Positions 1 to 64,000 of a stretch of 64,000 nucleotides of DNA are shown here, in pieces. The notes below the pieces were generated by a model. It ran no database searches. It saw only the letters and a list, made by a program, of their open reading frames with translations, and had not been told where the DNA came from. How positions within the stretch are numbered: the stretch's first letter is position 1; every line of letters begins with the position of its first letter. Both the position numbers and the translations under genes were made by a program. Source of the DNA: Proteus mirabilis ATCC 29906 (GTDB lineage: Bacteria > Pseudomonadota > Gammaproteobacteria > Enterobacterales > Enterobacteriaceae); NCBI RefSeq assembly GCF_000160755.1, contig NZ_GG668577.1, forward strand, positions 62,001 through 126,000. Direction: 5' to 3'.

Positions 1-2361
1 GAAGAAAAGAAAAAATGTAATTGGTGGACACTGTGTGCGACTAAAAAGAAATATACCAAAACATTTAATAACACAACGAATAAAGTTACCGAGTTTATTG
101 CTAATGACGATATTAATTTAATTGCTAAAGATGATATCACTTTAGAAGCAAGCAAATTAGAGACAGCAAAGAATGCCAAATTAACCAGTAAAACAGGAGG
201 CATTAATTTTAAAGCGGTGAAAGATACTGCTTTTAAACAAGTTATTACTCGTTCAAAAGATATATATATCACTCAACGTAATCAGGGATACACCAAGGGA
301 ACATGGCTATTACCTGAACTCTATATTGGCGGAAAGCTGACTATCGATGCGCCAAAAGGCATATCTGCAGATATTAAAGCCAAAAAAGAGCAATCTTTAG
401 AGCAGGCATTAACTGCCTTAAGTAACACACCAGAATATGCTTGGCTTAATGCGCTCCAACGTCAAGAAAATATTAATTGGAATTTAGTGAAAGACACTTA
501 TTCCAGTTGGGATGATAAAACCCAGCAGTTAAATCCAGTTGTTGGTGCGGTTATTGCCATCGCGGTAGGGGTTGCAACTTATGGTACGGCAACAGCTGCC
601 TCAATAGGAGGAATGGCAAGTAATGCCACTATTGCTGCAGGAGCCTCTGCGGGGGTTGCGTCAACGGCATCAGTTGCGGCACAAGCCGGTTTTGCTTCTT
701 TAGTTTCGCAAGCTGCGGTCTCTTTAGCTGAAAATCAAGGCAATATTTCTAAAACATTTGGCGCCTTAAGTCGCAGTGATACGGTGAAATCCATTGTCAC
801 CAGTATGACCGTTGCAGGCGCCTTGCAAGGTCTTGACCAATTTATGGGTTGGGATCAAGCAATACAGGGGGGAACATTACCGACAACAGGCAAGTTGCTT
901 GCGACGGATAATGCCACATGGACTCAAGTTGCTCAACGCGTTGCCTCACAGTCAGTAGTGAGTTCTACACTGGGCACAGCCATTCAAGGTGGCAGTTTTA
1001 TTGATAATTTTAAAACTGCGCTATTAAGCCATATCGGCAGTCAATTTCACGCTGAAGGTGCCAATCTCATTGGTGATAACGGTGCGATATTAGGGCATGC
1101 AGGAAAGGTTTTAAGCCATTCTGTTGTTGCAGGAGTGAGTGCTGAAATTGCAGGAGGCAGTGTAACAGGTGCAGTAGCCGGCGCCTTGGCAGCAGAAATA
1201 GCGGCAATATCGCTACAAAGTAAATTATTTGAGCCTAGTTATTTAAATGAAACTGACAGACAAGTTGCATTAATTCAAGAGGCACTACATGGCAATGAAG
1301 GAAAAACACAGCTCACTAAATTAATTGGTGCACTGACAGGCGCTATTGTGACTCGTAAGCCTGAGGGCGTATTTTCTGCGGCTAATTCTGCGGAGTTAGT
1401 TTATCGACATAATTACAGCGAACATATGCTTTCAAAGCTAGCACTAGAAAATAATAAGGACATAATTGCAGCGTCAAAAGGTGATGTTGCAGCAGCAGAA
1501 AGAGTTGTAAATCGACAAAATGCAGGGATGATTGCGATTGCTCTTGGTTTAGGAGGAAGTGCGAGCATTATTGGTGGTCACACTGTTATTGCAGCAACAC
1601 CAGAACTTATTGCTATTACGCAAGCTGCATTTAGTACATGTAAAGCTAATTGGGTTTATTGTGCTAATCAGCTAGGTATTAATATCGCTGGGATATCAGC
1701 TCCAGAAGCTGCAATCGCTGGTGTCACCGTTGGTACTGGTTATAAAGTATTAGCTAGTTCAGAAGAAAGTGCTAAAGCTTTCTCTAGCATGTTAGCTAAT
1801 AGTTCAAAGTCTTTAATGACTTCAGGAAAATTAAATATAACTGCTATAAAACCGATAGTAGAACAAGAAAAATTATTAATAACTACCAACAAAAAAGCTA
1901 TTGAAATAATCAATAACGGGGAGTTTATAATATATTCAGGAGTAACTACGAATGGATATAAAGTATCTAATGGAGCCAAAACCGTAGTTTTTAAAAATGA
2001 ATTAGAACATCCTATTGTTCAATCTAGGATTAATATTAAAGTGGGAGATGTTGAATCAGGTTGGTTGCATGTACAAAAACGTCATTTTTCAGGAGCGCAA
2101 AATGCTAGCCAATTTACGCTTAGTGAACAGGAAATTAAAGATATATTATTAAGTCCTGCTGTCATTAAGATTCCTATTAATAAAACGAGAGAATCATATA
2201 ATAAAAACACCAATAGTATTGATATTTTGTATGAAAGAGTGATTCAGCTTGATAAAAATATAGGAATTGATAAATTTAGTAAACAGCCAACTAACATAAT
2301 TACTATGCTCACAGATAAAAATGGAAATTTAATAACTACTACCCCTGGGGAAATAAAGTGA
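1..2361 (+). CDS. CdiA/filamentous haemagglutinin-type exoprotein, C-terminal part with candidate toxin tip (5' end outside window)
   Basis: The reading frame is open from base 1, so this is the last ~786 residues of a larger protein; a GTG at 217 is internal. The first ~130 residues have the repeated beta-strand look of haemagglutinin repeats. From about base 530 to 1250 there is a Gly/Ala-rich hydrophobic stretch like the DUF637 haemagglutinin region of CdiA proteins. A pre-toxin segment follows, with LENN (bases 1444-1455) where CdiA proteins usually have VENN. Two cysteines near 1640-1670 lie in the region expected to act in toxin entry. The last ~100 residues carry GWLH and RH (bases 2059-2085), a pattern seen in barnase/EndoU/colicin-like (BECR) RNases; the fold call is inference. 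The tail is clearly more A/T-rich than the body, typical of exchangeable toxin cassettes. An immunity-like gene overlaps the stop. Confidence 0.85.
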   Translation, partial: EEKKKCNWWTLCATKKKYTKTFNNTTNKVTEFIANDDINLIAKDDITLEASKLETAKNAKLTSKTGGINFKAVKDTAFKQVITRSKDIYITQRNQGYTKGTWLLPELYIGGKLTIDAPKGISADIKAKKEQSLEQALTALSNTPEYAWLNALQRQENINWNLVKDTYSSWDDKTQQLNPVVGAVIAIAVGVATYGTATAASIGGMASNATIAAGASAGVASTASVAAQAGFASLVSQAAVSLAENQGNISKTFGALSRSDTVKSIVTSMTVAGALQGLDQFMGWDQAIQGGTLPTTGKLLATDNATWTQVAQRVASQSVVSSTLGTAIQGGSFIDNFKTALLSHIGSQFHAEGANLIGDNGAILGHAGKVLSHSVVAGVSAEIAGGSVTGAVAGALAAEIAAISLQSKLFEPSYLNETDRQVALIQEALHGNEGKTQLTKLIGALTGAIVTRKPEGVFSAANSAELVYRHNYSEHMLSKLALENNKDIIAASKGDVAAAERVVNRQNAGMIAIALGLGGSASIIGGHTVIAATPELIAITQAAFSTCKANWVYCANQLGINIAGISAPEAAIAGVTVGTGYKVLASSEESAKAFSSMLANSSKSLMTSGKLNITAIKPIVEQEKLLITTNKKAIEIINNGEFIIYSGVTTNGYKVSNGAKTVVFKNELEHPIVQSRINIKVGDVESGWLHVQKRHFSGAQNASQFTLSEQEIKDILLSPAVIKIPINKTRESYNKNTNSIDILYERVIQLDKNIGIDKFSKQPTNIITMLTDKNGNLITTTPGEIK

Positions 2362-2672
2362 TGACAAATGAAGCTTTTTTAAAATTTAAGGATTCAGAAA
2401 ATAAAATTATCATTCCGTACCTCAAAAAAGTATTTCCATCATTGAAATCAGCATGTTGTTTATATCATATGATAGAACAATTAGAGGATGTTTATACTTA
2501 CTTAATTAATAGCAAGGATGTTATTTTTATTGAAGTGTCGAGGTTAAATAATTCTATTAACCATACGGATATTTTATCAATTAAAGATTATGCTATTATG
2601 AAAAAGGGGAAACAATATCATCGTTATATGAAAGAGATTATTGCTTTATCAAATAGTGAGATAATTAAATGA
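2361..2672 (+). CDS. Probable immunity protein for the upstream CdiA-type toxin
   Basis: A 103-residue, A/T-rich gene whose ATG overlaps the stop of the exoprotein gene (TGATG); a GTG three bases upstream is an alternative start. It has no signal peptide or membrane segment and is a Lys/Ile-rich, probably cytoplasmic protein. I recognise no family. The immunity call rests on position only: in contact-dependent inhibition loci a small cognate immunity gene directly follows the toxin tip and is translationally coupled to it. A strong terminator 130 bases downstream closes the unit, so no further orphan toxin/immunity cassettes follow here. Confidence 0.7.
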   Translation: MTNEAFLKFKDSENKIIIPYLKKVFPSLKSACCLYHMIEQLEDVYTYLINSKDVIFIEVSRLNNSINHTDILSIKDYAIMKKGKQYHRYMKEIIALSNSEIIK

Positions 2673-2805
2673 TAGTTTATGGATGGAATATTAGATTAAT
2701 AAATTATATATAACAATACAATTATAACGTTAAAAATCCATTGTATTGGCAAAGTATTAATTGCATCAATAAAAAAAGCTTTTACACGTTGTATTAGTCG
2801 AAAAA

Positions 2806-2856
2806 CCATCACTTAATATAATTTTTAAAATATCAATTAAGTGATGGTGTTATTTT
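2806..2856. terminator. Terminator between the immunity gene and modE
   Basis: Perfect 12-base stem CCATCACTTAAT / ATTAAGTGATGG (2806-2817 and 2836-2847) with an 18-base A/T-rich loop. A T-rich run follows on the plus strand and an A run precedes it, so it can serve both the immunity gene and convergent modE. Confidence 0.75.
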
Positions 2857-2881
2857 TACTGAAAATCCATCATGCTAATAA

Positions 2882-3673
2882 TTAACATAATGTGGCGATA
2901 ATCACCTGATCGGCATTAAATAACGCTGTTACGGTATCATTAATATGTAGCTTTTGTTGTGTAACATGCTGGTTAGAACAAGTCGCACACACTTCTAGTC
3001 CACCTTCTAACGTTACCACTAATTCACTATTTTCATTGCCCGTTTCAATTTGGGTTAGGGTGCCTGATAGCGCATTGTCATATTGTTGTGCTACAGAGGC
3101 GCCTTTTTCTATATTGACCCATGGCGCTTTAATTAAAACGAGTACTTCTTTGCCTTCTTTAAGATTTAGACGATCGGCGCTTTTTTCAGTTAACGCCGCG
3201 CGAATAACCGTTTTTTGATCAGCAAGCTGAACATTAACATGTTGTTGTACTTGTAAGTGATCGCGTTCAATAATGGTGCCAAAAAATTGGTTTCTGGCAC
3301 TGGTCTGTAACGAAAAACGTGAAATAGCCGCTAAAAGGCTGTCTAAAGGTAATGAATCGTCTTTTAATACATCAAAGGCTTTTTGTTGAATTTGTCCTAG
3401 TAGATCATAAAGTTGTAGTAAGCGTTCACAATAATGAGTCAGTGTAGCGCCTCCACCCCCTTTACCGCCAGTTGCTCTATCAACCAGGAGTTCGTCAGCC
3501 AGTTGATTCATTTCATTGATGGCGTCCCAAGCACTTTTATAACTAATGCCCGCCATTTTCGCCCCTTGGCTAATTGAGCCTGTTGCTTTAATTTGTTTTA
3601 ACAGCGCAACACGGCGTGGATCAGCAAAGAGCTTATCTTGAAGTTTCAGTGTCAGTAATATTTCTGCTTGCAT
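2882..3673 (-). CDS. modE: ModE, molybdate-responsive transcriptional regulator
   Basis: Dimeric DNA-binding protein that senses molybdate, represses modABC and activates molybdoenzyme and cofactor genes in enterobacteria. The 263-residue product matches the E. coli length (262). An N-terminal winged helix-turn-helix (residues ~1-110, with the family's GSISQGAKMAGISYKSAWDA segment) is followed by two mop/TOBE molybdate-binding domains (~125-260). I chose the ATG giving MQAEILLTL, as in E. coli; an upstream in-frame extension has no family support. It is divergent from acrZ, and modABC lies just beyond, as in E. coli. Candidate operators for it are seen at modA (two) and moaA in this same window. 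Confidence 0.97.
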   Translation of the reverse strand: MQAEILLTLKLQDKLFADPRRVALLKQIKATGSISQGAKMAGISYKSAWDAINEMNQLADELLVDRATGGKGGGGATLTHYCERLLQLYDLLGQIQQKAFDVLKDDSLPLDSLLAAISRFSLQTSARNQFFGTIIERDHLQVQQHVNVQLADQKTVIRAALTEKSADRLNLKEGKEVLVLIKAPWVNIEKGASVAQQYDNALSGTLTQIETGNENSELVVTLEGGLEVCATCSNQHVTQQKLHINDTVTALFNADQVIIATLC

Positions 3674-3831
3674 AATGATAGGCTTCTTCTGGTTTGTCTG
3701 TTTATCGCATTTTTTGTGCCGACACAAAACGATAATTCTCTAGAATAGATACAACTATAGCGTTATTATTCGTTATTCGTGAAGAAATGCCAACTCTGGC
3801 TTTCCGAATATACCATGATAAAGAGGTTATC

Positions 3832-3975
3832 ATGTTTGAATTATTGAAAAGTTTAGGGTTCGCTCTCTTGATGGTACCTGTTGTGATGGTACTTATCATG
3901 GGCATTATTTATGGTTTAGGCGAGATTTTTAACTTAATTTCACCTAGTCAGTCAAAGGCTGATAAAAAAGCATAA
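3832..3975 (+). CDS. acrZ: AcrZ, small membrane partner of the AcrAB-TolC efflux pump
   Basis: A 47-residue single-pass inner-membrane protein (E. coli 49). The segment [20 protein letters not shown] and the following IYGLGEIFN closely match E. coli AcrZ, which binds AcrB and changes its substrate preference. The transmembrane helix spans about residues 5-30, with a polar, Lys-rich tail. The start is fixed by AAGAGGT about 6 bases upstream of the ATG; a longer upstream extension (from 3787) is not supported. It sits between modE and modABC, as in E. coli (formerly ybhT). Confidence 0.93.
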
Positions 3976-3991
3976 TTACCCCTCTATTTAG

Positions 3992-4021
3992 AACAGCCCT
4001 TTATTGTGAAGGGCTGTTTTT
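3992..4021 (+). terminator. Terminator downstream of acrZ
   Basis: Perfect 10-base stem AACAGCCCTT / AAGGGCTGTT (3992-4001, 4009-4018), 7-base loop, then a T run. It separates acrZ from the repeat array and modABC. Confidence 0.88.
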
Positions 4022-4055
4022 AATACTCCTAAAATACTCCTCAAATACTCGTCAT

Positions 4056-4600
4056 ACTTCAAGTTGTAGCGTTGTTGACTGCGTTCATTCGCACTAGTCA
4101 CATACTGATGTATGCTCCTAGCGACTCATTCACTTGTCGCCTAGCTACACCTTGAATTATTTAGAGTATTTATCTTTTATCTATTTAACTTCAAGTTGTC
4201 GCGGTATTGACTGAATTTCTATCTCCATTGCTATCTCTACTTTTGTCTCCGTATTCCTTGAATTATTTAGAGTATTTATCTTTTAGCTATTTAACTTCAA
4301 GCTATCGCGGTATTGACTGCGTTTATTTGCACTAGTCACATACTGATGTATGCTCCTAGCGACTCATTCACTTGTCGCCTAGCTACACCTTGAATTATTT
4401 AGAGTATTTATCTTTTATCTATTTAACTTCAAGTTGTCGCGTTGTTGACTGAATTTCTATCTCCATTGCTATTTCTACTTTTGTCTCCCTATACCTTGAA
4501 TTATTTAGAGTATTTAGCTGTTAGCTATTTAACTTCAAGTTGTAGCGTTGTTGACTGAATTTCTATCTCCATTGCTATCGCCATTTTTGTCTCCCTATTT
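4056..4600. repeat. Tandem higher-order repeat array of two alternating palindromic units
   Basis: Five units begin with ACTTCAAG at 4056, 4188, 4294, 4426 and 4532. Start-to-start distances are 132, 106, 132, 106, so the true period is 238 bases: a long unit (A) plus a short unit (B), repeated, then a truncated third B. Both unit types end in CTTGAATTATTTAGAGTATTTA. Unit A is bounded by inverted ends TTCAAGTTGTAGC / GCTACACCTTGAA and holds an inner CATAC-TGAT-GTATG hairpin. Unit B keeps both ends but has a different core (GAATTTCTATCTCCATTGCTAT). It looks like a REP/MITE-type intergenic element amplified in place. No coding potential was seen. Confidence 0.85.
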
Positions 4601-4602
4601 AT

Positions 4603-4626
4603 CGCTATATTTATTGATATATAACC
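4603..4626 (+). promoter_or_regulatory. Candidate ModE operator 1 upstream of modA
   Basis: CGCTATAT-N7-TATATAACC, the same 8-7-9 architecture I recall for the E. coli modA operator (CGTTATAT-N7-TACATAACG). It lies 53 bases upstream of a second similar site and about 85 bases upstream of the modA start. Confidence 0.65.
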
Positions 4627-4655
4627 AATTTTAATCAACTTATCCTTTCATTTTA

Positions 4656-4679
4656 CGTTATATCTTGATATATACAGCG
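4656..4679 (+). promoter_or_regulatory. Candidate ModE operator 2 at the modA promoter
   Basis: CGTTATAT-N7-TATACAGCG. The left half is identical to the E. coli modA operator and the right half is diverged. It ends 31 bases before the modA ATG, where binding would cover the transcription start and repress when molybdate is plentiful. Confidence 0.7.
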
Positions 4680-4710
4680 TGGTTATTGTCCTATTTAAGT
4701 GGAACTCAAC

Positions 4711-5481
4711 ATGAAAAAATTATCAGGTAAGTTACTGGCTGGTGCGATTATCTCTTTTGCTTTAGTGAGCCAAAGCATGGCATCGGAAAAAATAACGGTA
4801 TTTGCGGCGGCTTCTCTCACTAATGCGCTTAATGAAATTTCGGCACAATATAAACAGGAAAAACAAGCGGATGTCGTTGCTTCTTATGCATCCTCTTCAA
4901 CACTTGCTCGCCAAATTGAGCAAGGAGCACCTGCAAATCTATTTATTTCTGCCGATCAGCAGTGGATGGATTATGTTATTAATAAGAATTTAATGGTGAC
5001 TGATTCACGACATACATTATTAGGTAACGACTTAGTGTTAATTGCTCCTAAAGATAGCAAATTAAACAATGTTGTTATTAATAAGGATACTAAATGGAAA
5101 TCCTTACTTAATGGTGGAAAATTAGCTGTGGGTGATCCAGATCATGTACCTGTTGGTATCTATGCTAAAGAGTCATTAGAATATTTAGGTGCATGGGATG
5201 TGGTGAGTCCGGAAATGGCACGCACTAATAATGTTCGCAGCGGCATGGCATTAGTTGAACGAGATGAAGCACCATTAGGTATTGTCTATGGCTCTGATGC
5301 TGTTGCCAGTGACAAAGTGAAAGTGGTTGGGGTATTCCCAACTGATAGTCACAAACCTGTTGAGTATCCAATGGCAGTTGTAAAAGGACAGGATAATAAA
5401 GCTGTTCGTGATTTTTATGACTATCTAAAAACACCTCAAGCCGCAGAAATATTTAAGAAATACGGCTTTAGCCCACTTTAG
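4711..5481 (+). CDS. modA: ModA, periplasmic molybdate-binding protein
   Basis: Substrate-binding protein of the high-affinity molybdate ABC importer. The 256-residue product (E. coli 257) starts with a Sec signal peptide (basic MKKLSGK, hydrophobic core, cleavage near SMA-SE). The mature protein opens with ITVFAAASL, the conserved oxyanion-binding segment of ModA. The ATG at 4711 is preferred over an in-frame GTG 12 bases upstream because the signal peptide then has the normal n-region. First gene of modABC; modB follows after 11 bases. Confidence 0.96.
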   Translation: MKKLSGKLLAGAIISFALVSQSMASEKITVFAAASLTNALNEISAQYKQEKQADVVASYASSSTLARQIEQGAPANLFISADQQWMDYVINKNLMVTDSRHTLLGNDLVLIAPKDSKLNNVVINKDTKWKSLLNGGKLAVGDPDHVPVGIYAKESLEYLGAWDVVSPEMARTNNVRSGMALVERDEAPLGIVYGSDAVASDKVKVVGVFPTDSHKPVEYPMAVVKGQDNKAVRDFYDYLKTPQAAEIFKKYGFSPL

Positions 5482-5492
5482 GAATTATACTT

Positions 5493-6191
5493 TTGGAGAT
5501 GTTAAGTGAATACGAATGGCAAGCGATTCTTTTAAGCCTTAAGGTATCGACAATTGCAGTAATAATTAGTCTTCCTTTTGGTATATTGATGGCTTGGCTA
5601 TTAGTTAGGGTTCGTTTTCCCGGTAAATCATTGCTTGATAGCATTATTCATTTACCTTTAGTTTTACCTCCCGTTGTTGTTGGTTATCTATTATTAATTA
5701 GCATGGGGAGACGCGGATTTATTGGTGAATGGCTATATAATTGGTTTGGATTTAGTTTTACCTTCAGTTGGCGAGGGGCGGCACTTGCCTCAGCTGTTGT
5801 GGCATTTCCACTGATGGTAAGAGCAATTAGACTAGCACTAGAAGCTGTCGACCAACGTATGGAACAAGCGGCAAGAACATTAGGCGCATCACCATTACGT
5901 GTCTTTTTTACTATAACGTTACCATTATCTATGCCCGGCATTATTGCGGGGATCGTATTGGCCTTTGCTCGCTCATTAGGTGAATTTGGCGCCACAATCA
6001 CTTTCGTCTCCAATATTCCAGGGGAAACCAGAACGATCCCTTTGGCTATGTATACGTTAATTGAAACACCGGGGGCAGAAATGGATGCCGCCCGTTTATG
6101 TGTCATTGCAATTATTTTGGCGCTCGTCTCTTTAATGGCTTCAGAGTGGCTAACTCGTTGGGGTCGTAAAAGATTGGGGGGCGTATGCTAG
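5493..6191 (+). CDS. modB: ModB, molybdate ABC transporter permease
   Basis: Inner-membrane channel subunit with about five to six transmembrane helices and the typical permease loop [21 protein letters not shown] (about residues 122-142), which couples to the ATPase. 232 residues against 229 in E. coli. The start is uncertain: a TTG at 5493 has AGGA at 5480-5483 with 9-base spacing, whereas the ATG at 5499 (MLSEYEWQ) has that AGGA 15 bases away and a GGAG abutting it. I used the TTG on ribosome-site grounds. The 3' end overlaps modC by 7 bases, indicating translational coupling. Confidence 0.94.
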
Positions 6192-7249
6192 AGATGAATT
6201 TTAAACAGACACTGGGCTCTTTGTGTCTGGAAGTGAATACTCAATTACCAACAGAAAGTATCACGGCGGTATTTGGCTTATCTGGCGCAGGTAAAACGTC
6301 GCTCATTAATGTGATTGGTGGTTTAACCAAACCTGATTCAGGACATATTGTGTTAAATAATCACACATTGGTGGATATTGAGAAGAAAATTTATCTGCCA
6401 CCCGAAAAGCGCAAAGTAGGCTATGTATTTCAAGATGCACGACTATTTCCTCATTATACCGTAAAAGGAAATTTACTTTACGGTATGTCACCAACAATGA
6501 AAGTACAGTTTGATAGAATTATTTATCTATTAGGTATCGAACATCTACTTTCGCGTTTTCCTATTACGCTATCTGGTGGTGAAAAACAACGTGTGGCTAT
6601 TGGACGTGCATTATTAACTGCACCCGATATTATGCTAATGGATGAACCATTGGCCTCTCTTGATTTACCCCGCAAGCGTGAATTATTACCCTATTTAGAA
6701 AAACTTTCACAAGATGTACAAATACCTATTTTGTATGTGAGTCATAGTCTAGATGAGATTATTCGACTTGCTGATAATGTGATTGTTATGGATGCCGGAA
6801 AAATTAAGGCAATGGGTAAGTTAGAAGATGTTTGGGCCAGTAGCGCATTACGCCCTTGGTTACAAAAAGAGACGTTAAGCAGTGTTGCAAATGTTATGGT
6901 CGTTGAACATCATAGCCATTATGCGATGACGGCGACCGCCTTTGGTAATCAAGTACTGTGGTTGCCACAAATCGAGGCAAAAATAGGTCGCGATGTGCGC
7001 GTTCGTATTGATGCTTCAGATGTATCGTTAACTACCACTCGCCCATCAAATAGTAGTATCCGTAATATATTACATATGAAAGTGGTCGAAATGATCAAAC
7101 ATGATGATCAGGTAGATGTGAAACTGGTTAATGATGGCAATTATTTATGGGCGCGGATCACCCCTTGGGCGAGAGATGAACTCAATATTCAAGAAGGGCA
7201 GTGGCTTTATGCGCAAATAAAAAGTATTTCACTAAGTCGCCATCTTTAA
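6185..7249 (+). CDS. modC: ModC, molybdate ABC transporter ATP-binding protein
   Basis: Cytoplasmic ATPase energising ModAB. 354 residues (E. coli 352). Walker A is GLSGAGKT (about 30-37), the Q-loop lies in FQDARLF, the ABC signature is [16 protein letters not shown] (~130-145), Walker B is IMLMDEP and the switch His is in [10 protein letters not shown]-terminal mop/TOBE domain (~290-350) can bind molybdate and regulate the transporter. Last gene of modABC, followed by a terminator. Confidence 0.96.
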
Positions 7250-7270
7250 TTTATTGATTTATAAAAATAA

Positions 7271-7296
7271 AGCCTCGTCATAGATGAGGCTTTGTT
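7271..7296 (+). terminator. Terminator of modABC
   Basis: Stem AGCCTC / GAGGCT (7271-7276, 7286-7291) followed by TTTGTTGTTT. It lies between modC and convergent ybhA and may serve both. Confidence 0.75.
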
Positions 7297-7313
7297 GTTT
7301 GAATAGCAAGTAT

Positions 7314-8135
7314 TTAAGACAAAATATATTTATGAATAGTCTCTGCAATACCGGGCTGATTATTATTTTTAGTCACCAGTTTAGCGCGTGCTTTGACCTC
7401 ATCTGATGCGTTGCCCATAGCAACACCTAAACCAACGTGCTCTAACATACTTAAGTCATTGAAGTTATCACCAAACGCCATAACATCACTCATCTTCATG
7501 CCATTGGCTTCAACCCAACGCTGTAAACGGCGACCTTTGCTATTACCTTTCTTGGTGATATCAACTTGATCGACCCAAGACCATTCACACTCTAAGCCGA
7601 CTTGTTGTTCTACTTGTTCGATTAAAGCACGTAACTCATCGTGATTGGGGGTTGTGGTCGCTATTTTCCAGATAGAATCAACATGATGCATTGCTTGGTA
7701 AAAATCATCTACTTTGACTAAATTAGGGCGTTGTGCCAGAGGAAGAGTATCAGCCCAATTAAGTGTACGTTGTACGGCAGCGGTAAGTTGATCATACATC
7801 ATTGCATCATCTGCATAGACTAAATGATGCACATCGGTTTGTTTAACCAAGTCGAGTACCGCGCGTGTTTCTTCGGGGGTTAAAGGATCAGATTCAAGCA
7901 CTTTTTTACCGAGGTAGTCGTAAAGATAAGTACCATTACAACAGATAGCGGGTGTATCAAGATCTAGCGCTTGATAGAATGGATGAATAGCAACATGGTG
8001 ACGACCTGTTACAATGAGTACTTTAACGCCCGCTTTTCTGGCAAGATTAAGAGCAGTTAAAGATCCCGGTAGGATACGTTTTTGGTCATCAAGCAATGTG
8101 CCATCAAGATCCAGTGCAATAACGCGATACGACAT
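7314..8135 (-). CDS. ybhA: YbhA, Cof-type HAD sugar/pyridoxal phosphatase
   Basis: HAD-superfamily phosphatase; the E. coli orthologue hydrolyses pyridoxal 5'-phosphate and fructose 1,6-bisphosphate in vitro. 273 residues (E. coli 272). Motif I is ALDLDGTLLDD near the N terminus with the nucleophile and acid aspartates, motif II is IVTGR, the motif III lysine is in the KGNSKGRRL region, and motif IV is FGDNFNDLSML. A C2-type cap lies between. The start (MSYRVIALD) has AAGGGG about 6 bases upstream; a longer upstream extension lacks support. Its place between modC and pgl is as in E. coli. Confidence 0.93.
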   Translation of the reverse strand: MSYRVIALDLDGTLLDDQKRILPGSLTALNLARKAGVKVLIVTGRHHVAIHPFYQALDLDTPAICCNGTYLYDYLGKKVLESDPLTPEETRAVLDLVKQTDVHHLVYADDAMMYDQLTAAVQRTLNWADTLPLAQRPNLVKVDDFYQAMHHVDSIWKIATTTPNHDELRALIEQVEQQVGLECEWSWVDQVDITKKGNSKGRRLQRWVEANGMKMSDVMAFGDNFNDLSMLEHVGLGVAMGNASDEVKARAKLVTKNNNQPGIAETIHKYILS

Positions 8136-8283
8136 AATAAGCCCCTTGATAGTATAAAGATGCAATGATGCTGATGTTACACGTTAACCTAGCAAAGATA
8201 AACTAGCTTAATCGTGACAGGTATCAGTTGGTTAAGTTATTATTCTTTATAAATCAATAGGTAATCGATTTTAAGGAGAAAGG

Positions 8284-9273
8284 ATGAAACAGGTAGTCTA
8301 CGTAGCAAGTCCAGAGAGTCATCAAATCCATGCGTATACATTAAATAGCGCGGGAGAGATGCATCTACTGCAGGTTGTTAAGGTTGCAGGACAAGTTCAA
8401 CCTATGGTGGCTAGTGCAGATGGAAAACATCTTTATGTTGGCATTCGTCCTCATTTTAGTGTGGTGACCTTTGAAATCGCACCTGATGGCCAGTTAGAAC
8501 AAAAAGCAATAACGGCAATTCCAAGTGCACCAGTTCATCTGTGCTTGGATAAAACAGAACGTTTTTTGTTTGTTCCTTCTTATCACCAAGGTAACTTAGC
8601 GGTATTGCCGATTAATCAACAAGGTATTGCTCAAGCGCCGATACAACTTATTGAAGGATTAAATAAACCACATTCTTCTAATATTGATTGGCATAACAAG
8701 CAGCTTATTGTTCCCTGTTTAGGTGAAGATCATATTCGTCTATTTAATCTTTCAGAAGAGGGACATTTAAGTGAAGCGCGTAGCGAAGAGTTAACCACAG
8801 CAATAAATGCAGGGCCGCGTCATTTAGCGTTCAATCCTAATGGCGAAGTGTTTTATTGCCTTAATGAATTAGATGCAACAATCAATGTTTATCGTCGTAT
8901 GGGTGATCTTTATCGTTTAATGCAAACCATCGATATGGTGCCAGAAACTTTCAATAGCACACGTTGGGCCGCTGATATCCATATTACCCCAGACGGTCGT
9001 TTCCTCTATGCCAGTGAACGTTCGGAAAGCTTGATTAGTGTAATGGCAGTTTCAGAAGCAGGGGATCATCTACAACCTGTAGGTCATTATACAACACAGA
9101 CACAACCACGCGGTTTTAATCTTGATAATACAGGAAATTATCTCATTTCTTGCGGTCAGAAATCTGATTTTGTCTCTGTTTCTCGTATTGATAGGCAAAC
9201 CGGCGCATTAACGGAATTAGCTTGTTATCCAGTCGGAAAAGGGGCGATGTGGGTCACTGTAGTCACCAAATAA
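8284..9273 (+). CDS. pgl: 6-Phosphogluconolactonase (YbhE/Pgl type)
   Basis: Hydrolyses 6-phosphogluconolactone to 6-phosphogluconate, second step of the oxidative pentose phosphate pathway, in the cytoplasm. 329 residues (E. coli 331), one seven-bladed beta-propeller of the lactonase family, visible as repeated segments such as VASADGKHLYVG, LAFNPNGEVFYCLNE and ITPDGRFLYASER. AAGGAG lies 6 bases before the ATG. Divergent from ybhA and convergent with bioA, the E. coli arrangement. Confidence 0.95.
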   Translation: MKQVVYVASPESHQIHAYTLNSAGEMHLLQVVKVAGQVQPMVASADGKHLYVGIRPHFSVVTFEIAPDGQLEQKAITAIPSAPVHLCLDKTERFLFVPSYHQGNLAVLPINQQGIAQAPIQLIEGLNKPHSSNIDWHNKQLIVPCLGEDHIRLFNLSEEGHLSEARSEELTTAINAGPRHLAFNPNGEVFYCLNELDATINVYRRMGDLYRLMQTIDMVPETFNSTRWAADIHITPDGRFLYASERSESLISVMAVSEAGDHLQPVGHYTTQTQPRGFNLDNTGNYLISCGQKSDFVSVSRIDRQTGALTELACYPVGKGAMWVTVVTK

Positions 9274-9284
9274 GTATTGCTTGC

Positions 9285-9313
9285 TCTCTAGCGGTAGATG
9301 ATGCCGCTAGAGA
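9285..9313. terminator. Hairpin between convergent pgl and bioA
   Basis: Perfect 10-base stem TCTCTAGCGG / CCGCTAGAGA (9285-9294, 9304-9313), 9-base loop. Neither strand has a good T run after it, so it may stabilise 3' ends more than terminate. Confidence 0.5.
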
Positions 9314-9329
9314 TATTAAAACAAAATAA

Positions 9330-10607
9330 TTAATTGGTAAGATTAACTGCTTTCTCAATTGCTTGAGTGAGTTTAGTGAGCTTTTCAGGTGATATAATAT
9401 AAGGAGGCATAATATAAATCAGTTGACCAAAAGGTCGTATCCAAACCCCTTCATCGACAAAGTATTTCTGTAGTTTAGCCATATTGACTGGCTCAACCAT
9501 TTCTACGACACCAATAGCACCAAGTACCCGCACATCTTTAACGCTTTTTGCTTGCTTTAAGGGTAACAATTCGGTTTTAAGTTGATCTTCAATTTGAGCG
9601 ACTTGATTAACCCAGTGACCTTGCTCTAATAGTGATAAACTAGCATTCGCCACCGCACAGGCAAGAGGATTCCCCATATAGGTAGGGCCATGCATAAAGC
9701 AACCTGCATCACCTTGGCTGATAGTATCGGCAATATGGCGTGTAGTTAACGTGGCGGATAGCGTCATATAACCACCTGTTAATGCTTTACCTACACACAT
9801 AATATCGGGGGAGATCCCCGCGTGTTCACAAGCAAATAATTTACCGGTTCTGCCAAATCCAGTGGCGATTTCATCGGCAATTAATAACACATTAAATTCA
9901 TCACATAACGCTCGAGCTTGTGTTAAATACTCTGGGTGGTATATGCGCATACCACCAGCCCCTTGGACGATTGGCTCTAGCATCACAGCGGCAATATGTT
10001 GATGATGTTGCGCTAATGTGGTGCGTAAATCGTCTATATCAGTAGCGTCCCACGGTTGATAAAATCCGGTTTTTGGCGCTTCGACAAACAGATGATTCGG
10101 CAGGTAGCCTTTGTAGAGACTATGCATCGAATTGTCAGGATCACACACCGACATCGCGCCAAAAGTATCACCATGATAACCGCGTTTTAATGCCACAATG
10201 CGCTGGCGTTTTTCACCTTTTGCCTGCCAATATTGCAATGCCATTTTTATCGCCACTTCAACCGCTACAGAGCCTGAATCAGCGAGGAAAATACACTCTA
10301 GTGGTGCGGGAGTGATAGCCAATAGTTTTCGACATAGAGCAACCGCTGAGGGATGGGTGATACCACCAAACATCACATGGGACATTGCTGCTAGTTGTTC
10401 TGTTACCGCCGTATTGAGTTCAGGGTGGTTATAGCCGTGGATCGCAGCCCACCATGAAGACATACCATCAATTAATTGTTTGCCATTCGCTAAAGTGAGT
10501 TCAACCCCTTTTGCACTTACGATTGGATAAGCCGGTAATGGGTTACTCATTGAGGTATAAGGGTGCCAAATATGGCGTAAATCAAAAGCAATATCATCGG
10601 GTGTCAT
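9330..10607 (-). CDS. bioA: BioA, adenosylmethionine-8-amino-7-oxononanoate aminotransferase
   Basis: PLP-dependent enzyme converting 7-keto-8-aminopelargonate to 7,8-diaminopelargonate with S-adenosylmethionine as amino donor. 425 residues (E. coli 429), class-III aminotransferase. Landmarks: HPYTSM and [15 protein letters not shown] near the N terminus, [14 protein letters not shown] (PLP-contacting Asp), and the Schiff-base lysine in [17 protein letters not shown] precedes the ATG. Transcribed away from bioBFCD across a shared BirA operator. Confidence 0.97.
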
Positions 10608-10626
10608 TTTACTTTCCAGTTAATCA

Positions 10627-10658
10627 TGTAAACCTAGCGTGATCAATTTTAGTTGACA
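10627..10658. promoter_or_regulatory. BirA (biotin repressor) operator between bioA and bioB
   Basis: TGTAAACC-N16-AGTTGACA (10627-10634, 10651-10658). Half-sites and 16-base spacing match the E. coli bio operator (TGTAAACC-N16-GGTTTACA), with changes only in the right half. Biotinyl-AMP-bound BirA dimer would repress both divergent transcripts. Confidence 0.85.
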
Positions 10659-10710
10659 TGATAACCCTATTATTTAAACTGGCAATCACTTTTGAACAGG
10701 AGAATGTATT

Positions 10711-11748
10711 GTGAGTACGTTAAAACGTTGGACATTAAAAGAAGCTAGGGCACTGTTTGATATGCCATTTTTAGATTTGGTTTTTCAAGCGCAACAAGTG
10801 CATCGTCAACATTTTGATCCTTCACAAATTCAAGTCAGCACCTTACTGTCGATAAAAACAGGCGCTTGTCCTGAAGATTGTAAATATTGTGCCCAAAGTG
10901 CGCGCTATAAAACAGGGTTAGAAAAAGAGCGCTTAATGGAAGTACAACAAGTGATTGAATCAGCCAAAAAAGCAAAAGCAGCTGGTTCAACCCGTTTTTG
11001 TATGGGCGCGGCTTGGCGTAATCCACATGAGCGTGATATGCCTTATCTTGAGCAGATGGTCAAAGAAGTGAAAGCGCTAGGTATGGAAACCTGTATGACA
11101 TTGGGTAAGCTTGATGATTCACAAGCCTCACGCTTAGCACAAGCCGGACTGGATTTTTATAACCATAATCTTGATACATCACCTGAGTTTTACGGCAGCA
11201 TTATTACCACCCGGACATATCAAGACCGTTTAGATACCTTAGATAAAGTACGTAATGCTGGCATTAAAGTGTGCTCTGGAGGCATTTTAGGTTTAGGGGA
11301 AGAGGTCAAAGATAGAGCCGCTATGTTAGTGCAATTAGCTAACTTACCGCAACCGCCGGAAAGTGTACCTATCAATATGTTAGCCAAAATTAAAGGTACG
11401 CCACTGGCTGATAATGAAGATGTCGATCCCTTTGATTTTATTCGGACTATTGCTGTTGCTCGTATTATGATGCCTCGCTCTTATGTGCGACTTTCAGCAG
11501 GGCGTGAACAAATGAGTGAACAAACGCAAGCATTCTGTTTTATGGCTGGCGCAAACTCCATTTTTTATGGTTGCAAATTATTAACGACCACGAATCCCAC
11601 TGAAGATAAAGATCACCAATTATTCCGTAAGCTTGGTTTAAATCCTGAAAGATTATCTGTCTCAATGGGCGATCAGCAACAAGAAGACGTGTTGCTACAA
11701 GCTGTTGCTGAAAAAGACACCGAACAATTTTATAACGCGGCACTGTAA
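10711..11748 (+). CDS. bioB: BioB, biotin synthase
   Basis: Radical-SAM enzyme inserting sulfur into dethiobiotin, the last step of biotin synthesis. 345 residues (E. coli 346). The SAM cluster cysteines are C53, C57 and C60 in [10 protein letters not shown]; the auxiliary 2Fe-2S ligands lie further on, near [15 protein letters not shown] and the YVRLSAGRE Arg. Start codon is GTG with CAGGAG 9 bases upstream. First gene of bioBFCD; its stop overlaps the bioF start (TAATG). Confidence 0.97.
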
Positions 11749-12911
11749 TGAGTTGGCAAAACTATCTAGATAAGCGACTTAATGAGCGTAGAAATACGCC
11801 ATTATGGCGAAAAAGACAGGTGATCCAGCATAGTAATGGACGCTATTTAACCACACTGTCTGGTGATAAATATGTTAATTTTTCTGGTAACGATTATTTA
11901 GGGATAAGCCAACATCCTGATGTTATTCAAGCATGGCAACGTGGTGCGAATGAATATGGTGTAGGGAGTGGGGGATCGGGTCATATTACCGGTTTTACAC
12001 AGGCCCATCAGCAGTTAGAGCAACAACTCGCTGACTGGTTAGGGTACGATCATGCGCTATTATTTTCTTCAGGTTATAGTGCTAATCAAGGTGTTATTGC
12101 GACATTACTTGAAAAAGAAGATGCCATCATTGCCGATAAACTTTGTCATGCTTCATTAATGGAAGCGGCTATCTTATCACCGGCGAGTTTATGGCGCTTT
12201 TTGCATAATTCTGCGCCATCTCTATCTCAGCGACTTCATAAAACCTCTGCGAATAAAAGCTTAGTCGTGACAGAAGGGGTTTTTAGCATGGATGGTGATA
12301 AAGCGCCATTAGCGGCTATGGCAGAAATAAGTCAACAGCATCAGGCGTGGTTAATGGTTGATGATGCGCATGGTATTGGCGTGTTAGGTAAAGAAGGTAA
12401 AGGGAGTTGCCATGAAGCAGGGATTAAACCTGAGTTATTAATAGCGACTTTTGGTAAAGCCTTTGGCATTAGTGGTGCAGCTGTACTGTGTAATAAGGCG
12501 ACTGCTGAGTTTTTCGAACAATATTCACGTCACTTAATTTATAGTACCTCAATGCCCCCTGCACAAGCCGTTGCTTTACATGCAGCGTTAAAGGTTATTA
12601 AACAAGATGATGAAGGACGAGAATATCTTCAACAACTTATTAGCTTTTTCCGTCAAGGTGTCTCATCACTTCCAGTCACATTATTACCTTCACAAACAGC
12701 CATTCAACCGTTAATTATTGGTGATGAACTACGCTGTCAACAACTTTCAGACTATTTACAACGTGAAGGTTTCTGGGTAAAAGCGATCTTTCCACCGACT
12801 GTACCCCCTCACAGCGCACGTTTACGCATTACTTTAACGACTCGTCACCAAATTTCCGACATTGCGATGTTAATCGAGCTTCTTCATGGTTTCTTCAATC
12901 AAAACAGATAA
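11748..12911 (+). CDS. bioF: BioF, 8-amino-7-oxononanoate synthase
   Basis: PLP enzyme condensing pimeloyl-ACP with alanine, the first step in building the biotin rings. 387 residues (E. coli 384), alpha-oxoamine synthase family. NFSGNDYLG near residue 45, [10 protein letters not shown], the PLP-pocket [10 protein letters not shown], and the Schiff-base lysine in [13 protein letters not shown] are present. It overlaps bioB by one base and bioC by 26, so translation is coupled. Confidence 0.97.
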
Positions 12912-13653
12912 ACAGCAGATAGCCCAGTGTTTTAGTAAAGCGGCTAGCCATTATGATCATCATGCCTCTATTCAACGTTATAGTGGTGATAAATTGATGT
13001 ATTTAGCTCGCCACCAAGCTGGGGATAGGGTGCTAGATGCGGGGTGTGGCACTGGGTATTTCAGTCAAAAATGGCGACAACAAGGGAGGTTTGTTATCGC
13101 ACTTGATTTATCTCATGCCATGTTACAAGTGGCGAGACAACAACAACGGGCTAATTGTTATTTACAAAGTGATATTGAGCACTGTGCGCTCACCCCCCAC
13201 AGCATAGATATCGTTTTTAGCAATTTAGCTATGCAGTGGTGTGATGATCTTACCATTGCGGTAAATAGCTTAATGAGTGTCGTCAATCCACAAGGGGCGC
13301 TCTATTTTTCTACGTTAGCAACATCAACGTTACAAGAGGTACGAGACGCTTGGCAGTTTCTTGATAACCACCAACATGTTAACCCGTTCCTCTCTTACCA
13401 ACAGATTGAACAAGCCTGTAGTGGTTTTCAATATCAATTTGTGACTGAAAAGGTGACAGAACAATATGCATCATTGCCTGAGCTTTTTGCCTCATTAAAA
13501 GGGGTAGGCGCGAATTTTGTACAAGGAGAACGGCCAAAAGGATTAATGACACGCCAAAAACTGCGTCAATTAGAGCAAGTTTGGCGCAAAACAGACTCTG
13601 GTAAATATTTACTTACTTATGAACTCGTTATAGGAAAGATTTCTCATGGCTAA
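12886..13653 (+). CDS. bioC: BioC, malonyl-ACP O-methyltransferase
   Basis: SAM-dependent methyltransferase that masks malonyl-ACP as its methyl ester so fatty acid synthesis can build the pimelate chain. 255 residues (E. coli 251). SAM motif I is [12 protein letters not shown] (about residues 51-62), with the acidic end of strand 2 in [10 protein letters not shown]. The ATG lies within the end of bioF (26-base overlap) and the 3' end overlaps bioD by 8 bases. No bioH was seen in this window; in E. coli it is unlinked. Confidence 0.95.
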
Positions 13654-14332
13654 AACATGGTTTTTAACAGGAACAGATACCGAAGTCGGTAAAACCGTCG
13701 TAAGTAGTGCATTATTACAATGCGCTACACAACAAGGATATCAAACTGCGGGTTATAAACCTGTCGCATCTGGTAGCGAATGGTTACCTGAAGGTTTACG
13801 TAATAGTGATGCATTAACGTTGCAACAGTTTAGTAGCGTCCCTTTGGCTTATCAGCAAGTGAATCCCTATTGCTTTGAAACCCCCACATCACCTCATATT
13901 GTGAGCGAAGAAACAAAACAACCTATTGATTTTCAGGTTATGTCGAAGGGGTTATCTTATCTGCAACAACGCGCAGATTGGGTATTAGTTGAAGGTGCTG
14001 GGGGATGGTTTACGCCACTATCAGCAAACCAATTCTTTGCAGATTGGGTGATTGAAGAAAAATTACCGGTTATTTTAACGGTGGGTATTAAATTAGGTTG
14101 TATTAATCATGCATTATTAACGCAACAAGCTATTTGGCAATCAGGGTTGACTTTAGCGGGCTGGGTAGCAAATGAAGTAGAGCCTGCCGGGCGGTATCAA
14201 CAGCAGTATTTAGCTACTTTAATGGCGCATATTAAAGCACCACTTTTAGGTAAAATTCCTTATTTAACACAAGACGTTAAACAACATAATTTTACCTCTT
14301 ATCTTGATCTCTCTTATCTCAAATCACATTGA
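13646..14332 (+). CDS. bioD: BioD, dethiobiotin synthetase
   Basis: ATP-dependent carboxylation and ring closure of diaminopelargonate. 228 residues (E. coli BioD1 225). P-loop GTDTEVGKT at about residues 8-16, K-x-KPVASG-type switch region (YKPVASGSEW), and VEGAGGWFTPL with the Mg-binding Glu. Last gene of bioBFCD. No strong hairpin terminator follows; the next 470 bases are non-coding. Confidence 0.96.
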   Translation: MAKTWFLTGTDTEVGKTVVSSALLQCATQQGYQTAGYKPVASGSEWLPEGLRNSDALTLQQFSSVPLAYQQVNPYCFETPTSPHIVSEETKQPIDFQVMSKGLSYLQQRADWVLVEGAGGWFTPLSANQFFADWVIEEKLPVILTVGIKLGCINHALLTQQAIWQSGLTLAGWVANEVEPAGRYQQQYLATLMAHIKAPLLGKIPYLTQDVKQHNFTSYLDLSYLKSH

Positions 14333-14469
14333 TACATCATCATTGAGTCAATTTTAACAGCTTATTTTCATGTATAAAAAAATAAAAAAATTATTTTTTT
14401 GCTAAATATTAGGGTTATTTTTAATAAGAAAAAAAGCTGTAACCTACCGTGGTATAAGCACTTTGTTCA

Positions 14470-14494
14470 GTTATCCACTATTCCTGTGGATAAC
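14470..14494. promoter_or_regulatory. Inverted DnaA-box pair upstream of uvrB
   Basis: Perfect 9-base inverted repeat GTTATCCAC / GTGGATAAC (14470-14478, 14486-14494), 7-base loop. The right arm contains TGTGGATAA, which on the minus strand is the consensus DnaA box TTATCCACA (14485-14493); the left arm (TTATCCACT) is one base off. DnaA involvement at E. coli uvrB has been reported. The surrounding 14333-14802 region is A/T-rich with no gene seen. Confidence 0.6.
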
Positions 14495-14751
14495 CTTGTG
14501 TATTACCATAATAAAAATACGCCAAATATAGAGAATACAAGGCATTGCTAAAGATTGGTGTTATTCTCAACTTTTATTTTTTATTGTTTATTATTAATAA
14601 GTTAAATAAAATCAATAGTGCGAAAGCGTCAACTTACTCTCAGTGATTTATCCCTAAAATAAGGGGTTGATTTTTTAAAAAACTTTTTGATTAAAATCTG
14701 GGGATAACTTAAATCCGTTATTCAGATTATTTTTTGTAAGATAGAGATTGA

Positions 14752-14771
14752 AGCTGGATTTTTATCCAGTA
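14752..14771. promoter_or_regulatory. LexA (SOS) box at uvrB
   Basis: CTG-N10-CAG with A/T-rich core (CTG 14754-14756, CAG 14767-14769), 32 bases before the uvrB ATG. The right half (TTTATCCAG) resembles the E. coli uvrB SOS box. LexA cleavage after DNA damage would derepress uvrB. Confidence 0.8.
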
Positions 14772-14802
14772 TCATAAGGAGTGTCTGCGAGGAGATAAGA
14801 AT

Positions 14803-16812
14803 ATGAGCAAAGTTTTTAAACTGCATTCAGAATTTAAACCCGGTGGTGATCAACCTACTGCTATCGCTTCATTATGTGAAGGGTTAGAAGATGGACTTGC
14901 TCACCAAACCTTATTAGGGGTAACCGGATCAGGTAAAACCTTCACTATTGCCAATGTGATAGCTAACCTAAATCGTCCTACTATGGTATTAGCGCCAAAC
15001 AAAACGCTAGCTGCACAGCTTTATAGTGAAATGAAAGAGTTTTTCCCTGAAAATGCGGTGGAATACTTTGTCTCTTATTATGACTACTATCAACCTGAAG
15101 CCTATGTGCCAAGCTCCGATACCTTTATTGAAAAAGACGCCTCTGTTAACGAACATATCGAACAAATGCGTCTATCGGCTACAAAGGCTCTCTTAGAGCG
15201 TAAAGACGTTATTGTGGTCTCTTCAGTTTCAGCTATTTATGGTTTGGGTGATCCTGATAGCTATTTAAAAATGATGCTACATTTAAGCAATGGCATGATT
15301 ATTGACCAACGTGCGATTTTACGCCGACTTGCTGATTTGCAATATACCCGCAATGATCAGGCTTTTCAGCGCGGTACTTTCCGAGTCCGTGGTGAAGTGA
15401 TCGATATCTTTCCTGCTGAATCTGATGACTACGCTTTACGTGTTGAATTATTTGATGAAGAGGTTGAGCGTTTATCGCTATTTGATCCTCTCACAGGGCA
15501 AATTCATTACAATGTGCCACGTTTCACCATCTATCCTAAAACCCACTATGTTACGCCGCGCGAACGTATTCTGGATGCGATGGAAAAAATCAAACAGGAG
15601 CTAGCTGAAAGACGTAAGGTGCTATTAGCCAATGATAAATTGGTTGAAGAGCAGCGAGTTACCCAGCGCACTCAATTTGATTTAGAAATGATGAATGAAT
15701 TGGGGTATTGCTCAGGTATTGAAAACTACTCCCGCTATCTTTCTGGCCGTGGGCCTGGTGAGCCACCACCAACGCTATTTGACTATTTGCCTGCTGATGG
15801 GTTATTAGTGATTGACGAATCACACGTTACTATTCCGCAAATTGGCGGCATGTATAAAGGCGACCGCTCACGTAAAGAGACGTTAGTGGAATATGGCTTC
15901 CGGTTACCTTCTGCGTTGGATAACCGCCCATTGCGTTTTGAAGAGTTTGAAGCATTAGCACCACAAACCATTTATGTTTCAGCAACACCGGGCAAATATG
16001 AGCTAGAAAAATCAGGTAATGACATTGTAGAACAGGTGGTTAGACCTACAGGCTTACTTGATCCGGTGGTTGAAGTTCGCCCTGTTGCCACACAGGTTGA
16101 TGATTTATTATCAGAAATACGTATACGAGCAGCTAAAAATGAACGTGTATTAGTGACAACATTAACAAAACGTATGGCGGAGGATTTGACCGAATATCTT
16201 GAAGAGCATGGTGAACGGGTACGTTATTTGCACTCAGATATTGATACCGTCGAGCGGGTTGAAATTATCCGAGATTTACGTCTAGGTGAATTTGATGTGC
16301 TGGTGGGGATAAACTTACTTCGTGAAGGGTTAGATATGCCAGAAGTCTCTCTTGTGGCGATTTTAGATGCAGATAAAGAGGGATTCTTACGTTCAGAACG
16401 TTCGCTTATTCAGACGATTGGTCGTGCTGCTCGTAACCTTGAAGGTAAAGCTATTTTATATGGCGATAAAATAACAGATTCTATGGCAAAAGCCATTGGT
16501 GAGACAGAACGTCGTCGGGAAAAACAGCAACAATTTAACCTTGAACATGGCATTGTGCCAAAAGGCTTAAATAAGAAAATTGGTGATATTCTTAAGATTG
16601 GTCAACCGACTCAAGGCCGTAATAAGAAAGGACATAAAGCGGTTGATACTCATGAAGATTATCCATTACTTTCTACGGCTGAATTAGAAAAAGAAATTCA
16701 GCGCTTAGAAACGGAAATGTATCAACATGCTAAAGATCTTGAATTTGAAAAAGCGGCTCAAACACGGGATAAATTACAAACTTTGCGTGCGCAATTTATT
16801 GCTAATTCTTAA
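14803..16812 (+). CDS. uvrB: UvrB, excinuclease ABC subunit B
   Basis: Damage-verifying helicase-like subunit of nucleotide excision repair; receives damaged sites from UvrA and recruits UvrC. 669 residues (E. coli 673). Walker A GVTGSGKT (39-46), beta-hairpin region [11 protein letters not shown] (~93-103), DESH box (VIDESH), helicase motif VI region QTIGRAARN, and a C-terminal UVR domain (~627-662) for UvrC contact. GAGGAG precedes the ATG. Monocistronic, SOS box upstream, terminator downstream. Confidence 0.98.
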
Positions 16813-16840
16813 TAAGAAAATGTAAGTAGATAGGCTTACA

Positions 16841-16875
16841 AAGGGCGTTATAGCTTTTATAGCGCTCTTTTTTTG
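16841..16875 (+). terminator. Terminator of uvrB
   Basis: Imperfect stem AGGGCGTTATAG / TATAGCGCTCT with a short T-rich loop, then a run of seven T. Confidence 0.75.
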
Positions 16876-16996
16876 TTCTCTCTTTGTCAATTATTATCTA
16901 TTTTGTTATTCCCTTCCTGGCAATCAACTGTTTAAATATTACAACTAACAAACAGTCAATGATTTACAAAGATAAAAAAGACATTAAGGATAGTGA

Positions 16997-17959
16997 ATGA
17001 GTGGTTATGTGTATGCAGGGTTTCCAAGCTCTGTAGGAGTCATTATTGGTGGTTTTTTCCTCGTGATACTTTTTAAGTGGTTACGATTTGCATTGCAAGA
17101 CAATAAATTACCCACTGCTACAATGCCAGCAACAACAGAGCCTGAGCCCGTTTTATCGTCTCCAGCAACAGAAAGCCCAGTAAATCAGTTATTACCCAAA
17201 GAATGGGGGTTATATGTCGCAGCCCCTTATGCGGTAATGAATGAGTGGGCATATAACGAATATAATCAAGGTAAAGATGATGGTGGGCTATCAGCGGCTT
17301 GGGGAGTTAATGATCGGTGGGATTTAATCTACCAATTATTTTGGTTGCTGACTCAAGGTCATACCAATGACTTTTACCAGTTACGTGACCAGATTTTGAA
17401 TGGCAAAGAAGAAGATATTCAATCATTAAAAAACGATATTTTATTATCTGATTTAACTGAAAATGATAAAAATGAACGTTTATGGCAAATCGATATGATG
17501 AACACCAATCGAATGAATATCCAAAATGTAAAATATCTTATTTGGGATCTTTGTCGTTTTAACAAGCTTTGCTTAGAAGGCTGCCAACAAGGTTATATTA
17601 CCCAGCAAGAAGCACAAACATGGTCATTAATGAGTGCATCAATGCTACGTCGTATTTATGATGGTTGGGAAGATATGTGGCAAAACTTTATTGCTACTCG
17701 TTGGTTATGGGCAAGTGGTGATCAAAATTGGGCATCATCACATCAAACATTTTCCGATGTCGTACAAAATATACTCAAAGCAGAAAATACCTTAGCGACA
17801 GAAGAAAACTGGGTAATGGAGCTACCCCCATTAGATTTAATGTCTTTTACACGAGCCGTAGCTGGATTAGGTTTTATGAAAAATGATGTGCCTATGACAC
17901 TGGCTGAAATAGAAGAAATGATCAGCGAACGCATTACTTTAAAAACACTTAATAGCTAA
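16997..17959 (+). CDS. Membrane-anchored DUF1266 protein
   Basis: 320 residues. One N-terminal transmembrane helix (about 8-28, GVIIGGFFLVILF), a Pro/Thr/Glu-rich linker (~38-65), then a mostly helical Trp-rich domain (~75-285) with the DUF1266 pattern: WGVNDRWDLI, WDLCRFNKLCLEGCQQGYI, and WASGDQNWASS. E. coli relatives are YbeR and YbeU, of unknown function. It stands alone between terminators, so the neighbourhood gives no clue. The start follows AAGGATAGTGA. Confidence 0.75.
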   Translation: MSGYVYAGFPSSVGVIIGGFFLVILFKWLRFALQDNKLPTATMPATTEPEPVLSSPATESPVNQLLPKEWGLYVAAPYAVMNEWAYNEYNQGKDDGGLSAAWGVNDRWDLIYQLFWLLTQGHTNDFYQLRDQILNGKEEDIQSLKNDILLSDLTENDKNERLWQIDMMNTNRMNIQNVKYLIWDLCRFNKLCLEGCQQGYITQQEAQTWSLMSASMLRRIYDGWEDMWQNFIATRWLWASGDQNWASSHQTFSDVVQNILKAENTLATEENWVMELPPLDLMSFTRAVAGLGFMKNDVPMTLAEIEEMISERITLKTLNS

Positions 17960-18022
17960 TTGTCTATTTGTAAAACAAAATTACACAGTTAAAGTAAGAA
18001 AATAATCTAATAAAAACTAATT

Positions 18023-18063
18023 AACCGCACTGAGATAGATAATGATTTTAGTGCGGTTTTTTG
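18023..18063. terminator. Bidirectional terminator between the DUF1266 gene and yvcK
   Basis: Stem AACCGCACT / AGTGCGGTT (18023-18031, 18050-18058), 18-base loop, then a T run on the plus strand; usable by convergent yvcK. Confidence 0.85.
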
Positions 18064-18076
18064 ATTGGTATAACGA

Positions 18077-19012
18077 TTAACTCGCTGTACAAGCGGTATT
18101 ACGTTGACCTAATTGCTGAAGTGTTAATTCAATAGCTTTACTTAATAGGTGCCTATCATGACGGTAAGGAATATCTTTCGCCTCTAATTGCGCTTGAACA
18201 ATTAATCGTCCTTTCATTGATTCATATTGTGTTTCTGGACTAATAATCACGGCATCAATAGTTTGTAAGCCAATATAGGTTTCCATCATGGCGATTTTAT
18301 CTGACATCGTCATACTTGCAGCCGCAGGGCTAAGCTCTTTACCTAAATTACCAATATAAATAGTAGTGGCACTGCTACGACGTAATGCTTTAGCTAAATC
18401 AGGTAGCAACAATAAAGGCATCAAACTGGTAAAAAAACTGCCCGGGCCAATTAAAATTAAATCAGCTTGCTCAATGGCTTCAATGGCTTCTCGTGTGGTG
18501 GTGACGTCTGGATAGAGTTTTAATTGACGAGGCATCCTCGGTAAATTATCTACATTGACCTCGCCATAGATTTCATTTCCTTCATCATCAATGGCCATTA
18601 AATCAACCGCTTGTTCTGACATAGGAATAAGATGAGCATTGACTCTAAGTAGGCCGCGGATAAGATTAATTGCTTCTAATGGACGAACGCTTAAGTTATC
18701 TAAGGCCTTTAGCATAAGATTACCTAAGTTGTGTCCAGCAAGCTCTCCTGTGCCTGAGAAACGGTATTCAAACATCGCAGAAGCAACGGAAGGCTCTGTG
18801 ATTAATTGATTAATACAATTGCGCATATCTCCCCACGCGATACCGCCTTCGTCTTTACGAATACGTCCCGTGGAGCCACCATTATCTGTTGTCGTGACAA
18901 TCCCCGTAAGGCGAGTTCCTAAATAGGAGAGTGCTGAAAGCACACGTCCAAGGCCATGACCTCCACCAAGGGCTACAACACGATCTAAATCACTTAGCGT
19001 GCGATTTCGCAT
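18077..19012 (-). CDS. yvcK: YvcK/YbhK family gluconeogenesis and cell-shape factor
   Basis: CofD/YvcK-family protein, 311 residues (E. coli YbhK 302), related to 2-phospho-L-lactate transferase. In Bacillus the homologue binds UDP-sugars and is needed on gluconeogenic carbon sources; the E. coli role is poorly defined. Motifs: [16 protein letters not shown] at the N terminus, [19 protein letters not shown], and [18 protein letters not shown] use the ATG giving [13 protein letters not shown], as in E. coli; a GTG 15 bases upstream has no clear ribosome site. Confidence 0.93.
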
Positions 19013-19199
19013 AATTGTCTTACTCACTTTTAAAAATTTGCCGCTAATTTATCACAATTATAATTTAAGCCTATGATCACGGCGTGATTTCATCACATTC
19101 TTAATCTTGAATGAGTATCGATTGCTGGTTATTTAGACAAATAAAAGGGAAGAGTAAGGGGAGTGTAAATAGAATAAAAATAAAAAAAGTGTTGTAAGT

Positions 19200-19223
19200 C
19201 GTTGTATTATAAATTATATAACG
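19200..19223 (+). promoter_or_regulatory. Candidate ModE site upstream of moaA
   Basis: CGTTGTAT-N7-TATATAACG, the same 8-7-9 layout as the two modA sites here; the right half is the best match of the three. In E. coli ModE-molybdate activates moaABCDE, consistent with a site well upstream of the leader (about 110 bases before the riboswitch). The rest of 19013-19311 shows only A/T-rich sequence and a small hairpin ACCTGTT-N3-AACAGGT (19288-19304). Confidence 0.7.
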
Positions 19224-19311
19224 AAAACAATATTCGCTTTTTATCAAATAAACAGGTAAAATCCACACATAAAATATTGGTATAAGAACCTGTTAAAAAC
19301 AGGTAAAGATT

Positions 19312-19436
19312 AACTCCTAGCCTTAACATCTAAGTCAACAAGCTTTATCCAAAGGATATGATGTTCTGGCCGTGACTAACTAAGTCACCAGGGTGCACGG
19401 TAGAAATGCCCGCATCTCCCGAATTTGGAAAGGTGT
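19312..19436 (+). ncRNA. Moco (molybdenum cofactor) riboswitch leading moaA
   Basis: Leader RNA with the conserved landmarks of the moaA-associated Moco RNA motif: CTCCTAGCC at the 5' side, a stem AACATC / GATGTT around a variable arm, CCAGGGTGCACGG, then GCATCTCCCGAATTTGGAAA just before the start codon. The GGAAAGGTG that serves as the ribosome-binding site lies inside the 3' element, so ligand-dependent folding can control translation of moaA. Boundaries are approximate. Confidence 0.88.
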
Positions 19437-19440
19437 TATT

Positions 19441-20421
19441 ATGCAACAACTTGTTGATGCGTTTTCCCGCAAATTTTTCTATTTACGTCTATCAATCACA
19501 GACGTGTGTAATTTCCGTTGCACTTACTGCTTACCTAATGGCTACAAGCCAAATGGTCATAAGTCCTTTCTATCACTAGATGAAATCCGCCGACTGACTC
19601 ACTCTTTTGCTGAATTAGGCACAGAAAAAATCCGTTTAACGGGTGGTGAGCCTACGATGCGTCGAGATTTTACTGATATTATCGCGACTATTAATGAAAA
19701 CCCAGCCATTAAAAAGATTGCTGTGACAACAAACGGCTATCGTTTAGCCCGTGATGTTGCACAATGGCGTGATGCGGGGCTAAGTGCGATAAATGTCAGT
19801 GTTGATAGCTTAGATCCCCGCCAATTTCATGCCATCACCGGGCAAGATAAATTCCATCAAGTGATGGAAGGAATAGACGCTGCTTTTACGGCAGGTTATG
19901 ACAAAGTGAAAGTCAATGTTGTGCTAATGCGCAACGTAAATGATAAAAACTTGCCTGATTTTCTCCATTGGATCAAAGACAGACCGATACAACTACGCTT
20001 TATTGAACTAATGGAAACTGGTGATGGTAGTGATGTTTTTAATCGCTTTCATTTATCTGGTGAAGTGATCCGCCAACGTTTACTTAACGAAGGTTGGCTA
20101 CAAATTCCTCGCGCCCGTAGTGATGGGCCAGCTCAAGTCTTTACTCATCCTGATTATCAAGGTGAAATTGGTCTTATCATGCCTTATGAAAAAGACTTTT
20201 GTGTCACCTGTAACCGTTTACGCGTTTCTGCGATTGGTAATCTTCATCTTTGCTTATTTGGCGAAAATGGTATTCCTTTACGCGATTTATTGGCTGATGA
20301 TGCGCAACAACAAGCTCTACAACAGCGTATTCAGGGTGGACTTCTTCATAAAAGAGAAACACATTTTCTTCATCAGGGCGATAGTGGTATTACCCCTAAT
20401 CTTTCTGTGATTGGTGGATAA
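19441..20421 (+). CDS. moaA: MoaA, GTP 3',8-cyclase
   Basis: Radical-SAM enzyme that starts molybdopterin synthesis by converting GTP to 3',8-cyclo-H2-GTP. 326 residues (E. coli 329). N-terminal SAM cluster C23/C27/C30 in [10 protein letters not shown]; second 4Fe-4S cluster in [11 protein letters not shown]...HLCLF; the C-terminal tail keeps a Gly-Gly end (SVIGG). The ATG at 19441 is right: an upstream in-frame extension would translate the riboswitch. First gene of moaACDE. Confidence 0.97.
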
Positions 20422-20462
20422 GTTTTTTCGCTCTGTTATTTAGTTAATTTCAGGAGTTGTGC

Positions 20463-20942
20463 ATGTCTCAACTAACTCATATTAATGCTGCCGGTGAAGC
20501 GCATATGGTGGATGTTAGCGCCAAAGCTGAAACCGTACGTGAAGCACGAGCAGAAGCCTTTGTTGAAATGTCAGCAAAAACCTTAGCAATGATAACCGAA
20601 GGTCGACACCATAAGGGAGATGTCTTTGCTACCGCACGTATTGCGGGTATTCAAGCAGCCAAAAGAACATGGGAATTAATTCCTTTATGTCACCCATTGC
20701 TGTTAACCAAAGTTGAAGTCCATTTAGAAGCCCTTACAGACTCAAATCGTGTGCGTATTGAATCAGTGTGTCGCTTAACGGGTAAAACGGGTGTTGAAAT
20801 GGAAGCACTCACTGCCGCATCAGTGGCCGCATTGACTATCTATGATATGTGCAAAGCAGTACAAAAAGATATGGTCATAGGATCTGTGCGTTTATTAGAA
20901 AAAACCGGTGGTAAATCGGGACACTTTAAGGTGGATGCATGA
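20463..20942 (+). CDS. moaC: MoaC, cyclic pyranopterin monophosphate synthase
   Basis: Converts cyclo-H2-GTP to cPMP. 159 residues (E. coli 161). Conserved [13 protein letters not shown] near residue 70, and the C-terminal [23 protein letters not shown] segment with the catalytic Lys/Asp region. AGGAG 7 bases before the ATG fixes the start. It directly follows moaA; E. coli has moaB between them, and that gene is absent here. Its stop overlaps the moaD start (ATGA). Confidence 0.97.
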
Positions 20943-21184
20943 TTAAGGTTCTTTTTTTCGCCCAAGTGCGTGAATTAGTGGGTGTTGATTCACTGGAATT
21001 ACAAAATGATTATCCAACAGTGGATGATTTACGCCGTGCTTTAATTAACAAAGGCGATCGTTGGGCATTAGCGCTTGAAGATGGCAAATTGTTATCCGCG
21101 GTAAATCAATCCTTTGTTCAAGGCACTTATGCCATTAAAGACGGTGATGAAGTGGCTTTTTTCCCACCTGTAACAGGGGGCTAA
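20939..21184 (+). CDS. moaD: MoaD, molybdopterin synthase small (sulfur-carrier) subunit
   Basis: 81-residue ubiquitin-like protein ending in FFPPVTGG; the terminal Gly-Gly is adenylated by MoeB, thiocarboxylated, and donates sulfur to cPMP within MoaD2-MoaE2. Length equals E. coli MoaD. Overlaps moaC by four bases and is followed one base later by moaE. The partner activator MoeB is encoded at ~47.3 kb in this window. Confidence 0.96.
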
Positions 21185-21185
21185 G

Positions 21186-21647
21186 ATGAGTACATTGACC
21201 CGTATATCAGTCCAAAACGAACATTTTAATGTTGGTGATGAATATCAATGGTTGTCAGAGTGTGAAAGTGATGGTGCGGTCGTCACTTTTACAGGAAAAG
21301 TGCGTAATCATAATTTAGGTGATGAAGTTAATACGCTAACTCTAGAGCATTATCCTGGTATGACAGAAAAGGCGTTAAATGACATTGTTGAGCAAGCACG
21401 AGCGCGTTGGCCTTTACAAAGAGTCAGCGTCATCCACCGTGTTGGCCAATTAAATATTGGTGAAGAGATCGTGTTTGTTGGTGTGACCAGCGCACATCGC
21501 CATAGTGCTTTTGAATCCGCAGAATTTATTATGGATTTTTTAAAAACGCGCGCGCCTTTTTGGAAAAAAGAGGGGCTATCAGCTAACCAAGATAGATGGG
21601 TTGATGCTCGCCAAAGTGACTATGATTCAGCTAAGCGTTGGGAATAA
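21186..21647 (+). CDS. moaE: MoaE, molybdopterin synthase catalytic subunit
   Basis: 153 residues (E. coli 150). Conserved GAVVTFTGKVRNHN, LEHYPGMTEKAL, IHRVGQLNIGEEIV and, near the C terminus, FLKTRAPFWKKE holding the catalytic lysines. Translation is probably coupled to moaD (one-base gap; the AGGGGG of the moaD end serves as ribosome site). Last gene of the operon; a weak hairpin (GAGTCC / GGGCTC, 21763-21779) about 115 bases downstream is the only terminator candidate. Confidence 0.96.
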   Translation: MSTLTRISVQNEHFNVGDEYQWLSECESDGAVVTFTGKVRNHNLGDEVNTLTLEHYPGMTEKALNDIVEQARARWPLQRVSVIHRVGQLNIGEEIVFVGVTSAHRHSAFESAEFIMDFLKTRAPFWKKEGLSANQDRWVDARQSDYDSAKRWE

Positions 21648-21841
21648 TTCATCAAGCGAAATCAAAGACAACATCACTTTACTTAAATTTATTTTACGGT
21701 GACATTCTATACAGTTTATTTCGTGGAAATGTAACATTAGTGTGATAAAATTAATCACTAATGAGTCCATAATGGGCTCTTTACTGAAATAAACGTTATC
21801 GTTAAATTCAACGTTATCACTATGATTAAAGGGTAATCATC

Positions 21842-22552
21842 ATGGATCGATTTTCACGTTCAAATGATTCAATCGTACAGCGCACTGGTACAGGTCTACA
21901 AACCTTTATGGCGCAAGTGTATGGCTGGATGACAGTAGGTCTGTTACTTACTGCATTTGTTGCTCTGTATGTTGCATCCAGCGCGACTTTAATTGAGATG
22001 ATCTTCACTAATAAGATCTTTTTCTTTGGTTTGATTATCGCTCAATTAGCATTAGTTTTTATATTATCCGGTATGGTACATAAAATGAGTGGTGCGCTTG
22101 CCACAACCCTCTTTATGCTCTATTCCGCATTAACAGGTGTCACTATTTCGAGTGTGTTAATTGTTTATACTTACTCCTCTGTTGCTAGCACTTTCTTTAT
22201 CTGTGCGGCAATGTTTGGTGCATTAAGTGTTTATGGTTACACCACTAAACGTAGTTTAACTGGGATGGGTAGCTTCCTGTTTATGGGGCTTATCGGTATT
22301 ATCATTGCTTCTATTGTTAATATCTTTATGCAAAGCAGCATGATGAGCATGGTTATCTCTTACGCAGGTGTACTGATTTTCGCTGGTTTAACCGCATATG
22401 ACACACAAAAATTAAAGGATATGGGTAGCGAAATTAATCAAGAAGATAAAGAAAATATGCGCCGTTACTCAATTATGGGTGCATTAACGCTTTATTTAGA
22501 TTTTATCAACCTGTTCTTAATGTTACTGCGTATTTTAGGCGATCGTCGTTAA
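21842..22552 (+). CDS. ybhL: YbhL, Bax inhibitor-1 family membrane protein
   Basis: 236 residues (E. coli YbhL 234), about seven transmembrane helices. The C-terminal signature AGLTAYDTQKLKDM carries the conserved di-aspartate-region acid thought to take part in pH-sensitive Ca2+ leak in this family (BsYetJ-like). AAAGGG lies about 7 bases before the ATG. Monocistronic with a strong terminator; position after moaE as in E. coli. Confidence 0.93.
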   Translation: MDRFSRSNDSIVQRTGTGLQTFMAQVYGWMTVGLLLTAFVALYVASSATLIEMIFTNKIFFFGLIIAQLALVFILSGMVHKMSGALATTLFMLYSALTGVTISSVLIVYTYSSVASTFFICAAMFGALSVYGYTTKRSLTGMGSFLFMGLIGIIIASIVNIFMQSSMMSMVISYAGVLIFAGLTAYDTQKLKDMGSEINQEDKENMRRYSIMGALTLYLDFINLFLMLLRILGDRR

Positions 22553-22585
22553 TCATAAACTGCGTCGTTTAATAACCGCATAGTT

Positions 22586-22620
22586 AAATCCCATAACCTC
22601 TTCAGTTATGGGATTTTTTG
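22586..22620 (+). terminator. Terminator of ybhL
   Basis: Perfect stem AATCCCATAAC / GTTATGGGATT around CTCTTCA, followed by TTTTG. Confidence 0.9.
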
Positions 22621-22694
22621 TATTTATAAAATACGGGCAGCAAGTCGTTATTTATAGCGTGAGATGTTTATTCTTATCTATCAAGGTACAGATT

Positions 22695-23804
22695 TTATAC
22701 TATCTTCCTGCGGAAAAGATAATAGGCAATAGAGCCTGTCCCAATAGCAATAACAATCAGTGCCCATAAACTATGCCATATTACGGTAATATCGGCATTT
22801 TTGAGGTAGATTTGTTTGGTAATATCAGTGAAATGACGGATTGGGTTTATCCATGTGGCTTGCTGTAACCAAACTGGCATATTTTCCACTGGAGAAATAT
22901 AGCCTGATAATAATACTGCGGGCATCATAAATACGAACACACCAATAAATGCTTGTTGTTGTGTTGAACTTAACGCGGAAATCAAAAGCCCAAAACCTAC
23001 CAGCGATAAACCGTAAATAAGCATGGTAAAGTAAAATAATAGCAGTGAGCCTGAAAAAGGTATTTGATAGCCGAAAATACCGATAATTAATACAATGGTT
23101 CCCTGTACTGCCGCAACAACCATCGCAGGAACCGCTTTTCCTACAAAGATTTGCCAAGTTGATAACGGTGAAACTAATAGCTGATCTAGTGTCCCTTGCT
23201 CTCGCTCTCTAGCAACAGACAGTGATGTTACTATCATTACCCCGATGGTGATAATTAAGGCCACTAAAGAAGGCACAATAAACCATTTATAGTTTAAATT
23301 GGGGTTATACCAATTACGTACTACTAATTCGCTTTTATTCAGTAAAGATGGGGTATCGCCGGCTAATTCTGTTTGATAATTTTGCACAATTTGTTGTACA
23401 TAATTTGCCGCAATTTGTGCACTATTAGAATTACGCCCATCAAGAATTAATTGTAATTTTACCGGAGTATGACTGGCTAAATTAGCACTAAAATTTTGTG
23501 GAAAACGCACTAATAGCAAGGCTTTACGATTATTAATCGTCTCTTTAATTTCATGTTCACTTTTTAATAATAGGGTTTCAGAAAAAGCACTGGCTTTGGC
23601 TATGCGTTGGGTTAATTCAATAGATTGTTTACCATTGTCTTCATCAAAAATAGCAACAGAGGCATTGGTAACATCAAGGGTGGCCGCAAAAGGGAATAAG
23701 ATCATCTGAAAGATAACCGGTAATATTAAGATAATCCGTGTTTGCGGCTCTTGTAATAATGACTGTAGCTCTTTCATTATCAGGGTGAGAAGACGATGAA
23801 ACAT
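22695..23804 (-). CDS. ybhR: YbhR, ABC-2 type exporter permease
   Basis: Inner-membrane half of the YbhFSR exporter, linked in E. coli to export of antibiotics such as cefoperazone/chloramphenicol and of cations. 369 residues (E. coli 368). One N-terminal helix (~20-40), a large periplasmic domain (~45-175), then five helices; the ABC-2 signature region is [23 protein letters not shown] precedes the ATG. Last gene of ybhGFSR, 15 bases after ybhS. Confidence 0.94.
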
Positions 23805-23819
23805 AAAAACTCTCCCTTA

Positions 23820-24971
23820 TTAATCTAAGCGACGACGTGTTGCTAACGCCGTTAAGCCAATAAAAAAGATGGCTGAAACAATTAATAGCCACATATCTAG
23901 CATTAAGATCATCGGAATATCTCCCGCTAAGAAGAGTGTCTGTAAGCTACTAACAAAATAACGTGCGGGAATAAAATAGGTCACTACTTGAATAAAAAAT
24001 GGCATGCTATCAATTTCAAACACAAAGCCTGATAACATCACCGCAGGTAAAAAAGCCGCATTAAGCGAGATCATTGCCGCGTTAAATTGATTGCGAGTTA
24101 GGGTGGAGATCAATAGCCCCATACCTAGTGCAGTGGCTAAAAATAGTGAAGTAATACCCGCTAAAATCCATAATGAGCCACGGTAAGGCACGCCTAATAT
24201 ATAGACAGTGACCAACATACATAGCACCATAACAAAACTGCCTAATACTTGATAAGGAATAAGCTTGGAAAGCAGTAATTCTGTGCGTGTAATTTGGGTT
24301 GAGAGTAAGGCTTCCATTGTGCCACGCTCCCATTCTCGAGCAATAACCAAAGAGGTTAGAATAGCCCCAACCACGGTGATGATAATAGTGACGGCACCGG
24401 GAATAATATAGTGTTGGCTGATGGCTGCAGGGTTAAACCAATACCTTGGCTCAATTTCAATTAATGGTTGCTGTTGAATGCCTTGACTTAAAGCTTGTTG
24501 CTGTAACCAGATTTGCCAAACCCCTTTGGTATAGGCTTGTACAAAGTTTGCGGTATTTGGCTCACTACCATCGGTGATCACTTGAATGGGAGCTTTGCTA
24601 TCTTGTCGGGCTAATAATTGTGCAAAGTCGACAGGAATAACCACAATGCCACGAATTTCTCCGGCTTGCATTTTATCGATAAGCAATTGGCGATTATCGC
24701 TGATGGTGGCGTTAATATAGGGAGAGTTGGTAAAAGTATACACTAACTCTTGTGCCGGTTGGCTTTGTTGGTTAGTTAATATACCAATATTTAATTTGCT
24801 TGAATCTAAGTTGATACCGTAACCGAAAATAAACAGTAAGGTGAGGGGGATAACAATAGCAATAAGCGCGCTACTGGGATCACGGGTGATTTGTTTAGTC
24901 TCTTTTAAACAAAGAGCATATAAACGTCGCCAAGAAAAATGTGCAGGTGATGATTGAGACGAATTACTCAT
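23820..24971 (-). CDS. ybhS: YbhS, ABC-2 type exporter permease
   Basis: 383 residues (E. coli 377), paralogue and probable heterodimer partner of YbhR with the same layout: N-terminal helix, periplasmic domain holding [14 protein letters not shown], then five membrane helices after [19 protein letters not shown] start at MSNSSQ with AGGGAG 8 bases upstream; an upstream extension inside ybhF is not supported. The 5' end overlaps ybhF by 8 bases. Confidence 0.94.
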
Positions 24972-26733
24972 GTTTTTCGCTCCCTTGGTGATTTTCTTGT
25001 TCAAGTTTTTTATCGTAATCCAGTACTAAGCCAATAAAAGCATCTTCCATAGAGGGGGTCGGATTTTCTTCTGTTGCTACCATCTGTTTTAATGAATCCG
25101 GCTCGCCTGCTGCAATAATTTTTCCGCGATAAACCAAACCGATACGATCACAATATTCAGCTTCATCCATAAAGTGAGTCGTTACCATCACTGTTACACC
25201 TTTATCCACCATTCCATTGATATGAAGCCAGAATTCACGGCGTGTTAAAGGGTCAACCCCTGAGGTAGGTTCATCAAGAAAAAGAATATCTGGCTCATGC
25301 ATCAAAGAGCATGCAAGGGCAAGACGTTGTTTATAGCCAAGAGGTAAGGTATCGGTGATTTGATTAATCATTGGCTGTAAGCCAAATGCGGTTATCATAT
25401 CATTGATTTTATTGCGCTGTTGCTTACCATATAATCCATAAACCCCAGAAAAAAATTTCAGGTTTTGCCCCACTTTTAAGTTGCTATATAGCGAGAATTT
25501 TTGTGCCATATAACCTAAATGTTGGCGAGCTTTACCTGAGCTGACTTTCAGATCCATACCTAACACTAATGCTTTACCACTCGTTGGTACTAATAGCCCG
25601 CACATCATCTTAAAGGTTGTCGATTTTCCCGCACCGTTAGGGCCTAATAACCCGAAAATCTCCCCACGTTTAACTTGGAAATCAACATGATCAGTGGCGG
25701 CAAATTGACCGAACATTTTCGTTAATTGTTGAGCTTCAATAACGGTTTCATCGGGTGCTGGGGGGATTTGTGGCATGATCTCCGCCAGTTCAGATTTATG
25801 AGAAGGGCCACCACCTAATAAATCAATAAAGGCATCTTCAAAGCGCGGTGTCGCCGGGATAAGTTTTGCATCTGGTTTTCCTAAGGCGTTTAACAATGCT
25901 GTTTGGTCACTGTGTTTTTTTAAGATCAATCGTACAGATTGCCCTTGGATCACGCCATCGGTCACTTGAGGTTGTATAATGGCTTGTTGCAATACTTTTC
26001 GACGCTGATGACCTTCAACATTGAGTAAAAAAGAGCGTCCCGCCATTTTAGCCGTTAAGGTCTGAGGTACACCGCTATAAAGTAATTCACCTTTATTCAG
26101 TAGCAGAATATTTTTACATTGTTCTGCTTCATCAAGATAAGAGGTACTCCATAAGATAAGCATGCCATCACCGGCTAAGGTATGAACCATTTGCCAAAGC
26201 TCTCGACGGGCAATGGGATCAACACCAACCCCCGGCTCATCTAATAACAGGACTTTGGGACTACCTAATAGAGTACAAGCTAACCCTAATTTTTGTTTCA
26301 TCCCACCAGAAAGATTACCCGCTAGACGAGAGGTAAAACGTGTTAAGTCAGTAAAAGAGAGTAGCTGTTGATAAACTCTTTTTCTCTCTTCACCGATAAC
26401 ATTTTTTAAATCTGCATAAAGGTTGAGATTCTCTAGCACAGTGAGATCTTCATATAAGCCAAATTTTTGTGGCATATAACCGAGGATAGCCCTAACATCA
26501 ACACTCTGTTTTTGCGGATCCATTCCTAAAATTTTGATCTCACCAGCATCAGGTTTTAGTAATCCTGCTAGCATGCGGATTAGGGTTGTTTTTCCCGCAC
26601 CATCAGGGCCGACAAGACCTGTGACTGAACCACCGGTAATGGTGGCGGTGAGTGAAGCAACCGCCGGTTTTTCAAGCCCAACAAAGCGTTTTTCAACACC
26701 GCTTAAATTGATGGTGTAATTTGTGTTATCCAT
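24964..26733 (-). CDS. ybhF: YbhF, tandem ABC exporter ATPase
   Basis: 589 residues (E. coli 578) made of two fused nucleotide-binding domains. Domain 1 has Walker A GPDGAGKT (about 43-50; P-D in place of the usual P-N) and signature [12 protein letters not shown]. Domain 2 has GPNGAGKS (~365) and a degenerate signature, [12 protein letters not shown]. Both keep LLLDEP/LFLDEP Walker B. This asymmetry is usual for the YbhF/DrrA group. GGAGAGG lies 8 bases before the ATG. It lies 20 bases after ybhG. Confidence 0.95.
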
Positions 26734-26753
26734 ATTGATTGCCTCTCCTCAAC

Positions 26754-27740
26754 TTAATGAGTCGGTGCAAATTTCAAGGTCACTGGCATTCCTTGGCGTA
26801 ATGAATCATCAGCATCGGTGACAACCACTCTTATACGATAAACTAGATCAGTGCGTAGTTCCGGTGTTTCAACGCTTTTAGGTGTAAATTCAGCGGTTGG
26901 CGAAACAAAACCTATAGTGCCATGATAAGGCTTATCTTTGCGACTATCGGTATAAAGATACACCTCGCGATTAGGTATCGCTTCACCTAAATGATTTTCA
27001 CTAATATAAGCTCTAACCCACACAGGGTTAGTTAAAGAAACAGTAAAAACAGGGCTTCCTGCTGATAAAATAGTGCCAGGCTCCACAGCACGAGTCAGTA
27101 TAGTCCCTTCTGCAGGTGAGGTTAATTTGGTGTCTTGAAGATTAAGCTCTGCTTGGGCAACTGCCGCTTTGGCTTGAAGTACTTGACCTCTTGCCATATC
27201 AATATCTTCTTGGCGATAACCATTTTGATATTGATTGAGTTTGTCTTGTGCTGCTTTTAATGCCGCAGCTGCTTGGTTACGATTGTTGCGGGCACTGTCT
27301 AAGTCATTGGCTGAAATAACTTTGCGATTAGCAAGATCTTGTTGTCGCTTATAAAAGTTTTCAGCATATTGCCATGCGGCACGTTTTAATGACACATCTG
27401 ACTGGGCTTGTGCAATTTCTTCACTGCGGTAACCAGCCTCCATTAAGGCTAATGAAGCGATGGCACTATCACGTTCACCATAAGCTTTATTTAATGCATT
27501 AATGTAAGGTGCATCATCGAGTTGGCCTAATAATTGACCCTTGGTGACCGGCGCACCTTCATCAACTTGTAGTTCCGCTAACTTGCCTGCAACACGAAAA
27601 CTTAAGTTAACCGTCCGAATATCAACATTTCCATAGAGTACTAACTCAGGATCTTTGTTCTCTTCATAATAATAGATACCTGCGATAATACCGATAATAA
27701 TCATTAAGATAATAAAGACACTGATTTTTTTCGTTTTCAT
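26754..27740 (-). CDS. ybhG: YbhG, HlyD-family periplasmic adaptor
   Basis: 328 residues (E. coli 332). N-terminal signal-anchor helix (about 5-25), then a lipoyl half-motif ([23 protein letters not shown]), a long coiled-coil hairpin (~75-195, rich in Ala/Gln/Arg), the second lipoyl half ([15 protein letters not shown]) and a beta-barrel domain. It would bridge YbhFSR to an outer-membrane channel such as TolC; no channel gene lies nearby. Second gene after cecR, 17 bases downstream. Confidence 0.94.
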
Positions 27741-27757
27741 AATAACTCTATTTATAT

Positions 27758-28456
27758 TTATGCATGGTTGTTATGAGTGTAGATCTCTCTTAGTCCATCA
27801 AGTAGTAAAGTAATATGTACTTTTAAGGTATTAGAAATAATTTCATATTCCTGTTTACCAATTCTATCCCATCCAGTTTGGCGTAAAATGGTTTCTCGTA
27901 CTAATCGAAATGATAGCACCTCTCCCAAAATAGCGTGAGTATGTAGCATGGTTTTTGGTAAAGTTGGATCTAAGCCAATATAAAGTGCTAATAAACGATT
28001 TACACGAGTTAATAGCGGAGATAACGCTTGCTGGTGGATAAGGGAATAGGCTTCTGTGGGAACAAGTTGTTCTCTTGCCATAATGCGACTGATATGTACA
28101 TTGCTTTTATCAAGTACGAGTCGGGCATATTGCAAAAAACTGTCAATGATCAGTTTTTGTAATAGGGGTAAGTGCTCTGTTGGATTAGGTTTTTCAAGAA
28201 AATCATCAAGTTGTGCAACAGTGGGTTCAAAATCAATTCGAATTAAATCGGCAATATACTGTGCAACAGCGAGATATAACCCTTCTTTAGAGCCAAAATA
28301 GTAAGCAATAGCCGCGATATTTTGCTTCGCAGCTTGCGCAATCTGGCGAGTTGTGGCGCTATCAGGCCCATTTTTACCAAAGATTTCACAGGCAGCTTCT
28401 AATAACTGTCGTTTTGCAAGTTCCCCTCGAGTTTTCTTTTGGTGTGTGTCTGGCAT
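27758..28456 (-). CDS. cecR: CecR, TetR-family regulator of ybhGFSR and rhlE
   Basis: 232 residues (E. coli CecR/YbiH 223). N-terminal TetR helix-turn-helix: [26 protein letters not shown] followed by [19 protein letters not shown] (~19-63). The C-terminal ligand domain is all-helical. In E. coli CecR controls its own operon and divergent rhlE; the same divergent arrangement is kept here. A perfect palindrome 10 bases upstream of the ATG is the likely autoregulatory operator. Confidence 0.93.
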
Positions 28457-28465
28457 AAGGATACC

Positions 28466-28477
28466 TTACTTAAGTAA
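28466..28477. promoter_or_regulatory. Candidate CecR operator
   Basis: Perfect 12-base palindrome TTACTTAAGTAA immediately upstream of cecR, where a TetR repressor would block its own transcription. Assignment is by position. The rest of the 28457-28766 intergenic region is A/T-rich and holds a second palindrome AGGTTAACCT (28663-28672) and an extended -10-like TGTTAAAAT (28644-28652) on the rhlE side. Confidence 0.55.
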
Positions 28478-28688
28478 AATGTAACAAAGAAATAACATTA
28501 AAATAGTCGTTATTGAAAGTAGTATATTCGATGATATTGAGTAACAGGATAAATTTGTAGTAAATAATGAAATAAAGATGACATGTAATAAAAAAAACAT
28601 GATTTATTTAAAAATTATTTTTATATTCGCAAGATAGCAAAACTGTTAAAATGACCGCTATTAGGTTAACCTGATAAGGTTCATTCTC

Positions 28689-28708
28689 TTTCACCTTGAG
28701 GTGAAAGC
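28689..28708 (+). other. Hairpin in the rhlE leader
   Basis: Perfect 8-base stem CTTTCACC / GGTGAAAG with a TTGA tetraloop, about 60 bases before the rhlE start. No T run follows directly, so it is more likely a leader structure than a terminator. Confidence 0.5.
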
Positions 28709-28766
28709 CCGTCATTTTTAATTTCAATCACCGTGTTATACGTTCTGGTTGTAGGAGATTTCTGTT

Positions 28767-30164
28767 TTGACCGATTTTACATCGCTTGGTTTAAGTGAGG
28801 CGCTTCTCCGCGCTATTGATGAACAAGGGTATAAAACCCCAACCCCTATTCAACAACAGGCGATTGAGCCGATTTTGGCGGGTAAGGACGTATTAGCAAG
28901 TGCACAAACGGGTACGGGAAAAACGGCCGCATTTACATTACCGATACTGGAAAAACTCGCTACATCAGCAGAGAAAACGAAAGGGCGTAAGCCAGTTAAA
29001 GCGCTTATTTTAACCCCTACACGTGAATTAGCTGCACAAATTGCCGATAACGTAAAAGCTTATAGTCGTTATTTACCTATTCGTTCATTGGTGGTTTTTG
29101 GTGGCGTTAGTATCAATCCTCAAATGATGAAACTACGAGGTGGCGTCGATGTTTTGATTGCAACACCGGGCCGCTTACTTGATCTTGAACATCAAAATGC
29201 TGTCGACTTATCTCGCGTTGAAGTATTGGTGTTAGATGAAGCTGATCGTATGTTAGATATGGGATTTATTCATGATATTCGTCGAGTCATCAATAAGTTA
29301 CCGAAAAAACGACAAAATTTACTCTTTTCAGCGACTTTTTCAAAAGAGATAACAGGGCTTGCTAACTCACTACTCAACAATCCTATAAGTATTGCTGTTG
29401 CCCCCAAAAACTCAGCGGCTGAATCTGTTGATCAATATGTCCATTTAGTGGATAAAAAGCGTAAGACAGAGCTGTTATCACACTTAATTGGTCTAGAAAA
29501 TTGGCCTCAAGTTCTTATTTTTACTCGAACTAAACATGGTGCGAATAAATTAGCTGAACATCTTAATTTAGATGGCATCAAATCAGCGGCGATCCATGGT
29601 AATAAAAGCCAAGGAGCTAGAACACGTGCTTTAGCTGATTTTAAAGACGGTAAATTAAAAGCGTTAGTTGCCACTGATATTGCAGCGCGGGGACTTGATA
29701 TTGACCAACTTCCTTATGTGGTCAACTTTGAATTACCGCAGGTAGCAGAAGATTACGTTCATCGTATTGGTCGAACAGGGCGTGCGGCGGCAACAGGTAA
29801 AGCGATATCTTTAGTTTGTGTTGATGAACATGGCTTATTAGCCGATATTGAACGCTTATTAAAACGTGAAATTCCTCGTTTAGCATTAGAAGGTTATGAT
29901 CCTGATCCCTCAATAAAAGCGGCACCTTTGCATAAAAAGCCAAAGAATAAAGCACGTAATAATAAAGAAGGCGGACATGGTCGTGCTGATATGCGTGGCA
30001 AAGATAATCGCCATACACCACGTAATAAAAATAGTCGTAATCAAAAAGAGAGTGAAACGGGTGAGATAAAACAGAATAAATCTAAACCAGCTAGACGTTC
30101 ACGCAAACACGATGATGATCGTGATAATCAAAATCCTTGGTCAAAAGCTAGAAAAGAATTTTGA
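28767..30164 (+). CDS. rhlE: RhlE, DEAD-box RNA helicase
   Basis: ATP-dependent RNA helicase acting in ribosome assembly and RNA turnover. 465 residues (E. coli 454). Q motif PTPIQQQAI (~26-34), Walker A AQTGTGKT (46-53), DEAD box ([13 protein letters not shown]), SAT (LFSATFS) and [10 protein letters not shown] long basic Lys/Arg/Asn-rich tail (~395-465) probably binds RNA. Start codon is TTG at 28767 with AGGAG upstream; no in-frame ATG gives a complete Q motif. dusC follows after 9 bases. Confidence 0.95.
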
Positions 30165-30173
30165 GGCTAAACT

Positions 30174-31106
30174 GTGCGAGTCCTATTAGCGCCAATGGAG
30201 GGGGTGTTAGACCCCCTTGTGAGAGATCTACTGACGGCGATTAATCATTACGATCTCTGTATCACGGAATTTATTCGCGTTGTTGATTCATTATTACCGC
30301 CAAAAGCATTTTATCGTTTATGCCCTGAATTACACACCCAAAGCCGCACGCAAAGTGGCACTTTGGTGCGGGTACAATTATTAGGGCAAAATCCACAATG
30401 GTTGGCAGAAAACGCTTTTCGAGCCGTCTCTTTAGGTTCATGGGGGGTTGATCTTAATTGTGGTTGTCCTTCTAAAACCGTCAATGGTAATGGTGGTGGT
30501 GCCTCGTTATTAAAACAACCAGAAACGATTTATCAAGCAACTAAAGCGATGCGTGGTGCTGTACCTGCGGATTTACCTGTTTCTGTAAAGGTACGATTAG
30601 GGTGGGATTGTTCATCTTATTGCCATGAAATTGCCGATGCTGTAGAACAAGGTGGCGCGACAGAAATTACTATCCACGGTAGAACAAAAGAAGATGGTTA
30701 TCGTGCTGATAAGATAAACTGGCAAGCGATTGGTGAAATTCGCCAAAAATTGACTATTCCCGTTATCGCTAACGGTGAGATTTGGTGTCGAGAAGATGCT
30801 ATCTCTTGTTTAAAGATAACCGGCTGTGATGCGATTATGATAGGTCGCGGGGCGATGCATACGCCCAATTTAAGTAATGTGATAAAAGGTATTGAAGAAA
30901 AAATGCCTTGGTCACAAGTGATCCAATTACTTAAACGCTATATTCGTCTAGAAAAGCAAGGGGATACCACTTATTACCATGCTTCCCGTATAAAACAGTG
31001 GTTGGGATATTTAAGAAAAGAGTATCAAGATGCTGATGCACTTTTTAGTCAAATTAGAACGCTAAAAACCTCACCTGAAATAGCCAAAATAATAGAAGCG
31101 TTATAA
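30174..31106 (+). CDS. dusC: DusC, tRNA-dihydrouridine(16) synthase
   Basis: FMN/NADPH-dependent reduction of uridine 16 in tRNA. 310 residues (E. coli 315). TIM-barrel start [13 protein letters not shown] with the FMN-contacting [18 protein letters not shown] with the catalytic cysteine, [12 protein letters not shown] and the phosphate-binding [11 protein letters not shown] start with GAGG 7 bases upstream. Co-transcribed with rhlE; in E. coli dusC is instead next to yohJK. Confidence 0.96.
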
Positions 31107-31131
31107 TAACCACAATAGGTTATTAATAGCC

Positions 31132-31166
31132 AAAACCAGCATTAATAATAAGGTGCTGGTTTTTTC
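31132..31166 (+). terminator. Terminator of rhlE-dusC
   Basis: Perfect stem AAAACCAGC / GCTGGTTTT (31132-31140, 31155-31163), then more T. Confidence 0.9.
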
Positions 31167-31311
31167 TATAAAAAGGTAAAAATATCTGAATATGAAAAAA
31201 ATAATTGCTGTTTAAGTACAATTATTGGAAAAAATCACTATTTCGTCTTACACTCTTAAAGTGACCATTTTTAATATACTATCTATATTATCACTACATT
31301 TAGGGGGAACT

Positions 31312-31560
31312 ATGGGATTTCTTTCTTGGATTGTGTTCGGTCTTATTGCGGGTATCTTAGCCAAATTCTTAATGCCTGGCTCGTATGATATCGGCCTTAT
31401 CTGGACTTGTATTCTAGGTATTGTGGGTGCTGTAGTTGGTGGTGTAATTAGTAATTTCTTTGGTAAAGGCAAAGTAGATGGTTTCAATTTTGGTAGTTTT
31501 GTCGTTGCCGTAATAGGGGCAATCGTTGTGCTTTATTTAGCAAAAATATTTGCCAGTTAA
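31312..31560 (+). CDS. GlsB/YeaQ/YmgE-family small membrane protein
   Basis: 82 residues with three hydrophobic segments (about 4-22, 28-48, 58-80), Gly-rich: GIVGAVVGGVIS is the family hallmark (transglycosylase-associated protein family). E. coli relatives YeaQ and YmgE are stress-induced proteins of unknown function. The start MGFLSWIVFGLIAG has AGGGGGA 7 bases upstream; a longer upstream extension is rejected. Monocistronic. Confidence 0.88.
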   Translation: MGFLSWIVFGLIAGILAKFLMPGSYDIGLIWTCILGIVGAVVGGVISNFFGKGKVDGFNFGSFVVAVIGAIVVLYLAKIFAS

Positions 31561-31588
31561 TTGGAAATAAAGAGTCTATTAATACTAT

Positions 31589-31617
31589 TAAACCCGCATC
31601 TGCGGGTTTACTTTTTT
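31589..31617. terminator. Bidirectional terminator between the GlsB-type gene and sseA
   Basis: Stem AAACCCGC / GCGGGTTT (31590-31597, 31602-31609) with a 4-base loop and a T run from 31612; convergent genes on both sides. Confidence 0.88.
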
Positions 31618-31643
31618 GTGCTAACTTCACTATCGCTTTTATT

Positions 31644-32489
31644 TTATTCGCATTCACAAGGTAATGCGTTTTCTGCTCCCCACTGCGCCCAAGAGCCATC
31701 ATACAGTGCGATATTTTGGCAGCCCAATAGAGTTAAAGCCAAAAATAGAATAGCTGCTGTCATACCTGAGCCACAACTGACAATAATTGGTTGAGATAAA
31801 TCGACACCTGCTTGTTCAAAAATGTGCTGTAATTGCGCTTTATCTTTTAATTGTCCATTAATGACTAAGCTATCCCAAGGAACATTTTTACTATTGGGAA
31901 TATGGCCCCTACGTAAACCGGGACGAGGCTCTGGTGCTCTACCATAAAATCTATCCGCCGAACGAGCATCAATGATTTGATTTTGTTGCGTAGTCAGATT
32001 ATCCAGTATTTGTTGTTTATCGACACGGCGTTGAGTGTTGCGTGTGACGATAAAAGGGTGAGTGGTTGGGACGTTGGGCGTTTTTCCTTTCTCAAGGGGG
32101 AACCCCGCTTCCTGCCAAGCTTGTAAACCACCGGCCAGAATACGCACCTTGTGACAACCTAAGGTAGTAAAAGTCCACCAGCCACGAGGTGCTGAAAAGA
32201 GATTACCGATATCATAGAGGATCACTGTTGTATTATTTGAAATACCTAACTGAGTTAAGGTTTCAGAAAACAGTGTGTCAGATGGCAACATATGTGGTAA
32301 TGATGTTGTTTTATCGGCGATTTCATCCAGATCAAAAAAATGGGCACCAGGGATATGACGTTCAAGATAGCGCTGATGATAGTCAATATCTTGCGTAGGC
32401 ATAGGCGCGCTAACATCAACTATCACCAGATCTTGATCGTCGTGATGTTCAAAAAGCCATTGTGGGGTAACAAAATAATCAAATTCCAT
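31644..32489 (-). CDS. sseA: SseA, 3-mercaptopyruvate sulfurtransferase
   Basis: Transfers sulfur from 3-mercaptopyruvate to thiophilic acceptors. 281 residues, the E. coli length. Two rhodanese domains: an inactive N-terminal one (~1-145) and a catalytic C-terminal one (~160-280), whose active loop is CGSGMTA (Met where E. coli has Val). AGAGG precedes the ATG (MEFDYFVTPQWL). It follows a small membrane-protein gene by 12 bases, probably one transcript. Confidence 0.95.
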   Translation of the reverse strand: MEFDYFVTPQWLFEHHDDQDLVIVDVSAPMPTQDIDYHQRYLERHIPGAHFFDLDEIADKTTSLPHMLPSDTLFSETLTQLGISNNTTVILYDIGNLFSAPRGWWTFTTLGCHKVRILAGGLQAWQEAGFPLEKGKTPNVPTTHPFIVTRNTQRRVDKQQILDNLTTQQNQIIDARSADRFYGRAPEPRPGLRRGHIPNSKNVPWDSLVINGQLKDKAQLQHIFEQAGVDLSQPIIVSCGSGMTAAILFLALTLLGCQNIALYDGSWAQWGAENALPCECE

Positions 32490-32501
32490 GGTGCAACCTC
32501 T

Positions 32502-32687
32502 TTATTTCGTCGATGGTGAGCTATCTGGTAGAGCTGGAAATTGCTGTGCTGGTGAGCGATTAGGTTGAGTCTGCTCTGTGTCTACCGGTGTGGTTGAGCG
32601 CGTATAAATATTTAGTCCGGCAAGAAAAACGCCTCCAAGGGAGCCAAAAGCCAGTAGTGCGATAACAACAAGAAGTAATTTTTTCAT
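32502..32687 (-). CDS. Small single-pass membrane protein of unknown function
   Basis: 61 residues: basic start MKKLLLVVIALLAFGSLGG with one membrane helix or uncleaved signal (about 4-27), then a Pro/Ser/Thr/Gln-rich, probably periplasmic tail. I do not recognise a family. The gene is placed directly ahead of sseA in the same direction. An upstream extension to 32738 is unlikely because the signal-like N terminus would be buried. The ribosome site is weak. Confidence 0.55.
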   Translation of the reverse strand: MKKLLLVVIALLAFGSLGGVFLAGLNIYTRSTTPVDTEQTQPNRSPAQQFPALPDSSPSTK

Positions 32688-32879
32688 AAGATTTATGTGC
32701 AGATGAATGTTACTAAAAAGTATATCTAGATATGCCATTGAAACAAGTGCTGTACCACATAAAGCAGTAAATTGGTTAGTATTAAAATAGGATATCGCTG
32801 TTCAAAAAACAAACAAATTTGGAATATAATAATACCTAGTTTTAATTATGGTGATAGTTATTGTTTAGGGTGATGGATA

Positions 32880-32922
32880 ATAACAAAAAGCCCTTAAACT
32901 CAGGAGTCACCGAGTTTAAGGG
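32880..32922 (-). terminator. Terminator downstream of the dicarboxylate transporter
   Basis: Perfect 11-base stem CCCTTAAACTC / GAGTTTAAGGG (32891-32901, 32912-32922), 10-base loop; on the minus strand it is followed by CTTTTTG. Confidence 0.88.
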
Positions 32923-32972
32923 GAAGGGAATACAACTTATTATTTTATTTGATACACAATCGGTGCTGTAAA

Positions 32973-34340
32973 TTATGTGTATAAAAACCAGAATGTCATC
33001 GCTAAGTTAACGGTAGCGGCGACAGCCATTGGAATTGCGGTTCTTTTCACTATTTGGAAAGGTGAGACATTGGCAATTCCTGCAATAGCAACAATAGCTG
33101 CCGTAATAGGTGAAACTGTGCGACCAAAGCTGGTCATAATTTGCATAGGTAAAATTAAAGTGATGACATCGACTTTTAAGAATGCAGCAATTTTGGGTGT
33201 TAATGCGGCAAATGAAAAGAATGCAGCATTACCCGATCCCATTAAAAAGGCTGCTAATGCTAAGATGGCACTCATCACAATAATCATAGCAGCAATACCA
33301 AAGCCAGCATCTTGAGCAGAACTAATTAAGGTATCTACCGCGCCACTTTTTAGTAATCCATTAGCAAAAAATTCCCCAGATACAATCAACGATACAACTA
33401 AAACAAACTGTTTTCCCATGCCTTCAAAGAACAACATAAAACTGTTCATTACCGCTTTAGCATCGCGCAATCGCACATATTCAAAGACTAGTGCAATAAC
33501 CGTACTAATAATCATTGCGGTAGTCACTTCTAATTTAATGTAATTATGAAATAACGGACTAAAACCAATAATGAGAATTAAAGGGATCACGGGTAATAAG
33601 GCATATGATAATGGCACCTGACTTCCTTCTTCTTTTACATTATCAATGGCTGTTGGGTCGAAAACAAAACCCTCACGTTTATCCCACCAACGTTGAATAA
33701 AGAAATGGGTAATAGCAACCGCAATGATAATAGGAATAGTGATAGGCAGTTGGTGTTGAACAAAATAGACTGCAGGTTCAATATCCGCTGTTTTAGCCGC
33801 CATAATAACATTTCCAGAGCCGGGTCCATGATCAATAAATTGACAACAACCGATAACAGCTAAAGCAGATAGAGGACTAATACCTGAGCGAATTAAAATA
33901 GGGTACATCGTTACCATGAGTAACATTCCTAAACCTGCATGGCTAGGAATAAAAATAACTAAAATTTGTGTGACTAAAAATGAAATAACTAGTAATAAGT
34001 AGGGGGATTTAATCGTTTTTAATGGTTTTTCAAAAATAGCAAATAAAGCTCGGCTGGCGCCCACGTGTTCCATATAACGTGAGAAACCAGCAATTGCCAT
34101 TAAGGTTAAACCTAAACCCGCTAAACGCGAGCTCATAATATCGGTAAAAATTTGGAAAATATCAAAATACTTAAATTGTGTAGATTTATTTTCCGGTAAT
34201 AAAGGGTTGAGATCGAGAGAAGCTGTAAGGAGCAATAACAGCATGCCTCCGAGTAATAACACAGGTTGAGGTTTATAACCTCGAGCCAGCAAATAAACTA
34301 CCAACGCAGTAACTAGCGCGGCAATAATTAAACCAGTCAT
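32973..34340 (-). CDS. DcuC/DcuD-family C4-dicarboxylate transporter
   Basis: 455 residues, the length of E. coli DcuD, with about 12 hydrophobic segments spread evenly. Family-type motifs include FIPSHAGLGMLLMV, CCQFIDHGPGSGN and LMGSGNAAFFSF in the two halves. The DcuC family exchanges or exports C4-dicarboxylates (succinate/fumarate) in anaerobes; the true substrate here is unknown. GGGGAA lies before the ATG. It follows the PLP lyase gene by 35 bases, and is divergent from a fumarase-superfamily lyase, so fumarate, succinate or the lyase substrate are candidate cargo. Confidence 0.85.
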   Translation of the reverse strand: MTGLIIAALVTALVVYLLARGYKPQPVLLLGGMLLLLLTASLDLNPLLPENKSTQFKYFDIFQIFTDIMSSRLAGLGLTLMAIAGFSRYMEHVGASRALFAIFEKPLKTIKSPYLLLVISFLVTQILVIFIPSHAGLGMLLMVTMYPILIRSGISPLSALAVIGCCQFIDHGPGSGNVIMAAKTADIEPAVYFVQHQLPITIPIIIAVAITHFFIQRWWDKREGFVFDPTAIDNVKEEGSQVPLSYALLPVIPLILIIGFSPLFHNYIKLEVTTAMIISTVIALVFEYVRLRDAKAVMNSFMLFFEGMGKQFVLVVSLIVSGEFFANGLLKSGAVDTLISSAQDAGFGIAAMIIVMSAILALAAFLMGSGNAAFFSFAALTPKIAAFLKVDVITLILPMQIMTSFGRTVSPITAAIVAIAGIANVSPFQIVKRTAIPMAVAATVNLAMTFWFLYT

Positions 34341-34375
34341 AATTAATTCCCCAGTGTCGTGATGCAGTATTGTTG

Positions 34376-35551
34376 TTATTGATTTAATGCACTAAATGCT
34401 TGGGTGAGATCTGCAATTAAGTCATCAGTAGACTCAAGACCAATATGTAAACGTACAAAAGGACCGTGGCCTTCACGCCAATCTGTTGCTGTTCTGGCAC
34501 CCATAACATTGGCGGGTAATGCAAGACTTTCAAATCCTCCCCAAGATGCACCAATACCAAATAAGGTTAATGCATCAATAAATTGTTCAGATTGTTTAAT
34601 GGTATATTTTTGTTTAAATTCAATGGTTAATAATCCATTACTACCTTTACAATCACGTTTCCATAAGTCATGGCGAGGATGTGTGGGTAACTCTGGAAAC
34701 CAAACTTTGGCCACTTCAGGGCGTGTTTCTAACCACTGAGCGATAGCCAGTGCTGATTTACCATGATTTGTAAGACGTTGAGCAAGAGTCCTCATTCCTC
34801 TCAGGACTAAGGCGGCATCATCAGGGCTACTTGCTTGACCAAGAGCTTCTGGTAATGCCCCAATTTGTTTCCATGCGGTTTCATTTGCGATCATAATGCC
34901 CATCATGACATCTGAGTGACCGCATAAATATTTAGTTGCAGCAATTACAGAAACATCAGCACCTAATTCCAAAGGGTTATAAAGCCATGCCGAGCCCCAA
35001 GTATTATCCACCCCAACAGGAATATTTTTTTCATGAGCGATATGGCAAATTTCTGGTAGATCCAGCATTTCATAAAGTAATGAACCCGGTGATTCAACGA
35101 AAATAAGTTGAGTGTTTTCTTGAATTTTTTGCTCGAAATCTGAACCGTCAGTTTTAAAAAAGCTATAAGTGATATTATTAGGCTCTAAAAAAGCAGAGGC
35201 TATTTTACGTACGGGTTCATAGACAGAATCAGCAAATAAAACATGCCCACCACTTCGGGCGTAGCCCATAATAGTAAATGCAATTGCGGCTAGCCCTGTA
35301 GGAAAGAGCTGTGCTCGATAACCACCTTCTAATTCAGTTACTAATGCTTCAAGTGCAAACGCTGTTTCTGTACCACGAGCACCATAGCTTAATACTCGTT
35401 CAGTAATACGACGATCGCGTATTTCACGCCAACTTTTTATTGAATCAAAAACAATAGTACTGGCTCTCATAACAGGAGGGTTAATTGGGCCAGATGTTTT
35501 AATTGCTTGACGCCCACTATGTATCAATGTTGTTTGTTTATTCTGTTTCAT
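34376..35551 (-). CDS. Cystathionine beta-lyase-type PLP enzyme (MetC family)
   Basis: 391 residues, Cys/Met-metabolism PLP family. Schiff-base lysine K207 in SVIAATKYLCGHSD, PLP-binding VDNTWGSAW, SYGARGTET near residue 55 and FPTGLAAI. The family cleaves C-S bonds (cystathionine to homocysteine, pyruvate and ammonia) and some members act on cysteine or other S-substituted cysteines. Being in a catabolic neighbourhood rather than next to met genes, and followed by a dicarboxylate carrier, it may be a dedicated desulfhydrase-like paralogue. GGAG precedes the ATG. Confidence 0.87.
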   Translation of the reverse strand: MKQNKQTTLIHSGRQAIKTSGPINPPVMRASTIVFDSIKSWREIRDRRITERVLSYGARGTETAFALEALVTELEGGYRAQLFPTGLAAIAFTIMGYARSGGHVLFADSVYEPVRKIASAFLEPNNITYSFFKTDGSDFEQKIQENTQLIFVESPGSLLYEMLDLPEICHIAHEKNIPVGVDNTWGSAWLYNPLELGADVSVIAATKYLCGHSDVMMGIMIANETAWKQIGALPEALGQASSPDDAALVLRGMRTLAQRLTNHGKSALAIAQWLETRPEVAKVWFPELPTHPRHDLWKRDCKGSNGLLTIEFKQKYTIKQSEQFIDALTLFGIGASWGGFESLALPANVMGARTATDWREGHGPFVRLHIGLESTDDLIADLTQAFSALNQ

Positions 35552-35959
35552 TATTTATATCTCCGAATATAGAAAATAAGATCTCCCAGTAATTAATTTA
35601 GAATTTAATTACTATTTTGAGCTGGAAATTTGTAGTTGCTATTATTTATAACAAAGATATTTATTTTTAAAATATCTATTTTTAAAAAATGATGATCTTG
35701 CTCTAATTTTTTATCATTAATTATTCTAATTAAATCTTAAAGATTGTTTAAGATTTAAAAGGTATAAATAATAAATTAATTTTATTTTGCAACTTATTGA
35801 ATTTTAGTCAATTTTCAATTGATTAGAAATTCTTTAAATTAGATTAAAATTATCAAAGTGTTTTTATTAAAATTCTATTGCATAAATAAAGTAACAAGCT
35901 AACAACTCGTTTTATTTTAAAAACGATTTTTTATTATTCTTTTAACAGGGGAAATAATT
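35552..35959. promoter_or_regulatory. Divergent promoter region of the 33-39 kb catabolic cluster
   Basis: 408 very A/T-rich bases between the divergent PLP lyase and fumarase-superfamily lyase genes, without a gene. An inverted repeat TCAATT-N3-AATTGA (35808-35822) could be a LysR-type or other operator. No convincing -35/-10 pair could be fixed by eye because the whole stretch is A/T-rich. Confidence 0.5.
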
Positions 35960-37327
35960 ATGGGAACTAGTGTGTTTGATTCTGTTTTATTAAAAAACTT
36001 ATGGTCAACAGAAGAAATGAGAACTATTTTTTCTGACAAAACTAGAATGCAAAATTGGCTTGATTATGAAGCAGCATTAGCAATAGAACAAGCTGAGCTT
36101 GGTTTAATTCCTCAAAAGGCGGCTGAGGTTATTGTACAGAGTGCAAAACTTGAAAAATTAGATATGGATTATGTATTAGAACAAGTTCGTCTTACTCGAC
36201 ATCCATTAGTACCTACTATTCGAGGCTTAGAATATGCTTGTTCTGAACATTATGGAGAATATGTTCATTTTGGGCCGACAACACAAGATGTTATTGATAC
36301 AGGCTTAGTGCTACAACTTAAAGCTGCTCATCAAACTTTTTTACGTGATATTAAAATATTAGGTCGTTCATTACTTTCTTTAAGTGAAAAACACCGCAAT
36401 ACACCTATGGTTGGACGCACTTTAGCGTTACAAGCGTTACCAATCACATTTGGGCATAAAACAGCAATTTGGTTGACAGAGTTAGCGCGTCATTATCAAC
36501 GACTTAAAGAGGTGGAACCTCGTCTATTTGTTGGCAGTGTAGTCGGTGCTGTCGGGACTAAAGCTTCTTTAAGCGATAAAGCTGATGAATTAGAAAAACG
36601 CGTATTAAAACGCTTAGGATTAGGTATACCGGAAATCTCATGGCAACCAGCACGTGATAGATTTAGTGAATATGGTATGTTAATTGGATTAATTAGTGGA
36701 ACGTTAGGGAAAATAGCTAACGAGATCTTAATATTAGCACACAATGAAATTGATGAGCTTTCAGAGCCTTTTGGTAAAGGGCAAGTTGGCTCTTCAACTA
36801 TGCCACATAAACGCAATCCAGCTATTGTTGAAAATGCCGCCTGTGTAAGTAATACCTTAAAAGCTAATCTTTCTGTATTAACGGATATGATGAAACATCA
36901 ACATGAACGTGATGGTGCTATCTGGAAGATGGAGTGGAAGATTATGCCAGAAATGTGTCTGATGTTATCTGTTATCTTGGATAATATGAAAACAGTACTA
37001 GGTGGGCTAAATGTTCATGTTGAAAAAATGCGTAACAACATGGATATCTTAGGTGGGTTTATGTTAGCAGAACGTGTGATGTTTGCTCTGTCCGATAAAG
37101 CAGGCAAACAAACTGCTCACGAAATTGTGTATGAAGCGTCAATGTCTGGACAAGAAGAGGGGATTACTTTCGTAGAAGCTATTAATCGTGATACTCGTAT
37201 TCGTGACCATATTTCACAAGAAGAGTTAAATGCTTTGCTAGATCCAACTACCTATGTTGGTAATGCTCCTGAGCAAGTTGATCGTGTAGTCGCTCAAACA
37301 AAAGCTTCCGGCTGGTTAAATGATTAA
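35960..37327 (+). CDS. Fumarase/aspartase-superfamily lyase (adenylosuccinate lyase / carboxymuconate cycloisomerase-like)
   Basis: 455 residues, mostly helical. The superfamily signature GSSTMPHKRNP lies at about 277-287 with the catalytic serine in the flexible loop; HFGPTTQDVIDT (~106-117) and GRTLALQALPITFGHK (~150-165) are the other two conserved blocks. Members release fumarate (or cyclise muconate) from succinyl-type substrates. It is probably not purB: it sits with a MmgE/PrpD protein, a C4-dicarboxylate carrier and a C-S lyase. Iminodisuccinate or ethylenediaminedisuccinate lyase and S-(2-succino)cysteine lyase are precedents in this superfamily. GGGGAA precedes the ATG. Substrate unknown. 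Confidence 0.88.
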   Translation: MGTSVFDSVLLKNLWSTEEMRTIFSDKTRMQNWLDYEAALAIEQAELGLIPQKAAEVIVQSAKLEKLDMDYVLEQVRLTRHPLVPTIRGLEYACSEHYGEYVHFGPTTQDVIDTGLVLQLKAAHQTFLRDIKILGRSLLSLSEKHRNTPMVGRTLALQALPITFGHKTAIWLTELARHYQRLKEVEPRLFVGSVVGAVGTKASLSDKADELEKRVLKRLGLGIPEISWQPARDRFSEYGMLIGLISGTLGKIANEILILAHNEIDELSEPFGKGQVGSSTMPHKRNPAIVENAACVSNTLKANLSVLTDMMKHQHERDGAIWKMEWKIMPEMCLMLSVILDNMKTVLGGLNVHVEKMRNNMDILGGFMLAERVMFALSDKAGKQTAHEIVYEASMSGQEEGITFVEAINRDTRIRDHISQEELNALLDPTTYVGNAPEQVDRVVAQTKASGWLND

Positions 37328-37349
37328 TTGATGGAATGAAATCTCATAA

Positions 37350-37375
37350 AAAGCCAGTGATAACTGGCTTTGTTA
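37350..37375 (+). terminator. Hairpin between the lyase and MmgE/PrpD genes
   Basis: Perfect 9-base stem AAAGCCAGT-GATA-ACTGGCTTT (37350-37371) followed by GTTATTATC. It may partly terminate and lower mmgE/prpD-type gene expression relative to the lyase. Confidence 0.75.
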
Positions 37376-37397
37376 TTATCAGCATTGAGGTATTTAT

Positions 37398-38777
37398 ATG
37401 ACATTGAGTCAGCATGTAGCTAATTTTATTACTACAACGACATTTTCACAGCTTCCAACGCAACTGATAGCTCGAGCCAAATTACATTTATTAGATACAT
37501 TAGGTGTAGCACTTGCAGGGAGTACACAATCTAGCTCGAAACAAGGACGTCATGGGATTACTCTTTTACCCGATAGCCAAGGTAAGATCCCCATTTGGGG
37601 AAGTATGCAGACAGCTAATACCACTGCAGCAGCCTTAGCCAATGGTATTGCTGCACATGCATTAGATTTCGATGATACACATACTGATTCTATTACTCAC
37701 GGTAGTGCTGTATTAACACCGATAGCTTTTGCGTTAGGGGAAACATTAAACGCCTCAAATAAAGAAATATTAACGGCTTGGGTTATTGGTTGGGAAGTTG
37801 CTGCACGGGTTGGTTTAGCGAGTCACAGTGGTTTCCATCAACGTGGATTTCATGCAACGGCGATTGCTGGGATCTTCGGTGCAACAGCATGTGCGGCTTC
37901 ATTATTAAAACTTACGTCACAGCAGGCGGTAAATGCGTTAGGACTAACGGCAAGTCAAGCAGCGGGTATCGCTGAATATCTGACTAATAGCTCATCGGCA
38001 AAATGTTTTCATGCCGGATGGGCCGCTCAATCCGGTATTATTGCAGCCTCGTTAGCTAAAGGGGGAATGACTGGGCCTGAGACAATATTTGAAGGGCGAT
38101 ACAGTATTTATCATACTCATGGGATCAGCGAGCAAGCGATCCCTGAACAAGTTGCACAAGGATTAGGTGAACAATGGGAGTTTTTAAATGTTTCAATAAA
38201 ACCTTATCCGGTTTGCCATTTTGCTCATGCTACTGTTGATTGTGGACGTCGTTTACTTAAAAGAGGGATCAGTGCGGAAGAAATTGAACAAGTAGAATGT
38301 GTGATTGATCCAGTTGCTGCTGCATTAATTTGTGAGCCACTCGAAACAAAATGGGCGCCAAAAACAGCTTATGGGGCAAAATTTAGCTTACCTTGGTTAT
38401 TTGCTATTGGTTTTTTGGATAATGCGTTAACTTTATCATCGCTTTCAGCGGAAAACTTACAGCGTAACGATATCCAACTATTGGCGAAAAAAGTGAGCTA
38501 TCGTTATCCATCAGAAAATGAAATTCCCTTTCCGAGCTATTTTCCTGGATTAATCTTTGTTAGATTGAAAAATGGGCAACAATTAACTGAAAGGATCGAT
38601 ATTCAGTATGGTAACCCTGAAAATCCGATGGTTGATACGGATGTAATAGCGAAGTTTTATGATAATGCCAAGTGTGTAATGAAAAAGACACAAGCTGATC
38701 AACTGATTGAAAATATAATGAATTTTGAAAATATACCTATTTCATTACTTACACAATTATTACGGGTAGAGGCATAA
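37398..38777 (+). CDS. MmgE/PrpD-family protein
   Basis: 459 residues. N-terminal helical domain with LLDTLGVALAGS, HALDFDDTH (~95-103) and HSGFHQRGFHATA; the C-terminal alpha/beta domain starts near 270 (KPYPVCHFAHATVDC). The family includes 2-methylcitrate dehydratase, cis-aconitate decarboxylase and, notably, iminodisuccinate epimerase. The prpB/prpC methylcitrate genes are absent nearby, so a plain PrpD role is unlikely. Pairing with a fumarase-superfamily lyase suggests epimerisation or hydration of the lyase substrate (inference). GAGG lies 9 bases before the ATG. Confidence 0.86.
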   Translation: MTLSQHVANFITTTTFSQLPTQLIARAKLHLLDTLGVALAGSTQSSSKQGRHGITLLPDSQGKIPIWGSMQTANTTAAALANGIAAHALDFDDTHTDSITHGSAVLTPIAFALGETLNASNKEILTAWVIGWEVAARVGLASHSGFHQRGFHATAIAGIFGATACAASLLKLTSQQAVNALGLTASQAAGIAEYLTNSSSAKCFHAGWAAQSGIIAASLAKGGMTGPETIFEGRYSIYHTHGISEQAIPEQVAQGLGEQWEFLNVSIKPYPVCHFAHATVDCGRRLLKRGISAEEIEQVECVIDPVAAALICEPLETKWAPKTAYGAKFSLPWLFAIGFLDNALTLSSLSAENLQRNDIQLLAKKVSYRYPSENEIPFPSYFPGLIFVRLKNGQQLTERIDIQYGNPENPMVDTDVIAKFYDNAKCVMKKTQADQLIENIMNFENIPISLLTQLLRVEA

Positions 38778-38848
38778 CTCTTTTATCTGCATCCACAGGG
38801 ACAAGATAATGAATCTGATACCTTTTGTTTAAATGAGTTGCACCTGAT

Positions 38849-38886
38849 AAATGGCACTGACAATTTATTGTAGTGCCATTTTTGTT
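38849..38886. terminator. Terminator closing the lyase-MmgE/PrpD unit
   Basis: Perfect stem AAATGGCACT / AGTGCCATTT (38849-38858, 38872-38881), 13-base loop, then TTG-TTT; convergent with the LysR gene. Confidence 0.88.
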
Positions 38887-38897
38887 TCCTTAATGAG

Positions 38898-39806
38898 TTA
38901 GTGGTTTTGAAGGGTAATATCTGCGTGATTAATGACTTCATTCTGCTCATTTTTTAATGAATCAAATAGTATCTGAGCTGCTTTACTCGGGCTATTAGCA
39001 TTAAGATAAAGGTTATAACGAATAGCAGGTAATGGCGGTAATCCCTCTTTTTCACCCAAAATACGTAAATCATCACCAGAAAGCTCGATAGAGCGTGCCA
39101 TTATACCTAAACCAGCACGAACGGCCGCTCTGGCACCAGATAAGGTGGTGGCAATATAGGCAATGCGCCAGCGAATATTTTGTTGATCAAGGTGATTTAT
39201 CATCATATCACGGTAAGTACTTGGTTCATCAAGAACCACTAAAGGTAACGGTTCGTCAAGATCAAATCTAAAATGTTTACCGCAATACCATAACGAAGGC
39301 GATACGCGTAAGACAATTTTAGGGTAACCGACATGCTCTTCTGTAGAAATGGCTAAATCGACCTCATTATTTTCCAACATTGACATTAAAAAAGGGCTAC
39401 GTTTAACAATAATCTCCATAATTAAACGAGGATAAGCACCTGAAAAACGAGCAAGTAGATCGGGTAAGATTGTGTTTGCTGTATCATCGGGAGAGCCAAT
39501 CTTTAATATTCCATCAATTTCTTCATGCAATAAAGATAAACATGCTTCATCATTAATGCGCAAAATCCGCCGAGCATAATTAAGCAGTTGAGTGCCTGCT
39601 TCGGTTAATGTTTTATTTCTCCCTTGTCGAGCAAAAAGCTCTTTACCTATTAATGACTCAAGGCGTTGCATTTGTTGGCTGACTGCAGATTGTGTTCGGC
39701 AAACTGATTCAGCGGCTGCGGCAAAGGTGGAACCATCGGCAACAGCAACAAAAGTTCTGAGTAGGTCTAACTCTAAATTAAAAATAGGGCGCTTTGCAGA
39801 AGTCAT
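38898..39806 (-). CDS. LysR-family regulator of the LrhA/HexA group
   Basis: 302 residues. N-terminal helix-turn-helix: NLELDLLRTFVAVADGSTFAAAA then TQSAVSQQMQRLE, nearly identical to E. coli LrhA over this stretch (LrhA has NLDLDLLRTFVAVAD). The effector domain (~95-290) also resembles LrhA (PLVVLDEPSTYRDM, WRIAYIATTLSGARAAVRAGLG). Proteus has a separate hexA/lrhA elsewhere next to nuo as far as I recall, so this is probably a paralogue, possibly dedicated to the adjacent cluster, with which it is convergent rather than divergent. Confidence 0.85.
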   Translation of the reverse strand: MTSAKRPIFNLELDLLRTFVAVADGSTFAAAAESVCRTQSAVSQQMQRLESLIGKELFARQGRNKTLTEAGTQLLNYARRILRINDEACLSLLHEEIDGILKIGSPDDTANTILPDLLARFSGAYPRLIMEIIVKRSPFLMSMLENNEVDLAISTEEHVGYPKIVLRVSPSLWYCGKHFRFDLDEPLPLVVLDEPSTYRDMMINHLDQQNIRWRIAYIATTLSGARAAVRAGLGIMARSIELSGDDLRILGEKEGLPPLPAIRYNLYLNANSPSKAAQILFDSLKNEQNEVINHADITLQNH

Positions 39807-40007
39807 TTTATTATCTCTTAATTGGTGTTGTGGTGCGAAATAAAACGCAAGAGGTATTATTTTTATAAAGGTTAATAAAGTTCTTTTTAATTTGCATACC
39901 GCTCTCTTTCATACTATGAAGAGTTGGATCAATAATCTATAACACCGCTCAATAAATTCGTAGGGTTACGCAGTATTTGATGAAAAAGGCGAGTAAGTGC
40001 AGCTGAC

Positions 40008-40026
40008 TACTGATTTTTATACAGTG
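40008..40026. promoter_or_regulatory. LexA-box-like site at dinG with a 9-base core
   Basis: TACTG-N9-CAGTG (A/T-rich core), 45 bases before the dinG start. Both outer halves match the SOS consensus, but the CTG-CAG spacing is 9 instead of 10, so LexA binding is doubtful. Confidence 0.45.
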
Positions 40027-40069
40027 TTATGCGACAATAACGCTTATTTTAATGACGAATAGAGTAGTT

Positions 40070-42178
40070 ATGTCCCTTTCTCAATCTGTAAAAATGCAAA
40101 TCAGCCAATGGTATAAAGCATTACCTGAGCATATTGAAGGCTTTATTCCACGAGCGCCTCAGCGCGAAATGATTGCTGAAGTTGCGAAGACATTTTCTGA
40201 TGAAACGGGGCGACATCTAATTATTGAAGCGCCTACCGGAGTAGGTAAAACACTCTCTTATCTTATTCCTGGTATTGCTATCAGTCGGGAAGAGAAAAAA
40301 CCACTGATTATCAGTACGGCGAATGTGGCGCTACAAGATCAAATTTACAGCAAAGATCTGCCTTTACTAAAAAAAATTATTCCAGACCTGACTTTTACTG
40401 GGGCTTTTGGGCGAGGTCGTTATTTATGTCCCCGTAATTTAGAGGCAATTTGTGCAACAGAAGGCGAGCAAATTGATTTAATGTTCTTGCTGGAAGATAA
40501 AGTTGATGTCGCAACCAGTGCGGAAAGGGAGATTTGCCAAGAGTTAAAGCACGATTTTACCAGCTTTGGTTGGGATGGTTTGCGTGATCACCATAAACGA
40601 GCATTAACGGATAGTTTATGGCGCAAGATTAGCACAGATAAAATGAATTGCTTAGGTCGTAATTGCCAATACTATCATCGCTGTCCTTTTTTTCTGGCCC
40701 GTCGAGAAATAGACGAAGTTGATGTGGTTATCACCAATCATGCTCTTGTGATGGCTGCGATGGAAAGTGAATCGGTGTTACCTGATGCAAAAAATATTTT
40801 ATTAGTATTGGATGAAGGGCATCATATTCCTGATGTTGCTAGAGATGCGCTTGAAGTTGAAGGGGAAATAACCTTATCGGCATTAAATATGCAACTTGAT
40901 AATATGACTCGTCATGTCAGCCAATATTTAGCACAATTTATCCCAGTCAAACCACCCAAATTAGCCGATCCCATTCGTTTTGATGCTCATATTGCAAAAA
41001 TGCGCGAAGCCTATCAAGACGTTGAACATTTTACCCGCGCGTTATTGCCTGAGCGCAGTGAAAATGATGAATATTTATTTCCATTAGGTCAATTACCTGA
41101 ACAATTACTATTATGTTGCCAAGACTTATTTAAGCTAACCGATGGTTTAAAAATGTTAGGTGAGTCGATTCTTAACGACTTAACTGAGCGAACAGCAAAA
41201 GAAGATGTTGTACGTTTACATCGCGCGATTTTAACCACCAGCAGAATGGTTGGTTATCTGGAAAATATGGCAAAACTATGGCGACTTGCGACATTAGAGC
41301 AGACATCAAAAGCACCCGTTTCGAAATGGCTTACTCGTCGTTATGATAAAAAGCAGTCACATCTCTATTTACATTGTGCTGGTATTCGCGTTAGTGAACA
41401 GTTAACACAATTATTATGGAAAAATATTCCTCATGTGGTGATCACTTCTGCCACACTACGTTCATTAAACAGTTTTTCGCGTATTCAAGAGCTTACAGGA
41501 CTAAGCGAACACTTTGATGATCGTTTTATTACCTTGTCATCGCCTTTTACACATGAAAGGCAAGGGAAACTTGTTATCCCTAAAATGCGTTATGAACCGA
41601 CAATGGCGAATGAAAAAGCGCATTTAAAAGAGATGGCACGCTATTTTCGTCAAGGAATGGTAGAAAACCACCATCGAGGGCAATTAGTATTATTTAGTAG
41701 TCAACGGGCGATGGAAGGTTTTTTAGAGGAAGTTAAAGATCTACGTTTGAGTCTTTTAGTCCAAGGAGATCAACCGCGCTATCGTTTAGTGGAGACACAT
41801 TGTAAGCGTATTGATGCGGGTGATAATAGTGTATTAATTGGGTTACAATCTTTTGCTGAAGGATTAGATTTAAAAGGTGACTATTTAACGCAAGTACATA
41901 TTCATAAAATTGCTTTTCCACCTGTTACTGATCCGGTTATTGTGACGGAAGGGGAATGGCTAAAATCACTGAAACGTTATCCTTTTGAAGTGCAAAGCTT
42001 ACCAAGTGCATCATTTTATTTGATCCAGCAAGTTGGGCGTCTTATTCGTAGCCATCATTGCCATGGTGAAGTTGTTATTTATGATAGACGTTTATTAACG
42101 AAAAACTACGGTTCACGGCTATTAACCGCGCTACCTGTCTTTCCTATTTATCAGCCAGATATACCTAAAACAGAATAA
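40070..42178 (+). CDS. dinG: DinG, Fe-S cluster 5'-3' DNA helicase
   Basis: XPD-like superfamily 2 helicase that unwinds D-loops, R-loops and damaged replication structures. 702 residues (E. coli 716). Walker A EAPTGVGKT (53-61), four-cysteine Fe-S region (RYLCPRN, then MNCLGRNCQYYHRCPFF), DEGH box (VLDEGHH) and QQVGRLIRS near the C terminus. I use the second ATG (MSLSQSVKMQ), which aligns with E. coli MALTAALKAQ; an ATG 18 bases earlier lacks a ribosome site. Confidence 0.96.
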   Translation: MSLSQSVKMQISQWYKALPEHIEGFIPRAPQREMIAEVAKTFSDETGRHLIIEAPTGVGKTLSYLIPGIAISREEKKPLIISTANVALQDQIYSKDLPLLKKIIPDLTFTGAFGRGRYLCPRNLEAICATEGEQIDLMFLLEDKVDVATSAEREICQELKHDFTSFGWDGLRDHHKRALTDSLWRKISTDKMNCLGRNCQYYHRCPFFLARREIDEVDVVITNHALVMAAMESESVLPDAKNILLVLDEGHHIPDVARDALEVEGEITLSALNMQLDNMTRHVSQYLAQFIPVKPPKLADPIRFDAHIAKMREAYQDVEHFTRALLPERSENDEYLFPLGQLPEQLLLCCQDLFKLTDGLKMLGESILNDLTERTAKEDVVRLHRAILTTSRMVGYLENMAKLWRLATLEQTSKAPVSKWLTRRYDKKQSHLYLHCAGIRVSEQLTQLLWKNIPHVVITSATLRSLNSFSRIQELTGLSEHFDDRFITLSSPFTHERQGKLVIPKMRYEPTMANEKAHLKEMARYFRQGMVENHHRGQLVLFSSQRAMEGFLEEVKDLRLSLLVQGDQPRYRLVETHCKRIDAGDNSVLIGLQSFAEGLDLKGDYLTQVHIHKIAFPPVTDPVIVTEGEWLKSLKRYPFEVQSLPSASFYLIQQVGRLIRSHHCHGEVVIYDRRLLTKNYGSRLLTALPVFPIYQPDIPKTE

Positions 42179-42209
42179 TAAAAAGGCTACCTATATTGGT
42201 AGCCCTTTT
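42179..42209. terminator. Bidirectional terminator between dinG and dps
   Basis: Stem AAAAGGCTACC / GGTAGCC(C)TTTT (42181-42191, 42198-42209) with a 6-base loop, T or A runs on both sides. Confidence 0.85.
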
Positions 42210-42238
42210 CAGTAAGAAGCATGTGATTAAGTAAGCAA

Positions 42239-42745
42239 TTAGTTTTCAATATTTGCTTCAATAAACCATAAGAATTTATCTAGATCACGGGATGCTGCGG
42301 TAAACATATCAGCAGTATCTTCATCTTCAACTTCATCAATCGCTTTACGAATATCATTAGCGACTACCGCATAGCGATCAGCCAATGCTTTAAGGTGATC
42401 TTGCACATCATGAATATCGAGTGGATAGGCTTTTAAAGGTGTTTTTTTACTGACAGTTTGAGGTGTACCAAGGACTGTGCCACCTAATTGTACTAAACGC
42501 TCAGCAAACTCATCAGTATGTTCATTGATGGTATCACGGAAACCATCTACCATTTCGTGTACGGCAATAAAGTTTCTACCGCGCATATTCCAGTGTGCTT
42601 GTTTGGTAATGAGAGACAAATCGATAAACTGAGTCACCATTTGCTGCAGTAGTTCGATAGTATGCAGTTTAACACTGTCATCAACATTATTACGGGTATA
42701 AAGCAGGGCTGAAGGTGTGGATTTGACTAATTTAGCAGTACTCAT
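42239..42745 (-). CDS. dps: Dps, DNA-binding ferritin-like protein of starved cells
   Basis: 168 residues (E. coli 167). Dodecameric; oxidises and stores iron with H2O2 and compacts DNA in stationary phase. Interfacial ferroxidase ligands H51 (KQAHWN), D78 and E82 are at the E. coli positions. The Lys-containing mobile N terminus (MSTAKLVKS) for DNA binding is kept. AGGGAG lies before the ATG. Neighbour of rhtA, as in E. coli. Confidence 0.97.
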
Positions 42746-42955
42746 AATCGTTCTCCCTAAATAATTAATAACTCAATATCTTAATTTCTGTTAATTATGA
42801 TAGTGGATTATTAATGGTTAGTCTTATCGCTTGCTACTATTAAATTGATAGGGCATTACTAATAAAAATGTCATCTATCGAAATAGCCTATTTAGAATAA
42901 GACAATATGCTTAAAATAGCAATGTTAGGGAAGTAAAGTTATTATTTAATAAGTA

Positions 42956-42980
42956 AAAAGAGATCAACTGATCTCTTTTC
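42956..42980. terminator. Terminator of rhtA
   Basis: Perfect stem AAAAGAGATC-AACT-GATCTCTTTT (42956-42979), between rhtA and dps (both minus strand); symmetrical, with T run on either strand. Confidence 0.85.
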
Positions 42981-43022
42981 ATTTAATATTTTATTTATTA
43001 ATAAGTTAAACTGTATAAATAT

Positions 43023-43913
43023 TTATTCTACTTTTTCAATTTTGGTTTTTCTTTTCATGGTTGCAGTGGAACCAATTGACGCTAACACAATAAATGCCAA
43101 CGCAACCCATTGTATTAACGTTAAATGTTCATGTAAGAAAATAATACCAATAAAAGCCCCCATACAAGGCTCTAAACTCATCAATGTCCCAAAGGTTTTT
43201 GCCGGTAAACGGGTAAGTGCAATCATTTCCAAAGTATAAGGAAAAGCGGTAGATAAAATCGCAATAGCTAATCCAATAGGTAATATAGACCAACTAAAAA
43301 CTAGCTCAGGGCTACTTTGTAGCATACCAATAGGGAAAAAGATAAAGGCGGCAATAAGTGAGCCAATAGAAACTGTCGCTGCGCCATAGCCTTTTCCTGC
43401 ACGTTGTCCGAAAACAATATACAGTGCCCAACCGACACCCGCACCTAATGCATATAAAATGCCTAGGGGATCGAGTCCGTGAATATTATCCCCAATCGGC
43501 AGTAATAACCCTAATCCAGCAATCACTAAGATTATCCATAAAAAATCGATTGCTCTGCGTGAAGAAAACATCGCTACCGCAAGCGGTCCCGTAAACTCAA
43601 GTGCTACTGCAATACCTAATGGAATAGTTTCAAGAGCCAAGTAGAATAAGTAGTTCATTGCCCCTAATGATAAACCATATAAAAATAGTGGCATTATGGC
43701 ACTACGAGAAAAGCTTAGACGCCATGGTTTAAAAATAAAAAACAGGATCAGAGTACCTAGAAAAAGGCGTAATGCTGTGACTGCGGGGGCGCCAATAACA
43801 GGAAACAGGCTTTTTGCCAATGATGCGCCACTTTGTATTGATAGCATAGAAAGAAGCAAAAGAAGCACAGGGTAGAACACCTGTAATTTAGCTGAGTGTC
43901 TGGCTGACAACAT
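43023..43913 (-). CDS. rhtA: RhtA, threonine/homoserine exporter (EamA family)
   Basis: 296 residues (E. coli 295), ten predicted membrane helices formed by two EamA/DMT repeats. Strongly matching blocks: SIQSGASLAKSLFP, GAPAVTALRLFLGTLI, IPLGIAVALEFTGPLAVA and LSTAFPYTLEMIALTRLPA. Exports threonine, homoserine and related amino acids. The ATG at 43913 has GAGG about 9 bases upstream; a TTG 18 bases earlier is less likely. Confidence 0.93.
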   Translation of the reverse strand: MLSARHSAKLQVFYPVLLLLLSMLSIQSGASLAKSLFPVIGAPAVTALRLFLGTLILFFIFKPWRLSFSRSAIMPLFLYGLSLGAMNYLFYLALETIPLGIAVALEFTGPLAVAMFSSRRAIDFLWIILVIAGLGLLLPIGDNIHGLDPLGILYALGAGVGWALYIVFGQRAGKGYGAATVSIGSLIAAFIFFPIGMLQSSPELVFSWSILPIGLAIAILSTAFPYTLEMIALTRLPAKTFGTLMSLEPCMGAFIGIIFLHEHLTLIQWVALAFIVLASIGSTATMKRKTKIEKVE

Positions 43914-44261
43914 CCTGAAAAACCTCGTCAAAAGTAAAGCGTTGAGTACTCTGTTATCCTATATAACAAAGGATCACATAATATAAAGTAAATTTGTGAT
44001 TTTTAATATAGTTATTTATTAATTATTTATTAATAATACAACTTAAATTATTTTAGTTTAGGGATAGTTTAATAATATTAAAATATATTTGGAAAATACA
44101 GTAAGGATGAATAAAAACAATCAAATTAAATGTGTATTATTAATAAAACAAACAGAGAGATATATTATAAAAGCGATAAAATAATTTTTTTTGACCTTTT
44201 TTATAACTGAGGGGTTCAGTATAATTTTTCACTCGTTTTAACTAGCTAAAGAGAATTAAAA
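43914..44261. other. Non-coding A/T-rich stretch
   Basis: About 350 bases between divergent rhtA and the LOG-family gene. It holds a direct repeat of TTATTTATTAA (44012-44033) and a TATAAT hexamer at 44220-44225, a plausible -10 for the LOG gene without a clear -35. No gene or structured RNA recognised. Confidence 0.5.
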
Positions 44262-44840
44262 ATGAATAAAATAAAGTCTATTGCCGTGTATTGTGGTTCA
44301 AGTTTAGGCGCTTCACCAATTTATAAACAACAAGCGATTCTTTTTGCTAAAGAGCTGGTTAAACGTAATATCACTTTAGTTTATGGTGGTGCCAGTGTAG
44401 GAATTATGGGCACGCTCGCGGATACCGTTTTACAGGAAGGGGGGAAAGTTATTGGTGTGATCCCAACGCTATTAGAAGGGCGTGAAATCTCACATAAAAA
44501 TCTGACAGAGCTCCATGTCGTTGAAACTATGCACCAACGTAAAAGTAAAATGATTGAACTCGCGGACGGCTTTGTGGCACTGCCGGGGGGTTTTGGCACA
44601 TTAGAAGAGTTCAGTGAAGTGTTTACTTGGAGCCAAATTGGCCTTCATCAAAAGCCATTAGGTATATTTAATATTAATGATTTTTATCAGCCATTACTGG
44701 CTATGATAGATAAAATGGTAGATGAAAAATTCTTACATGAAAAATATCGTCATATGGCGATTGTTGAGCAATCACCTATCCAGTTATTAGATAAATTTGA
44801 AAGTTATATTGCCCCTTCGATTAAAACCTACGATAAATAA
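44262..44840 (+). CDS. LOG-family (YvdD-type) nucleotide 5'-monophosphate phosphoribohydrolase
   Basis: 192 residues, Rossmann-like. N-terminal VYCGSSLGASPIY, LVYGGASVGIMG, and the family signature PGGFGTLEEF (~107-116) with MHQRKSKM just before. LOG proteins release bases such as cytokinins from nucleoside 5'-monophosphates; in bacteria without a plant partner the role is unclear, possibly nucleotide salvage. The GNAT gene starts 10 bases downstream, so the two are co-transcribed. Confidence 0.88.
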   Translation: MNKIKSIAVYCGSSLGASPIYKQQAILFAKELVKRNITLVYGGASVGIMGTLADTVLQEGGKVIGVIPTLLEGREISHKNLTELHVVETMHQRKSKMIELADGFVALPGGFGTLEEFSEVFTWSQIGLHQKPLGIFNINDFYQPLLAMIDKMVDEKFLHEKYRHMAIVEQSPIQLLDKFESYIAPSIKTYDK

Positions 44841-44849
44841 AGGTAGAGC

Positions 44850-45314
44850 ATGATAACCATAAGAAAAGCTGTACTTTCTGATGTTGAGCAGATTAATACC
44901 CTGTATGGCTATTTATTTGCTGAGATGGCGAAATTACAGCCAGAAAGATTAAAACCGGGTAAACAAGATGAAGCATTTATTATTAATGGCATTAAAAATG
45001 ATAAATTTCATCTGTTAGTGGCTGAGTTAGAACAGAAAATTGTCGGTTTTACTATTGCCCAAATACAAGAGACACCGCTATTTAACTGTTTAGTACAGCG
45101 TAAATATGCCTATATTTTTGATATTGTTGTTGACCCTTCTGTTCGTGGACAAGGGGCAGGGGCATTGTTGCTAAATGCCATGAAGGCGTGGGCAAAACAA
45201 CAAAAAATGACCCACCTAGAGCTTTCAGTATTGGCTGAAAATGCCGATGCTAAACGTTTTTATCAGCGAGAAGGGTTAAAAGAAGTCAGTACCGTGATGG
45301 GTATTGCTTTGTAA
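44850..45314 (+). CDS. GNAT-family N-acetyltransferase
   Basis: 154 residues. Acetyl-CoA binding motif A is FDIVVDPSVRGQGAGALLLNAM (about 90-111, R/Q-x-x-G-x-G/A type), followed by LELSVLAENADAKRFYQREGLKEV. Substrate unknown. Co-transcribed with the LOG-family gene, with AAGG about 7 bases before the ATG; followed by a strong terminator. Confidence 0.88.
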   Translation: MITIRKAVLSDVEQINTLYGYLFAEMAKLQPERLKPGKQDEAFIINGIKNDKFHLLVAELEQKIVGFTIAQIQETPLFNCLVQRKYAYIFDIVVDPSVRGQGAGALLLNAMKAWAKQQKMTHLELSVLAENADAKRFYQREGLKEVSTVMGIAL

Positions 45315-45335
45315 GTTTCGCTTAATCATGGCAAA

Positions 45336-45362
45336 AATAAACCCGCTGAGTGCGGGTTTATT
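45336..45362. terminator. Terminator after the LOG-GNAT pair
   Basis: Perfect stem AATAAACCCGC-TGAGT-GCGGGTTTATT; convergent with the amidohydrolase gene. Confidence 0.8.
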
Positions 45363-45377
45363 AATTATGTTATTCAG

Positions 45378-47078
45378 CTAAATTGTGGGTTTCCCCGCAA
45401 TTATCGTACACAATACCCTGACATTTTCAATATCTTCTGCCGATATTTCAAACAAGTTTCTATCTAAGACAATAAAATCGGCGAATTTTCCTACTTCTAA
45501 TGAACCAATCTGTTTATCCATATCTAGTGCATAAGCGGCATTGATGGTGGCAGCTCGTAATACTTCGATTAAGGTGAGATTGCGATCATTATCTAAACGT
45601 GGCTGAGAGGGATCTTTTTGTCGAGTCATGGCAACTTTAAAGTCATACCACTCATTTAATGGATCAATCGGCCAATCACTGCCAAATGCGACAGTCACTC
45701 CCGCATCAATAAATTTACCGGCGGTTTCTAGATATTGGCAACGTGCTTTGCCTAACATTTCAAGATCTTTATCAATATTATGTTGCTCTACGCCAGCCCA
45801 TTGAAAGGAGAGAAAAGGGTAGGTATTTAATTGGGCAAAGCGCGCATAATCTTTTTCACACATTAATTCATTATGCGCAAGGCCGGGGCGAATATCTTTT
45901 TCTGGCAAGGCGTTGCGCATTTCACTAATGGCGTCAAGTGCGACACTAATAGCCCCTTCAGCGACGGTATGAATATGAGGATGATAACCTGCACGGCTAA
46001 TCTCAGTGACTAATGGCGTCAAGATTTCAGGTGAAAAATAGAGATCGCCAACATGCTCTGAATCTTGCCAATGAGGCGTTTCATCCGTACCGACATTAAT
46101 ACGATAAGGGGCGTGTAAACGTGCTGTCATAATCGGCGCTTGTAATACACCATCAAGAAAAAGCTTAATATGGCGAATAGCGACACTGGGTTGCGCGCCT
46201 TGGCTGATTTGATGCCAGTGAGAGAATCGTGTTATTGCTTGTTGTACAGCATGAGGAATAGCTGCAATATCAGCCACATCATCAGGGGTAATTTCAACCG
46301 CATTCTCAACACGAACCGTTAATTCACCCGCTTCTCGCAAGGTATTAAAGGCACGTAATTGTGGCTCACCAACACGTGCATCCATGATAGTCGTTACCCC
46401 TTGTTGATTGAGCAACTTTTGTACATGGCGTGCGATTTGTAGATTTTGCTCTGCCGTTAAAGGCGGTAGACTATCAATAGCCTGCATAGCTGGTGCATCT
46501 TCAAGAATACCAATAGGTGTTCTATCACCATCACGTTCAATATTGCCATCAGGGGGATCGGGGGTTTCAGCCGTAATATTTAATAATTCTAGTGCGCGGG
46601 AATTTGCTAATACGCTATGACAATCACTAGAAAAAAGTAAGATAGGGCGAGACGTATTTAAGCTATCAAGGTGATAACGCGTCATTTGTATCCCTTCCGG
46701 TTGCATCCCTTCACGATACCATGCTGACACTTTCAACCAAGCTGTATCACTATCGATGGGATCAGCATCAAGATAGCGTTGGATACGCGATAGAATTTCA
46801 TCGATTGTTAAGGAGAGGTAATCAAGGTGACAACCTGCTAATGTGGCTCCCCCCCAAAATGGATGCATATGAGCATCAATAATGCCGGGCATCACCATTT
46901 TCTTCTGTAAATCGATATGCTGTGTTTTTTCATTACAGTAAGCAAGTAAATTCGATTTTGTGCCTGTTGCAATAATAATGCCTTGGGAAACAGCGATAGC
47001 TTCGACGAAATTGTTACTATTATCAGCGGTATAGATTAGGCCGTTATAATAGAGTGTGTCTGCAATTTGAAATGTCAT
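45378..47078 (-). CDS. Metal-dependent amidohydrolase (YtcJ/AepA-like)
   Basis: 566 residues, amidohydrolase family 3. N-terminal small beta-domain, then MVMPGIIDAHMHPFWGG with the metal-binding H-x-H, HIKLFLDGVLQAP with the family lysine/Asp region, HIHTVAEGAISVAL, and FGSDWPIDPLNEW with the catalytic Asp; the C terminus ends with LEVGKFADFIVLD, typical of the family. The physiological substrate is unknown; close relatives are called exoenzyme regulatory protein AepA. I start at MTFQIADTLYYNG, with AAGG 7 bases upstream, and not at an ATG 60 bases earlier. Confidence 0.87.
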   Translation of the reverse strand: MTFQIADTLYYNGLIYTADNSNNFVEAIAVSQGIIIATGTKSNLLAYCNEKTQHIDLQKKMVMPGIIDAHMHPFWGGATLAGCHLDYLSLTIDEILSRIQRYLDADPIDSDTAWLKVSAWYREGMQPEGIQMTRYHLDSLNTSRPILLFSSDCHSVLANSRALELLNITAETPDPPDGNIERDGDRTPIGILEDAPAMQAIDSLPPLTAEQNLQIARHVQKLLNQQGVTTIMDARVGEPQLRAFNTLREAGELTVRVENAVEITPDDVADIAAIPHAVQQAITRFSHWHQISQGAQPSVAIRHIKLFLDGVLQAPIMTARLHAPYRINVGTDETPHWQDSEHVGDLYFSPEILTPLVTEISRAGYHPHIHTVAEGAISVALDAISEMRNALPEKDIRPGLAHNELMCEKDYARFAQLNTYPFLSFQWAGVEQHNIDKDLEMLGKARCQYLETAGKFIDAGVTVAFGSDWPIDPLNEWYDFKVAMTRQKDPSQPRLDNDRNLTLIEVLRAATINAAYALDMDKQIGSLEVGKFADFIVLDRNLFEISAEDIENVRVLCTIIAGKPTI

Positions 47079-47334
47079 TCTTCTACCTTGTATAGCTTTT
47101 TTGGCGATGATGGCTAATTTTCGGTACTGATTGGGCATCCTATGAAGTTTTGATGCGGGCGGTCATATTAGAATTAAATGACGCTCAATACTACCTGCGT
47201 GTTACATTGATTTAACTAACTGTTTTATCAACGGGCGAAAATAATAGGATAAACCGCATAGAATACCACTATATGGAAGATAATAAGGTAAGCAGAACCG
47301 ATAGCTACTTACCCTATTAAAATATTAGAGGGGG

Positions 47335-48102
47335 TCAATTATCGGGCAAATTAGCCGCACATACATCACAGTGTGGATTTTTAGGTAACTTAAATTCACG
47401 AAATTGCATCCGCATAGCGTCAAATATTAATACTTTGCCATGTAAAGTTTCACCATAACCAGTGAGTAATTTGATGGCTTCAATGGCCTGTAAAGTGCCA
47501 ATAGTACCCACAACAGGGGCCATAATACCCGCTTCAACACAAGTGAGTGCATTATCACCAAAAAGATGACTTAAACAGCGATAGCAAGGTTCATCATCTT
47601 GATAGGTAAAGACGCTAATTTGGCCTTCCATACGAATTGCTGCACCAGATACTAAGGGTTTTTTCTGCACAAAACACAGTCGATTTAGTTGTTCGCGGAT
47701 AGTGACATTATCTGTGCAATCCATTACCAGATGATGTTGGCTGATTAATTCAGCCAGTGCTTTATCTTCAAGTAGTGCATCAACCGTATCTATCTGTACA
47801 TGGGGATTAATCGCGTTTAATGTTGTTTTAGCTGATAAAACTTTCGGCTGACCAATGGTGCTATCGCGATGCAGGATCTGGCGTTGAAGATTGGACAGTG
47901 AAACGGTATCAAAATCTAATAGTGTCAGTTTGCCAACACCTGCTGCAGTGAGATATTGCGATACACTACAGCCTAATCCCCCAACACCGACAATCAATAC
48001 AGAAGCACTTTTCAGTGCTTCTTGACCGTCAAAATCAAAGCCTCTTAACACAATTTGGCGATTATAACGCAGCGTTTCTTCATCGGTTAATTCTATACTC
48101 AT
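47335..48102 (-). CDS. moeB: MoeB, molybdopterin-synthase adenylyltransferase
   Basis: Adenylates the MoaD C-terminal glycine so that sulfur can be attached. 255 residues (E. coli 249). E1-like Rossmann GVGGLGCSVSQYL (~39-51), LLDFDTVSLSNLQRQ, and zinc-binding CYRC plus CDVC near the end. A GTG six bases upstream overlaps the moeA stop; the ATG giving MSIELTDEE aligns with E. coli. Second gene of moeAB; complements moaACDE 26 kb away. Confidence 0.96.
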   Translation of the reverse strand: MSIELTDEETLRYNRQIVLRGFDFDGQEALKSASVLIVGVGGLGCSVSQYLTAAGVGKLTLLDFDTVSLSNLQRQILHRDSTIGQPKVLSAKTTLNAINPHVQIDTVDALLEDKALAELISQHHLVMDCTDNVTIREQLNRLCFVQKKPLVSGAAIRMEGQISVFTYQDDEPCYRCLSHLFGDNALTCVEAGIMAPVVGTIGTLQAIEAIKLLTGYGETLHGKVLIFDAMRMQFREFKLPKNPHCDVCAANLPDN

Positions 48103-48107
48103 AAACA

Positions 48108-49349
48108 CTATTCGCTTTTTAGCAGAGGATTAAATAGCTCAATAGTGACGGTTTCACCCGCTGCAACTTTACCACGCTCTCGCTCTAAGACGATAAAACA
48201 GTTTGCCACACTAAAGGAGCTATATACGTGAGAGCCTTGATGTCCCGATGTTGTTACTTGCCATTCACCATTTTCATTAATACTGGCGATACCGCGTTGG
48301 AAATCCAGACGACCGGCAGATTTTTTTAATGGTGAACAGGTTTTAGCATGGAAACGCTGTGGTGATCGCCACTGACTAAAACCAGATAAACGGGCAATTA
48401 AAGGCTGTACTAATTGGTAGAATGTCACTGTTGCTGAGACAGGATTACCCGGTAATCCGCAGAACCAAGCATTATGTAAGCGACCAAAAGCAAAAGGTTT
48501 ACCTGGCTTAATGGCTAATTTCCAAAAACCAATTTCGCCTATTTCATCTAAAATTTGTTTAGTATAGTCCGCTTCACCCACAGAAACTCCGCCACTGCTA
48601 ATCACTAAATCCGCTTGTGCATCAGCGGTTTTAAAAGTTTCTCGCAGTTTTTCTGGCGAATCTGGAATAACGCCTAAATCAAGCACATCACAATCTAATT
48701 TTTCCAACATTAAGCGTACGGCAAAGCGGTTAGTATCATAGATTTGCCCCGCTTTTAATGGTTGGCCAATAGTTTGCAACTCATCACCCGTTGAAAATAC
48801 GGCCACTTTTAATTTGCGGTAAACATTAATATTGGCAATACCGAGTGAAGCAATAAGAGGTAACTGTGCTGTAGAAAGTTTTGTTCCTGCGGCTAAGACG
48901 ATATCATTTTGTTTTATATCCTCACCAATACGACGAATATTTTGTCCAAGTTTGGCCGGATGTGGAAAAAGAATACCGTTGTCAGTCACTTGTGTTTCTT
49001 CTTGCATAATAACGGTATCGACACCTGCGGGTATCATGGCTCCGGTCATGATACGAACACATTGTCCTTGTGGTAATTCACCTTCAAAAGGGACTCCAGC
49101 AAACGCTTTGCCTGCAATAGGTAAAGGAGATTGAGTGTTTAGATCCGTATAACGTACACCGTAACCATCCATGGCAGAATTATCGAAAGGAGGTACATTG
49201 AGTGGTGAAGTGATGTGCTCACTTAAGATATAACCTGCTGCCTTATGCAAAGGGATACTAAGGGTATCTGTGATTGCCACCGGTTTTTCAAGTAATTTTT
49301 CTAGCGCCTCATCAAGGGATAACAAACCGCTAACCTGACATTGACTCAT
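48108..49349 (-). CDS. moeA: MoeA, molybdopterin molybdenumtransferase
   Basis: Inserts molybdate into adenylylated molybdopterin, the last common step of Moco synthesis. 413 residues (E. coli 411). [14 protein letters not shown] near residue 60, [35 protein letters not shown] and GLPGNPVSA mark domains II-III. The ATG at 49349 has GGAG 7 bases upstream (TTGGAGTATACA), better than a TTG 12 bases earlier. First gene of moeAB; the gene product partners with mog, which is not in this window. Confidence 0.96.
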
Positions 49350-49564
49350 TGTATACTCCAAAATCTATCGAAATGTTCTGTTTTATTTCATGATACTAAT
49401 CTATCACGATGAAGCACATCATGTTAGCGATCATCTCATCAGCAAAAAAAGAAAATATTACTCAACATAAAATGTTAACTATTTAAAACAAAACTGTTAG
49501 TTAATGTGTTAATAATATTGTTGTATTTTAAATGTAATAAATAACATCAATACAATGGAGCCTT

Positions 49565-50734
49565 ATGAATACCTCAACCCACCCAAGCCATTCAGCACAA
49601 GCCTTTCATATCGCTTTTAGTGGTTTCCTTGCTTTAGTTGTTGCTATGGGGATAGGACGTTTTACTTTTACGCCTCAAGTACCGCTAATGATTGCGGACA
49701 CACAACTGACATTAACCAGTGCCAGTATTGTTGCTGCATTTAATTATCTAGGATATTTAGCTGGTTCATATGATGCGATGAAAGCAACTAAAGGTGTGGG
49801 CTATCGGCTTTGGGGGGGATTATGGGGAGCGGTGATCATTACACTGCTTAGTGCGGTACTTAATGATGCTTTAACTCATAGTATTGCCCGTTTTTTTATT
49901 GGTTGGGCAAGCGGTTGGACATTAGTGCTTGTTGCTTCGTGGGCAAATGAAGTATTAGCCCGTTTAAATCGCCCGGCATTAAGTGTGGCAGTCTATGCAG
50001 GAACAGGGGCGGGGATCTTTATTAGTGGCCTTCTTGCGGTATTCATTCTCAAGTGGCAGATGAGTGCGACAACAGGTTGGTTGATTTACGGTGTGTTGGC
50101 ATTTATTTGTGCAATTTATGTGAGCTATCATTTACCCAAGCCTTGGTCAATTAATCGTGAGCAAGTCAAAGTAGAGCCACTTATCTTAACGCCGGCGATG
50201 AAAAAATTGATTTGGGGTTATACCTTTGCGGGCTTTGGTTATATTTTACCTGCGACCTTTTTATCTCAAATGGCGACAGAACGTTTTCCCGGTAGCTTAG
50301 TAGCTCAATTTGTCTGGCCTATTTTTGGTGCTTCCGCAGCTTTATGTATTGGGATCGCGATACTGACACGTAATGTCCTTAATACACAATTACGATTGGC
50401 GATAACACTATGGTTGCAAGCACTGGGGATCATCATTGCCGAATGGCTACCCACAATTACAGGTCTTGCTATTGGCGCATTTTTAGTGGGGGGAGGGTTA
50501 ATGTGTGCGGTGCAATTGGCATTTTTACGTGGTAAAGAGTTGGCACCTGATCATGCTCGTTATATGGCAGGATTATTAACAACATTTTATGCTATTGGAC
50601 AGCTAGTTGGGCCTCTGGTTTCCTTCCTTTCAACGGCGTTAACGGGAAGACTAGAGCCGGCATTATATGTCGCCTTTGTGATATTGATCATCGGCGGTAT
50701 TTTGGTTTGTATGAAAGAAAACAATAAAGGGTAA
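49565..50734 (+). CDS. YbfB/YjiJ-family MFS transporter
   Basis: 389 residues, about 12 membrane helices. N-terminal signature MGIGRFTFTPQVPLM (conserved GxGRFxxTPxxP of this family) and AAFNYLGYLAGSY. Resembles E. coli YjiJ (392 residues). The substrate is unknown. GGAG lies 5 bases before the ATG. Divergent from moeA, with a 215-base A/T-rich gap that shows no clear operator. Confidence 0.87.
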   Translation: MNTSTHPSHSAQAFHIAFSGFLALVVAMGIGRFTFTPQVPLMIADTQLTLTSASIVAAFNYLGYLAGSYDAMKATKGVGYRLWGGLWGAVIITLLSAVLNDALTHSIARFFIGWASGWTLVLVASWANEVLARLNRPALSVAVYAGTGAGIFISGLLAVFILKWQMSATTGWLIYGVLAFICAIYVSYHLPKPWSINREQVKVEPLILTPAMKKLIWGYTFAGFGYILPATFLSQMATERFPGSLVAQFVWPIFGASAALCIGIAILTRNVLNTQLRLAITLWLQALGIIIAEWLPTITGLAIGAFLVGGGLMCAVQLAFLRGKELAPDHARYMAGLLTTFYAIGQLVGPLVSFLSTALTGRLEPALYVAFVILIIGGILVCMKENNKG

Positions 50735-50879
50735 AACAATAAAAAATGACAAAAAAGCAATAATTTCATAACCAAAAATGCAGTATTGCTGGATAATGTG
50801 ATTCAGCTCATCTAAAGTGTAACGGTTATCGTTGAATTAGGTAACAGAGACTTAATTAATGTGTTTATCGGAGAGTCCA

Positions 50880-51542
50880 ATGTCATCAACATTAAGTAAA
50901 GAGGCGCAATGGGTACATGCCGCGTTAGTGGAGCGTGGTTTGGAAACGCCTCTTCGTGAGCCAAAACTTTCACCCAGTGAGAGTAAACAACAAATTAAAC
51001 ATCACATGACGGAAGTGATGAAATTGTTAAACCTAGATTTGAGTGATGACAGTTTAGCGGAAACGCCACATCGCATTGCGAAAATGTATGTTGATGAAAT
51101 TTTTTCAGGCTTGGATTATCACAACTTTCCTAAAATCACCCTGATTGAAAATAAAATGCAGGTTGATGAAATGGTCACTGTTCGTGACATCACATTAACC
51201 AGTACTTGTGAGCACCATTTTGTCACTATTGATGGTAAAGCAACGGTTGCTTATATTCCTAAAGATAAAGTGATTGGTTTATCAAAAATTAACCGTATTG
51301 TGCAGTTCTTCGCACAACGCCCTCAAGTGCAAGAGCGTTTAACGCAACAAATATTGATTGCCTTACAAACGCTATTGGGGACGAAAAACGTTGCTGTCTC
51401 TATTGATGCCGTTCACTATTGTGTAAAAGCAAGAGGCATTCGTGATGCAACCAGTGCAACCACCACAACCTCATTAGGTGGACTATTTAAATCTAGCCAA
51501 AATACTCGCCAAGAGTTTTTGCGTGCTGTACGCCATCTTTGA
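50880..51542 (+). CDS. folE: FolE, GTP cyclohydrolase I
   Basis: First step of tetrahydrofolate synthesis: GTP to 7,8-dihydroneopterin triphosphate. 220 residues (E. coli 222) and nearly identical to E. coli from [14 protein letters not shown] onward. Zinc ligands lie in CEHH and [12 protein letters not shown] 6 bases before the ATG ([12 protein letters not shown]) fixes the start. yeiB follows after 9 bases, as in E. coli. Confidence 0.97.
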
Positions 51543-51551
51543 GATGAATAA

Positions 51552-53434
<1,883 letters not shown>

Positions 53435-53494
53435 TTAATGACTCAGGGTTTTCTAATAGGTTAAAGGCTACTTGAGCACTAATTGGGAAGCAAG

Positions 53495-53531
53495 AAAAAA
53501 GCGCGCTATTAGTGATAATAGTGCGCTTTTC
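53495..53531 (-). terminator. Terminator of maeA
   Basis: Long stem AAAAAGCGCGCTATTA / TAATAGTGCGCTTTT (53496-53511, 53516-53530) with one mismatch and a GTGA tetraloop; T run on the minus strand. Confidence 0.88.
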
Positions 53532-53559
53532 AGAATGAAACCTAATGATTTTAACTCAA

Positions 53560-55257
53560 TTAGAATGACGTTCTCTTGTAAATACGGTATTCAGGCTCCC
53601 AATAGTTACGTTCAATCGCTTCTTCTAAAGCAGAATCAGACGTGACCGTTGCAACACCTTGCACCTGTGCTTCTTTGGCAACTTGTTTAGCAATATAACG
53701 TGAAACTTGTTGAATATCGGCTAATAAAGGTAATAGTGGGCCATCGCCTTCTTTTGCCATAGGCGAGCAATCGGCTAACGCACGGCTTGCAACCATTAAC
53801 ATGGCATCAGTAACACGCTTTGCACCACTTGCAATAACGCCAAGGCCAATACCTGGGAAGATGTATGAGTTATTGCATTGTGCAATAGGATACACTTTCT
53901 CTTTATAGGTGACTGGGGCAAATGGACTTCCTGTAGCAACAAGAGCTTGTCCATCAGTCCAATTGATAATATCTTCAGGACGCGCTTCAACACGAGACGT
54001 TGGGTTCGAAAGAGGCATCACGGTAGGACGTTCACAATGCTTATGCATTTCACGAATAATCTCTTCAGTGAAAAGTCCTGCTTGACCAGAAACGCCAATC
54101 AGAATGGTTGGCTTAGCATTTTTAACCACTTCTAACAGTGAAATTGCATCCGTTTCTGTTTGCCAATCGGCCAGCGTTTCGCTTTTTTGAATAAGCTTAC
54201 TTTGGAAATCGAGTAAGTTTGGCAGTTTATCCGTTAACAAACCAAAACGGTCAACCATAAAGATACGTGCACGAGCTTGTTCGTCGCTTAGTCCTTCAGA
54301 CTTCATTTGTGCAATAATTTGCTCTGCAATACCACAGCCGGCTGAGCCTGCACCTAAGAAAGCGACAGTTTGATCTTTTAATTGACGCCCCGCAGCACGG
54401 CTTGCCGCAATTAGACTACCTAATGTCACAGCGGCAGTACCTTGAATATCATCATTAAAGCAACATAATTCATCACGATAACGATTTAATAACGGCATGG
54501 CATTTTTTTGTGCAAAATCTTCAAATTGCAGCAGTACATTTGGCCAACGACGTTTAACGGCTTGAATAAATTCATCGACAAATTCGTTATATTCATCTCC
54601 GGTAATACGTGGGTGGCGCCAGCCCATATAAAGTGGGTCATTTAAACGTTGTGGATTATTGGTGCCAACATCCAGTACAACGGGTAAGGTATAAGCGGGG
54701 CTTATTCCACCACAAGCGGTATATAAAGAGAGTTTACCAATAGGAATACCCATACCACCGATACCTTGGTCACCTAAACCAAGGATACGCTCACCATCTG
54801 TGACCACAATCACTTTTACGTTTTGTTTGGTGGCGTTTTGTAGCATATCATCAATATTGGCGCGGTTAGGGTAAGAGATAAAAAGTCCACGCGCACGGCG
54901 GTAAATATCAGAGAAGTGCTCACAAGCTTCACCTACTGTGGGGGTATAAATGATGGGCATCATTTCAGTAAGGTGAGATTCCAACAGACGATAAAATAGC
55001 GTTTCATTGGTATCTTGGATATTTCTTAAATAGATGTGTTTATCGTTATCATTTTTAAAATCAAGATATTGACGGTAAGCGCGTTCCACCTGCTCTTCAA
55101 TGGTTTCTACTGCCTCAGGCAGTAAACCATGAAGGTTAAAGGTGCTGCGCTCTTCTTCGCTAAAAGCACTACCTTTATTTAACAGGGGAAATTCAAGCAG
55201 GATTGGGCCTGCATACGGGATATAGAGAGGACGTTTACTTTCGTGTTCCAGTTCCAT
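53560..55257 (-). CDS. maeA: NAD-dependent malic enzyme MaeA (SfcA)
   Basis: Oxidative decarboxylation of malate to pyruvate with NAD. 565 residues, the E. coli length. [24 protein letters not shown] at the N terminus, catalytic YTPTVGEAC and [21 protein letters not shown], metal site [11 protein letters not shown] and [14 protein letters not shown] site [14 protein letters not shown] start at [12 protein letters not shown] and not 30 bases earlier, on alignment with E. coli. Monocistronic. Confidence 0.97.
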
Positions 55258-55401
55258 GAAAAATACTCTTGTAAGGCAGTTAGTCACATGACAAGTGTAG
55301 ATCCTACAAAATAATAAAAATATGTACAGCTTATGTTATTTTTTTATGATTTTTCTGCTTAGAAATGAGAGATAGATACAATTGTTATGACTTTTTCTGA
55401 T

Positions 55402-55437
55402 AAGCATCAGCAAAAATTTACATGCTGATGCTTTTTT
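55402..55437. terminator. Terminator-like hairpin between cdd and maeA
   Basis: Perfect stem AAGCATCAGC / GCTGATGCTT (55402-55411, 55424-55433), then TTTT on the plus strand. The flanking genes are both on the minus strand; for cdd the trailing T run is weak. Confidence 0.65.
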
Positions 55438-55471
55438 ATGAGGACAATTTAACGGTATAAGTTAAAAAATG

Positions 55472-56356
55472 TTACAAAGTGACACGCTGTATTTGGCGGC
55501 AACCTAAAGCTGTTAATGTTGCTTGTGTGGCATCCCACTGAGTTAATAGGCTGTCTGCTTTTTCAATTAATATTGCAGACTCAATATCCATAACATTTTC
55601 ACCCGCCATATTTAATGCAATAAGTGCCGCTTGTAATGGTGGCATACTAGGATTGAATGCGGCATTTTCAGCATAACTGCCTTGAAAGATCTTACCGCTT
55701 TTCATCTGTACAGCAATACCACTGTGAGAATGGCTGTAAGGGGCATGACTACGATTTATTGCTTGTAGTGCCTGTTGTGCCAGTTGGCTAGTGTTATCTA
55801 TTTGATAACCGTGATTAACTTTATCCATCAGTAGGGTAGTGATATTGAGATCTTTAGGGCCAAAGCTATCAGGTAAGTAGTCACCTAAGGTTGCCACTTT
55901 TCGGCCTGGGAGATGGATTGCAATATGAGTGCCGCTATTTAGTTCGTTCATAAACTGACGACAATGACCACAAGGGGTATAGTTAACTGTGATGGCAACT
56001 AAACGAGACTCACCGCGTAACCAAGCATGTGTAACCGCACTTTGCTCTGCGTGTACCGTTTGTTGTAATGGGGCGCCAGCAAACTCCATATTTGCCCCAA
56101 AATAGAAGTGACCGCTTTCACCACGAGCAATGGCACCCACATTAAAATGAGAGATAGGTGTCACAGCACAAGCGGCTGCAACAGGCAGTAATGCGAGGGC
56201 TAACTCATCATCATTACATTGTAACTGTGTTTTTAACGCATTAACTTGTTCTGCAGTGAACATTGCCGGAAATTCATCCTGCTCAAGATAAGGCGTAAGT
56301 GCTTGTTGTAATTGAGGGGATAAATCTGACCAAATTGCCTGAAAACGAGTATGCAT
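55472..56356 (-). CDS. cdd: Cdd, cytidine deaminase (two-domain, dimeric type)
   Basis: Deaminates cytidine and deoxycytidine. 294 residues, the E. coli length. Catalytic domain [11 protein letters not shown] (zinc His and catalytic Glu) and [14 protein letters not shown] (zinc cysteines); substrate-binding FNVGAIARG and FGANMEF. A second, zinc-less cytidine-deaminase-like domain (~190-294) retains [15 protein letters not shown] (MHTRFQ) with GGGAG upstream. Lies beside yohJK as in E. coli. Confidence 0.97.
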
Positions 56357-56516
56357 ATAGGTGTCTCCCATTAATCTTCTGCTATTGTAAGATTTTAGGC
56401 ATCTTTACCTACTCTTATATGTGATTAAAATCATATTTTCAATGAAACCATTGCAACTGAATGATTAATTGGGAGATGCATCTCAAATTTATGTAAATTG
56501 ATTTTAGCATTAGCAT

Positions 56517-56546
56517 AAAAAACCTTCGCTCCGAACGAAGGTTTTT
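56517..56546. terminator. Terminator of yohJK
   Basis: Stem AAAAAACCTTCG / CGAAGGTTTTT with a 7-base loop (56517-56546); T runs on both strands. Confidence 0.87.
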
Positions 56547-56569
56547 ATGTGTTCTCTTGATTTAGCTAA

Positions 56570-57271
56570 TTAGCTAAAAAGGTGCAAAATAAAAGGAAAA
56601 ATAAAGGGTGCGATAAGTGAAGTAATAATACCGCAAGTCATTAATGCTAATGAACTATATGCCCCTTCAATATAATCGATTTCAGCTGCTCTTGCGGTAC
56701 CCACTGCGTGAGAGACTGTTCCCATCGCTAAACCACGAGAAGCGTGAGTTGGAATACGTAATATTTTAAATAGCGTATGACCAAAAATGGCACCTAAAAT
56801 ACCTACTGCAATAACACATGCAGCACTGATTGCAGGAATACCACCTATGGAATCCGCAACAGCCATTGCGATAGGGGTTGTTACCGATTTAGGCAAAATG
56901 GAGGCGGCAATTTCAGGAGTAGCGCCAGCCCATAATGCAATCGCTGTACCACTAGCCATGGCGGCGATACTACCAATAAAGCAGATACTAATTAACGATT
57001 TCCATTGTGCGCGTATTTGGTGTAATTGTTGATATAAAGGGATAGCTAAAGCAACAACAGCTGGTTGTAACAAGTCGTTAAGGATACGACTTCCGGCAAA
57101 ATAATCCTCATAGGCGGTGTGTGTCACTAATAAAATAGGAATAATAACAACAATAGCAATCAATAACGGATTTAAAATAGGCCATTTAAATCGAGCAGCC
57201 AGTTTACGTGCTAAGTAGAAAATAATAAGTGTTAGCGGTAATGACCACCAAATATTCATTAATATTAACAT
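56570..57271 (-). CDS. yohK: YohK, LrgB/CidB-family membrane protein
   Basis: 233 residues (E. coli 231), about 7-8 membrane helices. Matching blocks: NIWWSLPLTLIIFYLARKLAA, LNDLLQPAVVALAIPLYQQLHQIRA, AASILPKSVTTPIAMAV and GLAMGTVSHAVGTARAAE. LrgAB-type pairs act in holin-like control of lysis or in metabolite (pyruvate, glycolate) transport. Overlaps yohJ by 7 bases. ATG at 57271 with AGAAG upstream; MNIWW at 57259 is an alternative. Confidence 0.93.
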   Translation of the reverse strand: MLILMNIWWSLPLTLIIFYLARKLAARFKWPILNPLLIAIVVIIPILLVTHTAYEDYFAGSRILNDLLQPAVVALAIPLYQQLHQIRAQWKSLISICFIGSIAAMASGTAIALWAGATPEIAASILPKSVTTPIAMAVADSIGGIPAISAACVIAVGILGAIFGHTLFKILRIPTHASRGLAMGTVSHAVGTARAAEIDYIEGAYSSLALMTCGIITSLIAPFIFPFILHLFS

Positions 57272-57732
57272 TTTTTCTTCTCACTTAACGCTCTGTCGTC
57301 GTCTTGTTGTTCTGCTAATTCTACATCCTCTACTTTATCGGGTTTAGCACCGATAATAGGACGTTCACGATGCACGTAATGTGAGCAGTAAGCGACTAGC
57401 GCCATCACCGCAAAGGTACTGACAACACAGGCCAGAACAATAGGAAAGAGTTGTTGGCTTAATAAATTATAATAGTTCATTACACCCACCCCGATAGGAA
57501 TAAAGAGTAATGACATATTTTTCAGTAAAATATTACCACCGGGTTTTACCCAACGTAATGGAATAAGCTGGAAGGCAAGTAAACCAAATAGAATAAGTAG
57601 TCCAACAATACTGCCTGGCACCGCGAAAGGTAATAAGGCTGAAATAAGATTACCGGCAAAAAGACAAAGATAAAGTATAAAAAATGATCGTATATAGTGC
57701 CAGATTGTGATCTGCACCCGCTTAGATTTCAT
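57265..57732 (-). CDS. yohJ: YohJ, LrgA/CidA-family membrane protein
   Basis: 155 residues with four hydrophobic segments (about 15-120). Family motifs are ALLPFAVPGSIVGLLILF and NMSLLFIPIGVGVMNYY. It is longer than E. coli YohJ (132): the extra C-terminal tail (~125-155) is highly charged (Asp/Glu then Lys) and likely cytoplasmic. I start at MKSKRVQ, AGGA 9 bases upstream; an in-frame extension of 12 residues is rejected. Operon with yohK. Confidence 0.92.
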   Translation of the reverse strand: MKSKRVQITIWHYIRSFFILYLCLFAGNLISALLPFAVPGSIVGLLILFGLLAFQLIPLRWVKPGGNILLKNMSLLFIPIGVGVMNYYNLLSQQLFPIVLACVVSTFAVMALVAYCSHYVHRERPIIGAKPDKVEDVELAEQQDDDRALSEKKKC

Positions 57733-57802
57733 AGATATGTGTCCTAAATCAACTGACGTATTTATCATACACCAATTTTCAAAGTGTGCTATGGATCACA
57801 AT

Positions 57803-57840
57803 AAAAAAAGAGCGGGGCTCTTTATAGAACCCCGCTTTAT
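57803..57840 (-). terminator. Terminator of metG
   Basis: Stem AGCGGGG / CCCCGCT (57811-57817, 57830-57836) with flanking A and T runs; minus-strand reading ends in CTCTTTTTTT. Confidence 0.87.
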
Positions 57841-57867
57841 ATTTGCATTTTGAATAAAGGTCAGTTT

Positions 57868-59895
57868 TTATTTCACTTGGTGACCCGGTTTAGCCCCACT
57901 ATCTGGGCTAAGTAAGAAAATATCTTCACCACCAGGGCCTGCGACCATCACCATACCTTCTGAAATTCCAAAACGCATTTTGCGAGGTGCTAGGTTTGCA
58001 ACCATAACAGTTAAGCGACCTTCTAATACTTTCGGATCAGGGTATGCAGAACGAATGCCGGAGAATACTTGGCGTGTTTCTCCCCCTAAGTCCAGTATTA
58101 ATTTTAGCAACTTATCTGAGCCGTCAACGAAATCAGCCTGTTTAATTTCAGCAATGCGCATATCAATTTTGGCAAAATCATCAAATTTAATGGTTTCTTG
58201 AATAGGCGCGTCTGCTAATGGGCCAGTGATTTCTTTGACTGGCGCAATGGTACTTTTTGAAGCTTCTACCATTGCATTGGCTTTATCCATTTCAATACGA
58301 TTAAACAATGCTTTAAATTTAGTAATTTCATGGTTTAACAGCGGTTGCGACAGAGCATTCCAAGTTAATTCAGTTTGTAAGAAGGCTTCTGAACGTTCTG
58401 TTAAAGAAGGTAGAATTGGTTTTAAATAAGTCATCAGTACACGGAATAAGTTAATTCCCATAGTACAAATAGCTTGCAACTCAGCCTCTTTACCTTCTTG
58501 TTTAGCAACCACCCAAGGCGCTTTTTCATCAATATAGCGGTTAGCTTCGTCTGCTAATGCCATAATTTCACGAATAGCTTTACCAAATTCACGGTTTTCA
58601 AAACATTGTGCGATGCTTTCTTGCATATCGACGAAATGTTGATATAACTTCGCATCATCAAGGCTTGCCGCTAATTTGCCATCAAAGCGTTTACTGATAA
58701 AACCCGCAGTACGGGACGCGAGGTTAACCACCTTGTTGACGATATCGCTGTTTACACGCTGTACAAAGTCTTCTAAGTTTAGGTCAATATCATCAATACG
58801 TGATGAAAGTTTTGCCGCATAGTAATAGCGTAGGCAATCAGCATCAAAGTGATCAAGATAGGCACGTGCCGTAATAAAGGTACCGCGAGATTTTGACATC
58901 TTCGCACCATTGACGGTGACATAGCCATGCACAAATAGGTTGGTTGGTTTACGGTATTCACTACCTTCTAACACTGCCGGCCAGAATAAGCTGTGGAAAT
59001 AAACGATATCTTTACCGATAAAATGGTATAAGTCAGTTTTGCTCTCTTTGTTCCAGAACTCATCAAAGCTTAAATCACCACGTTTTTCACATAGGTTTAA
59101 GAATGAGCCCATATAACCAATAGGGGCGTCTAACCAAACATAGAAATATTTACCCGGCGCATCAGGGATTTCAAAACCGAAATAAGGGGCGTCACGGGTG
59201 ATATCCCACTGTTGCAGACCGCTGTCAAACCACTCTTGCATCTTATTGGCTACTTGCTCTTGCAATGCACCGGAGCGGATCCACTCTTGCAACATATTGC
59301 TAAAGGCTGGGAGATCAAAGAAATAGTGTTCAGTTTCACGCATTACCGGCGTTGAACCCGATACCACAGAGCGAGGATTAATTAATTCTGTCGGGCTATA
59401 AGTTGACCCACATACTTCACAGTTATCACCATATTGATCGGGCGCTTTACACTTAGGGCAAGTCCCTTTAACAAAACGATCAGGCAAGAACATGCCTTTT
59501 TCTTCATCATAAAGTTGAGAAATCGTTTTACTTTTAATATGACCATTTTTTTTCAGGGCTAGATAAATTTTCGTCGATAATTGACGATTTTCTTCACTGT
59601 GTGTGGAGTGATAATTATCGTAGCTGATATTAAAACCGGCAAAATCCTGTTGATGCTCTTTGCTCATCTCTTCAATCATGGCTTCTGGGGTAATACCCAA
59701 TTGTTGAGCTTTCAGCATAATAGGCGTGCCGTGAGCATCATCAGCGCAGATGAAATGAACTTCTTTGCCGCGCATTCGTTGGTAACGGACCCAGATATCA
59801 GCCTGAATGTGTTCAAGGATATGACCGAGATGAATTGAACCGTTAGCATAAGGTAACGCGCAGGTTACCAATAATTTATTCGCGACGTGAGACAT
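57868..59895 (-). CDS. metG: Methionyl-tRNA synthetase
   Basis: Charges tRNA-Met and initiator tRNA. 675 residues (E. coli 677). HIGH-type [15 protein letters not shown] (15-29), zinc knuckle [17 protein letters not shown] (~146-162), KMSKSRGT (~333-340), anticodon-binding helical domain, and a C-terminal EMAP/Trbp111-like tRNA-binding domain (~570-675) used for dimerisation. Divergent from mrp, the arrangement found in E. coli. Confidence 0.98.
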
Positions 59896-60099
59896 AGTAA
59901 GGATCTTACTTCCATTAAATTAAAAAAAGGGTCTTTGATGTTAACCTATCCGTCATGATGTCGCTAGGGCAATCATAGAGTTTTTGCAAGAGAAATTTCG
60001 CTTGGCAAATTGAGGTAAGGCATTATCGTAGTCATTGACTATCTGATATGATAGGTGCACTCAGATATTTAATGAATAACGAAAATGAGAGGAGCCGGG

Positions 60100-61212
60100 A
60101 TGAGTGATAAATCCCCCGAGCAGACCACCCCTGAGATTCTGAAAGAAAAAGTTTCAGGTGTCTTGTCTACTTTTGAACACCCGACATTGAAACGTAATCT
60201 GCTTTCCCTAAAAGCATTACATCAGTGTGCGATGATTGATGATGTCCTTCATATCGAATTAGTGATGCCGTTTGTGTGGAAAAAACCTTTCCAACAACTG
60301 ATTGAAGAAAAAACGGCAGAGCTGCGTAATATGACGGGAGCCAAAGCTGTTGAGTGGAAGCTAAAACACAATATTGCCACACTACGTCGTGCAAACGATC
60401 TTCCAGGTATTAATGGCGTACGTAATATTCTGGCGGTGAGTTCAGGTAAAGGCGGGGTGGGTAAATCCAGTACCGCGGTAAACCTTGCTTTAGCGCTAGC
60501 ACAAGAAGGGGCTAAAGTTGGTATTCTGGATGCGGATATTTATGGCCCATCCATTCCTAATATGTTAGGTACAACCATGGAACGCCCAACTTCACCAGAT
60601 GGGCAACATATGGCACCTATTATGGCGTATGGTCTAGCATCTAACTCTATCGGTTATTTAGTCACAGACGATAATGCCATGGTATGGCGTGGTCCAATGG
60701 CAAGTAAAGCGTTGATGCAAATGCTGCAAGATACATTATGGCCTGATTTAGACTACCTTGTGATCGATATGCCACCAGGAACGGGTGATATTCAATTGAC
60801 CTTATCACAAAATATTCCGGTGACTGGCGCCGTTGTTGTTACAACACCACAAGATATTGCGCTGGTGGATGCGATGAAAGGCATTGTCATGTTCAAAAAA
60901 GTCAATGTACCCGTATTAGGTATTATTGAGAATATGAGTGCGCATATTTGTAGCAATTGTGGTCATCTTGAGCCTATTTTTGGTACTGGTGGTGCTGAGA
61001 AATTAGCCGAAAAATATCATTGCCAATTATTGGGTCAAATTCCACTGCATATCTCTTTACGTGAAGATTTAGATCGCGGACAACCGACGGTGATGCGTGA
61101 TCCAGAAGGTGAATTCGCTGATATCTATCGTGAAATTGCTTCAACAGTTTCTGCGCAAATGTATTGGGATGGGGATGCTATTCCAACGGAAATTTCTTTC
61201 CGCGCGGTATAA
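60100..61212 (+). CDS. mrp: Mrp/ApbC, iron-sulfur cluster carrier ATPase
   Basis: 370 residues (E. coli 369). N-terminal MIP18/DUF59-like domain (~1-95), then a ParA/MinD-type P-loop SSGKGGVGKS (~114-123), DADIYGPSIPNML, IDMPPGTGD, and the Fe-S-binding CSNCGH (CxxC) near 285. Carries Fe-S clusters to target proteins. GAGGAG 6 bases upstream fixes the ATG at 60100; an ATG 15 bases earlier overlaps that ribosome site. Confidence 0.96.
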   Translation: MSDKSPEQTTPEILKEKVSGVLSTFEHPTLKRNLLSLKALHQCAMIDDVLHIELVMPFVWKKPFQQLIEEKTAELRNMTGAKAVEWKLKHNIATLRRANDLPGINGVRNILAVSSGKGGVGKSSTAVNLALALAQEGAKVGILDADIYGPSIPNMLGTTMERPTSPDGQHMAPIMAYGLASNSIGYLVTDDNAMVWRGPMASKALMQMLQDTLWPDLDYLVIDMPPGTGDIQLTLSQNIPVTGAVVVTTPQDIALVDAMKGIVMFKKVNVPVLGIIENMSAHICSNCGHLEPIFGTGGAEKLAEKYHCQLLGQIPLHISLREDLDRGQPTVMRDPEGEFADIYREIASTVSAQMYWDGDAIPTEISFRAV

Positions 61213-61242
61213 GCGGTGAAACAATAATCTATTGATTATTAT

Positions 61243-61270
61243 GGGAAGTCTTTTAGGCTTCCTTTTTTTT
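61243..61270 (+). terminator. Terminator of mrp
   Basis: Stem GGAAG / CTTCC (61244-61248, 61258-61262) with partial internal pairing, then eight T. Confidence 0.8.
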
Positions 61271-61424
61271 ATCCGCTGAAATCTGACTATTTTTGATAAA
61301 AAACAAAGAGATTTTTGGTTTTACGCTGGAACCAGAAGGATTTCAAAACTATAATCTGCGCGAGCGTAATATTTACATATTATTACGTTATTCCTCTTTT
61401 TTATTTCAAACCAGGTTTTTTATT

Positions 61425-62066
61425 ATGGCTGACACAGCACATCAGTGCACAATTGTAGGTATCGCTGGAGCCTCTGCTTCAGGTAAAAGTCTTATTGCCA
61501 GTACACTTTACCGTGAATTAAGAGCGCAAGTAGGTGATCATAATATCGGTGTGATACCAGAAGATTGCTATTATCGTGACCAAAGTGATTTAACAATGGA
61601 AGAGCGATATAAAGTTAACTACGACCACCCCAATTCGATGGATCACGCACTTTTATACCAACACTTGTGTGAACTAAAAGTCGGAAACGCCATCGAACTC
61701 CCTCAATATGATTATGTCGCTCACACCCGTAAATCAGAAACCATTCATTTTAAACCAAAAAAAGTTATTATTATTGAAGGTATTCTGTTATTAACAGATA
61801 AGCGCTTACGTGAAGAGATGGATTTTTCTATCTTTGTCGATACGCCATTAGATATCTGTTTAATGCGTAGAATTAAACGTGATGTGAATGAACGTGGGCG
61901 TAGTCTAGATTCTGTTATTGAACAATATAATAAAACTGTTCGTCCGATGTTCTTCCAGTTTATTGAGCCTTCTAAACAATATGCCGATATTATTGTGCCT
62001 AGAGGGGGAAAAAACCGTGTTGCGATCGATATTTTGAAAGCAAAAATCGGACAGTTTTGTGAATAA
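61425..62066 (+). CDS. udk: Uridine/cytidine kinase
   Basis: Phosphorylates uridine and cytidine in pyrimidine salvage. 213 residues, identical in length to E. coli. P-loop [11 protein letters not shown] (12-22), catalytic [21 protein letters not shown] and IVPRGGKN. The ATG at 61425 gives [12 protein letters not shown], aligned with E. coli; a 44-residue in-frame extension upstream is leader sequence. Neighbours dcd and asmA as in E. coli. Confidence 0.97.
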
Positions 62067-62080
62067 TTGAGTTCATTTGT

Positions 62081-62120
62081 AGGCAGCTTTCATGCATGAT
62101 TAACCATGAAACTGCCTGTT
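62081..62120 (+). terminator. Hairpin between udk and dcd
   Basis: Imperfect long stem AGGCAGCTTTCATG / CATGAAACTGCCT (62081-62094, 62105-62117) with one mismatch; only a short T run follows, so termination may be partial. Confidence 0.6.
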
Positions 62121-62142
62121 TAACTTGAAGAAGGGAAATAAA

Positions 62143-62724
62143 ATGCGATTATGCGACCGTGATATTATTCAGTGGCTTGATGAAGGTAAATTAGTCATTG
62201 AACCCCGCCCGCCTGTCGAGCGAATTAACGGCGCAACAGCGGATGTTCGCTTGGGTAACCAGTTTCGTGTTTTCCAAGGACATACTGCGGCTTACATTGA
62301 CCTCAGTGGCCCCAAAAATGAAGTTAATGAGGCCCTTGAGCGGGTGATGAGTGATGAAATTGTATTACCAGAAGGCGAAGCGTTTTATCTTCATCCCGGA
62401 GAGCTTGCCTTGGCGGTTACATTAGAGTCTGTCACATTACCGGATAATGTAGTAGGGTGGTTAGATGGACGCTCATCTTTAGCGCGATTGGGATTAATGG
62501 TACACGTCACGGCTCACCGAATTGATCCGGGCTGGCATGGACACATCGTATTAGAATTTTTTAATTCAGGTAAACTGCCATTAGCATTAAGACCGGGTAT
62601 GGTGATTGGCGCATTAAGTTTTGAACCTATGTCAGGCTCTGCGGATAGGCCTTACAATCGTCGCCAAGATGCGAAATATAAAAATCAACAAGGTGCGGTA
62701 GGAAGTCGGATTAGCGAAGATTAA
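62143..62724 (+). CDS. dcd: dCTP deaminase
   Basis: Deaminates dCTP to dUTP, the main route to dTTP in enterobacteria. 193 residues, the E. coli length. [26 protein letters not shown] and [26 protein letters not shown] carry the nucleotide-binding and catalytic residues (Ser-Arg block and Glu in VLEFFN). AAGGG lies 7 bases before the ATG; the six-residue upstream extension is the ribosome site itself. asmA follows after 45 bases. Confidence 0.97.
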
Positions 62725-62769
62725 TTTTTCATTAACGACTATTATCAACTTTATTAAGCGGGTAACAAT

Positions 62770-64000
62770 ATGAAAAGGTTTTTGACAACACTCGCCATTT
62801 TGCTTGTAGTGATTTTGGCAGGCTTAACGACATTAGTTTTGCTCATTAACCCTAATGATTTTCGTGGTTATCTTGTTGAACGCGTTGAAAAACAAAGTGG
62901 CTATAAATTAACCTTACAAGATGATATGCGTTGGCATGTCTGGCCAAAACTCAGCATTATTAGTGGTAAAATGTCATTAACAGCTCCCGGTGCTGAGCAA
63001 CCATTGATCACTGCTGATAATATGCGTCTTGATGTGGAATTATGGCCATTACTTTCCCACCAGTTGGAAGTAAAAGAAGTGATGCTAAAAGGCGCAGTGG
63101 TTAGACAAACGCCTGAGAGTAAAGCAATACCTAAAATAACCCCGCCTTCTGTTGCCAATGAAGACAGTACTCGTCCGATTATTGAGCCAAAAACAAATCG
63201 TTGGCAATTAAATATTGCTAAGGTGAGGATCTCCGATAGTTTGATTATTTGGCAAACCAAAGGGGGAGAGCAACTTAATTTACGCGATATCAATTTATTA
63301 TTAAAAACGGACGACAAAAAACAAATTAACCTTGAGATGAGCACCAAAATTAATCGTGATCGTCGCGAGTTAATGTTAAATGTTGTTGCTAATGCTGATA
63401 TGAGTGGCTACCCATATCAAATCAGTGGCAATATCGCTCAATTAGATTATGCATTATCGGGAATAGGACTTCCGGCTCAAGGGATCTCCGGAAATTTAAC
63501 CTCAGATTTCAATATTAAAAATGATAGTGTAAATGTTATTGCCTTAAATAATTTAAATATGACGGCAAATGAGAGTCAGCTACAAGGTAGCATCACGGCT
63601 GAATTGGCTAAAAAGAACCGCTATCAAGTGGAATTAACTGGGGACACTTTAAATTTAAATACCCTATTACCTGAGTTAGCACAGCCTAATTCATCTGAAA
63701 CAGCATCGTTAACCTTGGCAAATACCCCGTCGAGATCATTCTCATTCTTTAGCCGTGCTCAGGCTGCACCATCACCCAATGCAACTATTATGGCTCGTCC
63801 GGTTATTACCTCCGCGACAATTGAAAACAAAGCGTATGATTTAACCCACTGGGGTGATATTGAATTTAGCTTAAACTTAGCGCTCAATAAGTTATTGTAT
63901 AAAGAATTAGAAATAAACAATGTTAAATTAACCGCATTAAATAACCCCAAATCATTAAATATTGATAGGTTAGAAGGGCAGATCCTAAACGGAAATTTCT
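62770..64000 (+). CDS. asmA: AsmA, outer-membrane assembly/lipid-transfer family protein (3' end outside window)
   Basis: The frame is open from the ATG to the last base, giving about 410 of an expected ~610 residues. N-terminal signal anchor MKRFLTTLAILLVVILAGL, then the AsmA/VPS13-like beta-rich repeat region; RWHVWPKLSIISGKMSLTAPGA and ADNMRLDVELWPLLSHQLEVKEVMLKGA are almost E. coli AsmA. Family members are thought to bridge the periplasm for phospholipid transport. A low-complexity Ser/Ala/Pro stretch near 320-340 (FSFFSRAQAAPSPNA) is longer than in E. coli. Follows dcd as in E. coli, reversed order preserved. Confidence 0.95.
   Translation, partial: MKRFLTTLAILLVVILAGLTTLVLLINPNDFRGYLVERVEKQSGYKLTLQDDMRWHVWPKLSIISGKMSLTAPGAEQPLITADNMRLDVELWPLLSHQLEVKEVMLKGAVVRQTPESKAIPKITPPSVANEDSTRPIIEPKTNRWQLNIAKVRISDSLIIWQTKGGEQLNLRDINLLLKTDDKKQINLEMSTKINRDRRELMLNVVANADMSGYPYQISGNIAQLDYALSGIGLPAQGISGNLTSDFNIKNDSVNVIALNNLNMTANESQLQGSITAELAKKNRYQVELTGDTLNLNTLLPELAQPNSSETASLTLANTPSRSFSFFSRAQAAPSPNATIMARPVITSATIENKAYDLTHWGDIEFSLNLALNKLLYKELEINNVKLTALNNPKSLNIDRLEGQILNGNF

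Follow-up and report, generated by a model that had tools for sequence, protein, structure and literature searches.

Introduction

Succination is a mark of high-fumarate states, and the bacterial routes for undoing it whose genes we met here are few: the scm/yxe route with YxeK or 2SL and, for mercaptosuccinate, mercaptosuccinate dioxygenase (Msdo). The accessible text of PMC9706529 defines a yxe locus by at least three of five components and reports that thiol-fumarate adducts are favoured at equilibrium, with a Kc of 0.005-0.007 for 2SNAC. For Msdo, the available part of PMC5373536 describes msdo in one cluster with a gene for cystathionine beta-lyase in two bacteria studied by experiment, reports growth on mercaptosuccinate like wild type after deletion of a neighbouring amino-acid ABC transporter, and cites Visscher and Taylor (1993) for the bacterial conversion of mercaptosuccinate to fumarate with sulfide elimination. 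The deletion result is consistent with the natural substrate of msdo clusters being a conjugate of an amino acid. Two further systems are related to the locus described here: in Agrobacterium an iminodisuccinate (IDS) epimerase of the MmgE/PrpD family is paired with a C-N lyase, and in bacterial coenzyme M biosynthesis the lyase XcbD is paired with a PLP enzyme, its chemistry, to judge from its NCBIfam name, lying around an S-substituted cysteine.

Results

Layout and conservation of the block

The window, by which we mean the whole 64,000-nucleotide stretch of Proteus mirabilis DNA that was analysed, contains five open reading frames at 32973-39806, encoding a DcuC carrier, a MetC-like PLP lyase, the lyase LYA, the MmgE/PrpD protein MPD and an LrhA-like LysR regulator. 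All five are open and sit together as the initial annotation had described, and Pfam and NCBIfam confirm their family assignments. The features are as follows.

32891..32922, minus strand: terminator-like hairpin after DcuC (13 pairs, 6 of them G-C, T-rich tail)
32973..34340, minus strand: DcuC-family C4-dicarboxylate carrier, 455 aa (PF03606 295 bits, NF037994, TIGR00771)
34376..35551, minus strand: MetC-like PLP C-S beta-lyase, 391 aa, beta-elimination of S-(2-succino)cysteine (2SC) predicted (PF01053, TIGR01324, clade, residues)
35552..35959, no strand: 408-bp A+T-rich stretch separating the two operons, a divergent promoter region (from coordinates)
35960..37327, plus strand: LYA, a lyase of the fumarase/aspartase superfamily, 455 aa, predicted to release fumarate from mercaptosuccinate (or 2SC) (PF00206 and PF10397, tree, Leu155)
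37350..37371, plus strand: weak terminator-like hairpin in the LYA-MPD gap, which may act as a partial terminator
37398..38777, plus strand: MPD, member of the MmgE/PrpD family, 459 aa, predicted to epimerise or racemise the succinyl stereocentre (PF03972 and PF19305)
38898..39806, minus strand: LrhA-like LysR regulator of the block, 302 aa (NF011673)

The core four genes (DcuC, MetC-like, LYA, MPD) are contiguous and keep identical order and orientation in 18/18 named loci. Of 149 family genomes sampled, the same 6, the window's own included, have orthologs of LYA, MPD and the MetC-like protein, and these are contiguous in 5/5 of the others that have them. Because of this co-occurrence and the order kept in all 18 loci, the grouping is a conserved module and not chance, which bears out the co-occurrence of lyase, MmgE/PrpD, DcuC and MetC-type genes that had been proposed for a neighbourhood check. 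G082, the sample's other genome of the window's genus, gave no match to LYA, MPD or the MetC-like protein at the limits used. The LysR gene comes next in 17/18 named loci, with or without a DapA-family gene ahead of it (present in 9/18); in Leminorella (L062) it lies about 7.6 kb past MPD, beyond a stretch with a fimbrial usher gene. In E. ictaluri, DcuC is split into two reading frames.

The MetC-like lyase and its link to mercaptosuccinate dioxygenase

The MetC-like protein passes TIGR01324 (384.8 against a cut-off of 365.9), and Tyr111, the PLP lysine Lys210, Trp340 and Arg372 of cystathionine beta-lyase (CBL) are aligned in it. At E. coli CBL positions 58, 116 and 338 it has Ala, Lys and Ala, and residue 116 differs in two block rows (Asn in L091, Thr in L090). 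The YGARG motif, Arg115 and a small residue at 338 (Ala; Ser in L147) are common to all 25 rows of the block and L146-L150, where E. coli CBL has R58, Q115-D116 and Y338. Neither of the cystathionine-binding residues R58 and D116 is kept, with Ala58 in all block rows and Lys, Asn or Thr at 116. According to the accessible text of PMC5025676, R58' binds the distal carboxylate of cystathionine. A canonical MetC homolog, 41% identical, is encoded elsewhere in the genome (G000:C52:415683).

The closest relatives outside the block (52-55% identity, 7 loci) are all in clusters with Msdo, defined as one cluster within about 4 kb on the same strand except where noted, and the non-canonical residues are common to 5/5 checked of these seven. 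Among plasmid matches, Msdo was in the cluster in 5/5 at 54-55% identity (L146-L150) and in 3/3 fetched at 44-46% (L151, L152, L157), in contrast to 0/4 MetC proteins at 41-42%, where Msdo was sought within 3 kb (L153-L156), and 0/1 for the canonical MetC of the window's genome. Among 398 phylum genomes drawn separately, the four best places outside the window (47-55%) had Msdo in 4/4 (L187-L190), whereas the next three places examined (44-46%) had it in 0/3 (L191-L193). One of the cluster dioxygenases matches the solved Msdo over its full length (PDB 8vni, 5.7e-115).

The Msdo clusters of Variovorax, Cupriavidus and Advenella share with the block a MetC-type C-S lyase with matching atypical active-site residues, of one clade (block and L146-L150, 100/98) that lies apart from the MetC proteins of E. 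coli and Salmonella, and, in L146-L150 and L187, a LysR gene with 43-51% identity to that of the block. The block differs in having LYA, the MmgE/PrpD protein and DcuC instead of Msdo, and should therefore need no oxygen. Msdo had no match in the 18 named loci, nor in any of the 6 block genomes in a search run without a positive-control genome; the same query does match homologs in L146-L152 and L157. This absence may simply be phylogeny. The four-domain rhodanese of Msdo loci had no match in block loci; only the nine Proteus loci have a rhodanese gene next to the block, and it is of a different, two-domain type.

Because its closest relatives outside the block sit with Msdo, the MetC-like enzyme more likely acts first, releasing mercaptosuccinate for LYA to split. 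The initial annotation had this enzyme process a thiol product released by the lyase, an order that likely changes given the clustering of its relatives with mercaptosuccinate dioxygenase.

The lyase LYA

LYA carries GSSTMPHKRNP at residues 277-287 and, with PF00206 and PF10397 present, belongs to the lyase class I fold family of 2SL. Its nearest characterised relatives are 2SL and XcbD, both enzymes of C-S bond formation or cleavage; identity to LYA is 41-46% for the 2SL-type lyases of yxe loci and 38-40% for XcbD-type lyases. In the lyase tree, the block joins a Variovorax lyase (99/92) whose neighbourhood includes an MmgE/PrpD gene and a Blh-like sulfur dioxygenase, lyase and MmgE/PrpD gene being a recurring pair, and the two together are sister of the 2SL clade at 83/33 only, with long branches flagged. 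The closeness to these C-S lyases is suggestive only. As XcbD itself, LYA falls short (NF052536 481 against a cut-off of 600); no phosphosulfolactate synthase is among the five block genes, and the PLP partner at XcbD loci is annotated as another type, of the D-cysteine desulfhydrase family, in contrast to the MetC-like one here.

Leu155 occupies the His position of the GRTHG motif in 20/20 block rows, while that His, which we take to be the general acid of PurB, is retained in 9/9 2SL rows from yxe loci, as well as in L108/L109 of that clade. Its loss might be tolerated if the leaving group is small and good, as HS- is. PcaB rows have Trp there in 7/7, and LYA does not fit PcaB: it lies outside that clade, has no Trp and scores below TIGR02426 (296.6 against 355.75) and NF006554 (401.5 against 595). 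The parallel argument against PurB holds for the catalytic His, replaced by Leu155, but LYA does pass the PurB model TIGR00928 (348 against a cut-off of 326), a non-discriminating one, since yxe 2SL rows (380, 370) pass too.

The yxe/scm loci resemble the block in that their class I lyase is from the same branch of the superfamily and some of them have MmgE/PrpD genes, and 2SL resembles the predicted LYA in acting on a C-S bond with fumarate as product. They differ in the His-to-Leu change, in MPD lying outside the YxeQ clade and in the additional MetC-like and DcuC genes. YxeL acetyltransferase, YxeM, YxeN and YxeP had no match in the window region and the 18 named loci; with the MmgE/PrpD protein alone present, the block is below the three-of-five definition. 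The 2SC lyase precedent invoked earlier is real, but the acetyltransferase and deacetylase genes of 2SL loci are absent from block loci. In L094, one generic ABC-ATPase match to YxeO lies about 5 kb from the block.

The MmgE/PrpD protein MPD

MPD is the sole MmgE_PrpD_N match in the genome. It is not a plain PrpD, as the initial annotation had held, failing the 2-methylcitrate dehydratase cut-offs (NCBIfam 46 against 950 and 25 against 575). Its nearest PDB relatives are IDS epimerase and IRG1, with profile scores of 181.2 bits for IDS epimerase and 180.7 for cis-aconitate decarboxylase, and His101, His152 and Lys202 align with conserved IDS epimerase residues. The bases of IDS epimerase are H99 and Y145 (PMC7347537); in the alignment His99 is kept but Tyr145 becomes His147, and MPD lies in a separate clade, against an assignment as iminodisuccinate epimerase. 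The Agrobacterium precedent, whose substrate is an amine, is thus weaker than claimed: the family is the same, but MPD clusters apart from IDS epimerase and from YxeQ.

Transport and regulation

DcuC scores 466 bits on NF037994 (cut-off 100) and 360 on TIGR00771 (cut-off 187), and transport is predicted. The LysR protein is below the LrhA cut-off (NF011673 413 bits against 530), and a second LrhA-like gene, 54% identical, is present in the genome (G000:C54:919701). No FNR or CRP site in 35552..35959 stood clearly above shuffles. Terminator-like sites in the region numbered 6 against 5.6 expected in shuffles, so the hairpin at 37350..37371 is weak.

Discussion

We put at close to an even chance the reading that the block is a catabolic module which breaks down succinated thiols independently of oxygen. 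The MetC-like enzyme would beta-eliminate 2SC to mercaptosuccinate (thiomalate), pyruvate and NH3, effectively irreversibly. MPD would then interconvert both enantiomers at the succinyl carbon, which would be needed because non-enzymatic succination should give both and superfamily lyases are stereospecific. LYA would take HS- off one mercaptosuccinate enantiomer to give fumarate and H2S, standing in for the O2-dependent dioxygenase of aerobic Betaproteobacteria, and the unfavourable adduct equilibrium means that this step would need strong product removal. Fumarate would pass to the TCA cycle or fumarate respiration, DcuC may exchange or export C4-dicarboxylates or import mercaptosuccinate, and the LrhA-like LysR would control the two divergent operons. 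We infer the substrates, products, stereochemistry and step order; the conservation of the unit, the families, the Msdo-locus link and the missing Msdo match are observed. The succinylated-thiol substrate class proposed earlier is supported at the sequence level by the MetC-like relatives found with Msdo and by LYA's position near C-S lyases. Against the route, the DapA-family gene (9/18 named loci) has no role in it, anaerobic control is without FNR-site support, and MPD lies outside the IDS epimerase and YxeQ groups with His147 in place of the second base Tyr145.

The rival that survives best, though unlikely, is the order first proposed, in which LYA, as a 2SL not dependent on N-acetylation, splits 2SC directly into fumarate and L-cysteine and MPD epimerises 2SC, the MetC-like enzyme desulfhydrating cysteine or cleaving a diastereomer that LYA cannot use. 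The yxe 2SL-type lyases are close, an MmgE/PrpD gene occurs in 3/10 yxe loci examined (L069, L070, L075), 2SL has minor activity on unacetylated 2SC (PMC9706529, accessible text), and desulfhydration downstream would help to overcome the unfavourable equilibrium. However, the MetC-like relatives sit with Msdo, whose substrate is mercaptosuccinate and not cysteine; LYA lacks the His kept in yxe 2SL; and YxeL, YxeM, YxeN and YxeP are unmatched.

A synthetic direction, like coenzyme M biosynthesis, appears improbable. LYA would add a thiol to fumarate and the MetC-like enzyme cut the cysteine conjugate, for mercaptosuccinate as a metabolite or for cysteine/fumarate detoxification; actinobacterial phosphosulfolactate synthase loci do pair an XcbD-type lyase with a PLP enzyme, and the 2SL equilibrium favours synthesis (PMC9706529, in the part available). 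Yet no downstream use of mercaptosuccinate is visible, the MmgE/PrpD protein and C4-dicarboxylate carrier fit breakdown better, and the XcbD score is below cut-off.

Many lyases of the fumarase/aspartase superfamily cleave C-N bonds, and IDS epimerase is, narrowly, MPD's nearest PDB relative by profile. An N-succinyl substrate (iminodisuccinate, EDDS or an N-succinyl diaminopropionate of the toxin A / aspergillomarasmine type), split into fumarate and an amine with MPD as epimerase, is nonetheless similarly improbable: a MetC-type lyase of the Msdo-locus clade is present in all 18 named blocks and MPD does not group with IDS epimerase.

Highly improbable is a LYA acting on a tricarboxylate or other dicarboxylate such as trans-aconitate with the MetC-like gene as a passenger. 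In its favour, trans-aconitate decarboxylase TAD1 and 3c8t give LYA's best PDB scores (both 300 bits), the MmgE/PrpD family includes cis-aconitate decarboxylase, and symporter-group lyases adjoin dicarboxylate transporters and, in Roseomonas, also a DapA-family gene with 51% identity. Yet the symporter group, TAD1 and 3c8t lie on the opposite side of the tree with Tyr where LYA has His at position 81, and a passenger is unlikely to be kept in 18/18 loci.

For the oxygen-independent breakdown of succinated thiols, we tentatively propose, at somewhat below even probability, that the block holds the missing genes for anaerobic mercaptosuccinate/2SC breakdown: a His-less thiomalate lyase with fumarate and H2S as products, an MmgE/PrpD racemase acting on mercaptosuccinate and a dedicated 2SC beta-lyase. 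No mercaptosuccinate/thiomalate lyase, desulfhydrase or racemase was named in the open full-text literature searched. If true, Proteus, Edwardsiella and other enterics would have a further succination-undoing route, oxygen- and acetylation-free, that turns a fumarate-damage product into electron acceptor and sulfide; the activity reported in 1993 would gain a gene candidate; and a 2SC beta-lyase function would be suggested for the cystathionine beta-lyase gene accompanying msdo.

The block was found in Proteus, Edwardsiella and other enterics. The window's flanking genes are present in the nine Proteus loci and absent from the other nine named loci, and two Proteus mirabilis records match its LYA at 100% identity. 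The absence from E. coli noted earlier holds for a megablast of the whole stretch against 20,395 E. coli records, which gave no match and detects only about 85% identity or above, but not for plasmids: in the plasmid collection, a decayed, fragmented copy of the block occurs on one IncF plasmid from E. coli.

Make-up and conservation of the block

We found that all five genes that the initial annotation had placed at 32973-39806 of the window are present there and intact, with their families agreed by Pfam and NCBIfam.

Features of the block, with predicted functions
minus strand: DcuC-family carrier gene and MetC-like PLP lyase gene, then a 408-bp divergent region
35960-37327, plus strand, after the divergent region: LYA, fumarase-superfamily lyase
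37398-38777, plus strand: MPD, MmgE/PrpD protein
minus strand, converging, beyond MPD: LrhA-like LysR regulator gene

Two P. mirabilis records have a LYA with 100% identity to that of the window, which places the window in this species or very close to it. In a single draw of 149 genomes from the GTDB family, orthologs of LYA (74-77% identity), MPD (55-59%) and the MetC-like protein (74-76%) occur in the same six genomes, the window's own included, and in the five others the block is contiguous with its order unchanged. The next homologs in this sample are far lower for LYA (43%) and at 35% or less for MPD, with no further MetC-like homolog within the limit, and the other sampled genome of the window's genus (G082) has no match to any of the three. 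Strict-limit searches for LYA gave no ortholog outside the family, returning among 369 genomes of the class only its own and one at about 42% (G241), and among 398 genomes of the phylum its own and two members of the yxe-locus S-(2-succino) lyase (2SL) clade.

A scan of named genomes yielded 18 loci, nine from Proteus assemblies and nine from Providencia rettgeri, Budvicia, Leminorella, Limnobaculum, four Edwardsiella species and Citrobacter amalonaticus. The co-occurrence check held throughout, the core four genes being contiguous with constant order and orientation in 18/18, and LysR comes next in 17; in Leminorella it is separated from them by a stretch that includes a fimbrial usher gene. 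In E. ictaluri the DcuC gene is split into two ORFs. Since the window's flanking genes are present in the nine Proteus loci and absent from the other nine, and since a decayed, fragmented copy lies on an E. coli conjugative IncF plasmid (L101 6731-11788, from NZ_CP069439.1), the five genes seem to move together as one block. Beside the plasmid copy are a group II intron and genes for fimbriae.

A DapA-family gene, absent from the window region, precedes LysR in half of the named loci (9/18, Leminorella among them via L062); it belongs to the 3eb2 subfamily, and in Roseomonas a 51%-identical DapA-family gene accompanies a different lyase (DapA-family genes at L062 1586-2461, L066 16137-17018 and L113 8882-9772). 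At 483 bp past the DcuC gene, and transcribed in the same direction, is a two-domain rhodanese gene (sulfurtransferase family; window 31644-32489, minus strand), which adjoins the block in the nine Proteus loci and is absent in the other nine. MPD evolves faster than its neighbours, with 79-81% identity between the window and other Proteus, compared with 94-95% for LYA and 96-97% for DcuC.

Upon examining 19 divergent regions, control of the block by FNR/CRP was set aside, as the best sites were matched or beaten in at least 13% of shuffles, and mostly in over half; none of the sites found supports oxygen regulation, and a promoter scan was uninformative (22 sites, 27 expected). H2S production as a host-genus trait was also set aside, since C. 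amalonaticus and E. ictaluri, which we take to be H2S-negative, do not fit.

The MetC-like lyase and mercaptosuccinate dioxygenase loci

The MetC-like protein scores just above the cystathionine beta-lyase cut-off, and a canonical MetC homolog, 41% identical to it, is encoded elsewhere in the same genome. Relative to E. coli cystathionine beta-lyase, R58 and Y338 are both replaced by Ala and Q115-D116 by Arg-Lys across the block rows (the Lys being Asn or Thr in two), with K210, Y111, W340 and R372 retained.

Among the plasmid matches listed, the closest proteins outside the block are encoded on Cupriavidus and Variovorax plasmids (54-55%). We examined 12 of the 60 listed regions (H43-H48, H50, H53, H56, H70, H71, H83). 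LysR, cupin dioxygenase, rhodanese and TctC receptor genes neighbour MetC in 5/5 of the 54-55% loci (L146-L150), the Variovorax cupin matching mercaptosuccinate dioxygenase (Msdo; PDB 8vni, 5.7e-115); three loci at 44-46% also have Msdo, and none lies within 3 kb at four loci of 41-42%. In a separate check of 398 phylum genomes, 105 of them with a MetC match, the places examined were those given here. The top four other than the window's own (47-55%) all cluster with an Msdo homolog, which MetC adjoins in two, with rhodanese or rhodanese plus TctC in between in the other two; the next three (44-46%) lie in no such cluster. Mechanical ORF calls were partly wrong in high-GC loci (antisense ORFs in L102, L103 and L146-L150), and genes there were therefore placed by tblastn.

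In the MetC tree the block groups with the proteins of L146-L150 (support 100/98), and the two Msdo-locus MetC groups are joined by 84/74 only, in a bootstrap that had not settled. LYA, MPD and MetC rows too short for the trees were dropped (L101, L106, L053 and L075 among them). An experimental study (PMC5373536) describes msdo as clustered with genes for a cystathionine beta-lyase, a rhodanese, a LysR regulator and an amino-acid ABC transporter, deletion of the last leaving growth on mercaptosuccinate unaffected. The simplest reading is that the MetC-type lyases of the Msdo loci and of the block would make mercaptosuccinate from its cysteine conjugate, S-(2-succino)cysteine (2SC). The block has a lyase of the same clade, but Msdo itself was not found, with no match in the 18 named block loci or in six block genomes searched without a positive-control genome; the same query does detect homologs in L146-L152 and L157. 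LysR was rejected as proof of the link, because the block LysR resembles LrhA-like genes outside Msdo loci (54-64%) at least as much as the LysR genes inside them (43-51%).

The lyase and its relatives

LYA falls below the cut-offs for PcaB (296.6 versus 355.75 bits) and XcbD (481 versus 600), and passes TIGR00928 (PurB), as do the yxe 2SL proteins. In a tree of 57 rows, none of them PurB, which carried long-branch warnings as the other trees did, the first partner of the block lyases is a Variovorax lyase (99/92), followed by the yxe-locus 2SLs (83/33) and, further out, by a single lyase, L100 (92/84), and XcbD (91/77); PcaB, TAD1, 3c8t and a dicarboxylate-symporter group are placed elsewhere. 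Short rows, the lyase pieces of L003 and L004, and rows identical to an included one were omitted. Position 155 is Leu in 20/20 block rows, and elsewhere is His (2SL, XcbD, Variovorax, symporter-group and other rows), Trp (PcaB) or Asn (TAD1). The His of this position is the general acid in PurB. We rejected both a PurB and a PcaB role on family scores, TIGR00928 itself being non-discriminating, on residue 155 and on the tree, albeit one built without PurB rows; for PurB the initial annotation had suspected as much. In this tree the nearest characterised subfamilies are 2SL and XcbD, both acting on cysteine thioethers. The Variovorax lyase is 49% identical to LYA and lies on a plasmid (L102, 5090-11359) with an FAD oxidase, a Blh-like sulfur dioxygenase and an MmgE/PrpD gene nearby; the dioxygenase, at 344 bits under a 625 cut-off whose model is a two-domain protein, also points to sulfur.

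We compared the block with ten loci, eight from sampled genomes (lyases 41-45% identical to LYA, one incomplete) and two with plasmid lyases (L104, L105), which correspond to the yxe locus with 2SL of Hillmann et al. 2022 (PMC9706529). With probes drawn from L070, itself one of the ten, YxeL, YxeN, YxeO and YxeP matches lie near the lyase in 10/10, YxeM in 8/10 and a close YxeQ-type MmgE/PrpD protein in 3/10; the lyase and MmgE/PrpD pairing proposed for the window is therefore recurrent. In contrast to these loci, the block has Leu155 in place of the 2SL His, and YxeL, YxeM, YxeN and YxeP gave no match in the window region or the 18 named loci. The order first proposed, in which LYA would split 2SC directly, is a live rival that has 2SL among LYA's nearest relatives and these differences to set beside them; we give it about half the weight of a route through mercaptosuccinate.

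MPD

Family scores rule out a PrpD role for MPD, bearing out an earlier doubt, and the MPD tree, which left out close Proteus MPD rows, L107 and L103, rules out a YxeQ ortholog, placing MPD in a clade separate from both iminodisuccinate epimerase and YxeQ. His101, His152 and Lys202 align with the epimerase, but its second base, Tyr145, aligns with His147 of MPD. The MmgE/PrpD protein of one yxe locus (L070 4313-5656, minus strand) has as its closest PDB entry 7bra, 'Bacillus subtilis IRG1' (225 bits; iminodisuccinate epimerase 157, cis-aconitate decarboxylase 86). 7bra could therefore be YxeQ itself or a near relative, and may be mislabelled as a decarboxylase.

A proposed route through mercaptosuccinate

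We favour a route in which the MetC-like enzyme would release mercaptosuccinate, for which the block would then need a consumer; since Msdo was not found in the block genomes and loci searched, LYA, the sole fumarase-type lyase of the block, is the candidate, and would yield fumarate and sulfide. Elimination of sulfide from mercaptosuccinate to give fumarate is a reported activity of a phototroph, as cited in PMC5373536. Thiol elimination from succinyl adducts is unfavourable, however (PMC9706529). MPD would serve as a racemase or epimerase, and DcuC would handle the C4 product; in line with this, lyases related to LYA (30-31%) adjoin a DcuC (41-43%) and a regulator of the rpiR type in four genomes of the sample (L140-L143), with a malic enzyme gene also near in three (L140, L141 by likeness, L142).

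A further recurring cluster, in L136-L139, joins DcuC (47-49%) to an MmgE/PrpD protein and to a gene of the mandelate-racemase/enolase superfamily, and Pfam was used to check a single example of each; L137 stops at a contig end, and fumarase-type subunit genes lie near the cluster in L136, L138 and L139.
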